A stretch of DNA of 42,378 nt from Candidatus Pullichristensenella excrementigallinarum (lineage in GTDB: Bacteria; Bacillota; Clostridia; Christensenellales; Aristaeellaceae), in NCBI GenBank assembly GCA_018714825.1, contig DVMU01000180.1, positions 1 through 42,378 of the forward strand, given 5' to 3'. Positions 1-42,378 of this stretch are shown one piece after another. Numbering within the stretch: the stretch's first letter is position 1; every line of letters begins with the position of its first letter. Under the pieces are notes generated by a model. That model had not been told where the DNA came from. It saw nothing but the letters and a program-made list of their open reading frames with translations, and did no database searches. Made by a program: the position numbers and the translations under genes.

Positions 1-46
1 TGTATGCCCTTATTTTTCCGGATTCTAACAGAAAGCCTATAAACCG

Positions 47-76
47 TTGACAAAAACCGTGTACTAATGTTAAAAT
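47..76 (+). promoter_or_regulatory. Predicted sigma-A promoter of the AAA ATPase gene
   Basis: A perfect TTGACA (47-52) is followed after 18 bases by TAAAAT (71-76), which differs from TATAAT at one position. The start codon of the next gene is at 237, so the 5' leader would be about 155 bases. The leader contains one imperfect GC hairpin near 170-194 but no recognisable riboswitch or terminator. Confidence 0.6.
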
Positions 77-236
77 TATCCAAGGACAGTGTGGGTGTCT
101 TTTTTCTTCTCAATTTGATTTTTTTCGGGGAAATTCTCCCCTTATTTTCCTTTTTTGCGAGGCCACAAGAAGGCGCGATTTTGCGCGTCCTTGCAAAGAA
201 AAGTGAGGATGAGTTTTGTAACAGGGAGGGAAAGCT

Positions 237-2474
237 ATGGTTTTGCCTGGAAAATTATGCATCGGAACTCTGGAAGAAGATAACCCGCAAAAGAGTTATT
301 TCCGGTTTCGACCTTTGATCCTTCTCACGGAAGACGGGTATCGCGCGTTTGAGGCGGTGGAAGAATATCCGGAGGACGGATGTATTCGCATTGTTCCGGA
401 CAAAAACGAATCCAGTCATTTCAAGGCGCGTATGCGGCGCATCGGCAAATACGCGCAGTTGGATTTGCGCGAGCATTCCGGGGAAAACGATAAAATCCGC
501 CCCAACAAAAACTATCGCGTGGATTTGCTGGAAAAAAACGCCAACATCGTCTATTCGGATGTGGTGGTGGATCTGGAGGACGGCGCGCTGATGGAGGTGT
601 TGGATCTTCCCGTCAAGGAGGACGCCTCTCACCTGGCATTGCAGATTCCCATGCCCCAATCCGCCAAGGTGCTGGTGCGCACGGAGCAGGGGATTCTTCC
701 CTGGACCTGGAAAGCCGAGGTCATGGAGGGCGTCGAAAACGGCGTTTCACTGGTTCGATTGGAAGAGGAAGTCGATTTGCAGGACGCGCGCGAGTTTATC
801 GAGCCGCAGGGCGCACACATCCTGTTGGCAGCGCCGGGGAAGACGCTTTTGAAAGTGCGTCCCGTCTATCCGGAAAACGCGCCCATGATTTCTCAGCCAC
901 CTGCCGTCTCTCCTCCTGTGGAAGAAAGCGCGCGAATTTCCCAGCGGGAACAGGCGCTTTTGCAACAGACGGGGCTCAACCCGCGCCGGGGCCGCAGCCT
1001 GCAGGAAATCATCGAGGATAAATGGCGGCACTCGCGCATCGATCAATTGGGGCATCCCATTCCCGCGTCCGCCACGGGCAAGCCGGTAGTCAGTCCGATT
1101 GAGCGCGCCGTGGAATCGGTCAAAAGCGTTTGGGGGCTTCCGGAAGCGCGGCAAGCCATGGTGGAAGAATTCTCCAAGTTGGAAGGCCTGAGCGGGGAAA
1201 TCCGCAAGCAAGTTGATCTGCGGGCGGAACGTGAGGCTGCAGATCGCCTCAACGAGCTGGAGGCACATCGGCTGAAACTGATCAACGAGGTGCGCGATTT
1301 GCAGACCGGCCGGCGAGAGGCGCGTGAAGAATTGCTGCGCGAGATCCGGCGGACAAACGCCCAGGAGATCGGCGAGGGCGAAAGGGAATTGCGCGCGTTG
1401 CGCGAGGAGGCCGACGCGTGCCGCCGTCAAATCGAGCAATATGAGGGCGCCCTGCGCGTGGCCCAGTCCTCGCTGGAGAACCTCTTGGGAGACAATTTTG
1501 CCCAGAAGATCATTGAGCACGCGTTGACGCGGGAGGCTACGGCAATCCTGCGCCGGATGGATGCGACGCCGTCCCTCCCGGAACACGCGCGCACAATTAC
1601 GCCTACGGCCGGGGAACTTTTAAGCGACGTGCGCCGGTTCTTTGCCGCTTCGGGAAGAAAAATTTCCAACGACGACGCAGTCAATCTTTTGACCTGTTTT
1701 ACCCTTTCGCCGGTCACGATTCTCTCCGGGCCGACCGGCTGCGGAAAGACCATGACCGTCCGGCTGCTGAGCGAGGCCTTGGGGCTGACAAAGTGGAACC
1801 GCTTCAGCAGGCTTCGCCCTCTACGCAGACCCGGCGAGGAAAACGCGCAGTTGCGCGCGTTTGCCGAAAGCCCGGGACACGAGGCGCCTTTGATGCTGTT
1901 GCTGGACGATGCGAACCTCCTGCCCGACGATCGTCTGGCCCAGGCCGCGATCGCCACCTTGGAAGATGAAAGCGCCAATCCCTGTATGCGCCTGTGGATG
2001 ACCGTGCAGGATTCCCAGCAGGGATTCCCGCTGCGCGCGCAGCTTTTGGATCGCGCGTTTCTTTTGCGGCTGGAAATGGATCAGTTTGACTGGGAACCGC
2101 TGGGCCAGATGCCGGATTCGCCGGAATTGGCCGTATCCTCTCAGGCGCTGGAAAATATCTTCTGTCCCCGGCCGGAGGCCATCGACGAGGAGGTGCGCCT
2201 GCGTATGAACGCGCTGCGCAAGGATCTCAACCGCCTGGGCGTCTCCGTTTCGCGCCGCACGCTGGACGCCTTGTGGAACTATTGCGCCGCGGCTACGCCG
2301 CTGATGCGCGAACATACTCCCTTGGAGGTGCTCGATTGGGGCGTGGCGCAGAGAGTGCTTCCGGTAGTCCTGTGTTGCGCGCCGCTCAGCGCGCTGATCG
2401 AATTGAAGGATCTCTTAAAAGACATGCCCCGTTGCCGGGAGCTTCTCAAAGAGCCTTTGCCCGTGGAGGTGTGA
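237..2474 (+). CDS. Coiled-coil AAA-type ATPase of unknown role
   Basis: A 745-residue protein that I cannot assign to a named family. Residues 1-210 look like a beta-rich N-terminal region without a recognised motif. Residues about 310-420 are charged and heptad-like, consistent with a coiled coil. A P-loop ATPase domain follows, with Walker A GPTGCGKT at 498-505 and an acidic Walker B at 552-560 (LMLLLDDAN); the next residues, LLPDD, resemble the MoxR/dynein-like branch of AAA proteins. The C-terminal 120 residues look helical, like an AAA lid. The start is set by GGGAGGG six bases upstream. No signal peptide or membrane segment is visible, so it is probably cytoplasmic. It has its own promoter and is followed by the separately promoted metG unit. 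A role as a remodelling or restriction-like (McrB-type) ATPase is possible but unsupported by neighbours. Confidence 0.8.
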   Translation: MVLPGKLCIGTLEEDNPQKSYFRFRPLILLTEDGYRAFEAVEEYPEDGCIRIVPDKNESSHFKARMRRIGKYAQLDLREHSGENDKIRPNKNYRVDLLEKNANIVYSDVVVDLEDGALMEVLDLPVKEDASHLALQIPMPQSAKVLVRTEQGILPWTWKAEVMEGVENGVSLVRLEEEVDLQDAREFIEPQGAHILLAAPGKTLLKVRPVYPENAPMISQPPAVSPPVEESARISQREQALLQQTGLNPRRGRSLQEIIEDKWRHSRIDQLGHPIPASATGKPVVSPIERAVESVKSVWGLPEARQAMVEEFSKLEGLSGEIRKQVDLRAEREAADRLNELEAHRLKLINEVRDLQTGRREAREELLREIRRTNAQEIGEGERELRALREEADACRRQIEQYEGALRVAQSSLENLLGDNFAQKIIEHALTREATAILRRMDATPSLPEHARTITPTAGELLSDVRRFFAASGRKISNDDAVNLLTCFTLSPVTILSGPTGCGKTMTVRLLSEALGLTKWNRFSRLRPLRRPGEENAQLRAFAESPGHEAPLMLLLDDANLLPDDRLAQAAIATLEDESANPCMRLWMTVQDSQQGFPLRAQLLDRAFLLRLEMDQFDWEPLGQMPDSPELAVSSQALENIFCPRPEAIDEEVRLRMNALRKDLNRLGVSVSRRTLDALWNYCAAATPLMREHTPLEVLDWGVAQRVLPVVLCCAPLSALIELKDLLKDMPRCRELLKEPLPVEV

Positions 2475-2490
2475 TGGCGCGCGATTTTCC

Positions 2491-2519
2491 TTGACAAGCC
2501 CAGGCGGTTTGGCTATAAT
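2491..2519 (+). promoter_or_regulatory. Consensus sigma-A promoter of the metG T-box leader
   Basis: TTGACA (2491-2496) and TATAAT (2514-2519) are both perfect matches separated by 17 bases. Transcription would start near 2526, at the beginning of the T-box leader. The promoter starts 17 bases after the stop codon of the upstream ATPase gene. Confidence 0.9.
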
Positions 2520-2525
2520 AGCGCC

Positions 2526-2804
2526 AGAGGCTGTGAAGGAAAGAGTAGCGAACCGGGCAAGTCCTAAGAGAGCCGGGAAAGGTGAAAGCCGGCGGCGAGC
2601 GGGTTTGTGAACATGGCTCCGGAGCTTCGCGCGCGAACAGGTTTGCCCGGGCATGGCGCTCGGCGGGCGGAAAGTAGCGCGCGGCGGAACGCCCCGTTAC
2701 CGGCGAGGCCGATGTTGGTCGGCTGTGAGGCGCATGTGGCGACAGGTGCGCAAACCAGGGTGGTACCGCGCGATGAGCGCCCCTCGGAAAGAGGGGCGCT
2801 TTTT
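2526..2804 (+). promoter_or_regulatory. T-box leader, methionine-specific, upstream of metG
   Basis: The hallmark T-box sequence AGGGTGGTACCGCG lies at 2757-2770 and is followed by an intrinsic terminator. The 5' part carries the usual Stem I pieces: AGGAAAGAGTAG near 2537, and the AG-bulge/distal-loop segment AGAGCCGGGAAAGGTGAAAGCC around 2569-2590 (described in parts). A candidate specifier loop GAACATG places ATG (Met) at 2613-2615. Established knowledge: uncharged tRNA pairs with the specifier and with the UGGN bulge, which stabilises the antiterminator. A Met specifier fits the downstream methionyl-tRNA synthetase. The specifier assignment is by position and would need a covariance-model fold to confirm. 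Confidence 0.92.
2776..2804 (+). terminator. T-box-controlled intrinsic terminator
   Basis: Perfect 10-bp arms AGCGCCCCTC (2776-2785) and GAGGGGCGCT (2791-2800) with loop GGAAA, followed by TTTTT. It lies just after the T-box sequence and before the metG ribosome site, the standard position for the regulated terminator. Confidence 0.93.
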
Positions 2805-2839
2805 GATTGCAGGAATCTCAGATGACGGGAGGAATTTCC

Positions 2840-4831
2840 ATGGAGGATCGCAAGAAGTTCTATATTACCACGCCCATCTATTACCCGAGCGGAAACATGC
2901 ATATCGGCCACACCTATACCACCGTGGCCGCAGATACCATGACGCGCTTTAAGAAGATGACCGGGTATGACACATACTTTCTCACCGGAACGGATGAGCA
3001 CGGGCAGAAAATCGAAAGGAAGGCGGAACAGGCCGGAAAGACTCCCAAGGAATTTGTCGATGAGATCGTGGCTGCGACCAAGGATCTCTGGAAATTGATG
3101 GAGATCGAATACGACGATTTTATCCGCACCACCGATGCGCGCCATGAAAAGGCCGTGCAGAAGATCTTCCGCAAATTCTACGAGCAGGGCGATATCTACA
3201 AAAGCGCCTATGAGGGTCAGTATTGCGCGGAATGCGAGGCGTTTTGGACGCCCACGCAGCTCAAGGAAGGCAATCTCTGTCCGGATTGCGGCCGCCCGAC
3301 CGAGACCGCGCGCGAGGAAAGCTATTTCTTCCGCATGAGCAAGTATCAGGATTGGCTGATCGAGTATATCGAGACGCATCCGGATTTCATCCAGCCGCCC
3401 TCCCGCGCCAACGAGATGCTCAACAACTTCCTGCGCCCGGGCTTGCAGGATCTGTGCGTGAGCCGCACCTCGTTTAAGTGGGGCGTGCCGGTGGATTTCG
3501 ATCCGGATCATGTGGTGTATGTGTGGATCGACGCGCTTTCGAACTATATCACGGCCCTGGGTTACGGGAGCGAGGACGATTCGCTGCTGCGGAAATTCTG
3601 GCCGGCAGACGTGCACCTGGTCGGCAAGGAGATCGTGCGGTTCCACACCATCTATTGGCCGATCATGCTCCATGCCCTGGGGCTGCCGCTTCCCAAGCAG
3701 GTGTTCGGGCACGGCTGGCTTCTGTTCGGAAACGACAAGATGTCCAAATCCAAGGGCAACGTCGTCTATCCCGGCCCGATCGTGGAGCGCTACGGGGTGG
3801 ACGCGCTCAGGTACTATCTCATGCGCGAGATGCCCTTCGGTTCGGACGGCAACTATACCAACGAGGCCATGCTCACCCGCACCAACGCGGACTTGGCCAA
3901 CGATCTGGGCAATCTCGTCTCCCGCACGGTGGCGATGATCGAAAAGTATTTCGGTGGAGCGGTGCCTGCGCCCCATGCGGAAGAGGAGCCCGACCGGGCG
4001 CTGCGCGAGCGCTATGAGGCGCTGCCCGCGCTGGTGGAAAAGTATATGGACGAATTGCAGTTCTCCCTCGCGCTCTCCGAAATCTGGAAGCTGATCGGCG
4101 ATTGCAACCGCTATATCGATCTGACCCAGCCCTGGATTCTGGGAAAGAGCGAGGAGGGCCGCCCGCGCCTGGAGACGGTTCTGTACTACCTGGCCGAATG
4201 CGTGCGCGCCATCGCGGTGTATATCGCGCCGACCATGCCCAAGACGCCCGCGCGCATTTTTGAGCAGCTGGGCGTGACCGATCCGGAGCTTTTCACCTGG
4301 CAGAGCGTCCAGAAATTTGGAGGGCTCAAGCCCGGAACGGTCGTGCACAAGGGCGCGGCGCTCTTCCCGCGCATCGACATTGCCAAGGAATTGGAAATCC
4401 TCTCCGGCGGCGATTCCGGGAAAAATCCGGACCCGCAGCCCCAAAAACAGCAGAAAAAGCCCGAAGCCAAGGCGGAAGAGACGCCCAAGGAGGAGGGCTT
4501 CGGCCTGATCACGGCGGATGATTTCTTCAAAGTGCAGCTGGTGACGGCCAAGGTCGTTTCCTGCGAGCGCGTGCCCAAGAGCGATAAACTGCTCAAGGAA
4601 ACCCTGGATGTGGGCGGCGAGACGCGCACGGTGCTCAGCGGCATCGCCCAGTGGTACACGCCCGAAGAAATGGTCGGGAAAACCGTTGTGCTGGTCAAAA
4701 ACCTCGCGCCGCGCAAGATGCGCGGGATCGTCAGCGAGGGAATGCTCCTGTGCGCCTCGGACGCGCAGGGCAATCTCAAGCTGGTGACGGTTGATGGCGG
4801 CGAATTCGCCTCCGGATCGGAGATCGGCTAA
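2840..4831 (+). CDS. metG: Methionyl-tRNA synthetase
   Basis: Charges tRNA-Met with methionine in the cytoplasm. The class I catalytic core is clear: HIGH at 21-24 and KMSKS at 300-304. A CxxC pair plus second CxxC (C129, C132, C147, C150) forms the zinc knuckle of the four-cysteine MetG type. The C-terminal 100 residues (about 560-663) are an EMAP-II/Trbp-like tRNA-binding domain joined by a Lys/Pro/Glu-rich linker near 540. At 663 residues the length is usual for the dimeric form. The start is placed at 2840 because GGGAGG lies seven bases upstream; an in-frame ATG at 2807 falls inside the leader and has no spacing to a ribosome site. Regulation is by the T-box described above. The stop overlaps the tatD start by one base, so the two are translationally coupled. 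Confidence 0.97.
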   Translation: MEDRKKFYITTPIYYPSGNMHIGHTYTTVAADTMTRFKKMTGYDTYFLTGTDEHGQKIERKAEQAGKTPKEFVDEIVAATKDLWKLMEIEYDDFIRTTDARHEKAVQKIFRKFYEQGDIYKSAYEGQYCAECEAFWTPTQLKEGNLCPDCGRPTETAREESYFFRMSKYQDWLIEYIETHPDFIQPPSRANEMLNNFLRPGLQDLCVSRTSFKWGVPVDFDPDHVVYVWIDALSNYITALGYGSEDDSLLRKFWPADVHLVGKEIVRFHTIYWPIMLHALGLPLPKQVFGHGWLLFGNDKMSKSKGNVVYPGPIVERYGVDALRYYLMREMPFGSDGNYTNEAMLTRTNADLANDLGNLVSRTVAMIEKYFGGAVPAPHAEEEPDRALRERYEALPALVEKYMDELQFSLALSEIWKLIGDCNRYIDLTQPWILGKSEEGRPRLETVLYYLAECVRAIAVYIAPTMPKTPARIFEQLGVTDPELFTWQSVQKFGGLKPGTVVHKGAALFPRIDIAKELEILSGGDSGKNPDPQPQKQQKKPEAKAEETPKEEGFGLITADDFFKVQLVTAKVVSCERVPKSDKLLKETLDVGGETRTVLSGIAQWYTPEEMVGKTVVLVKNLAPRKMRGIVSEGMLLCASDAQGNLKLVTVDGGEFASGSEIG

Positions 4832-5610
4832 TGCGCATTTTTGATGCCCACGCGCACCTGGCGGGCGAACGCTTTCGGGAGGATTTCCCGGAAGTGCTCG
4901 CCCGGATGCGGGAAAATCAGGTGGAATTTTGCATGTTGGTTTCCGATCCGGCGGAAGAGGAAAGCGATTTGGAACGCGCCTGCGCGCTTTCGGGCGAACT
5001 GGGCTTTCCCCTGGCCGTGGGCGTGCACCCGCACAACGCCAAGGCGTATTCCCCGGAAATCGAAAGGACGCTCGCGCAATGCGTGCGGCAGGGCGGGGTT
5101 TGCTGCCTGGGAGAAATCGGGCTGGATTACCATTACGATCTCTCCCCGCGCGAAACGCAGCGGCAGGTGCTCCAGCGTCAGCTCGATTTGGCGCTGGAAT
5201 GGAATCTCCCGGTGCAATTTCATATCCGCGAGGCGCATGGCGACGCCATGGAGATCCTCGCCGAGCGCCGACGGGAGGGGCGGCTGCCCAGGGGCGTGAT
5301 GCACTGCTTTTCCGGAAGCTGGGAGACGGCGAAGTTTTATCTGCATCTGGGCCTGTATCTCTCGCTTTCGGGGACCGTGACGTTCAAAAACGCGGCGAAG
5401 CTGCTGGAAGTGGCGAAGAACGTGCCCGCGGATCGGCTGTTTGTCGAAACCGATTGCCCCTATATGTCGCCCGAACCCATGCGCGGGCGGCGCAATGAGC
5501 CCGCGTTTGTGCGCTATACCTTTGAGCGCGTGGCCGCGTTGCGGGAGGAGAATCCCGAGGCGTTCGCGCGAAGATTGCGGGAAAACTTCCGCGAATTGTA
5601 CGGCTATTGA
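4831..5610 (+). CDS. tatD: TatD-family metal-dependent hydrolase (deoxyribonuclease)
   Basis: A 259-residue TIM-barrel amidohydrolase of the TatD/YabD family, which acts as a metal-dependent DNase in characterised members. Metal ligands are visible: HAH at 7-9, E95 in GEIGLDYH, H131, H158 in MHCFSG, and D208 in VETDCPY. Length is normal. It overlaps the metG stop by one base (TAATG), the same metG-tatD pairing seen in Bacillus and many other Firmicutes. It is expected to be expressed from the metG T-box transcript. Confidence 0.95.
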   Translation: MRIFDAHAHLAGERFREDFPEVLARMRENQVEFCMLVSDPAEEESDLERACALSGELGFPLAVGVHPHNAKAYSPEIERTLAQCVRQGGVCCLGEIGLDYHYDLSPRETQRQVLQRQLDLALEWNLPVQFHIREAHGDAMEILAERRREGRLPRGVMHCFSGSWETAKFYLHLGLYLSLSGTVTFKNAAKLLEVAKNVPADRLFVETDCPYMSPEPMRGRRNEPAFVRYTFERVAALREENPEAFARRLRENFRELYGY

Positions 5611-5630
5611 GGCAAAGCGTCCCGAAATGC

Positions 5631-5670
5631 AGGCGGCCGGGCTTGAATGCCCGCGTCGCCTTGCCTTTTT
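5631..5670 (+). terminator. Probable terminator after tatD
   Basis: A two-part stem, AGGCG/CGCCT outside and CGGGC/GCCCG inside around a TTGAAT loop, is followed by TGCC and five T. The internal loop makes it weaker than the other terminators here, so read-through into the next gene is plausible. Confidence 0.5.
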
Positions 5671-5716
5671 GATGGTCTTACGCCCCGGAACGGGGCGGCG
5701 GGAAGGCGGAAATTTC

Positions 5717-6445
5717 ATGCGCGTATTGGATTTGGATATGGATTTTTTCCTCACGGACGTGTGCGAATTGGCCGCGGAGGGCGCTCGCCCGTCTCTTAAG
5801 GAGGCACGGCCCTGGGAAGAGGCGGAAGTGCGCCGCTTTTTGGAGGAAAATTGCGGGCTTTGCAGGGAGCGTCCCGTTCCCGGAGCCGTGTTTGTCACGC
5901 ACGACGGCGCGCTTGGCTATTGGGAGGCGCTGCTCAAACGGGGCGCGCTGACGGCGCCTTTTTGGGTGACGCATGTGGATGCGCACAGCGATTTGGGCAT
6001 CGGGCGGCCCGGACCCGCGTTTGTGCTGGAAAGCGTGCTTTCGCGTCCTCCGGCAAGGCGCGTGGATCTGCCCCGCTATATTGCCGATCAGAAGCTGGAT
6101 GAAGCCAATTATCTGCTCTTTGCCCTGGCCTTTTGCTGGGTTTCCCATCTGGAAAACGTGCGCAATCCGCATTCCCGGAGCGATGTTCCGGAACGGATCG
6201 CGGTCTACGGGCCGGGCGGGGAAATCGAGGCGCTGCAATTGCAGTCGAGCGTCTCGCGGCTGATTCCCGCGCTGGATTACCACGAGCCGCGCGTGGGATA
6301 CCGCGCGTATGCGGATTTTCGCGATTTTTCCGCGGACGCGCCCTATGATTTTGCGACCCTCGCCATTTCCCCCCGCTATGCGCCCCGGGAGGCGGATTTT
6401 ATCGCCCGCCTGTTCCGGGAATACATCCGGGAATCCGCGCAATAG
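5717..6445 (+). CDS. UPF0489 family protein (arginase-like fold)
   Basis: A 242-residue protein with the features of UPF0489, a family of unknown function thought to share the arginase/deacetylase fold. The N-terminal LDLDMDFF (4-11) and HVDAHSDLG (86-94) provide the Asp/His set expected to bind metal, and THDGALGYWE (61-70) is also typical. The start at 5717 is chosen for GGAAGGCGG upstream; the open frame continues upstream only inside tatD. It lies 106 bases after tatD, behind a probable terminator and a GC hairpin at 5682-5698, and ends before a strong terminator. The substrate is unknown. Confidence 0.85.
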   Translation: MRVLDLDMDFFLTDVCELAAEGARPSLKEARPWEEAEVRRFLEENCGLCRERPVPGAVFVTHDGALGYWEALLKRGALTAPFWVTHVDAHSDLGIGRPGPAFVLESVLSRPPARRVDLPRYIADQKLDEANYLLFALAFCWVSHLENVRNPHSRSDVPERIAVYGPGGEIEALQLQSSVSRLIPALDYHEPRVGYRAYADFRDFSADAPYDFATLAISPRYAPREADFIARLFREYIRESAQ

Positions 6446-6522
6446 GCGGGGCGGGTTGGGGGGGTCGGTTCCATGGAAATCCCCGGATTTTCGGACGGGA
6501 GGAGCTTGTGCTTTGGAAAACT

Positions 6523-6554
6523 CGAGCGCGACATAAAGCCGCGCTCGTTTTTTT
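6523..6554 (+). terminator. Intrinsic terminator of the metG-tatD-UPF0489 group
   Basis: Perfect 8-bp arms CGAGCGCG (6523-6530) and CGCGCTCG (6540-6547), loop ACATAAAGC, followed by seven T. The arms match the outer arms of the palindrome repeated at 15611-15639 and 17223-17251, so it may belong to the same family of hairpin blocks. Confidence 0.9.
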
Positions 6555-6622
6555 ATAGAGCCCCTTGGGACAAGGTTTTTGGCTGTCTAAGAGGAAGGCC
6601 TATTGGTTTCCGAAGGGAAGTC

Positions 6623-9600
6623 TTAATCGATTTCCCAATAGTAGTAATCGACGGGAGAGGCCTCCTTGATTGTGCCGTCGGTATAGATGATCTTGTGGAT
6701 TCCGGCATAGACCGTATCCACCTGGCTTTTATCGGGCATGGTGATGTAATCGGAATAGACGGTCTGACCGGGGGAGACGGTTTTTTCCGTCGTGCCGTAA
6801 TAGACCATGTCTTCTCCATAGATCGGATCGCCCCAGACGTCTACCGCGTACATGTACATTTCAAACGCCTTTATGGTCTTGCGCTTTGCCGTATTGGTGA
6901 CCTTTACGCGCATCCGGATGCGGTCGTTTCCCGGGAATTCCCATTGTCCGTAGCCTTCCAGAACCAGCGCGAATTCCGGTTCCGAATAATAGATGGCCGA
7001 ACCGCTGTTAAGGCATTCCAGCATTTCGAAGGTGGCGACATACTTTTCGGAATCCGAATCATAGATGCCGTTGGCCATTTTGAAAGCGTATACGGCCTGC
7101 GCGGTCTGATTTCCGAAAATTCCGTCGATTTCGCCGTCGTAATAGCCCATAAGATACAGCCGCGTCTGCAGATAGACGACATCGTTTCCCTCATCGCCAT
7201 TGGAAAGCTCCCGCAGGGGCCGGGAGGTGGGCTCGGCCGTGGGAGAAGAGGCGACGGGAAGCGAGGCCGAGGAGGTTCCCGAGCGCAGCAAGGTCACCGG
7301 CTGCTCGAACAGCGTCTCATAGGTATCGTAATCATAAACCCGCATGGTGAAGCTCAGTTCCCGGAAATTCTGCAAATCTCCCTGGCCCGAAAGGGGCTCA
7401 AAGAAGAAGTATTCGGGAATGGAAGCGCCGTCGTCCACATCGTAGATTCCGATTCCGTCCACTTCCACGCCGTCCGCGTATGCGTCCCGGATGGAAATGG
7501 CAATTGTATGGCCGGTTTGGTTTTCCATGGATACGTCGAAGCGGAGCTGTCCGTCGCTGGCGCGGAAGGAGGATTCGGTAAGCATGAGCCAGAGACCGTT
7601 GCGGTCGATGGGCACGATGCCCTCCACGCCGGAATCGATGGAGAATACCGCTTCGCCCGAAGCTTGGGAGGACCCGATGGAGGGAATAAAGACCGAACCC
7701 TGCCGGACAAAGGTGATGGGGATATCGAAAAGCGTTGAGTACGAGTTTGCGTCGATGACCCGCAGCGTGAGGCTTCCGGATTGCGCGTTCTGGTAGAGGC
7801 TGTGGGAGCCTTCCCTCACATCGGGAGAAACGAAGAAGGAATCGGAAAGGGAAGCGCCGTCGGGGATGTCAAAGATCCCGGCGCCGCCGCCGGCCTGACC
7901 GTCAACAAAGGATTCGGTGACCAGGACGGTAATCTCGCGACCGGAGTTGTTGGAAACATTGCCTTCAAAGCGGATCAGGGGATAATCCTCATAGTATCCG
8001 GGTTCGACCTCGAGGAACACGCCGCCCTGATCGATGAGGGTGTACATGCCGGAAGTGGGCTGCGGGGACGAGGAGGATGAAGAAGAAGAGGACGAAGACG
8101 AGGACGACGAGGAAGAAGCGGCGTTTGCGGGAACAAAGGCCGAACCCTGGCGCACAAAGGAGACGGGGACGTCAAAGAGCGTCGCGAAAGTGTTTGCGTC
8201 GATGACCCGGAGCGTGACCGTTCCGGATTGCGCGTTCAGGAAGCTATCCTGATCTTCTTCCTTGTTTTCGGGAGAAATGAAGAAGGAATCGGAAAAGGAA
8301 GCGCCGTCGGCAATCTCAAAGATCCCCGCGCCACCGGCGGCCTGGCCGTCAACAAAGGATTCGGTGACCAAGATGGAAATCTCATGGCCGGAGTTGTTGG
8401 AAACATTGCCTTCAAAGCGGATCAGGGGATAATCCTCATAGCGCCCGGGTTCGACCTCGAGGAACACGCCGCCCTGATCGATGAGGGTGTACATGCCGGA
8501 AGTGGGCTGCGGGGACGAGGAGGATGAAGACGAGGAAGAGGACGAGGAAGAAGCGGCGTTTGCGGGAACAAAGACCGAACCGTCTCTGACAAAATTGAGG
8601 GAGACGGTAAACAGAGTGTCGTAAGAATCGGCGTCGCTGACATCCAGCACGAGGGAAATGGATTGTGCGTTCTGGAAGATATCCTCGCCGCCGCGCCCCT
8701 CTTCGGGACAGACGAAGAAGTAGTCGGATTTGGAAGCGCCGTCGGCGACGTCGAAGATACCCCCGCCGCCGGTGGATTTCCCATCGACAAAGGAATTGGT
8801 GATGAAGATGGAGATTTCCTGGCCGGAGTAGTTGGAGATATTGCCGTCAAAGCGGATCATGGGGAAATCGTCATAATATCCGGGTTCGACCTCGAGGAAC
8901 ACGCCGCCCTGATCGATGAGGGTGTACATGCCGGAAGTGGGCTGCGGGGACGAGGAGGACGAAGACGAGGAGGACGAGGAAGAAGCGGCGTTTGCGGGAA
9001 CAAAGACCGAACCGTCCCTGACAAAATTGAGGGAGACGGTAAACAGAGTGTCGTAAGAATCGGCGTCGCTGACATCCAGCACGAGGGAAATGGACTGAGC
9101 ATCCTGGAAGATGTCCTCGCCGCCCATGCCGTCTTCAGAGCAGACAAAGAAGTATTCGGGAATGGAAGCGCCGTCGGCGACGTCGAAGATGCCTCCGCCG
9201 CCGGTGGATTTCCCATCGACAAAGGAATCCATGACAAAGATGGAAATTTCCTGGCCGGAGTAGTTGGAGATATTGCCGTCAAAGCGGATCATGGGATAAT
9301 CGTCGTAATATCCGGGTTCGACCTCGAGGAACACGCCGCCCTGATCGATGAGGGTATACATGCCGGAAGAGGGCTGCGTGGACGAGGAATTTCCCTGCGC
9401 AAGGGGATTTGCCAGCGAAACGGGGACGCTAAACAGCGTCTGGAAATTTTCGGAATTCCAGACCTCCAGCACAAAGGAAAGGTTTTGCGCGCCGGAGAGA
9501 TCAACGAAGTCGCCGGGGAGAGGTGTAAAGAAGAAATATTCGGGGATGGAGGAATTGTCGGCCACGTCGTAAATACCGATGCCGTCGACTTCCCGTCCAT

Positions 9601-10513
9601 CGGCAAAGACATCGTTTGCGGAAATGGAGATCGTATATCCGCTTTTGTTGACGAGCGAAACGTCAAAACGGAGCATGGGATACTCGGGATCGTAGGATAC
9701 TTCGGTCAATTCAAGATAGACGCCGTTTTGATCGATCAATACCGCGTCGCTTGTAGAAGAGGAGGAGGGCGGCGTTTCCCCGGAAGGCAGAGCGGCGTCC
9801 CCGGGATGGATGCCCTGGCGATAATCCTGCAAAGAGACCGCGTCTGCGCGGTCAACGCCCTGATACAGGCGCTTGACCTCTTCGATGTTTATCGCGAAAT
9901 TGAGATTTTGGATGACGCCTTCTCCGTCGTCATAGGAGGCGGAGGTTACGCCGATGACTTCGCCCTGATCGTTAAACAGCGCGCCGCCGCTGGAGCCGGA
10001 GGAAATGGGAGCGGTAAATTGAATGTATTCCACGCCGTATTCCTCAAACAGCGCGCTGATATTCCCCATGGAAACCGTGTTGAGAAGGCCCTTGGGGCTG
10101 CCGATGGCGACCACCTGCTCGGCCCGCTGCAGGCTTTCGCCGTCTCCCAGGGGAAGGGGCGTGCGATCCGTAGGCTCGGAGAAACCGAGGATGGCAAGAT
10201 CCGCCTCTTCATCCGCGGCATAGACAGTTTCCACGGTGTAGGAATACCCTTCGTCTGAGCGCGCAACGATTGTTTCGGAATCTTCCATCACATGATAATT
10301 GGTCACCAGAATATCGTTTTCAAAGGCGACAAATCCGCTTCCGGTGGCGATGGGGTCGCCGTATTCATCGTAAATTTCCAAAAGCAGGACGGATTTGGCC
10401 GCGTCGTTGATCGCGGTGACGTCGTCGGAAAAGGAGATTGTCTCCGCTAGGGAAGCCCAGGAAACAATGGGCAAAAGCGCGATGATAAGGATTGCGACGA
10501 GTACTTTCTTCAT
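6623..10513 (-). CDS. Secreted trypsin-like serine protease with six beta-domain repeats and a peptidoglycan-binding domain
   Basis: A 1296-residue exported protein. Residues 1-24 are a signal peptide. Residues 35-220 are a DegP/trypsin-like protease with the triad His74 (TNYHVM), Asp105 (EADLAI) and Ser175 (SGSSGGAL). Six related domains of about 120-130 residues follow, starting near 256, 385, 529, 674, 823 and 964. Each begins with an IDQGG/IDRNG-like strand and contains a core close to YPMIRFDGN. Linkers between repeats 2 and 5 are almost pure serine. A PG_binding_1 domain (about 1100-1170, YLQTRLYLMGYYDG...FGNQTAQAV) and a C-terminal beta domain end the protein. GGGGAGG precedes the start at normal spacing. 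It is monocistronic, between convergent UPF0489 and divergent gyrB. The likely role is a wall-anchored housekeeping or processing protease; the substrate is unknown. Confidence 0.88.
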   Translation of the reverse strand: MKKVLVAILIIALLPIVSWASLAETISFSDDVTAINDAAKSVLLLEIYDEYGDPIATGSGFVAFENDILVTNYHVMEDSETIVARSDEGYSYTVETVYAADEEADLAILGFSEPTDRTPLPLGDGESLQRAEQVVAIGSPKGLLNTVSMGNISALFEEYGVEYIQFTAPISSGSSGGALFNDQGEVIGVTSASYDDGEGVIQNLNFAINIEEVKRLYQGVDRADAVSLQDYRQGIHPGDAALPSGETPPSSSSTSDAVLIDQNGVYLELTEVSYDPEYPMLRFDVSLVNKSGYTISISANDVFADGREVDGIGIYDVADNSSIPEYFFFTPLPGDFVDLSGAQNLSFVLEVWNSENFQTLFSVPVSLANPLAQGNSSSTQPSSGMYTLIDQGGVFLEVEPGYYDDYPMIRFDGNISNYSGQEISIFVMDSFVDGKSTGGGGIFDVADGASIPEYFFVCSEDGMGGEDIFQDAQSISLVLDVSDADSYDTLFTVSLNFVRDGSVFVPANAASSSSSSSSSSSSPQPTSGMYTLIDQGGVFLEVEPGYYDDFPMIRFDGNISNYSGQEISIFITNSFVDGKSTGGGGIFDVADGASKSDYFFVCPEEGRGGEDIFQNAQSISLVLDVSDADSYDTLFTVSLNFVRDGSVFVPANAASSSSSSSSSSSSSPQPTSGMYTLIDQGGVFLEVEPGRYEDYPLIRFEGNVSNNSGHEISILVTESFVDGQAAGGAGIFEIADGASFSDSFFISPENKEEDQDSFLNAQSGTVTLRVIDANTFATLFDVPVSFVRQGSAFVPANAASSSSSSSSSSSSSSSSSPQPTSGMYTLIDQGGVFLEVEPGYYEDYPLIRFEGNVSNNSGREITVLVTESFVDGQAGGGAGIFDIPDGASLSDSFFVSPDVREGSHSLYQNAQSGSLTLRVIDANSYSTLFDIPITFVRQGSVFIPSIGSSQASGEAVFSIDSGVEGIVPIDRNGLWLMLTESSFRASDGQLRFDVSMENQTGHTIAISIRDAYADGVEVDGIGIYDVDDGASIPEYFFFEPLSGQGDLQNFRELSFTMRVYDYDTYETLFEQPVTLLRSGTSSASLPVASSPTAEPTSRPLRELSNGDEGNDVVYLQTRLYLMGYYDGEIDGIFGNQTAQAVYAFKMANGIYDSDSEKYVATFEMLECLNSGSAIYYSEPEFALVLEGYGQWEFPGNDRIRMRVKVTNTAKRKTIKAFEMYMYAVDVWGDPIYGEDMVYYGTTEKTVSPGQTVYSDYITMPDKSQVDTVYAGIHKIIYTDGTIKEASPVDYYYWEID
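8041..9354 (-). repeat. Near-identical internal gene repeats, period about 432-447 bp
   Basis: The segment TGTACATGCCGGAAG (plus-strand sense) recurs at 8041, 8488 and 8923, with a variant at 9355, so the spacings are 447, 435 and 432 bases. Surrounding sequence is almost identical between copies, and length differences fit changes in the number of serine codons in the GAGGAC-type tracts. This is the DNA counterpart of protease repeats 2-5 and points to recent unequal recombination or slippage. Confidence 0.9.
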
Positions 10514-10574
10514 TCAAAATCCTCCCCTGTCGGCATACACCGTTGGAATTTTCATTGATACGCCGTATGGAAAC

Positions 10575-10580
10575 AGTATA
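10575..10580 (-). promoter_or_regulatory. Possible -10 element of the protease gene
   Basis: TATACT on the minus strand, about 60 bases before the start codon. No good -35 lies at 16-18 bases, so this is a weak call. Confidence 0.35.
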
Positions 10581-10694
10581 GCACAGAATTTCTTTAAAGA
10601 AAACCAAAAATTTCTACATCCTGCATCTTTTGGGCGAAGAAGTGTCGGATATCTACGTCGCCGCTGTTAAACTTTCATACAGGCGTTTATTCGC

Positions 10695-10723
10695 TGGCTA
10701 AACACGCAAAAAAGTGCTATAAT
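10695..10723 (+). promoter_or_regulatory. Extended -10 promoter of gyrB
   Basis: TGCTATAAT (10715-10723) gives a perfect -10 with the TGN extension. The -35 candidate TGGCTA (10695-10700) is poor, which is common for extended -10 promoters. It lies about 58 bases before the chosen gyrB start. Confidence 0.7.
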
Positions 10724-10750
10724 AATATAGTAGGGAATTTGCGCTCCTGA

Positions 10751-12715
<1,965 letters not shown>

Positions 12716-12730
12716 TGGGAGGCGCGAGAC

Positions 12731-15214
<2,484 letters not shown>

Positions 15215-15247
15215 ACAGCGCCGCTCCGATCCGGAAAATTTTGAAGA

Positions 15248-15285
15248 GGGCCTCGCGCGGAAAGAAAGTAATCCGCGCGGGGCCC
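15248..15285 (+). terminator. Hairpin downstream of gyrA
   Basis: Fourteen-base arms starting GGGCCTCGCGCGGA (15248-15261) pair with 15272-15285 with one G-U wobble. Only TTT follows, so termination efficiency is uncertain, but it is the first strong hairpin after the gyrA stop. Confidence 0.6.
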
Positions 15286-15430
15286 TTTGGCTTCGCAAAA
15301 AAGGCGCTTGACAGGCTGCAGGGAGAGGCACAAATAGATACATGCTGAATGCATGTCCTCGGAGGGTTATGGCATGACGTGCAACCAATATATGGGAGCG
15401 ATTTTTCTTCACCTTGCTCCTCTGCAAAAT

Positions 15431-15456
15431 CAAGCGCGACGTACACGCCGCCGCGC
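15431..15456 (+). repeat. Partial copy of palindromic block A
   Basis: GCGCGACGTACACGCCGCCGC-type sequence nearly matches the palindrome at 15611-15639 but its right arm is degraded. It sits immediately before the 179-bp repeat, giving the order A-B-C-D-E-A. Apart from this and the gyrA hairpin, positions 15286-15430 hold only a 6-bp inverted repeat ACATGC/GCATGT at 15340-15356. Confidence 0.7.
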
Positions 15457-15460
15457 CCCT

Positions 15461-15639
15461 GCGTGTCAAAATTTTTTGACACGCTCCATGAAAATCTGCG
15501 GATTTTCATGGAAGGGGAAGAGACCTGCGGAAATCTGAAAATCTCCCGATTTTCCGGGCGATTTCCTGACGGGCGGAATTATTTTTCCTCCGCTTATGCT
15601 CCGGAAAAACCGAGCGCGACGTACACGCCGTCGCGCTCG
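15461..15639 (+). repeat. 179-bp modular palindromic repeat, copy 1
   Basis: Five hairpins in a row fill this element. Block B: GCGTGTCAAAA/TTTTGACACGC (15461-15484, perfect 11-bp arms). Block C: CCATGAAAATC/GATTTTCATGG (15486-15511, perfect). Block D: nested GGAAATC/GATTTCC and GAAAATC/GATTTTC (15529-15566). Block E: TTTTTCC/GGAAAAA (15582-15609). Block A: CGAGCGCGACG/CGTCGCGCTCG (15611-15639, perfect). The whole element recurs inverted at 17223-17401 with the same length. On the minus strand, block A is followed by a T run from block E, so it could terminate leftward transcription. Confidence 0.9.
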
Positions 15640-15661
15640 ATTTGTATGATGGTGTATGATG

Positions 15662-15680
15662 GCTCCGAACGGAGCTTTTT
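15662..15680 (+). terminator. Short rightward terminator
   Basis: GCTCCG/CGGAGC arms (15662-15667, 15670-15675) with a two-base loop, followed by TTTTT. It could stop any transcript leaking past gyrA before the convergent isomerase gene. Confidence 0.5.
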
Positions 15681-15692
15681 CGGCAAGCAGAG

Positions 15693-15710
15693 AGGGGGCC
15701 GAAGCCCCCT
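15693..15710 (-). terminator. Probable terminator of the RpiB-like gene
   Basis: On the minus strand AGGGGGC-TTCG-GCCCCCT forms a seven-pair stem closed by a stable C(UUCG)G tetraloop, 11 bases after the stop codon. The following sequence TCTCTGCTT is only moderately T-rich. Confidence 0.55.
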
Positions 15711-15720
15711 TCAAATCAAA

Positions 15721-16302
15721 TTAGTGCAATTCCGGTTCCGGCTTGTCGATCAATACCAGCGGATAGTCGCCCAGGTGCTTGACCTTGAAGCCGTTCTTCT
15801 TGTATTCCTCGTAGTCGAACGCATTGAGCTCATCGACTGCGACCTTGTGGAACTCATAGAAGTTCGGGCAATATTCATAGCCATCGCCGAAGTTGTGATA
15901 CAGATAGGCGTCGGCGATGTCGCAGCCCATGGCCGGAGAGACATAGAACGCGCCCATGGAAAGGACGTTGACATTGTTGCCGGTAATGGCGCGCAGCGCG
16001 GCGGGAACGCTCTCGACCACGCCCGCGTGCACCCTGGGGCACTTGCTGGCGCCGATGTGAATGCCCATGCCGGTGCCGCAGAAGATCAGCGCGCGCTCGA
16101 ATTCGCCTTCGGCGATCATCGCGCCAACGCGCAGGCCCAGGCGATGGAACATCCATTCGGTGTTTTCCACATTGGGATCGGTCACGCCGATGTCGGTAAT
16201 TTCCCAGCCCCACTTGCGCAAGTGCTCGCACACCGCCTCCTTGAGCGGGTATCCGGCAAAGTCTGCAGCCACGAGTATCTGCTTGTCCTTGACCATTTTC
16301 AT
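15721..16302 (-). CDS. RpiB/LacA/LacB-family sugar-phosphate isomerase
   Basis: A 193-residue aldose-ketose isomerase of the RpiB/LacAB fold. VAADFAGYPLKEAV (11-24) corresponds to the usual DHAGFxLKE phosphate/sugar site, and CGTGMGIHIGASK (73-85) carries the catalytic cysteine in CGTG. It is about 40 residues longer than typical RpiB (about 150), with an extra C-terminal segment. This fits the less-studied branch that includes pentose or erythrulose phosphate isomerases; the exact sugar cannot be read from sequence. GGAGG lies nine bases upstream. It stands alone between a terminator-like hairpin and the palindromic repeat, with no sugar transporter or kinase nearby. Confidence 0.85.
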   Translation of the reverse strand: MKMVKDKQILVAADFAGYPLKEAVCEHLRKWGWEITDIGVTDPNVENTEWMFHRLGLRVGAMIAEGEFERALIFCGTGMGIHIGASKCPRVHAGVVESVPAALRAITGNNVNVLSMGAFYVSPAMGCDIADAYLYHNFGDGYEYCPNFYEFHKVAVDELNAFDYEEYKKNGFKVKHLGDYPLVLIDKPEPELH

Positions 16303-16327
16303 AGGCTTTTTCCTCCTTATTCTTCAA

Positions 16328-16353
16328 AAGAAGCGGTGCAAAGACCGCTTCTT
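16328..16353 (-). terminator. Hairpin between the SH3 gene and the RpiB-like gene
   Basis: On the minus strand AAGAAGCGGT/ACCGCTTCTT are perfect 10-bp arms with a six-base loop, ending in TTTT. It may terminate the SH3 transcript, or act as a leader attenuator for the isomerase, whose ribosome site begins about 12 bases later. I could not find a clear isomerase promoter in 16354-16439. Confidence 0.6.
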
Positions 16354-16439
16354 CGGATGCGATGAAATCCCATACGCATACCTACCCGAGCAAGCGAAGA
16401 TCGCTTCCCGGATAAGCGCTATTTGATTTTTCCCAAAGG

Positions 16440-16934
16440 CTAGACCGCCTTTTTCAGCCCGCTCAGGAGCACGCAGCCGCCTTCTCCATTGGGAGTGCGC
16501 ACATAGCCCCAGCGCCCGCTGGTCTGATAGAGGATGACCAATTCATCCTGGCTGAGCGTTCCGGTCTTGGAAGAACTGGTGCTGGGCTTGGAATACATCT
16601 TCAGAGAAGAAGATTGCACATAATAGATGTTGTCCAGCCTTGCCGCGCCGTAATAGCTCAGGTAAGTTTTGTAGATATAACCCGATACGCCGCGCGAGGA
16701 GCAGACCTGAATCCAGCCGCCCACATTGTCCAAATAGAACAGCTTCGTTCCCGCGCGCAGCTTGCCGATGATCTCCCCTTCCGTTCCGGAAGGCAGCGAA
16801 TGCACACGGACATAATCCCCCGTCACCTTGACAAGACTAATGATGCGTGCCTTGGCCGCAAAGGCATTGGCGGGCAACAGAAGGGACAAAATCAGCGCCA
16901 AACAAAGCGCCATGCGCAACATACGCTTGATCAT
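16440..16934 (-). CDS. Secreted protein with two SH3-like domains
   Basis: A 164-residue exported protein. Residues 1-27 form a signal peptide with a basic start, a leucine-rich core and an AFA cleavage site. Two bacterial SH3 (SH3b) modules follow: about 33-95, with the pattern VTGDYVRVHSLPS...GWIQV...GYIYKTYL, and about 100-160, with LKMYSKPS...GRWGYVRT. SH3b domains commonly bind peptidoglycan peptides, so a wall-associated role is likely. No catalytic domain is present. GGGGAGG precedes the start, and a promoter lies just upstream. Confidence 0.85.
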   Translation of the reverse strand: MIKRMLRMALCLALILSLLLPANAFAAKARIISLVKVTGDYVRVHSLPSGTEGEIIGKLRAGTKLFYLDNVGGWIQVCSSRGVSGYIYKTYLSYYGAARLDNIYYVQSSSLKMYSKPSTSSSKTGTLSQDELVILYQTSGRWGYVRTPNGEGGCVLLSGLKKAV

Positions 16935-16954
16935 GAAAACACCTCCCCTTCCTT

Positions 16955-16983
16955 ATTCTAACATATTCCATGGCAAAAGTAAA
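16955..16983 (-). promoter_or_regulatory. Predicted promoter of the SH3-domain gene
   Basis: Minus-strand TTTACT (16978-16983), 17 bases, then TAGAAT (16955-16960) preceded by TG (extended -10). The start codon is about 20 bases downstream, so the leader is very short. Confidence 0.6.
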
Positions 16984-17021
16984 CTTCTCTAAGCACATCC
17001 GAAAAAAAATCTTAGAGAAGT
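16983..17021. promoter_or_regulatory. 11-bp dyad at the -35 of the SH3-gene promoter
   Basis: ACTTCTCTAAG (16983-16993) and CTTAGAGAAGT (17011-17021) are perfect inverted repeats with a 17-base spacer that contains a run of eight A. The left arm ends on the predicted -35. It could be an operator or a hairpin; no known regulator motif is recognised. Confidence 0.55.
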
Positions 17022-17076
17022 CCAAATTTCAACACAAACAGGAGGGCGCACAGGGCCGCAGACTGCCCAAAGAGTT

Positions 17077-17229
17077 CTGTGGGCAGGCCCTTCCCAATCG
17101 AGCGCATGAAAATTCGCAGATTTTCATGGAGCGCGTCAAAATCCTTTTTCGACACGCAGAGAGGCCATGCTTGCGCATGGCCTCAGACTGTCGAAAAAGC
17201 CTGTGGGCAGGCCCTTCCCAATCGAGCGC
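17077..17229. repeat. 29-bp direct repeat bracketing a truncated palindromic element
   Basis: An exact 29-base sequence beginning CTGTGGGCAGGCCC and ending AATCGAGCGC occurs at 17077-17105 and 17201-17229. Between them is a shortened version of the 179-bp repeat: block C-like (17105-17129), block B-like (about 17133-17157) and a block F palindrome GAGGCCATGC/GCATGGCCTC (17161-17184). The block F hairpin is itself enclosed by CTTTTTCGACA (17144-17154) and TGTCGAAAAAG (17189-17199). Blocks D, E and most of A are missing. Confidence 0.8.
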
Positions 17230-17401
17230 GGCGGCGTGTACGTCGCGCTCGGTTTTTCCGGAGCATAAGCGAAGGAAAAACAATTCCTTCCGTCAGGAAA
17301 TCGCCCGGAAAATCCAGAGATTTTCAGATTTCCGCAGTCCTCTTCCCCTTCCATGAAAATCCGCAGATTTTCATGGAGCGTGTCAAAGAATTTTGACACG
17401 C
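17223..17401 (-). repeat. 179-bp modular palindromic repeat, copy 2 (inverted)
   Basis: The reverse complement of 15461-15639 over its full length. By eye I count about ten substitutions and no gaps. Several substitutions fall in loops or are G-T compatible, so the hairpins are largely kept. In plus orientation block A is followed by GTTTTTCC, as in a terminator. The pair encloses 15640-17222, which holds the isomerase and SH3 genes. Confidence 0.9.
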
Positions 17402-17428
17402 AGAGGCCATGCTCGCGCATGGCCTCTG
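17401..17428. repeat. Palindromic block F
   Basis: Perfect 12-bp arms CAGAGGCCATGC/GCATGGCCTCTG with a four-base loop, abutting the end of repeat copy 2. A slightly shorter version lies at 17161-17184. It is 16 bases from the stop codon of the DUF378 gene and could serve as its leftward terminator, although no T run follows. Confidence 0.75.
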
Positions 17429-17444
17429 CCAAGGGAAAAGGGTC

Positions 17445-17654
17445 TTATTCGCTCTCGCGGGCGGGATTGCGTTCGCGGAACAGAAGCGAGATGCACCACA
17501 GACCGGCGATGCCGACGATGGTGTAGATCACGCGGCTGACCACTGCGGCCTGCCCGCCGCAGATATAGGCGACCAGGTCGAACTGAAACAATCCCACCAA
17601 CAGCCAGTTGATCGCGCCGAGAATGGTAATGACCAAAGATGTACGATCCAGCAT
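17445..17654 (-). CDS. DUF378 family small membrane protein
   Basis: A 69-residue protein of the DUF378 (YuzA-like) family. Two membrane segments are evident, about 8-28 (VITILGAINWLLVGLF) and 37-60 (AVVSRVIYTIVGIAGLWCISLL), with the family's GAINWLLVG motif and a charged tail. The start at 17654 is set by AAGGAG upstream; the open frame extends further but only through cinA. Function is unknown for the family. No clear promoter was found in the 91-base gap to cinA, so it may be cotranscribed with cinA. Confidence 0.85.
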   Translation of the reverse strand: MLDRTSLVITILGAINWLLVGLFQFDLVAYICGGQAAVVSRVIYTIVGIAGLWCISLLFRERNPARESE

Positions 17655-17745
17655 TTTCTTCCACTCCTTTTCCGCCGTTTCCGGCGTGATGAGAATAGAA
17701 TAGCCGACTTCTGGCGCATTTATACCGGTTTGGCAGGGAATTTTT

Positions 17746-19014
17746 TCATTCGGCGGAAGAGGAGGCGTTGCGAGAGGACTCGGCATGGAGGATTTTAAGC
17801 CGCAGCATATTGAGGGCATTCTGACAGGCGAGGGTGCGAACCCATTCGCGGTCGCCGCGAAATTGGAATGCCTCCGTCCAGACCTGCTGCCCATGGGCTA
17901 CGCCCACATAGACCAATCCGACGGGCTTCTCGGCGCTTCCTCCGTCCGGGCCGGCGATGCCCGTGGTGGAGACCGCCCAATCGGCCTTCGCCGCGCGCAG
18001 GGTTCCCAGGGCCATTTCATGGGCGCATTCCGCGCTCACCGCGCCGAAACGGGAAAGCGTCTCGTTTTGAACGCCCAAAAGGCGATGTTTGGCCTCGTTA
18101 GAATAGGTGACATATGATTCGTTCAGTGCGCGGCTCGCGCCCGGGCAATCGACAAATGCGGCAGCCAACTTTCCGCCCGTCAGGCTTTCGGAGAAGGCGA
18201 CGGTCTCGCCTCGCGCCTCGAGCAATTCCAATACCGTCTGTGCCAGAGGATGTTTTAGGCCCTCGGCATATACCGCCTCGCCCAACCTTTTCCGGATTTC
18301 CTCTTCCAGAGGAGCGATCAGGCGCTGCGGGTCCTCGTCCGTCCGCACGCGCGCGCTGATGCGCGCGACGACCTCGCCCGCGCCGCAATAGAGCGCGAGC
18401 GTCGGATTGTCGGAATGGAACAAATCCTGCAGAAGGGTTTCCACCTTCGATTCCCCCACGCCGAACACCCGCAGAAAGCGCGAGGCGATCTTGGCGCCGC
18501 TGCGCTTTGCCAGATACGGCGCGAGTTGACGCTCGAACATATCCTGCAATTCGCGGGGCGGTCCGGGCAGGACGGCAACGGCCTTTCGGCCGCTTTCTAC
18601 AATGCATCCCGGCGCGGTACCGCACAGGTTGGGCAAGACGATCGCGCCATGGGGGAAGTACGCCTGCTTTATGTTGTTCTGCGTCATCTCGCGGCCGATG
18701 CGCTGCATCCGCGTGCGGATGGCCTCGAGGCTCGGGGCGTGCAATTCCATGGGAAGGCCGAAAAATTCCCCGACCATTTCCTTGGTCAGATCGTCCTCGG
18801 TCGGCCCCAGCCCGCCGGTGGTGATGACCATATCCGCGCGCGAAAGAGCTTCGTTGAGCGCTTCTTTGACCCGGCCGGGATTGTCGCCGACCGTCGTATG
18901 CCGATAGAGGGTCACGCCCAATTCCGAAAGCCTGCGCGAAAGGTACTGCGCGTCGGTATTGGAGATCTGGCCCATCAGCAGTTCCGTTCCAACGGAGAGA
19001 ATTTCCGCGATCAT
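17746..19014 (-). CDS. cinA: CinA-like protein (competence/damage-inducible; nicotinamide-nucleotide amidase domain)
   Basis: A 422-residue two-domain protein. The N-terminal MoCF-like domain (about 1-170) has TTGGLGPTEDDLT and the LPGPPRE motif, the signature of the CinA/COG1058 group. The C-terminal CinA domain (about 260-415) has SESLTGGKLAAAF and STTGIAGPDGG and in characterised proteins deamidates nicotinamide mononucleotide. The usual AESCTGG cysteine is leucine here (SESLTGG); the serine is retained. The start is ATG 19014, seven bases after GGAGG, rather than an ATG 18 bases upstream. Linked to NAD recycling and, in some species, competence. Confidence 0.95.
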   Translation of the reverse strand: MIAEILSVGTELLMGQISNTDAQYLSRRLSELGVTLYRHTTVGDNPGRVKEALNEALSRADMVITTGGLGPTEDDLTKEMVGEFFGLPMELHAPSLEAIRTRMQRIGREMTQNNIKQAYFPHGAIVLPNLCGTAPGCIVESGRKAVAVLPGPPRELQDMFERQLAPYLAKRSGAKIASRFLRVFGVGESKVETLLQDLFHSDNPTLALYCGAGEVVARISARVRTDEDPQRLIAPLEEEIRKRLGEAVYAEGLKHPLAQTVLELLEARGETVAFSESLTGGKLAAAFVDCPGASRALNESYVTYSNEAKHRLLGVQNETLSRFGAVSAECAHEMALGTLRAAKADWAVSTTGIAGPDGGSAEKPVGLVYVGVAHGQQVWTEAFQFRGDREWVRTLACQNALNMLRLKILHAESSRNASSSAE

Positions 19015-19057
19015 CGTCTTGCCTCCATCCATCGCATTGCTTCAGAGTTCCGGGAGA

Positions 19058-19086
19058 ATTATAGCACACGCGCGCGTCTCCCTCAA
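19058..19086 (-). promoter_or_regulatory. Predicted promoter of cinA
   Basis: Minus-strand TTGAGG (19081-19086), 17-base spacer, TATAAT (19058-19063) with a TGC extension. The cinA start is about 43 bases further on. Confidence 0.75.
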
Positions 19087-19229
19087 GCGCAAATCGCCTG
19101 GCGCGGGCGCTCCGGGATATTTTTGACCGGCACGGCCGCAAAGCGGCAAAAAAAATTCCGCGCCGAACGCGCGCGGGCACAGGATTTTTCAGGATATGCG
19201 TTTGGGAGAGGGAGGAGGGAAGAACGCGC

Positions 19230-19261
19230 AAAATCCCCTCTTCCGGGGGAAGGGGGATTTT
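19230..19261 (-). terminator. Long hairpin after the mosaic membrane protein gene
   Basis: On the minus strand a stem starting AAAATCCCCCTTCC and ending GGAAGAGGGGATTTT has one mismatch and a three-base loop. A smaller GCCGGT/ACCGGC hairpin precedes it at about 19262-19280. The stem itself supplies the terminal TTTT. The rest of 19087-19229 shows no gene. Confidence 0.6.
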
Positions 19262-19288
19262 GCCGGTTCGCGCGACCGGCGAAGGAGA

Positions 19289-22200
19289 TCACTGCATCAG
19301 TTGGCGAATGGTTTCCGAATCCACGACGGCGTTTTCATCGTTGGGATCGAGCACCGGCAATTGCGCGATCGTGGGATCGTCCGCATTGCGCTGGTTAAAA
19401 TCCTGCTGGAAGCGCATCACCGCCGTGCGGGTTCCCAAATCAAACACGCCCTGCTGGGGAGCGTCGCTCTCATAGAGATACCCACGGCTTACCAGAATGT
19501 TCTGCAAGGCCAGGATCACATCCGAAGAGGAATTGCGATCGATGGTCGAGATGGTCTCCGGCGGATTGGTGGGATTCTCCACCGGCGGGTCCGTGGGATT
19601 CTCCGCCGGTGGATCGGTCGCTTCGGGAGCGGCCAGGGCAAAGCGCACGGTGGAATACTGCATATCCGCTTCCGTGCCGCCCACGGGAATCGCGCCCACA
19701 TACAGGGTGTAGACCACGCCGGAGGTCAAATTCGAGGCGGGCGCTTCCCAAGAAGTCTTGTCCGTGGTCTGCTGGGGCACCAATTCACTGCCGTTGCTGT
19801 CCACCAATCGAACCACATACGTCTGCACGTCGCCCTGGGCCGACCAGGAAAAGCGCACCGCGTCCGCAAAGTAGAGCACGTCGCCCTCAGAATAGCTCTG
19901 GCCGGAGCCCTGGATGCTCGGCGCGGAAATCTCGCTGACCGGCGGCTGGGTGACGGGCGGCTCGGTTACTTCGGGAAGGTCGCGGGCAAAGCTGAAGTTG
20001 GCCACTTTGACATCCGCCTCCGTGCCGCCCACGGGAATCGCGCCCACATACAGGGTATAGACCACGCCTTCGGAAAGGCTCGAGATGTCCACGTTCATGG
20101 AGGTGTTGGCGGTGGTTGTCTCGTTGATCAGGCCGTTGACGCTGTCCTCAAGCCGGACAATGTAGCCCTGCACCTCGCCTTCGGCCGACCAGGAAAGAGT
20201 CGTCGAGGAAGAGAGGAAGTGGATTCCCTCTTCGGTGCGGGAGACATTGCCCGCCTGGATGGTGGGCTCGGAGATCTCGCTGACCGGCGGCTCGGTTTCC
20301 TCCGGAACGTCCAGGGTAAATTGCACCGAGGAATAGACGATGTCTTCTTCCGTGCCGCCCGCGGGGATCGCGCCCACGCGCAATTCATACACCACGCCCG
20401 GCGTCAGGGAGGAGGCGGGGAAGTCGTAATAGTTTTCGGCCGTATCCACCGGGCCGAGGGAGCCTCCGTTGGAATCGGTCAGTATCAGGCGATAGCCCGC
20501 GACGTCTCCCTCCGTGGCCCAGGAAATCCGGGTCGAACCCTCGACATAGCTCACGCCGTTTTCCACGGATACCAGGCTGCCGACCGTGATTTCCGGCGCG
20601 GAGACCTCGCTGACGGGCGGCTGGGTGACGGGCGGCTCGGTGGCCGCGGCCTTGGTCGAGAAGAACATATAGCTCGAACGGGCATCTGCTTCCGATCCGC
20701 CCGCGGGGATGGCAGTGACTTCGATCTCATAGACCAATCCCGGCGTGAGGATGGAGGCGTCGAAGGAAAGGCTGGTGGAGGTCACGGCCTGATCCTGCAG
20801 AACCTGACCGTTGCTGTCGGTAATCTTTACCCGATAGGTGGCGTTTTCGCCCGCGTCCCAGGAGATGGTGACCTGGCCGCTGACGATGTAGATTTCGTCT
20901 TCCACGCCGTCATAGCTGCTGAAGGAGATGACCGGGTCGGTGATGCCCTGGGAAGGATTCTCGGTCGGGGTCGCGGAAGGCGTTTCCACCGGATCGAGAG
21001 AGTTGACGTAGTTTTCGAGATATTGCAGGGTCTTGGCGTCGCACAGGCCGGTGACCTTCAGCGTGTTCGCGCCCCATTGCTGGTTGACCAGTTCCTGGAA
21101 GCGCGTGACCGCCGCCTGGGTGTTCTGCCCGTACTGGCCGTCCGCGGAGGAGAGCAGGCCCAGATACACCAGCTGCTCCTGCACAAACCGAATCGATTCT
21201 TCGGGGGAATCTGGGCCGACCAGGACATCGTCCTCCCCGGCCTCGCCGGGATCTTCGGTGGGCAGAGCCGTCGGCGTGGCGGTCGGCGTGGCAGTCGGCG
21301 TGGCGGTCGGGGTGGCGGTTGGCGTGGCGGTCGGAGTGGCCGTGGCCTGCTGCATCTTCCAGTTGACGGCGTCCTCGAGATAGCCCAGGGTTCGGGCATC
21401 GCACAGGCCGGTCACTTCCAGGGTGCCCGCGCCCAGCTGGCTGTTGACCCAGTTCTGGAAGTATTTGACCGCGCTGATCGTGGAAGGCCCGTATACGCCG
21501 TCCGCCTGATCCAGAAGCTCAAGATAGACCAACTGTTCCTGCACGAACCGGATGGCGATGGGATCGGAATTCTGATCCACATAGTCGCCCTCGCTGGGCT
21601 CCTGGGTGGGCTCGAGGGTGGGAAGCTCCGTAGGCGCCGAAGTGGCGGTCGCGCTGGGCGAAGCTGAGGGCTTGTTGGCCTCCCACCACTGGGTGACATA
21701 CTCGAGATAGCGAAGCGTCAGTTCATCGACCTTTCCGGTAACTTGGAGCACATTCTTGCCCAAGAGGCGGTTGACATAATCCTGGAATTCCCATACCGCA
21801 CCGCTGGTGGCGGAGCCGTACACGCCGTCCACCTTGTCGAGCATTCCCAGCCGCACCAGGTAATCCTGCACCAGGCGGATCAGGGTCGGGGAGGAATTCT
21901 CGTCGATCACGGGCTGCGCCGTCGCGGTGGGAGTGGGCGTCGCGGTGGGGGTATTGGGCTTGACCGAGAGCGGATACTGATCCAGCCAGTACAGCGTCTT
22001 CGGACCGGCGATGCCATCCACGGTCAATCCCGCCTGATAGGTGCTGTTCATATAGCTCTGGAAATCGCGGATCGCCTGCTTGGTGGCGCTGTCGTAACTT
22101 CCGGTGGCGCCGTTTTTGTTCAGCCAGCCCAGTTCAATCAGCTGCCATTGGAGATTGGCGATCTCCGAAGGCGAGGAATTCGAATTGATCACCTGGTCGG

Positions 22201-22987
22201 TCGGGCGCGGCGTGGGAGCAGGCGTGGGCGTCGGCGTGCGCGAAATATCTTCCAACGCCTCAAATTCATTGTCCACATTGCCCTGATAGATATAGTCCAT
22301 CCACGAAAGCTCCGGATCCTTAATCGGGGCGTAGGACGCGGAGGCATAGGGCGTGGGAGAAGGCGTTTCTTCCGGCATCCAGGAAGCGTTCAGAGAGGGC
22401 GAGGGCGTCTGGCGAATATCGGAGGTGTCAAAGGCATTGGAAAGCAGGCGGATCAGCAAAAATGCCACCGCCAGCACCACCACCGCCGCCGCGCCGATTA
22501 GGATCGCGAGCTGCCGGGTTGTGCGCCGGGTTTCATCGCCGCCATCGGAAATTTCCTGCGCGTGAGAGGCGGACTTGCGCTGCGCGATATAGGCGGTTCC
22601 GTTTTCCTCAAAGAAGAAATGCCGCTTTTTTGGGTCTTCAACTCGCTCGACCGAAGCGCGCAGCTTTTGAATGCCCTGTTCAAAGGCGTCCTCCGCGCCC
22701 GGCACGGGCACGACGGAGCCGTCGTTGAGGCGCTTGGCGCTCTCGCGCGGCAGATATTCGCGAATGCGCAATTTGGCTTCGCGCTTGGTATCATACGCCA
22801 TATAGACGATGCCCGTGGCATCCTGCCCCATCGCCCGGCCTACCAGGAACCGGTTATGATAGAGCATCGTGCCCGGCAAAAGCTGGATCTGCGGCACGGC
22901 GGCGCGGGAATCGCGGCCGCAATGGGGACATACGTCCGCTCCGCCCAGATCCTCAAAGCAATACATGCAAAGGTTCTCGTAAGCCAT
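19289..22987 (-). CDS. Mosaic membrane protein: zinc ribbon, degenerate kinase N-lobe, five peptidoglycan-binding and four Fn3-like domains
   Basis: A 1232-residue protein. Residues 7-23 form a zinc ribbon (C7, C10, C20, C23). Residues 37-118 resemble the N-lobe of clostridial Ser/Thr kinases (LPGTMLYHNRFLVGRAMG, IREYLP, AFEQGIQKL). However, the glycine loop is altered (GQDATGI), the usual VAIK lysine is arginine, and no C-lobe follows. A membrane helix lies at 159-182. Outside it come Thr/Pro linkers and four PG_binding_1 modules (starting near 272, 366, 474 and 594), four Fn3-like domains each with ISWxAxG/YTLYVGAIPVGG patterns, and a fifth PG-binding module. The start follows GGAGGAGG. It probably links a cytosolic sensor to the wall. 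It is downstream of the HAD-tmk fusion on the same strand. Confidence 0.85.
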   Translation of the reverse strand: MAYENLCMYCFEDLGGADVCPHCGRDSRAAVPQIQLLPGTMLYHNRFLVGRAMGQDATGIVYMAYDTKREAKLRIREYLPRESAKRLNDGSVVPVPGAEDAFEQGIQKLRASVERVEDPKKRHFFFEENGTAYIAQRKSASHAQEISDGGDETRRTTRQLAILIGAAAVVVLAVAFLLIRLLSNAFDTSDIRQTPSPSLNASWMPEETPSPTPYASASYAPIKDPELSWMDYIYQGNVDNEFEALEDISRTPTPTPAPTPRPTDQVINSNSSPSEIANLQWQLIELGWLNKNGATGSYDSATKQAIRDFQSYMNSTYQAGLTVDGIAGPKTLYWLDQYPLSVKPNTPTATPTPTATAQPVIDENSSPTLIRLVQDYLVRLGMLDKVDGVYGSATSGAVWEFQDYVNRLLGKNVLQVTGKVDELTLRYLEYVTQWWEANKPSASPSATATSAPTELPTLEPTQEPSEGDYVDQNSDPIAIRFVQEQLVYLELLDQADGVYGPSTISAVKYFQNWVNSQLGAGTLEVTGLCDARTLGYLEDAVNWKMQQATATPTATPTATPTATPTATPTATPTALPTEDPGEAGEDDVLVGPDSPEESIRFVQEQLVYLGLLSSADGQYGQNTQAAVTRFQELVNQQWGANTLKVTGLCDAKTLQYLENYVNSLDPVETPSATPTENPSQGITDPVISFSSYDGVEDEIYIVSGQVTISWDAGENATYRVKITDSNGQVLQDQAVTSTSLSFDASILTPGLVYEIEVTAIPAGGSEADARSSYMFFSTKAAATEPPVTQPPVSEVSAPEITVGSLVSVENGVSYVEGSTRISWATEGDVAGYRLILTDSNGGSLGPVDTAENYYDFPASSLTPGVVYELRVGAIPAGGTEEDIVYSSVQFTLDVPEETEPPVSEISEPTIQAGNVSRTEEGIHFLSSSTTLSWSAEGEVQGYIVRLEDSVNGLINETTTANTSMNVDISSLSEGVVYTLYVGAIPVGGTEADVKVANFSFARDLPEVTEPPVTQPPVSEISAPSIQGSGQSYSEGDVLYFADAVRFSWSAQGDVQTYVVRLVDSNGSELVPQQTTDKTSWEAPASNLTSGVVYTLYVGAIPVGGTEADMQYSTVRFALAAPEATDPPAENPTDPPVENPTNPPETISTIDRNSSSDVILALQNILVSRGYLYESDAPQQGVFDLGTRTAVMRFQQDFNQRNADDPTIAQLPVLDPNDENAVVDSETIRQLMQ
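21267..21338 (-). repeat. 12-bp tandem repeat encoding (ATPT)n
   Basis: Six units close to GCGGTCGGCGTG (plus strand) encode the Thr-Pro linker near residues 549-575 of the mosaic protein. Unit-to-unit differences are single third-position changes. Copy number is likely variable between strains. Confidence 0.9.
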
Positions 22988-23041
22988 GGAGTCCTCCTCC
23001 TTCTCGCCTGCGGACAAGGGAAAATCTTGTCCGTTCCCTCT

Positions 23042-24307
23042 CTAGTGCAGAAAATCCAGAACCGCCGCTTCGACGGCCGAATAGACGGTATCGATGCTTC
23101 CGGCCGCGTCGATCACGCGGAAGCGATCGGGTTCCTGTTCGCTCAAACGCCGGTATCCCGCGAGCACGCGATCAAAGTACTGGGCCTTTTCGACCTCCAT
23201 GCGATCCGAGGCGTGCGCGGCCCGTTGCCGACCCAACGCGGTCGCGGCGTCGGTCAACAGAAGCACGGTCAGATCCGGTTTCAATCTTCCGACAGCGGGG
23301 GCGTTTATTTGACGTATCAAATCCTCTCCAAGTTCACGCCCGTAGGCCTGATAGGCAATGGAAGAATCTAAAAATCGATCGCAAAGCACGATTTTCCCCG
23401 CCGCCAGCGCGGGGAGGATGATCGAACGCACATGCTCCGCGCGCGCGGCCGCGAACAAAAGCGCCTCGCATTCGTCGGACATGCCCAGGGAACCGATATC
23501 GAGCACGACCTGCCGGATGCGCTCGGAAATCGGGCATCCGCCGGGCTCGCGGGTGAATACAAGGGAATATCCCATTTCCTCCAGACGCGCCCGCAGGCGG
23601 TTGAGCTGCGTGGTCTTGCCGGAACCGTCGGTTCCCTCGAAGGTGAGGAATCGCCCCCTGGGAAGGGGAACTTCCAGAAATTCCCGCAGCGCTTGCGGCG
23701 TTTCGACAATCTGATCCGCCCCGGCCTGTTCCAGTTCCTCCCGGCTTCCGTATCCGTATGTCACGCCGATGGTGAAAAAGCCGCGCCGCCTGGCGGCCTC
23801 GATATCGAATCTGCGATCGCCCACCATGGCGACCCGGCCGGGATTGCGGCCCTCCAGGGCGCGGGCGATCAGGTGTTCCTTGTCCGAGCGGCGCTCGTCG
23901 TAGCGCGTGCCCACCAATCCGTCGAGCAGCCGATCCAATCCGAAATACCGGGCAACCTTCTGCGCCAGCGGCTCGGGCTTGCCCGTCACGATGATCGAAT
24001 GTCCGCCCGATCGCGCGATGCCCGAAAGCAGATCCGGAATACCGGGATAGACCCGGTTTTCCCGCCAGCCGACTTCGCGGAAGCGCTCGCGGAAGACTTC
24101 TATGGCCCGCGATACGTCCTCTTCGCGCACGCGCGCGATCTTTAAAAGCGATTCGTACAGCGGAGGCCCCACGAATTCCCGCAATCGCTCTTCCGGGGGA
24201 ACGGGATAGCCGAGCGTTCGGAGCGCGTGCGCGACGCTCTTTTCAATGCCTTCGCCGGATTGAGTGAGGGTGCCGTCCAAATCAAAGAGGATTGTATCAA
24301 ACCGCAT
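23042..24307 (-). CDS. tmk: HAD-family phosphatase fused to thymidylate kinase
   Basis: A single 421-residue frame with two enzymes. Residues 1-213 are a HAD phosphatase of the Gph/PpaX type: FDLDGTL with Asp9 and Asp11, Thr108 in VTGKPE, Lys143, and VGDRRFD with Asp164. Residues 216-421 are a full dTMP kinase: P-loop EGTDGSGKT with Lys231, FTREPGG (251-257), DRFLDSSIAYQ (310-320) and a Gln/Arg lid near 360. The joint (EFLEVPLPRGRFLTFEG) has no in-frame ATG, GTG or TTG and no ribosome site, so tmk is not separately translated. The start overlaps the decarboxylase stop by 11 bases, with AAAGGAG upstream. Next to YaaO-like decarboxylase, tmk is in its normal Firmicute context. Confidence 0.92.
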   Translation of the reverse strand: MRFDTILFDLDGTLTQSGEGIEKSVAHALRTLGYPVPPEERLREFVGPPLYESLLKIARVREEDVSRAIEVFRERFREVGWRENRVYPGIPDLLSGIARSGGHSIIVTGKPEPLAQKVARYFGLDRLLDGLVGTRYDERRSDKEHLIARALEGRNPGRVAMVGDRRFDIEAARRRGFFTIGVTYGYGSREELEQAGADQIVETPQALREFLEVPLPRGRFLTFEGTDGSGKTTQLNRLRARLEEMGYSLVFTREPGGCPISERIRQVVLDIGSLGMSDECEALLFAAARAEHVRSIILPALAAGKIVLCDRFLDSSIAYQAYGRELGEDLIRQINAPAVGRLKPDLTVLLLTDAATALGRQRAAHASDRMEVEKAQYFDRVLAGYRRLSEQEPDRFRVIDAAGSIDTVYSAVEAAVLDFLH

Positions 24308-25619
24308 GGTCAATTTCTCCTTTTTCCACAATGGAAACCGCGTCGCCTTCCAGGCCGAACAGCGTCGCTCCCATCGCGCGCATCTGTGCCAGGAACGCCA
24401 CGACCTCCCCGGTAAAGCGTTCGCCGGGCAATATCGCGGGCCATCCGGGCGGATAAGCGCCCACCGCGCGGGCCGCAATTTTCCCCGTCGCCCGCTCGAG
24501 GGGCACAGTTCGGGAAGGGGAGAGCGCAGCCTCCCGCAGGGGCATTTCGCGAATCCCGACAGGGGCCGGGGGAAACGCCTTCTGCGTTCCCTCGCCGCCC
24601 TGGAGCGCGCGCAATCCATCCACAAGGTGGGAAAAGTCTTCTTCCCGGTCGAATACCGTCGAAATCGCGACGACACGATGCAAATCCGCCATTTCCAGGG
24701 CCAGTCCCCGATCCCGCAATTGGGCGTAGGCCTCCCAGCCCGTCAGCCCCAGGCCGGAGACGTCCAACGTCAGCCGCGTTGGATCTCCGCCGGCGCGCAT
24801 TCGCAGGCCGGAAATCGAGGCAATATCGCGCCGGAATGCCGCGCACAAGGAAAGCAGGCGCTTGAGCGCCTCTGTGCCGTTGGCATCCATCCAGGCGCGC
24901 GCGTTATCCAGCGAGCGCAAAATCAGAAAGGAGGGGCTGGAACTGAAACTCAGGCGCAGCATTTCCCGAGCGCGGGGGGCGTCCTGCGGGTTTTTCAGAT
25001 GCAGCCAAGCGCCGCCGGTCAGGCAGCCCAGCGTCTTGTGCGCGCTTTCCACCGAGAAATCCGCGCCCAGCCGCACGGCGGAGAGCGGGCGATCCCACCA
25101 ATGGAAATGCGCGCCGTGCGCGGCGTCCACCAGGACCTTCATGCCCCGCGAATGCGCCGCGCGCGCGATCGCGCCCAAATCCGGGCAATTGCCGTAATAA
25201 TCCGGATAGGTCACCAGCACCGCCCGCGCGGCGCTCTTTTCGATCGCCGAAAGGAAATCCGCCGCCGGATGCACCGCTTCCGGCTCCACGCCAGCCAACA
25301 CGCAACCGGAAAAGGCCGAATGGTGCGCGTCGCGAGAGAGAAGCAGCCGATCCCCGGGAAACAGCGCGGAGAGGATCGAGGCATGGATGCCCGAAGTGGC
25401 CCCGCCGCTGAGCAGCATCGACGCGCCCGCGCCCGCAGATTGGGCCAGGAGTTCTTCCGCCCGGCGGATGCCGCTTGTCGGGGCGTAGAGATCGTCCGTG
25501 TTCCACAATTCGGTCATGTCCAATTCCGAGGGAATGGCGCCCAGACGCCCCTTGTGTCCGGGCATGTGAAAGCGCGTAAACCCCTGCGCCCGCGAGAGCA
25601 TGGCATCGATCGGCCGCAT
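24297..25619 (-). CDS. Orn/Lys/Arg decarboxylase family PLP enzyme (YaaO-like)
   Basis: A 440-residue fold-type I PLP enzyme of the Orn/Lys/Arg decarboxylase major-domain family. Visible signatures are FHMPGHKG (17-24), GATSGIHA (73-80), VLVDAAHGAH (162-171) with the PLP-ring Asp165, and the Schiff-base lysine Lys195 in SAHKTL. It is the short form, like Bacillus YaaO, which is also encoded just before tmk. Which amino acid it uses cannot be read from sequence. AAAGGAG precedes the start, a strong promoter lies upstream, and it is translationally coupled to HAD-tmk. Confidence 0.92.
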   Translation of the reverse strand: MRPIDAMLSRAQGFTRFHMPGHKGRLGAIPSELDMTELWNTDDLYAPTSGIRRAEELLAQSAGAGASMLLSGGATSGIHASILSALFPGDRLLLSRDAHHSAFSGCVLAGVEPEAVHPAADFLSAIEKSAARAVLVTYPDYYGNCPDLGAIARAAHSRGMKVLVDAAHGAHFHWWDRPLSAVRLGADFSVESAHKTLGCLTGGAWLHLKNPQDAPRAREMLRLSFSSSPSFLILRSLDNARAWMDANGTEALKRLLSLCAAFRRDIASISGLRMRAGGDPTRLTLDVSGLGLTGWEAYAQLRDRGLALEMADLHRVVAISTVFDREEDFSHLVDGLRALQGGEGTQKAFPPAPVGIREMPLREAALSPSRTVPLERATGKIAARAVGAYPPGWPAILPGERFTGEVVAFLAQMRAMGATLFGLEGDAVSIVEKGEIDHAV

Positions 25620-25673
25620 GACCCGGCTCCTTTCTCAAGGATGAAAGACGCAAGTTTCATACCGTTTTTCTAC

Positions 25674-25702
25674 ATTATAAAATACAATTGTGACATTCTC
25701 AA
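25674..25702 (-). promoter_or_regulatory. Sigma-A promoter of the decarboxylase-tmk operon
   Basis: Minus-strand TTGAGA (25697-25702), 17 bases, TATAAT (25674-25679). The -35 overlaps the end of addB. The leader holds a small dyad ATGAAA/TTTCAT at about 25641-25660 just before the ribosome site. Confidence 0.8.
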
Positions 25703-28700
25703 TCATCGATTTTGACAAATCCCTCTATTGCCGCGAGCACTTGGGGAAGCGACATCTTATCGATCTTGCGCAGGCGCTCGGCATGGACCTTGGGATCGTT
25801 CAGGCAAGCGCTCTTCCATCGGCAGAATTCGCAGGCGTCCGAAGAGGGGGTTCGAACCGGGGCGGGGGCGGCTTTCCCCCCGCGAATGTCGCGCACATGC
25901 GCGCCCGCCATGCGCAGAGTATGCCCGATCAGTTTTTCAAAGCCCTGCTGATCGGTACAATTTCCCTGCTTTCCCACAGAACCGTCCTGATTGCGCCGGA
26001 GCCGGAGCACCCGGTCGAATTGCGGAGCCATGGCGCTGAGAAGCCGCGCATCATTCGGGGCCAGGCCGTCCATGCGCAAAGAGCGCATCCGCTCGGCCTC
26101 GATTTTTTGGGGATCGGTTTCCTGGGTGGAGAGAATACCCTCATCCATGCGGAAGTAGAACACGCCCGCGCTCTTGCCGCCCCTGCGCCTGAGCGCGGTG
26201 GCCAGATAGGTCAGCAGTTGCAATTGCAATCCGCAATAGATCTCGCACATCTCCAGGGCGCGCGCCGAACGCTTGTAGTCGATCACGCGCAGGTAGGTAT
26301 CCTCGCCGTCCGTCCACTCGTCCACGCGGTCGATCGTGCCCTCCAGCACGCAGTCGCCCGCCACGAGGAGTTCGCCGCGCCCCTCCTGGAAACGCATTTC
26401 CAATTCCACGGGTCGAAACAGGCTGTCCTGCAGGTGTTCGGCGAGCACCCTGGCCGCCGTGCGCGCCACGCCGCGCAGCCGCCGCTCCTCGGCAAGGGAA
26501 GTCGCCGTTTGACCCAGCGGCCCCTCGCGCAGCGCGCCCAACAGGGCGGAGGAAATTTCATCCATGCGGCTTTGCGCCCGATCGGGGTCGATATGGCCGT
26601 CCTTGTCCAGGGCGTCGGCGAGGAAAGAGCGCACGGCGTCGTGGAAAAACAGGCCCTCGTCGCGCGGGGTGAGCTGGTAGGGATCCACAACCAGCGGCTG
26701 GAGGCCGTATTGCGCGAAATGCTGGAAAGGGCAGCGCGCAAAGCTCTCCAGCCGCGTCACGCTGGCGCGCCGGAGCTTTCCATACAGTTCCCGGGCCGTT
26801 CCGGGACGCAGGCGCTCCGCCTCTTCGGGCAGGCGCAAGGCGGACCGAAGCCGCGCGAGGGCCTCTCCCGCCTGGGGAAGATCCTTCAGCGCGCGCAACG
26901 CCTCGCGCTCAACCTGTCCGGCCTCCAAGAGCCTCCCGGAAAGGCCCTTGATCGCGGCGCTCGAGGATTCCATCAGCATTCGGGAAAGCGAGAGATCTTC
27001 CGCCAGGCCTCCGCGAAAGTGGAGCGCGGGAAAGATCTCGCGGATCTGCTCGACCATTCCGGAGGGCTGCAACGCCTGATCGTCCGCTCCGTTGAGCGGA
27101 AAGGAGATCATGACGTACTCCGTGGCCATGGCAAGCGCGCATTTGATCGAATACATATCCGAACGCGCGGCGTCCGAGACGTCCGGGCCGAGATATTTGC
27201 GCGTCTTTTCACTCAGGCGCAATTTTTGCTGCAAATTCAAAAGCCCGCCCGGCGCGCCCGCGGCCCGATCGCTCGCGCCCAGCACGATAACGGCCCGAGT
27301 TGCCTGCATGGAGATGCGCTCCGCCTCCTGGGCGAATACCGCGTCTCCGGATTGCGGCAGGGGCTTGATCACCGCCGCGTCCAGGGATTCCTGCAACAGC
27401 GCGAGCAGCTCTCCCAGGGGCAATTTGCGCTCTCCCAGGATGGCGTGCATTTGGTCGAGCGTGCCCAATACGCGGTTCCAGACCTGCGCCTGCTCTCCCG
27501 CTTCGCGGCGCAGATCCAGGGCCTTGAATTCTTCCTGCTTTTGGAGGCTGCGCTCATAGGCGCGAATATCGGTCAAAAAGCCGAACAGCGCCGCAAGCTG
27601 CGCGGGGAGATTCTCCGCCTCCCGCAGGGCCGCGCGCAGGTTCGCCACCGGGCGGAAGGCCCGCTCGCGGATGGGTTCCAGCGCTTCGACAACCTCCTGC
27701 AAACCTCGCCGCAGGGGGCGCAAAAACGCTTGCCCGGCCAGTCCGTATTGTACCGCGTAGTTGCGCAGGCGGTCGGCCTCGTCCGGTTCGATATCGAGAA
27801 ATCCCGTGCCGATCAGCGCGAGGGCGTCTTCCGTGCGGAAGTTGTAGACCAACAATGTCAAAGCCCCTAAGAGGGATTCGGTCAGCGCGTGCCGTGAAGC
27901 CGGACGGCTCGAGGAGAGAAACAGCGGGATTTCATATTCCCGGAACGCTTCCTCCAGCGCCTGATGATAGTCCTCCAGGCCAAAGCAGAGAATGCGCATG
28001 TCGTTCCATTTCCAATGCCTCTGCCGGGCCAGCCTGCGGCACAGGGCCGCGGCATAGAGCGCTTCCTGCTGCGGGTTGCGCGCCTGCAAAAGCTGGACGG
28101 CTCGGGGAACGCCTCCCTCCCAGGGGCGGCAAGGGAAGGCAAACAGTTCCTTTGTCAGATATCGAAGTTCCGGATGGCGGAAATCCTCTGCCTCGTCCAC
28201 GGCGACGCGTTCGGCCAGGGCATTGGCCTCCCGGGCGGCGAGCAACAGCCTGCGAACCGAAGCCTCCAGCGGGTGAAACAGATCATAATCGCGCGCGCGA
28301 CGGTCATTGGGCAGGGGGATAAGCGCGCTTACCGGGCAGACTGCGGCCAACGCGCCCATCAGGCGGTTGACGGTGGGCGGCGTCATGTCGAACCCATAGA
28401 AGCAGATCTCGCATTCGGAAAGAAACGTTGCGTCCCGCACGCGCGCCGTGGCCTCGAACAGTTCGGATTCCCCATCCTGATAGCGCCCGGCAAGCGCGTT
28501 CTCATAGGCCTGCAGGATTTCGGCCAGGTCGCCGATTTTGTTGGCAAGGGAGCCGGAAAAGCCCTCGGCGGCTTCGCGCAATTCCTCCGGAGTGACGGCG
28601 GCCTGGCGCAGAATTTCCAGATCCTGCATACACCTTTGCGCAAATCCGCGCCGGTTTTCCGCGCCCCGATAGGCGGTCAGGCGGCCCTTGAGGGAAATCA

Positions 28701-28986
28701 GCGCGCGGCGGATGAGCATCACGCGGCCCCGCGCGTCGATCCGTTCCCCCTCCGGCGCCCCGGCGGCCTCAAAGATGCGCCCGCACAGCCGCTCGGGACT
28801 GAGCACCTGCAGCCGGAAGGAGCCGCGCAGGCCGAGGCCCCCAAGCAATTTGAGCTCGGTTTCCAGCGTCAGCCGCTTGGGAACGACGACCAGAAGGCTC
28901 TTCTCCGTCTCCTCCAGCACCCGCCGCGCCTCCGCGATCAATTGCCCTTCCAGGAGCGGAAGCCTTCCCGTCAACACCCGAAGCAT
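25699..28986 (-). CDS. addB: AddB-like helicase-nuclease subunit
   Basis: A 1095-residue protein resembling AddB/RexB, which with AddA processes double-strand breaks for recombination. The C-terminal RecB-type nuclease is clear: GTIDRVDEW then VIDYKRS near residue 900. The four-cysteine Fe-S staple is present: C752 in RCPFQHF, and C1052, C1055, C1061 in CEFCRWKSAC, the same C-x2-C-x5-C spacing as Bacillus AddB. The N-terminus lacks a P-loop (RVLTGRLPLLEGQ where AddB has GxxGxGKT), as in RexB. ATG 28986 has GGAGG seven bases away; the ATG six bases upstream is too close to it. No addA follows: the next gene is the decarboxylase. Confidence 0.88.
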   Translation of the reverse strand: MLRVLTGRLPLLEGQLIAEARRVLEETEKSLLVVVPKRLTLETELKLLGGLGLRGSFRLQVLSPERLCGRIFEAAGAPEGERIDARGRVMLIRRALISLKGRLTAYRGAENRRGFAQRCMQDLEILRQAAVTPEELREAAEGFSGSLANKIGDLAEILQAYENALAGRYQDGESELFEATARVRDATFLSECEICFYGFDMTPPTVNRLMGALAAVCPVSALIPLPNDRRARDYDLFHPLEASVRRLLLAAREANALAERVAVDEAEDFRHPELRYLTKELFAFPCRPWEGGVPRAVQLLQARNPQQEALYAAALCRRLARQRHWKWNDMRILCFGLEDYHQALEEAFREYEIPLFLSSSRPASRHALTESLLGALTLLVYNFRTEDALALIGTGFLDIEPDEADRLRNYAVQYGLAGQAFLRPLRRGLQEVVEALEPIRERAFRPVANLRAALREAENLPAQLAALFGFLTDIRAYERSLQKQEEFKALDLRREAGEQAQVWNRVLGTLDQMHAILGERKLPLGELLALLQESLDAAVIKPLPQSGDAVFAQEAERISMQATRAVIVLGASDRAAGAPGGLLNLQQKLRLSEKTRKYLGPDVSDAARSDMYSIKCALAMATEYVMISFPLNGADDQALQPSGMVEQIREIFPALHFRGGLAEDLSLSRMLMESSSAAIKGLSGRLLEAGQVEREALRALKDLPQAGEALARLRSALRLPEEAERLRPGTARELYGKLRRASVTRLESFARCPFQHFAQYGLQPLVVDPYQLTPRDEGLFFHDAVRSFLADALDKDGHIDPDRAQSRMDEISSALLGALREGPLGQTATSLAEERRLRGVARTAARVLAEHLQDSLFRPVELEMRFQEGRGELLVAGDCVLEGTIDRVDEWTDGEDTYLRVIDYKRSARALEMCEIYCGLQLQLLTYLATALRRRGGKSAGVFYFRMDEGILSTQETDPQKIEAERMRSLRMDGLAPNDARLLSAMAPQFDRVLRLRRNQDGSVGKQGNCTDQQGFEKLIGHTLRMAGAHVRDIRGGKAAPAPVRTPSSDACEFCRWKSACLNDPKVHAERLRKIDKMSLPQVLAAIEGFVKIDD

Positions 28987-29022
28987 CTTCATTCCTCCCG
29001 CAAACGGAATTGTATTTCCTCA

Positions 29023-29051
29023 ATCATAGCACAGTTTTCGTCCCTTGGGAA
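29023..29051 (-). promoter_or_regulatory. Predicted promoter of addB
   Basis: Minus-strand TTCCCA (29046-29051), 17 bases, TATGAT (29023-29028) with a TGC extension; about 37 bases before the start. Confidence 0.5.
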
Positions 29052-29176
29052 GCCTGGGCAGGGGAGAACGGGCAAAACCTGCGCGGATTTCCCTGCGATC
29101 GAATGGACAAGCGCGTTCATAAGCGCGAAGATGCCGTCATAAATAATTTCTGCAAATTGGGTTTGGAGGGATGAAC

Positions 29177-31465
29177 ATGCTCAAGGCAATCGGCGCGCGA
29201 ACGGATCTTTCCACGAGCGGACAAAAATGGGGGCGGGCGCTTCTTTCAGGAGGCCTGATGGCAATTCTCTCCCATTCGGGCATGATGCTGGATTTAAAGC
29301 CGTTTGCGCTTGCGTTTTTTGCCGCCGGGCTGATGGCCGGGGAAAACGCGGCCGCGCTGCTCTTGGGACTGTTTGCGGGGAGTTTTTGCCGGGATCTTTC
29401 GCAGATCGACCTGCTTTTGCCGATTGGCTGCGCGATGACGCTGTTATTGTTGCTATTGACGGATCGCTTCCGCGTAGCGGGGAGGGTTTCGGCAGAGGCG
29501 CTCGTCTCGGCGCTGTCGGGCGTGGGGGTGCTGTTGCCGGGTCTGTACCGCTCGGGCGGACAAGTATTCGAGGCCGCGCTGGCGCTGTTGTCGGCGATCA
29601 TCGCGGCGGCGAGCGCCCCGGCATTTCTGGCGGCCTTACGGCTTACGCCTGCCAGAAAGCATCTGATGCAGGAGGAACGCCTGGCCGTGGCGCTGCTTTC
29701 GGTGGCGGCGTTGATCGGGCTCAATGCGCTTTGGCCTGCCGGGGCCGTGGGATTGGCGGGCCTGATGACGCTGACGATGGCCGCCAACGCGGGTTCCGGA
29801 GCCCTGGCGGGCGCAGCGGCAGGACTTGCGCTGATGATTGGGGGAGCGCCTCCGATTCGGGCAGTTTCGCTTGCGGCGGCGGGCGCGGCGGCAGGCGTTT
29901 TGGCCGCGCGCGGAAAAAATTGGTCCGCCCCAGGGTTTGTTCTCTGCGGCGGGCTGGCGGGGTTGTATGATTTTTCGCATTCGCCGGGGCCGGTTCCCTT
30001 TGCGGTTGCCGCCGTCGCGTATCTGATCATTCCGGAGCGCGCGGTCGTGCGGCTGCGCGGGTGGATGCGGGCGGCCCGGGATCATCCCTGCGATCCGGAC
30101 GCGCTGGCGCGCCGCCTGCGTGCGGAAACCGAACACAAACTGCGCGCGCTTTCCGAGGCCTTCGGCGAGCTTTCGGAAGGATATAAGTTGCCCATCGACA
30201 TGCCCGACGAACAGGCGCTCATTTCCGAGATGCGCGCCCGCCTTTGCGAGGGCTGCGGAAGCTATGGGGATTGCTGGGCCGGAGAGGAGAACCGCGCGGT
30301 GCGCCTTTTGTGCCAATTGATTTCCGAGGCCATCGATCCCGACCCGGGCGGAATGCTCTCCACGGGGGAAATTCCTCCGGATATCAAGCGCGTTTGTCGC
30401 CGCGGGGAATCCATTCCCCAGAGGCTTCGGCCCATGTTGCAGGAATTCGCGCTCGTCCGGCGCACGGAGCTCAAGCGCGCCGGGGCAAACCAACTGGTTT
30501 CCGCGCAATTTTTGCAGGCGCAGGCGCTTTTGCAGGGGATGGCGGATCGGCAGATGCGTCCTTTGCGCGTGCGCGACGAAGCGGCCCGGCGGGCCATGGC
30601 CGCGCTGGATCGGGCGGGCGTTCCCGTGCGGGACGCCATGGCGCTGCGCGGCGAACAGCCGGAAATTGTGATGACGCTTTCAGAGGGGAGGTGGACCCGG
30701 GAACAGGCGGAATTGGCGGAAGAAAGCCTTTCGGAGGAATTGGGAGGGCGATACATCGCCGAACCTGCGCAGGAGGATTTTCCCGCGGAAAAGCGCTTTA
30801 TCCGGCTGCCGAAATACGCGGCGAATTGGGGCGTGAGCTGCCTTTCGCTCGAACCGGGCGTTCCCAGCGGGGACAGCCATCTGATCCGAACCCTGCCCGG
30901 AGGGCGGCTTTTGATCGCGCTTTCGGACGGCATGGGAACCGGCGAGGCCGCGCGGCGCGAAAGCGCGCAGACGGTGCGGCTTCTGTGGCAATTCCTGCTG
31001 GCGGAAGTGGATCGCGATTTGGCGCTGAATACGGTCAACGAATTGATGCTGGGCAAATCCGGCGAGGACATGTTCGCCACCGTGGATCTGTGCCTGATCG
31101 ATTTGAATACGGGACGTGCGGAATTTTCCAAATTGGCGGCCAGCCGGTCGCTGATCCTGCGCAACGGCGAGGTTCGGGCGGTGGATGGCGGGCGCCTGCC
31201 GCTGGGAATTCTCGAAAAGGTGCGGCCCTCGGTGGAGGAGGTGGAACTCAATCCCGGGGATCTCCTGCTGATGGGAACCGACGGCATCATGGACGTAGAG
31301 GAAGGGGTGGTGGAGAGCGCGATCAAAAACAACACCACGCTGTCCCCGGCGGAATTGGCCGAGTGCGTGGTGCGGGAAGTGGATAAAAAGACCGATCAGA
31401 GCCGCATGGACGACCGAACTGTTGTATGCGTGAGGATTTCCAAGCGGCGAGCGCGCGGTCCCTGA
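29177..31465 (+). CDS. spoIIE: Stage II sporulation protein E-like PP2C phosphatase
   Basis: A 762-residue protein with SpoIIE architecture: a long hydrophobic N-terminal half (about 20-290, roughly ten membrane segments), a soluble middle region with a Cys cluster (LCEGCGSYGDCW), and a C-terminal PP2C-type phosphatase (about 550-755) with SDGMGTGEA, TVDLCLIDLNTG and MGTDGIMDVE carrying the metal aspartates. In Bacillus SpoIIE dephosphorylates SpoIIAA to activate sigma-F in the forespore and also acts at the polar septum. It is slightly shorter than the Bacillus protein (about 827). ATG 29177 is favoured, as GGAGGG directly abuts the ATG at 29171. I found no convincing promoter or 0A boxes in 29052-29164. 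Confidence 0.93.
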   Translation: MLKAIGARTDLSTSGQKWGRALLSGGLMAILSHSGMMLDLKPFALAFFAAGLMAGENAAALLLGLFAGSFCRDLSQIDLLLPIGCAMTLLLLLLTDRFRVAGRVSAEALVSALSGVGVLLPGLYRSGGQVFEAALALLSAIIAAASAPAFLAALRLTPARKHLMQEERLAVALLSVAALIGLNALWPAGAVGLAGLMTLTMAANAGSGALAGAAAGLALMIGGAPPIRAVSLAAAGAAAGVLAARGKNWSAPGFVLCGGLAGLYDFSHSPGPVPFAVAAVAYLIIPERAVVRLRGWMRAARDHPCDPDALARRLRAETEHKLRALSEAFGELSEGYKLPIDMPDEQALISEMRARLCEGCGSYGDCWAGEENRAVRLLCQLISEAIDPDPGGMLSTGEIPPDIKRVCRRGESIPQRLRPMLQEFALVRRTELKRAGANQLVSAQFLQAQALLQGMADRQMRPLRVRDEAARRAMAALDRAGVPVRDAMALRGEQPEIVMTLSEGRWTREQAELAEESLSEELGGRYIAEPAQEDFPAEKRFIRLPKYAANWGVSCLSLEPGVPSGDSHLIRTLPGGRLLIALSDGMGTGEAARRESAQTVRLLWQFLLAEVDRDLALNTVNELMLGKSGEDMFATVDLCLIDLNTGRAEFSKLAASRSLILRNGEVRAVDGGRLPLGILEKVRPSVEEVELNPGDLLLMGTDGIMDVEEGVVESAIKNNTTLSPAELAECVVREVDKKTDQSRMDDRTVVCVRISKRRARGP

Positions 31466-31516
31466 GAAGACGGCTTTGGAAAACCGGGGAACGATCCCGG
31501 AACAGACCAATGCGAC

Positions 31517-32362
31517 CTACCGGGAGCCTCGCGCCCCCAGCAATTCCGGCAGCGCGGTTTCCAGCTGCACGCCGTAATTGACCTCGACCGGACAATCCAT
31601 CGAAAGGGCGATGGCCCTGCGGGTAAAGCGGGTCGCCCTGCCCACGGCGTCCTCCAGAGAAGAACCATGGGTCAGTTCACCGGCCAGCACGCTGGAGAAC
31701 AGATCGCCCGTGCCGGGATAGTGCGCCGGGAGACGCTCAAACGGGCAGAGGCCCACCTGCGAATCCTCCCTGGAAAGAAACACGTTTGCGGGGCCCGATT
31801 CCAGCGGGAAGCTGGTGATTACCGCCGAACGCGCGCCCATACGGATCAGCTTTTTGAGCATTTCCGCCGCCTCCGAGAGGGTACGGGGGCGAAGCGAATA
31901 GTCTTCTCCGGTCAAAAGCGCGTATTCGGTCATATTTGGGGTCACCACATCGGCCAACGCGAACAGCGAACGCTGCATCGCGGGCATTTCAGGGGACATG
32001 CCCGCGTACAGCGCACCATCATCCCCCATCACGGGATCGACAATCGCAACAGCGTCCTTCTGCCATTGCAACAACTCCCGAACTACGGATATCTGCTCGG
32101 GCCCGGCAAGGTATCCCGCGTACACCGCGTCAAAGCGCAGATTCATTTTTTGCCAGTGAAGGAGGCAGTCACGCATGAAATCCGTCAAATCTCTCGCGGC
32201 AATCCCGGAGAAGGCCGTGTGCGCGCTGAGCACCGCGGTCGGCAGAGGAATCACCTGCGCGCCCATGGCGCTGAGGACCGGGATGACCACGGTCAGGGCG
32301 CAGCGCCCCACGCTGCTCAGATCGTGCACGGCGGCGACGGTCTTGGCCGGATTCATTGCCAT
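31517..32362 (-). CDS. Pyridoxal/pyridoxamine kinase
   Basis: A 281-residue ribokinase-like vitamin B6 kinase. AVHDLSSVGRCALTVVIPVLSAMG (in parts, 11-34) and PLPTAVLSAHTAF (39-51) are the typical substrate-side signatures of the clostridial pyridoxamine kinase group. IVDPVMGDDG (107-116) and PGTGDLFSS (216-224) with catalytic Asp220 complete the active site. It phosphorylates pyridoxal-type vitamers to make PLP. The start overlaps the end of the ABC ATPase gene by ten bases, with GGAG five bases upstream, so it is translated as the last gene of the exporter operon, perhaps only for expression convenience. Confidence 0.93.
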   Translation of the reverse strand: MAMNPAKTVAAVHDLSSVGRCALTVVIPVLSAMGAQVIPLPTAVLSAHTAFSGIAARDLTDFMRDCLLHWQKMNLRFDAVYAGYLAGPEQISVVRELLQWQKDAVAIVDPVMGDDGALYAGMSPEMPAMQRSLFALADVVTPNMTEYALLTGEDYSLRPRTLSEAAEMLKKLIRMGARSAVITSFPLESGPANVFLSREDSQVGLCPFERLPAHYPGTGDLFSSVLAGELTHGSSLEDAVGRATRFTRRAIALSMDCPVEVNYGVQLETALPELLGARGSR

Positions 32363-33618
32363 TCCATCTCCAATCTTGCAAGTCGCGCGTTGCCCCAGAG
32401 GTTCTCCTGCCAGGTAAACCCGTCGGTGAGCGCGGGATTGTCGGAAATGATAAAGTGCCCGACATCCTCGAGGCTGTCGTAATAAAAGCTCCTGCCCTTG
32501 GGATCGCCATCCACCAGGGCGAGGCCGATGGAGTATTCGCCGGGCGCGATGAAATCCAGAGGAAAGCGCACGCGGATCGTCGGCTGATCGCCGGGACGCA
32601 CCTCGAACGCGTCCGTCTGCGTCATGGCCACGGGCGACATGGCGTGGTTTTTCAAAATCAGCCGCAGCCGCAGCCGCGATTCGGGAATATCTACCCGGAA
32701 GGTCAGCGCGAATTCCATCGTGCCGCCCATCTGGTATTCCATGGTTTCCGAACCGATCACGCGCATGGAGAGCATTCGGATATTCGCGCCGCGCAGCTTG
32801 CCGCGGGGCAATTCGTCCAGATTGCGCTCGACGGTGCGCACGCCGCTTCCCGCGTACAGATCCATGGCGCGGGAAACCGTCCCATCATAGAGCAAATGGC
32901 CGTTTTCCAGATAGATCGCGCGCGTGCACAGGTGCGAAATGGTGCGCATGTTGTGGCTGACGTACAAAACCGTGCGCCCGCCCCGGGCCACGTCCGCCAT
33001 CTTTCCCAGGCATTTTTGCTGGAAGGACACGTCGCCCACGGCCAGGACTTCGTCGCAAATGAGGATGTCCGGGTCCAGATGCGCTGCGACCGCGAAGGCC
33101 AGTTTCACATACATGCCCGAGGAATAGCGCTTGACCGGCGTATCGATAAACTGCTCGATTTCGGAAAATTCGATGATATCCTTGATCTTGGAGGCGGTTT
33201 CCTGGCGGGACATGCCCAGGATCGCGCCGTTGAGGAAGATGTTTTCCCGCCCGGTCAATTCCTGATGAAAGCCCGTGCCCACTTCCAACAGGCTCGCCAC
33301 CCGGCCGCGAATGCGGATTTCGCCGGAAGTGGGCGCGGTGATGCGGGAGATGAGCTTGAGAAGGGTGGATTTCCCTGCGCCGTTTCTGCCGATCACGCCC
33401 AGCGCGTCGCCGCGATCGGCCACGGTGGAAACCTCTTCCAGCGCCATGAAGGTCGTCGGCTCCAGAGGGCGGTTGGAATTGATCTTGCGGTTGGGGTCCG
33501 GCTTGCCGCGCCGGCGCGCCATCCAGCTTTGCAGATCCCTGCGCAGAGTTCCGCCGCCGATGGCGCCCAACCGATATTGCTTGGAGACGTTGTCGATCTC
33601 CAGAGTGCGCTCCGACAT
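32353..33618 (-). CDS. ABC polysaccharide exporter, ATP-binding protein with Wzt-like C-terminal domain
   Basis: A 421-residue ATPase of the TagH/Wzt/KpsT type that powers export of lipid-linked surface polymers. Walker A is GRNGAGKS (77-84), the signature is YSSGM (166-169 region), Walker B is ILICDEVLAVGD (185-196) and the H-loop is YVSHNM. The long insertion before Walker A is typical of this branch. Residues about 270-421 form a beta-rich Wzt_C-like domain; in Wzt such domains recognise the polymer end group. This implies that chains carry a specific terminal modification. GGAGG precedes the start, 11 bases after the permease stop. Confidence 0.93.
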   Translation of the reverse strand: MSERTLEIDNVSKQYRLGAIGGGTLRRDLQSWMARRRGKPDPNRKINSNRPLEPTTFMALEEVSTVADRGDALGVIGRNGAGKSTLLKLISRITAPTSGEIRIRGRVASLLEVGTGFHQELTGRENIFLNGAILGMSRQETASKIKDIIEFSEIEQFIDTPVKRYSSGMYVKLAFAVAAHLDPDILICDEVLAVGDVSFQQKCLGKMADVARGGRTVLYVSHNMRTISHLCTRAIYLENGHLLYDGTVSRAMDLYAGSGVRTVERNLDELPRGKLRGANIRMLSMRVIGSETMEYQMGGTMEFALTFRVDIPESRLRLRLILKNHAMSPVAMTQTDAFEVRPGDQPTIRVRFPLDFIAPGEYSIGLALVDGDPKGRSFYYDSLEDVGHFIISDNPALTDGFTWQENLWGNARLARLEMEWQ

Positions 33619-33629
33619 GCGAACCTCCT

Positions 33630-34496
33630 TTACACTGTGTCCATAAACGTCTTTTCAATCCGGGAGAAGAGAAGAAGCCCCAACACAAACACCGCCAGCG
33701 TCGTTCCGATCGAAATGGGCATGTAGTGCAGGCTGAAGCTCTCCACGCCCAGATAGGCGCTTCGGAAAAATTCGATGATGGGGGTCATGGGATTGAGCAT
33801 GTAAAGCCCGATCAGATGGGGATATTTCTCCATGACCAGGGATGCGGAATAGGTTACGGGCGTGCCGTACATCCACAGATGCACGCCGAAACCCACCAAC
33901 ATGTTTAGATCGCGATACTTGGTGGTCAGGGAAGAAATGATGATCCCGATGCCCAGAGAGAGCACCGCCGTCTGCAAAAGCAGCAGGGGCGTGAAGGCGA
34001 TCATCGCGAAATTCGGATGTACCGGAGAGTTTGGCTTGAGAGCATAAATCAGAAGGAACACCAGGAAGAACAAAAACTGCACCAGAAAATTCAATAGCTG
34101 CGTCAGGGCAATGGAAATCGGCACGCACAGCCGGGGAAAGTACACCTTGCTGAAAAGGCTGCGGTTGGTGATAAAGGTTTTGCTCGATTGCGTGAGGCAA
34201 CTGGAGAAAAACGACCAACAGATATTGCCCGCCATGTAGAACAGAAAAGAAGGCATACCGTCTGTCGGCAAGCCGGCAATGCCGCCGAAGACCACGGTGA
34301 ACACCAATGTGGTCAAAAGCGGCTGGATGATCACCCAGGCCGGGCCGAGGACGGTTTGCTTGTAATTGACGGTGAAATTCCTCTTGAACAGGAGCAGCGT
34401 CAAATCCCGGTAGCGAATCAGTTCCCGGAAATTCAAATCCAGCCATTTCTTCTTCGGCCGGATGATGATGTCCCACTGCTCGTTGGGGTTTGTCAT
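33630..34496 (-). CDS. ABC polysaccharide exporter, permease (TagG/Wzm-like)
   Basis: A 288-residue ABC-2 type permease with six hydrophobic segments. LGPAWVIIQPLLTTLVFTVVFG and NPMTPIIEFFRS are typical of TagG/RfbA/KpsM permeases. It pairs with the ATPase downstream to move undecaprenyl-linked polymer across the membrane. The start is ATG 34496, downstream of GGAGGAGG; the frame extends another 27 codons upstream through the promoter. Divergent from the ACT-MBL gene and opposite the surface-polymer operon that starts at 36.2 kb. Confidence 0.93.
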   Translation of the reverse strand: MTNPNEQWDIIIRPKKKWLDLNFRELIRYRDLTLLLFKRNFTVNYKQTVLGPAWVIIQPLLTTLVFTVVFGGIAGLPTDGMPSFLFYMAGNICWSFFSSCLTQSSKTFITNRSLFSKVYFPRLCVPISIALTQLLNFLVQFLFFLVFLLIYALKPNSPVHPNFAMIAFTPLLLLQTAVLSLGIGIIISSLTTKYRDLNMLVGFGVHLWMYGTPVTYSASLVMEKYPHLIGLYMLNPMTPIIEFFRSAYLGVESFSLHYMPISIGTTLAVFVLGLLLFSRIEKTFMDTV

Positions 34497-34531
34497 GGAA
34501 AAAAGATCCTCCTCCCTTGTAATGCCATTCC

Positions 34532-34560
34532 ATTCTAGCATGTGCCCCGGGGCATTGCAA
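34532..34560 (-). promoter_or_regulatory. Promoter of the ABC exporter operon with a palindrome in its spacer
   Basis: Minus-strand TTGCAA (34555-34560), 17 bases, TAGAAT (34532-34537) with a TGC extension. The spacer contains the perfect 12-bp palindrome TGCCCCGGGGCA (34543-34554), placed where a regulator could bind between the -35 and -10. Next to it, GGCATTGC is directly repeated at 34551 and 34565. Confidence 0.65.
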
Positions 34561-34650
34561 GCCCGGCATTGCGGCAAAACTGTTGGGATACGCGAAAATC
34601 TTGGGATACCTTTTCACAAAACCCTGATAGATCCGGGCGAATTGGACGGC

Positions 34651-34656
34651 TATAAT
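34651..34656 (+). promoter_or_regulatory. -10 element of the ACT-MBL gene
   Basis: A perfect TATAAT, 26 bases before the GTG start. No good -35 is present at 16-18 bases, which suggests activator dependence or a weak promoter. Confidence 0.5.
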
Positions 34657-34681
34657 GATCCCGGACAGGGGGGAAAAAGCC

Positions 34682-36121
34682 GTGAAAAAGACCTATGTGA
34701 CTCGTATGCCCGATCAGTCCGGGGCCTTTTTGGAGGCCAGCCGGATCGCCGCGTCGCTCGGGGCGAACATCACCCGCGTCAGTTACAACAAGGCCGTGGA
34801 TGTGCACACGCTCTTTCTGGAGGTTTCGGGGAACGCGCAGCAGCATCTGGCGTTGGGCGCCGCGCTGGAGAAGATCGGCTATCTTCCCCAGAAGGAGGAG
34901 CGCTCGCGGGTGCTCTTGGTCTGCTTCCGGCTGCGGGACGTGCCCGGCGCGGTCACGCCGATTCTCGAATTGATCCGATCCTATCGCTTCAACATCTCCT
35001 ATATCAGTTCCCACGAGGATGATTCGCTCTATCAGGATTTCAAGATGGGCCTGTTGGTGGAAGATCCAGAAAATGTCCGCGAATTTTTGCGCAGCGCGTC
35101 CGAATTGTGCGAGGTGCGCGTCGTGGATTACGACGGATTCAGCAAGGTGCTGGACAATACGGTCTTCTACCTCAACTTTTCCAATCGCCTCTCGGAACTT
35201 TTGCAGCTTAATTCCGAACAAAAACAGGCGCTCACGCTGGATTCCAATCGCATCATGCAGATGCTGGAGGATCGCGGGGAGACGCCCTATAAGACCTTTG
35301 AGACCATCGGCCGGTTCGCCGCCATGCTGTGCCGGTATAAAGGGGCCGAGTTCCGCCCGCGCGTTACCCAAAGGGAAATGGAAGGCGGCGCGAAGCTTAC
35401 GGTGATCGAGCCGCCGTGCGGCAGCAACACGACCGTTCTGGAAAGCGGGGAGGCGCTGTTGTTTGTGGACAGCGGCTTTGCCTGCTATCGGGAGGAGATG
35501 CTCTGTGTTCTGGATCGACTGCTTCCGAATTGGAAGACGCGGCCCAGGGCGCTGCTTTTGACGCATCCGGACATCGATCATTGCGGCCTGGTATCGCTGT
35601 TTGACCGGGTGTATTTGGCGGAGGAGGCCCGGGAGAACTTTCTCCTGGAAATCGGGGGCAAGCCCAATTTCCGCGAACAGAAGCCGGAGCACGCGCCCTA
35701 TTGCCGCCTGAGCAAGCTCTTCTCCGGCTATCGCCCGCCCCGGGAAAAGGCGCTGATCCCCGTGGACGCGCCGGACGCTATGCCCCTGGAGCGCGCGGGA
35801 AGGCTGGAATTCGGCGGAATGGAGCTGGCGATCTATCGCGGGAACGGCGGCCATTCGCGGGGCGAATTGGTCGCGGTCTGCGAAAAGATGCGGCTTGTCT
35901 TCAGCGGGGACATCGCGGTCAACGTTCATGGATTTACGCCTGAACAGGCTGCGTTTAACCAATTGGCGCCCTATCTCATGACCGGCGTGGACACTCTGCC
36001 TTCCAGGGCGCGCGAGGAGCGGGAGGCGCTCTTTGCACGCTTTCCGAAAGAAAAGTATCTCTATTGCCCGGGCCACGGCGCGCTCCTGGGAGGAATTCAA
36101 GGATCGGAAAAAGGGGATTAG
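34682..36121 (+). CDS. Tandem-ACT protein with C-terminal metallo-beta-lactamase fold
   Basis: A 479-residue protein. Residues 1-70 and 76-150 look like two ACT domains (KKTYVTRMPDQSGAFLEAS and LLVCFRLRDVPGAVTPILE both show the strand-DxPG-helix pattern). About 150-235 is a helical linker. Residues 238-475 are a metallo-beta-lactamase fold with HPDIDH (295-300, the HxHxDH motif with Asp at the second position), H391 in GGHSRGE, D410 in FSGDIAVN and H465 in CPGHG. ACT domains usually bind amino acids, so a ligand-regulated hydrolase is a reasonable inference; the substrate is unknown. Start: GTG 34682 with GGGGGG about seven bases upstream; an ATG at 34655 overlaps the -10. It lies between the exporter and the polymer operon. 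Confidence 0.82.
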   Translation: MKKTYVTRMPDQSGAFLEASRIAASLGANITRVSYNKAVDVHTLFLEVSGNAQQHLALGAALEKIGYLPQKEERSRVLLVCFRLRDVPGAVTPILELIRSYRFNISYISSHEDDSLYQDFKMGLLVEDPENVREFLRSASELCEVRVVDYDGFSKVLDNTVFYLNFSNRLSELLQLNSEQKQALTLDSNRIMQMLEDRGETPYKTFETIGRFAAMLCRYKGAEFRPRVTQREMEGGAKLTVIEPPCGSNTTVLESGEALLFVDSGFACYREEMLCVLDRLLPNWKTRPRALLLTHPDIDHCGLVSLFDRVYLAEEARENFLLEIGGKPNFREQKPEHAPYCRLSKLFSGYRPPREKALIPVDAPDAMPLERAGRLEFGGMELAIYRGNGGHSRGELVAVCEKMRLVFSGDIAVNVHGFTPEQAAFNQLAPYLMTGVDTLPSRAREEREALFARFPKEKYLYCPGHGALLGGIQGSEKGD

Positions 36122-36143
36122 TCCCGATTCCGCGCGCTTTTTC

Positions 36144-36172
36144 TTGCCTATTGGGTTGCGGGATGGTATAAT
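36144..36172 (+). promoter_or_regulatory. Promoter of the surface-polymer operon
   Basis: TTGCCT (36144-36149), 17 bases, then TATAAT (36167-36172) with a TGG extension. The first start codon is at 36205. No further promoter or terminator is seen until the window's end, so this probably drives all six genes. Confidence 0.82.
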
Positions 36173-36204
36173 ATTTGCGATTACAGAGGAGGAGGAAGGG
36201 CGAA

Positions 36205-37398
36205 ATGTCCTCCAAGTTGGTTCGAAAGCTTCGCGGCAATATACGGCTTCGGGAAGGGGTTATGCCGCTTGTCTCCCTGTACCGGCATTCCCTGATGCGC
36301 ACGGCGCGCCTGTTCTGCGGCATTGACCCGAACAAGGCGGTTTTCAGCGCGTTTAACGGGCGCGGCTATTGCGACAATTCGCGCTATATTTCCGAACAAT
36401 TGCACCGGCGCGATCCACAGATGCAGATTGTCTGGCTGCTGCGCGATCCCGCGGGGATGCGGGGCAAGATCCCGGAATATGTGCGCGCGGTTCCCTCGCT
36501 TTCCTGGAAGGCCTATTGGGAAATGGCGACCGCGCGCTTCAATATCGACAATTTCACCAAGCGCCCGCATCTGGATTTTAAGAAGGGCAAGCAATTCTAT
36601 ATCCAGACCTGGCACGGGGATCGCGCCTTCAAGAAAGTGGGATACGATGCGCATCCCTATATTCCCTTTATCCTCGAACAGGAGGCGGATCTGGCGGTCG
36701 TCGGTTCGGAGTACGGCGAGCGGCAGTTCCGTTCCGCGTTTCATTACCGGGGAGAGATCCTCAAGGAAGGATACCCGCGCAACGATCTCCTGGTGCGCAA
36801 CGATCCCGAACAGGCGCTTTCGGTGCGCGCGGGCATCGGCGTGGACGGGGAAACGGGGCTTTTGCTCTACGCGCCCACCTATCGCGACAACCAGCGCGGC
36901 GGGCGGCAGAAGCCGGGGATCGATCTTTCCCGCGCGCTCGACGCCCTGGAAAAGAAGACCGGCCGGCCCTGGAAGTGCCTTTTGCGCGCGCATTACCTTT
37001 CCGGAGGCTTGAACCTCCGGGCGCAGGAGGAGCGCATCCTGGATATGACCGGATATGGGGAAATGGCGGAGCTTTTGCTGATCGCGGACGTGCTGATTAC
37101 GGATTATTCCTCCTGCGCGGGGGATTACGCGCTTTTGCGCAGGCCGATTCTCCTGTTTCAGGAGGATTTGGAGGATTATCAATCCCAGAATCGGCAGCTG
37201 TATTTCGCCATGGAGGATTCTCCCTATTGGGTGGCGCGCGATCAGGCGGAGCTAGAGAAGTTGATCGACGATTTGGATTGGGGAAAGGCCGCGCAAAATT
37301 GCGATCAGATTCTGGAATTTTACGGCACGCATGAGACGGGCCGCGCCTCGGACGCGGTTTGCGATTACATTCTCTCGAAGAGGGAGGAACTCAGATGA
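36205..37398 (+). CDS. CDP-glycerol glycerophosphotransferase-like protein (TagB/TagF family)
   Basis: A 397-residue member of the Glyphos_transf family that adds polyol-phosphate units from CDP-polyols to a lipid-linked acceptor at the cytoplasmic face. Signatures are TWHGDRAFKKVG (the TWHGTPLKKxG site), YAPTYRD and ITDYSSCAGDYALLRRP, the donor-binding region. It is shorter than polymerising TagF (about 700+) and nearer the size of TagB-type primases or single-domain transferases, so it may add one or few units. ATG 36205 is used because GGAGGAAGG precedes it. The stop overlaps the next start by four bases (ATGA). Confidence 0.9.
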   Translation: MSSKLVRKLRGNIRLREGVMPLVSLYRHSLMRTARLFCGIDPNKAVFSAFNGRGYCDNSRYISEQLHRRDPQMQIVWLLRDPAGMRGKIPEYVRAVPSLSWKAYWEMATARFNIDNFTKRPHLDFKKGKQFYIQTWHGDRAFKKVGYDAHPYIPFILEQEADLAVVGSEYGERQFRSAFHYRGEILKEGYPRNDLLVRNDPEQALSVRAGIGVDGETGLLLYAPTYRDNQRGGRQKPGIDLSRALDALEKKTGRPWKCLLRAHYLSGGLNLRAQEERILDMTGYGEMAELLLIADVLITDYSSCAGDYALLRRPILLFQEDLEDYQSQNRQLYFAMEDSPYWVARDQAELEKLIDDLDWGKAAQNCDQILEFYGTHETGRASDAVCDYILSKREELR

Positions 37399-38147
37399 AT
37401 ATTTTGGCGGTAATTCCGGCCCGGTATGCCTCCTCGCGCTTTCCGGGCAAGCCCCTGGCGGATCTTGCGGGCCGCCCGATGCTGTGGTGGGTCTACCGGC
37501 AAGTGGAAAAAGCGCGGGGGATCAGCGGGGTCGTGGTGGCGACGGATGACGATCGCATCGCGCAGATGTGCCGAAGCTACGGCATGGATGTCGAAATGAC
37601 CCGCTCCGATCACGGGACGTCCACCGAGCGCGTCCATGAGGTGGCCTCGCGCCGGGAGGCGGACGTGTATGTGGTGATCAACGGCGACGAACCGCTCATC
37701 GAGCCGCGCCTGATCGAGGCGATTCTTCCCAAGACGCGGCCCGAGGGCTTCTTCTGCGCCAATTTGATGACGGAGATCCATCGGCCCAGCGAGGCGGTGG
37801 ATTTTACCAACATCAAGGTGGTCACCGATTTTCAGGGCCGGGCGCTGTTTATGTCGCGCAGCCCGATTCCCTATCCCAAGAGCTCGATCGAGTATTCGTA
37901 TTTCAAGCATGTGGGCGTCTTGGCCTATAGCCGGGAGGCGCTGGACTTCTTTGCGCGCACGCCCCGGGGATACAACGAGCGCATCGAGGATGTCAACGAA
38001 CTGCGCTTTATCGAACACGGGATGCCGCTGCAAATGATCGCGGTCGAGGCCGAAACCCTCTCGGTGGATACGCCCAAGGATCTGGAGGCGGTCCGGCAGG
38101 AGGTGCTCCGCCGCGCGGGCAGGGGAGAATTGGAGCTTCCCCAATGA
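37395..38147 (+). CDS. CMP-Kdo synthetase-like cytidylyltransferase (KdsB family)
   Basis: A 250-residue GT-A-like nucleotidyltransferase of the KdsB family, which transfers CMP from CTP to the anomeric hydroxyl of a 3-deoxy-keto sugar acid. The match is good along its length: IPARYASSRFPGKPL (8-21), VVATDDDRI (47-55), MTRSDHGTSTERV (68-80), INGDEPLI (95-102), SRSPIPYP and the terminal SVDTPKDLEAV. KdsB is a marker of the LPS pathway, so its presence in a Gram-positive-type genome is notable, and the true keto-acid may not be Kdo. Four-base overlaps on both sides place it firmly inside the operon. Confidence 0.88.
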   Translation: MNILAVIPARYASSRFPGKPLADLAGRPMLWWVYRQVEKARGISGVVVATDDDRIAQMCRSYGMDVEMTRSDHGTSTERVHEVASRREADVYVVINGDEPLIEPRLIEAILPKTRPEGFFCANLMTEIHRPSEAVDFTNIKVVTDFQGRALFMSRSPIPYPKSSIEYSYFKHVGVLAYSREALDFFARTPRGYNERIEDVNELRFIEHGMPLQMIAVEAETLSVDTPKDLEAVRQEVLRRAGRGELELPQ

Positions 38148-38977
38148 TGTACAGGATCAAGAAATTTTCCTATGAGCATCGTAATCTCTGCGCGCTGCCC
38201 CGCATGGCGGCGCGCGCCGCAGGCATGGCCGGAATGCGGCGGGAACACGCGGAGGAATACCGCCGGCTCCGCCGCTTTCGCGACGCGCACAGGGGCGAGC
38301 GTTGCTTTATCATCGCCACCGCGCCGAGCCTGACCCTGGAGGATGTGGAAGCGGTCCGGGACGAGGTGACCTTCAGCGTCAATTCGTGTTTCAAGCTCTT
38401 TGACCGAACCGATTGGCGGCCGACGTATTACGGCGTGACGGACAAAAACGTCTTTCACGGCCTGAAGGCGGATTTCGATCGCTCGCAGCTTTCTACGATC
38501 TTTTTTGCGGACGGCGTGGATCTTTCGCCGGACGAAAACGCATTCTGTTTTCCGCTGGACGAGTTCCCCGTGGATTACGAGGGCACGATCTATCCGCGCC
38601 TGTTGCCGGGGCTGTTCCCGCCCGCGCGGTTTTCTTCGGATATCGAGCGGCGGGTCGGCGCGGGGGGAACGGTGGTCTTTTCCATGCTGCAAATCGCGGC
38701 CTACATGGGCTTTTCGGAAATCGCGCTGTTGGGCGTGGATTGCGATTTTACCGGCCCCAAGCGCCAGGCCGAGGGAACTGGATACCGGCAGGCGGGCGGG
38801 GGAGCGAAGAGCTACATGCGCCAGTCGGCCGAGCGCATCGGGGAGAGGATGCTCGAATCCTTCGCCGTGGCCAGAAAATACGCGGATGAGCACGGCTTTA
38901 CCATCTATAACGCGACGCGCGGCGGCAAATTGGAGGCGTTCGAGCGCCGCACCATCGAACAGATACGGAAAGGATAA
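38144..38977 (+). CDS. DUF115/MAF-like protein, possible CMP-sugar glycosyltransferase
   Basis: A 277-residue protein with the pattern of the DUF115/MptE-like group: CFIIATAPSLTLEDV (54-68), FSVNSCFKLF (77-86), GGTVVFSMLQIAAYMGFSEIALLGVDCDF in parts (174-202), and YNATRGGKLEAFERR (255-269). The same fold occurs in the core of Maf flagellin glycosyltransferases, which use CMP-nonulosonates, and resembles bacterial sialyltransferases. Placed directly after a KdsB-like enzyme, transfer of a CMP-activated keto sugar acid is the natural inference, although automated annotation often calls this group a pterin diphosphokinase. No membrane segment. It overlaps kdsB by four bases. Confidence 0.75.
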   Translation: MMYRIKKFSYEHRNLCALPRMAARAAGMAGMRREHAEEYRRLRRFRDAHRGERCFIIATAPSLTLEDVEAVRDEVTFSVNSCFKLFDRTDWRPTYYGVTDKNVFHGLKADFDRSQLSTIFFADGVDLSPDENAFCFPLDEFPVDYEGTIYPRLLPGLFPPARFSSDIERRVGAGGTVVFSMLQIAAYMGFSEIALLGVDCDFTGPKRQAEGTGYRQAGGGAKSYMRQSAERIGERMLESFAVARKYADEHGFTIYNATRGGKLEAFERRTIEQIRKG

Positions 38978-38980
38978 ACC

Positions 38981-40591
38981 ATGGCACAATTGCGCATATT
39001 GGATTGCACGCTGCGCGACGGCGGCTATGTCAACGATTTTAATTTCGGCGCCCGCGAATTGACGGAGATCGTGGGAATGCTCTCGCAATCGGGCGTAGAG
39101 ATCATCGAATGCGGGTTTCTGCAGGATCACGCCGACAATCCGGATCAGTCCCTGTTCGCCTCGGCGGAGGATGTGCGGCGCGTGCTTTCGAAAAGAAACG
39201 CGCGCAGCATGTATGTGGCCATGCTGCAATTGGGACGGTTTCATGTGGAAAATCTGGAGCCTTGGGACGGGACGTCCATCGACGGCGTCCGCCTGACCTT
39301 TCACGAACACGAAATCGAAGAGGCGTTTTCCGTGGGCGAGGAAATTCAGCGGCGGGGGTACAAGCTGTTTATGCAGCCGGTGGGGACCAACACCTATCCG
39401 GACGACGTGCTTTTGCAAATCGTTCGCCGCGTAAACCGGATGCGCCCGTATGCGTTCTATCTGGTCGATACGCTCGGCTCCATGTACAAAAACGATCTGA
39501 TGCGGATGCTTCTGGCCGTGGATCACAATCTCGCCGAGGGAATCCTCCTGGGCTTTCATTCGCACAACAATTTGCAGCTCTCCTTTTCCAACGCGCAGCA
39601 GCTCGCGGAATTGACGACCAAGCGCGAAATCCTTCTGGATTCTTCGGTCTTCGGCATGGGCCGGGGCGCGGGCAATCTGTGCACGGAACTGATCTGCCAA
39701 TATATCAACGAAAATATCGAAAATCGCTATTCCATGCTTCCGATTCTCGAAATCATGGATGAATATGTCAATCCCATCTTTCGCAGGACGCCCTGGGGCT
39801 ATTCCGCGGCGCACTACCTTTCCTCCATCAACGGATGCCATCCCAATTACGCGACCTATTTTCTCGATAAGCAGACCATTTCCGTGCGGGATATTCACGC
39901 CATCATCCGTTCGATGGAACCGGAACGGCGCGTGCTGTTTGATCGGGAATACGCGGAGGAAAGCTACATCCGCCATCTGCAAAGCGCCGTGGATGATCAC
40001 GCGGCCCTGCAGCGGCTGCGCGAAGTAGTCGGAGGCAGGAGCGTTCTGCTTCTGGCTCCCGGAAAATCGCTCAATACGCATCGGGATAAGATCCGCGCCT
40101 TCCTGGAAGGCGAGCGGCCCGCCGCGATTTCGATCAATTTCCTCCCGCGGGAGATCCCGGTGGACGGCGCGTTTATCAGCAACCTCCGCCGTTTCCGCGC
40201 GCTGGGCGAGGAAAGCCGCTGCCTGGAGGGAAAAACCCTCTTTGTGACTTCCAATATTTCCCCGGAGGGAATTCGCGCGCAGGTGCTCAATTACTCCAGC
40301 TATCTCAACGACGATCCCGAGATTTCCGACAACGCGGGATTGATGTTGATCAACGCGCTGGTCAAATGCGGGGTGGGCGAGGTCATTTTGGCGGGATTCG
40401 ACGGCTATCTTCCCGATCCCCGCGCGAACTATTTTACCGAGCGCATCGTTTCCACCGCCGAGGACGTGCGCCTCAAGCGCATCAACCGCGCCATTGCCGA
40501 GCGCGTGGCGCAACTGCGCAAGACCATCGCGGTGCGGTTTCTGACGCCTTCGATCTATCAGGGGGATTTTGATGCCGACGATCTTGTTTGA
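38981..40591 (+). CDS. DRE-TIM (HMGL-like) aldolase fused to a DUF115-like C-terminal domain
   Basis: A 536-residue two-part protein. Residues 1-280 are an HMGL-like metallolyase/aldolase, closest in pattern to 4-hydroxy-2-oxovalerate aldolases: LDCTLRDGGYVNDF (7-20) with Asp8, Arg12 and Asp13, and the metal ligands His193 and His195 in GFHSHNN. GMGRGAGN (225-232) is also typical. These enzymes form or cleave 4-hydroxy-2-keto acids from pyruvate-type enolates. Residues about 350-536 are extra and resemble the neighbouring DUF115 protein (SVLLLAPGKSLNTHRD, GLMLINALVKCGVGEVILAGFDGY). It follows the DUF115 gene after three bases and overlaps the HAD gene by 20 bases. Confidence 0.85.
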   Translation: MAQLRILDCTLRDGGYVNDFNFGARELTEIVGMLSQSGVEIIECGFLQDHADNPDQSLFASAEDVRRVLSKRNARSMYVAMLQLGRFHVENLEPWDGTSIDGVRLTFHEHEIEEAFSVGEEIQRRGYKLFMQPVGTNTYPDDVLLQIVRRVNRMRPYAFYLVDTLGSMYKNDLMRMLLAVDHNLAEGILLGFHSHNNLQLSFSNAQQLAELTTKREILLDSSVFGMGRGAGNLCTELICQYINENIENRYSMLPILEIMDEYVNPIFRRTPWGYSAAHYLSSINGCHPNYATYFLDKQTISVRDIHAIIRSMEPERRVLFDREYAEESYIRHLQSAVDDHAALQRLREVVGGRSVLLLAPGKSLNTHRDKIRAFLEGERPAAISINFLPREIPVDGAFISNLRRFRALGEESRCLEGKTLFVTSNISPEGIRAQVLNYSSYLNDDPEISDNAGLMLINALVKCGVGEVILAGFDGYLPDPRANYFTERIVSTAEDVRLKRINRAIAERVAQLRKTIAVRFLTPSIYQGDFDADDLV

Positions 40592-41213
40592 TATTGACGG
40601 AACCCTTCTGGATACGGCTCCGGGCGTAATGGAGGCCGCGCGCTTCGCCATAGGCGAGATGGGCTTTGCCGCGCTTCCCGATGAGGTGCTCCGGCGCTTT
40701 GTCGGCCCGCCGCCGGTAGAATCCTATCAGAAATTTTGCGGGGCCACCGAAGAACAGGCGCACAGGGCCGCGGCATTGCATCGGCAATACGGGCGCGAAA
40801 AGGGATTATACGCATCCCGCCCCTATCCGGGCATGGCGCGGCTGTTGGAGGAATTGGAAAAAAGCGGCGCGCGATTGGGCGTGGCTACGCTCAAGGCCCA
40901 GGACGTGGCCGAGAGCATCCTGGAATATCACGGATTCAAGGCAAGGTTCGGGGCGATCGTGGGCGTGGATGCGACGGAGACGCGCACCAAGCGCCGGACG
41001 ATCGAATTGGCGCTGGAGCAATTGGGCTCCCGCGCGAGCGAGGCCGTTTTGATCGGGGACAGTGAGTACGACCGGGAAGGGGCTTCCCGAGCGGGCGTTG
41101 CGTTTCTGGGCGTGGACTGGGGGTACGGCTTTGCGCCCCACGCGCCGGGTACGGTTTCCACGGTCGCGGAATTGTCTGCGGCGCTGACAAAATGGATGGA
41201 GGAACTCCGATGA
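40572..41213 (+). CDS. HAD-family phosphatase (Gph-like)
   Basis: A 213-residue HAD phosphatase: FDIDGTLLDT (6-15) with Asp7 and Asp9, the threonine of VATLKAQDVAESIL, a conserved lysine in RTKRRTIELAL, and IGDSEYDREGA. The cap helices match phosphoglycolate phosphatase-like proteins. It starts at ATG 40572 after GGGGGA and lies inside the end of the aldolase gene. In this operon it could remove phosphate from a keto sugar acid-phosphate, the step done by KdsC (also HAD) in Kdo synthesis, or from a polyol phosphate. This role is inferred from position only. Confidence 0.88.
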   Translation: MPTILFDIDGTLLDTAPGVMEAARFAIGEMGFAALPDEVLRRFVGPPPVESYQKFCGATEEQAHRAAALHRQYGREKGLYASRPYPGMARLLEELEKSGARLGVATLKAQDVAESILEYHGFKARFGAIVGVDATETRTKRRTIELALEQLGSRASEAVLIGDSEYDREGASRAGVAFLGVDWGYGFAPHAPGTVSTVAELSAALTKWMEELR

Positions 41214-42355
41214 AATTTGTCGTACTGGGCGGCACTTCCGGGCTGGGATTGTGCCTGAGCATGATTTTGTTGGAACGGGGACATTCGGTGACGATCCTCG
41301 GCCGCACGGACCCCCGGATCGACGGCGCGGAATTTGTGCGCTTCAATTTGCTTTCGGATGACGTGCGCCAAGTCGCGCGCCTGGCGGAGGAGGCGGACGG
41401 ACTGATCCTCACCGCGGGCGCGGGCCGCGCGGCGGCTTTCGAGGATTTGCAGGATTGGGAAGTGCAAAACGCCTTCCGCCTCAACGCGGAGGGCGCGGCC
41501 AAAGTCCTGCACGCGGTCTATGGCCGGATTCGGGGCGAGCGCGATTTCTATTGCGCGGCGCTCAGCTCCGTCGCGGGATTGTTGGCTTCCCCGCTGATGG
41601 CCGTATACGGCGCGGCAAAGGCCGCTTCGGAAAAGCTCGTGGAATCGATCAACGCCGAATTGCGGGAAGCCGGAAAGAACAATCGCGTGCTCAACGTCTG
41701 CCCCGGCTTTTTCTCCGGAACGCGCTTTGACGGCGGAGAAAATCAATTGGAAAAGGTGCGCCCCATGGCCGAAGAACTGCTGGAGCGCATGTTTCGGCGG
41801 GAGACGTTCTGGATACCGCGATATGAGGAAGTCTACCGGGGCGTGCTCGAGCGCTATCATGCCGATCCCGAAGCTTTTGCCTTGGATAGCTGCCGCTACA
41901 AGCGCGAGGGAGGGCGGCTTTCCAAGGGAAATCACGGCCGCGTGGGATTTTTGAGCGGCACGTTTGATCTGTTCCATATCGGCCATCTCAATCTGCTGCG
42001 CCGCGCCAAGCAGTATTGCGATTATCTGGTGGTCGGCGTGCATCCGGAAACCTCCAAGCACAAGAACAAGCCCGTATTCATCCCGCTGGAAGAGCGCATG
42101 GAGATCGTGGGCGCATGTCGCTATGTGGACAAGGTGGTCGTCACGCTGGACGAGGACGACGACATGCACAAGCAGATTCCCTACGACCTGCTCTTTGTCG
42201 GCAGCGATTACAAGGGAACCGAGCGATTCCGCCGCTATGAGGAAAATCTGACGCCCCTGGGCGTGCGGATCATCTATTTCCCCTATACCCAGGGGACTTC
42301 CTCCACTCAGCTTCGGGAGGCTATCGAAAGAAACGTGGGAAAAAAGGAATCGTGA
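41210..42355 (+). CDS. Fusion of short-chain dehydrogenase and TagD-like cytidylyltransferase
   Basis: A 381-residue bifunctional protein. Residues 1-225 are an SDR reductase: GGTSGLG (7-13), ALSS with Ser119/Ser120, and YGAAK with Tyr133 and Lys137. Residues 243-375 are a TagD/GCT-type nucleotidyltransferase: SGTFDLFHIGHL (249-260, HxGH), the VGSDYKGTERF segment (330-340) and YTQGTSSTQLR (359-369, the RTxGISTT-like motif). TagD makes CDP-glycerol; coupling it to a reductase suggests keto-polyol phosphate reduction followed by CDP activation, analogous in logic to Bcs1 (ribulose-5-phosphate reductase/CDP-ribitol synthase) but built from another cytidylyltransferase family. Start ATG 41210 overlaps the HAD stop by four bases after GGAGG. 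Only 23 bases follow in the window. Confidence 0.9.
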   Translation: MKFVVLGGTSGLGLCLSMILLERGHSVTILGRTDPRIDGAEFVRFNLLSDDVRQVARLAEEADGLILTAGAGRAAAFEDLQDWEVQNAFRLNAEGAAKVLHAVYGRIRGERDFYCAALSSVAGLLASPLMAVYGAAKAASEKLVESINAELREAGKNNRVLNVCPGFFSGTRFDGGENQLEKVRPMAEELLERMFRRETFWIPRYEEVYRGVLERYHADPEAFALDSCRYKREGGRLSKGNHGRVGFLSGTFDLFHIGHLNLLRRAKQYCDYLVVGVHPETSKHKNKPVFIPLEERMEIVGACRYVDKVVVTLDEDDDMHKQIPYDLLFVGSDYKGTERFRRYEENLTPLGVRIIYFPYTQGTSSTQLREAIERNVGKKES

Positions 42356-42378
42356 CGCGCGTACGCCCTCGGAATTTT

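Follow-up and report, generated by a model that had tools for sequence, protein, structure and literature searches.

Thymidylate kinase (Tmk) is an essential enzyme and an antibacterial target. The protein described here has a kinase half that shares with bacterial Tmk (PF02223/TIGR00041) the full-length domain, all catalytic motifs and the fold, but unlike these enzymes it follows an N-terminal HAD domain and lacks a separate start codon. The other half shares with Gph/PpaX-like HAD-IA phosphatases (COG0546 type; structures 3mc1, 3sd7 and 2ah5) the fold, a C1 cap with the GPPL motif and the complete catalytic set; it differs from that group in scoring under both equivalog cut-offs and in being joined to Tmk. 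In PNKP, too, a HAD phosphatase is followed by a P-loop kinase in a single chain, whereas the present fusion has a dTMP kinase instead of a polynucleotide kinase, lacks an FHA domain and shows no sign of DNA substrates. The HAD-Tmk fusion is a new architecture built from two known families; no report of it was found in the open-licence literature, although it may still be reported elsewhere.

The fusion gene and its two domains

The window, i.e., the whole stretch of 42,378 nucleotides that was analysed, contains the fusion gene and the following associated features:

25699-28992: AddB, near the fusion gene
24297..25619, minus strand: Orn/Lys/Arg decarboxylase-like gene, upstream, overlapping the start of the fusion by 11 nt
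24317..24323, minus strand: Shine-Dalgarno-like AAAGGAG within the last codons of the decarboxylase gene, read directly from the sequence
23042..24307, minus strand: HAD-Tmk fusion gene, 421 aa, ATG start 24307-24305, stop 23044-23042
23675..24307, minus strand: HAD-IA (C1-cap) phosphatase domain, residues ~1-211 (Pfam HAD_2, NCBIfam, Foldseek 3mc1)
23657..23674, minus strand: joint, residues 212-217 (EVPLPR)
23045..23656, minus strand: dTMP kinase domain, residues ~218-421 (PF02223, TIGR00041, Foldseek)
19289..23017, minus strand: zinc-ribbon/PG_binding/fn3 gene, downstream of the fusion, a neighbor in many members of the family (f1)

An earlier note on this DNA had claimed that two complete enzymes share one frame with neither a start codon nor a ribosome site at the joint, and our analysis bore this out. 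The minus-strand frame 24307..23042 contains no stop codon over 421 aa, and the gene encodes a single protein consisting of a HAD-IA phosphatase and a complete bacterial dTMP kinase, with full Pfam and NCBIfam domains and both active sites intact. A longer frame from an alternative GTG start also exists; the ATG at 24307 is preferred because of the AAAGGAG at a distance of 9 nt and the agreement with the starts of homologs. The six residues of the joint lie between the final HAD helix and the initial kinase strand. No in-frame ATG, GTG or TTG occurs from codon 183 to codon 244, the nearest in-frame starts on either side being a GTG at 182 and an ATG at 245 (the latter beyond the P-loop), and no ribosome site was found at the joint. 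Synthesis of a separate Tmk from an internal start was rejected, since the window gene has none; in homologs, GTG, TTG and ATG codons are scattered and their positions are not conserved. A check for a second tmk in the source assembly (2.18 Mb, 92% complete; a draft MAG of 225 contigs) returned one PF02223 match, the fusion gene itself, so that the sole dTMP kinase is made as a fusion, as had been proposed.

The phosphatase half matched Pfam HAD_2 above cut-off (residues 6-182, 2e-22) and has the features of HAD subclass IA, namely D9, D11, T108, K143, D164 and D168 (DxD, T/S, K and GDxxxD) together with a C1 cap. In Foldseek searches it matched structure 3mc1 (TMt 0.90, 39% identity). Equivalog scores fell below threshold for phosphoglycolate phosphatase (TIGR01449, 94.3 vs 180; PRK13222, 94.9 vs 225) and for the PpaX pyrophosphatase (PRK13288, 78.7 vs 218), and the YjjG pyrimidine nucleotidase model TIGR02254 gave no match to this half at E <= 0.001; with scores sub-threshold or absent, all three identities (Gph, PpaX and YjjG) were rejected. 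The kinase half matched Thymidylate_kin (PF02223, residues 223-409, 2e-50) and is a member of the equivalog family TIGR00041 dTMP_kinase, at 184.7 bits over residues 217-410 against a cut-off of 83.25, i.e., more than twofold. It contains the P-loop GTDGSGKTT, the REPGG dTMP site, DRF and the LID arginines R360/R369, and its TMt to bacterial Tmk structures (5x7j and 3uxm among them) was 0.90-0.95. The fusion modeled as a single chain with a pLDDT of 91.5 and a pTM of 0.88, which suggests a defined arrangement of the two domains.

Alignment of 27 fusions with 40-52% identity to the window protein showed that D9, D11, K143, D164 and D168 of the HAD half are invariant, with T or S at position 108, as are the P-loop, REPGG, DR, Q320, R324, R360 and D368-R369-x-E371 of the kinase half. 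The joint is 6-9 residues long in all but one of them.

Conservation and loss of the fusion

Among 60 relatives searched, full-length fusions (41-53% identical) were present throughout f1, while the other families sampled there had single-domain proteins only. Named relatives in the GTDB collection are MAGs labelled Clostridia or Christensenellaceae, which suggests that the order is Christensenellales. A PF02223 match was found in 74 of 80 f1 genomes, nearly always as one gene per genome, and for 69 of these 74 the frame holding the main match is 420 aa or longer; HAD and Tmk in one frame were checked directly in 37 f1 genomes. The only copy of dTMP kinase in this gut-type Clostridia family appears to be the second half of a phosphatase fusion. 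The five exceptions comprise G008 and G023 (gaps of N), G026 (a contig end), and G015 and G719, which carry a divergent stand-alone Tmk. The split genes in G008 and G023 are only apparent, the joint being covered by runs of N. The earlier note had named a frameshift between the domains as what would undo its proposal; the same uninterrupted fusion in dozens of genomes excludes one.

An f1-type HAD alone, either stopping early or running into an unrelated tail, was found in four relatives (G015, G719, G698 and G713). Because the HAD persists alone in these four after loss or replacement of the kinase, its role is independent of the tether and it has a function of its own. The same downstream zinc-ribbon neighbor persists in G015, G719 and G698. 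Two of the four, G015 and G719, encode a divergent Tmk elsewhere, whereas G021, a congener of G719, is fused. The divergent stand-alone Tmk-like genes (EGLDGSGKATQ) of G015 and G719 are at L195 1048-1839 (+) and L196 1086-1838 (-), and apparently stand in for the fused kinase that was lost. The stand-alone HAD loci are L183 (G698), L184 (G015), L185 (G719) and L186 (G713); in G698 an unrelated tail of ~80 aa occupies the place where the kinase would be. As to the product of the downstream gene in the window (19289-23017, minus strand), it is large and combines a CxxC zinc ribbon at its N-terminus with five PG_binding_1 stretches and with repeats of fn3.

Distribution and origin of the fusion

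Fusions were sought with a profile at three levels: the order (297 genomes), the class (a sample of 391) and the phylum (a sample of 399). The threshold was tuned to homologous fusions, such that Tmk joined to an unrelated HAD could escape. The architecture proposed in the earlier note recurs across f1 and, within the order, also in f23 and f33 (six apparent fusions and one, respectively). One of the six, in G083, was rejected as a close pair with two TGA stops and a tmk start of its own, bringing the f23 count to five. Fusions were confined to f1 in the class sample, and the phylum sample yielded none except that of the window. HAD-like relatives are common elsewhere in the class; in the sampled genomes they are on a different contig from tmk or distant from it. 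A distant CPR candidate, L096, was rejected, as it consists of two tandem Tmk-like genes only; this pair, at 3001-4284 of a Candidatus Gottesmanbacteria contig, has a divergent first member.

In the sister families f2, f17, f21, f23 and f33, the HAD and tmk genes are separate and adjacent, with HAD first, and mostly overlap or lie within ~30 nt (an ATGA in L149, a TAATG in L038, other pairs a few bases apart). Judged from the sequence, the overlapping pairs have what is the geometry of translational coupling, and translationally coupled gene pairs have been reported for tmk in general (PMC3711429). The decarboxylase also adjoins unfused tmk in the order and therefore belongs to the older tmk neighborhood.

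In a carefully built HAD+Tmk tree, four fusion/fission changes were needed to account for the fused state, each of them forced by branches with good support, and placing all fusions in one clade was rejected (p-AU = 3e-58); a quicker tree gave the identical four changes, three of them forced. The changes are located in f1, in an f23 clade, in G191, which sits in an f23 genus with unfused pairs, and in G090 of f33. The tmk start codon is lost in G191 and G090, so neither is a sequencing slip. The tree alone does not distinguish four separate fusions from a smaller number combined with fissions, each fission demanding a new start and a ribosome site, and the same join appears to have arisen about four times in the order. 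About four origins in related bacteria make this a real and repeatable arrangement.

Discussion

The window gene probably encodes a constitutive bifunctional housekeeping protein derived from a translationally coupled HAD-tmk pair that became fused, with the two activities produced at a fixed 1:1 ratio. What the sequences show is one frame, intact active sites, a single Tmk, adjacency in sister families and repeated switching between fused and unfused states; we infer from this that both domains are active and that the adjacency is ancestral. The C-terminal domain would be the cell's dTMP kinase (dTMP + ATP -> dTDP + ADP), and the N-terminal domain a catalytically competent Gph/PpaX-like HAD-IA phosphatase that would hydrolyse some small phosphorylated metabolite. 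The fusion would be born when a coupled pair loses the stop codon of its HAD gene along with the start codon of tmk, as may have happened some four times in the order. The main gain would be fixed 1:1 synthesis and co-location of co-transcribed enzymes, not obligatory transfer of substrate between sites, and the protein may be cleaved at the joint after translation.

Repeated fusion could reflect the mere ease of joining overlapping neighbors. A neutral origin, in which the chance loss of a stop and a start joined operon genes of unrelated activity, agrees with the overlap or spacing of at most ~30 nt in most unfused pairs, with the known occurrence of tmk in translationally coupled pairs (PMC3711429) and with the renewed parting of HAD and Tmk in some relatives. 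We nevertheless regard it as rather unlikely, since the fusion arose repeatedly and is retained in nearly all sampled members of f1 (more than 40 genera), and since the equally close decarboxylase was never noticed fused to either domain. It is unlikely, too, that the HAD half is a nucleotidase (for dTMP, for dUMP or for a damaged dNMP) by which the fusion counteracts or proofreads the kinase step and sets the balance of dTMP and dTDP. Many HAD-IA enzymes hydrolyse nucleoside monophosphates, which counts in favor of such a role, as does the evolution, on about four occasions, of a physical tie to dTMP kinase; against it stand the missing YjjG match with Gph and PpaX as top models (both sub-threshold), the four relatives in which the HAD survives though the fused kinase is gone, and the class-wide HAD relatives that are not next to tmk. 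Direct nucleotide coupling of the two halves is possible. The proposal that the HAD serves dTMP kinase as a dedicated partner, hydrolysing for example a non-canonical dNMP or an inhibitory by-product, and that selection for coupling drove the roughly four fusions, strikes us as distinctly unlikely.

A PNKP-like enzyme, with phosphatase and P-loop kinase acting jointly on DNA ends or oligonucleotides, is suggested by the order of domains in metazoan PNKP (HAD phosphatase, then P-loop kinase) and by the nearby AddB (25699-28992), yet it is highly improbable given that the kinase half has all conserved dTMP-kinase motifs, is a TIGR00041 dTMP kinase rather than a polynucleotide kinase domain and is the only dTMP kinase of the genome, and that the HAD half resembles Gph/PpaX-type small-molecule enzymes. 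The draft state of the MAG (225 contigs) and two relatives that look split, though by way of N runs at the joint, could point to two genes joined by an assembly or sequencing error; the chance of this is negligible, because dozens of separate, independent genomes, including the near-closed G030, G208 and G310, have this fusion without interruption, which excludes chance or assembly error.

This is a lineage that always makes Tmk with a phosphatase, and the repeated joins and occasional separations provide matched natural pairs of fused and unfused enzymes. With these pairs one can ask directly whether the fusion of genes reflects coupling in metabolism. They also offer a route to the substrate of a large, unassigned HAD group. 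The window also encodes a second Gph-like HAD phosphatase (40569-41213, plus strand), which is 33% identical to the fused HAD and scores below the cut-offs of all phosphatase equivalogs.
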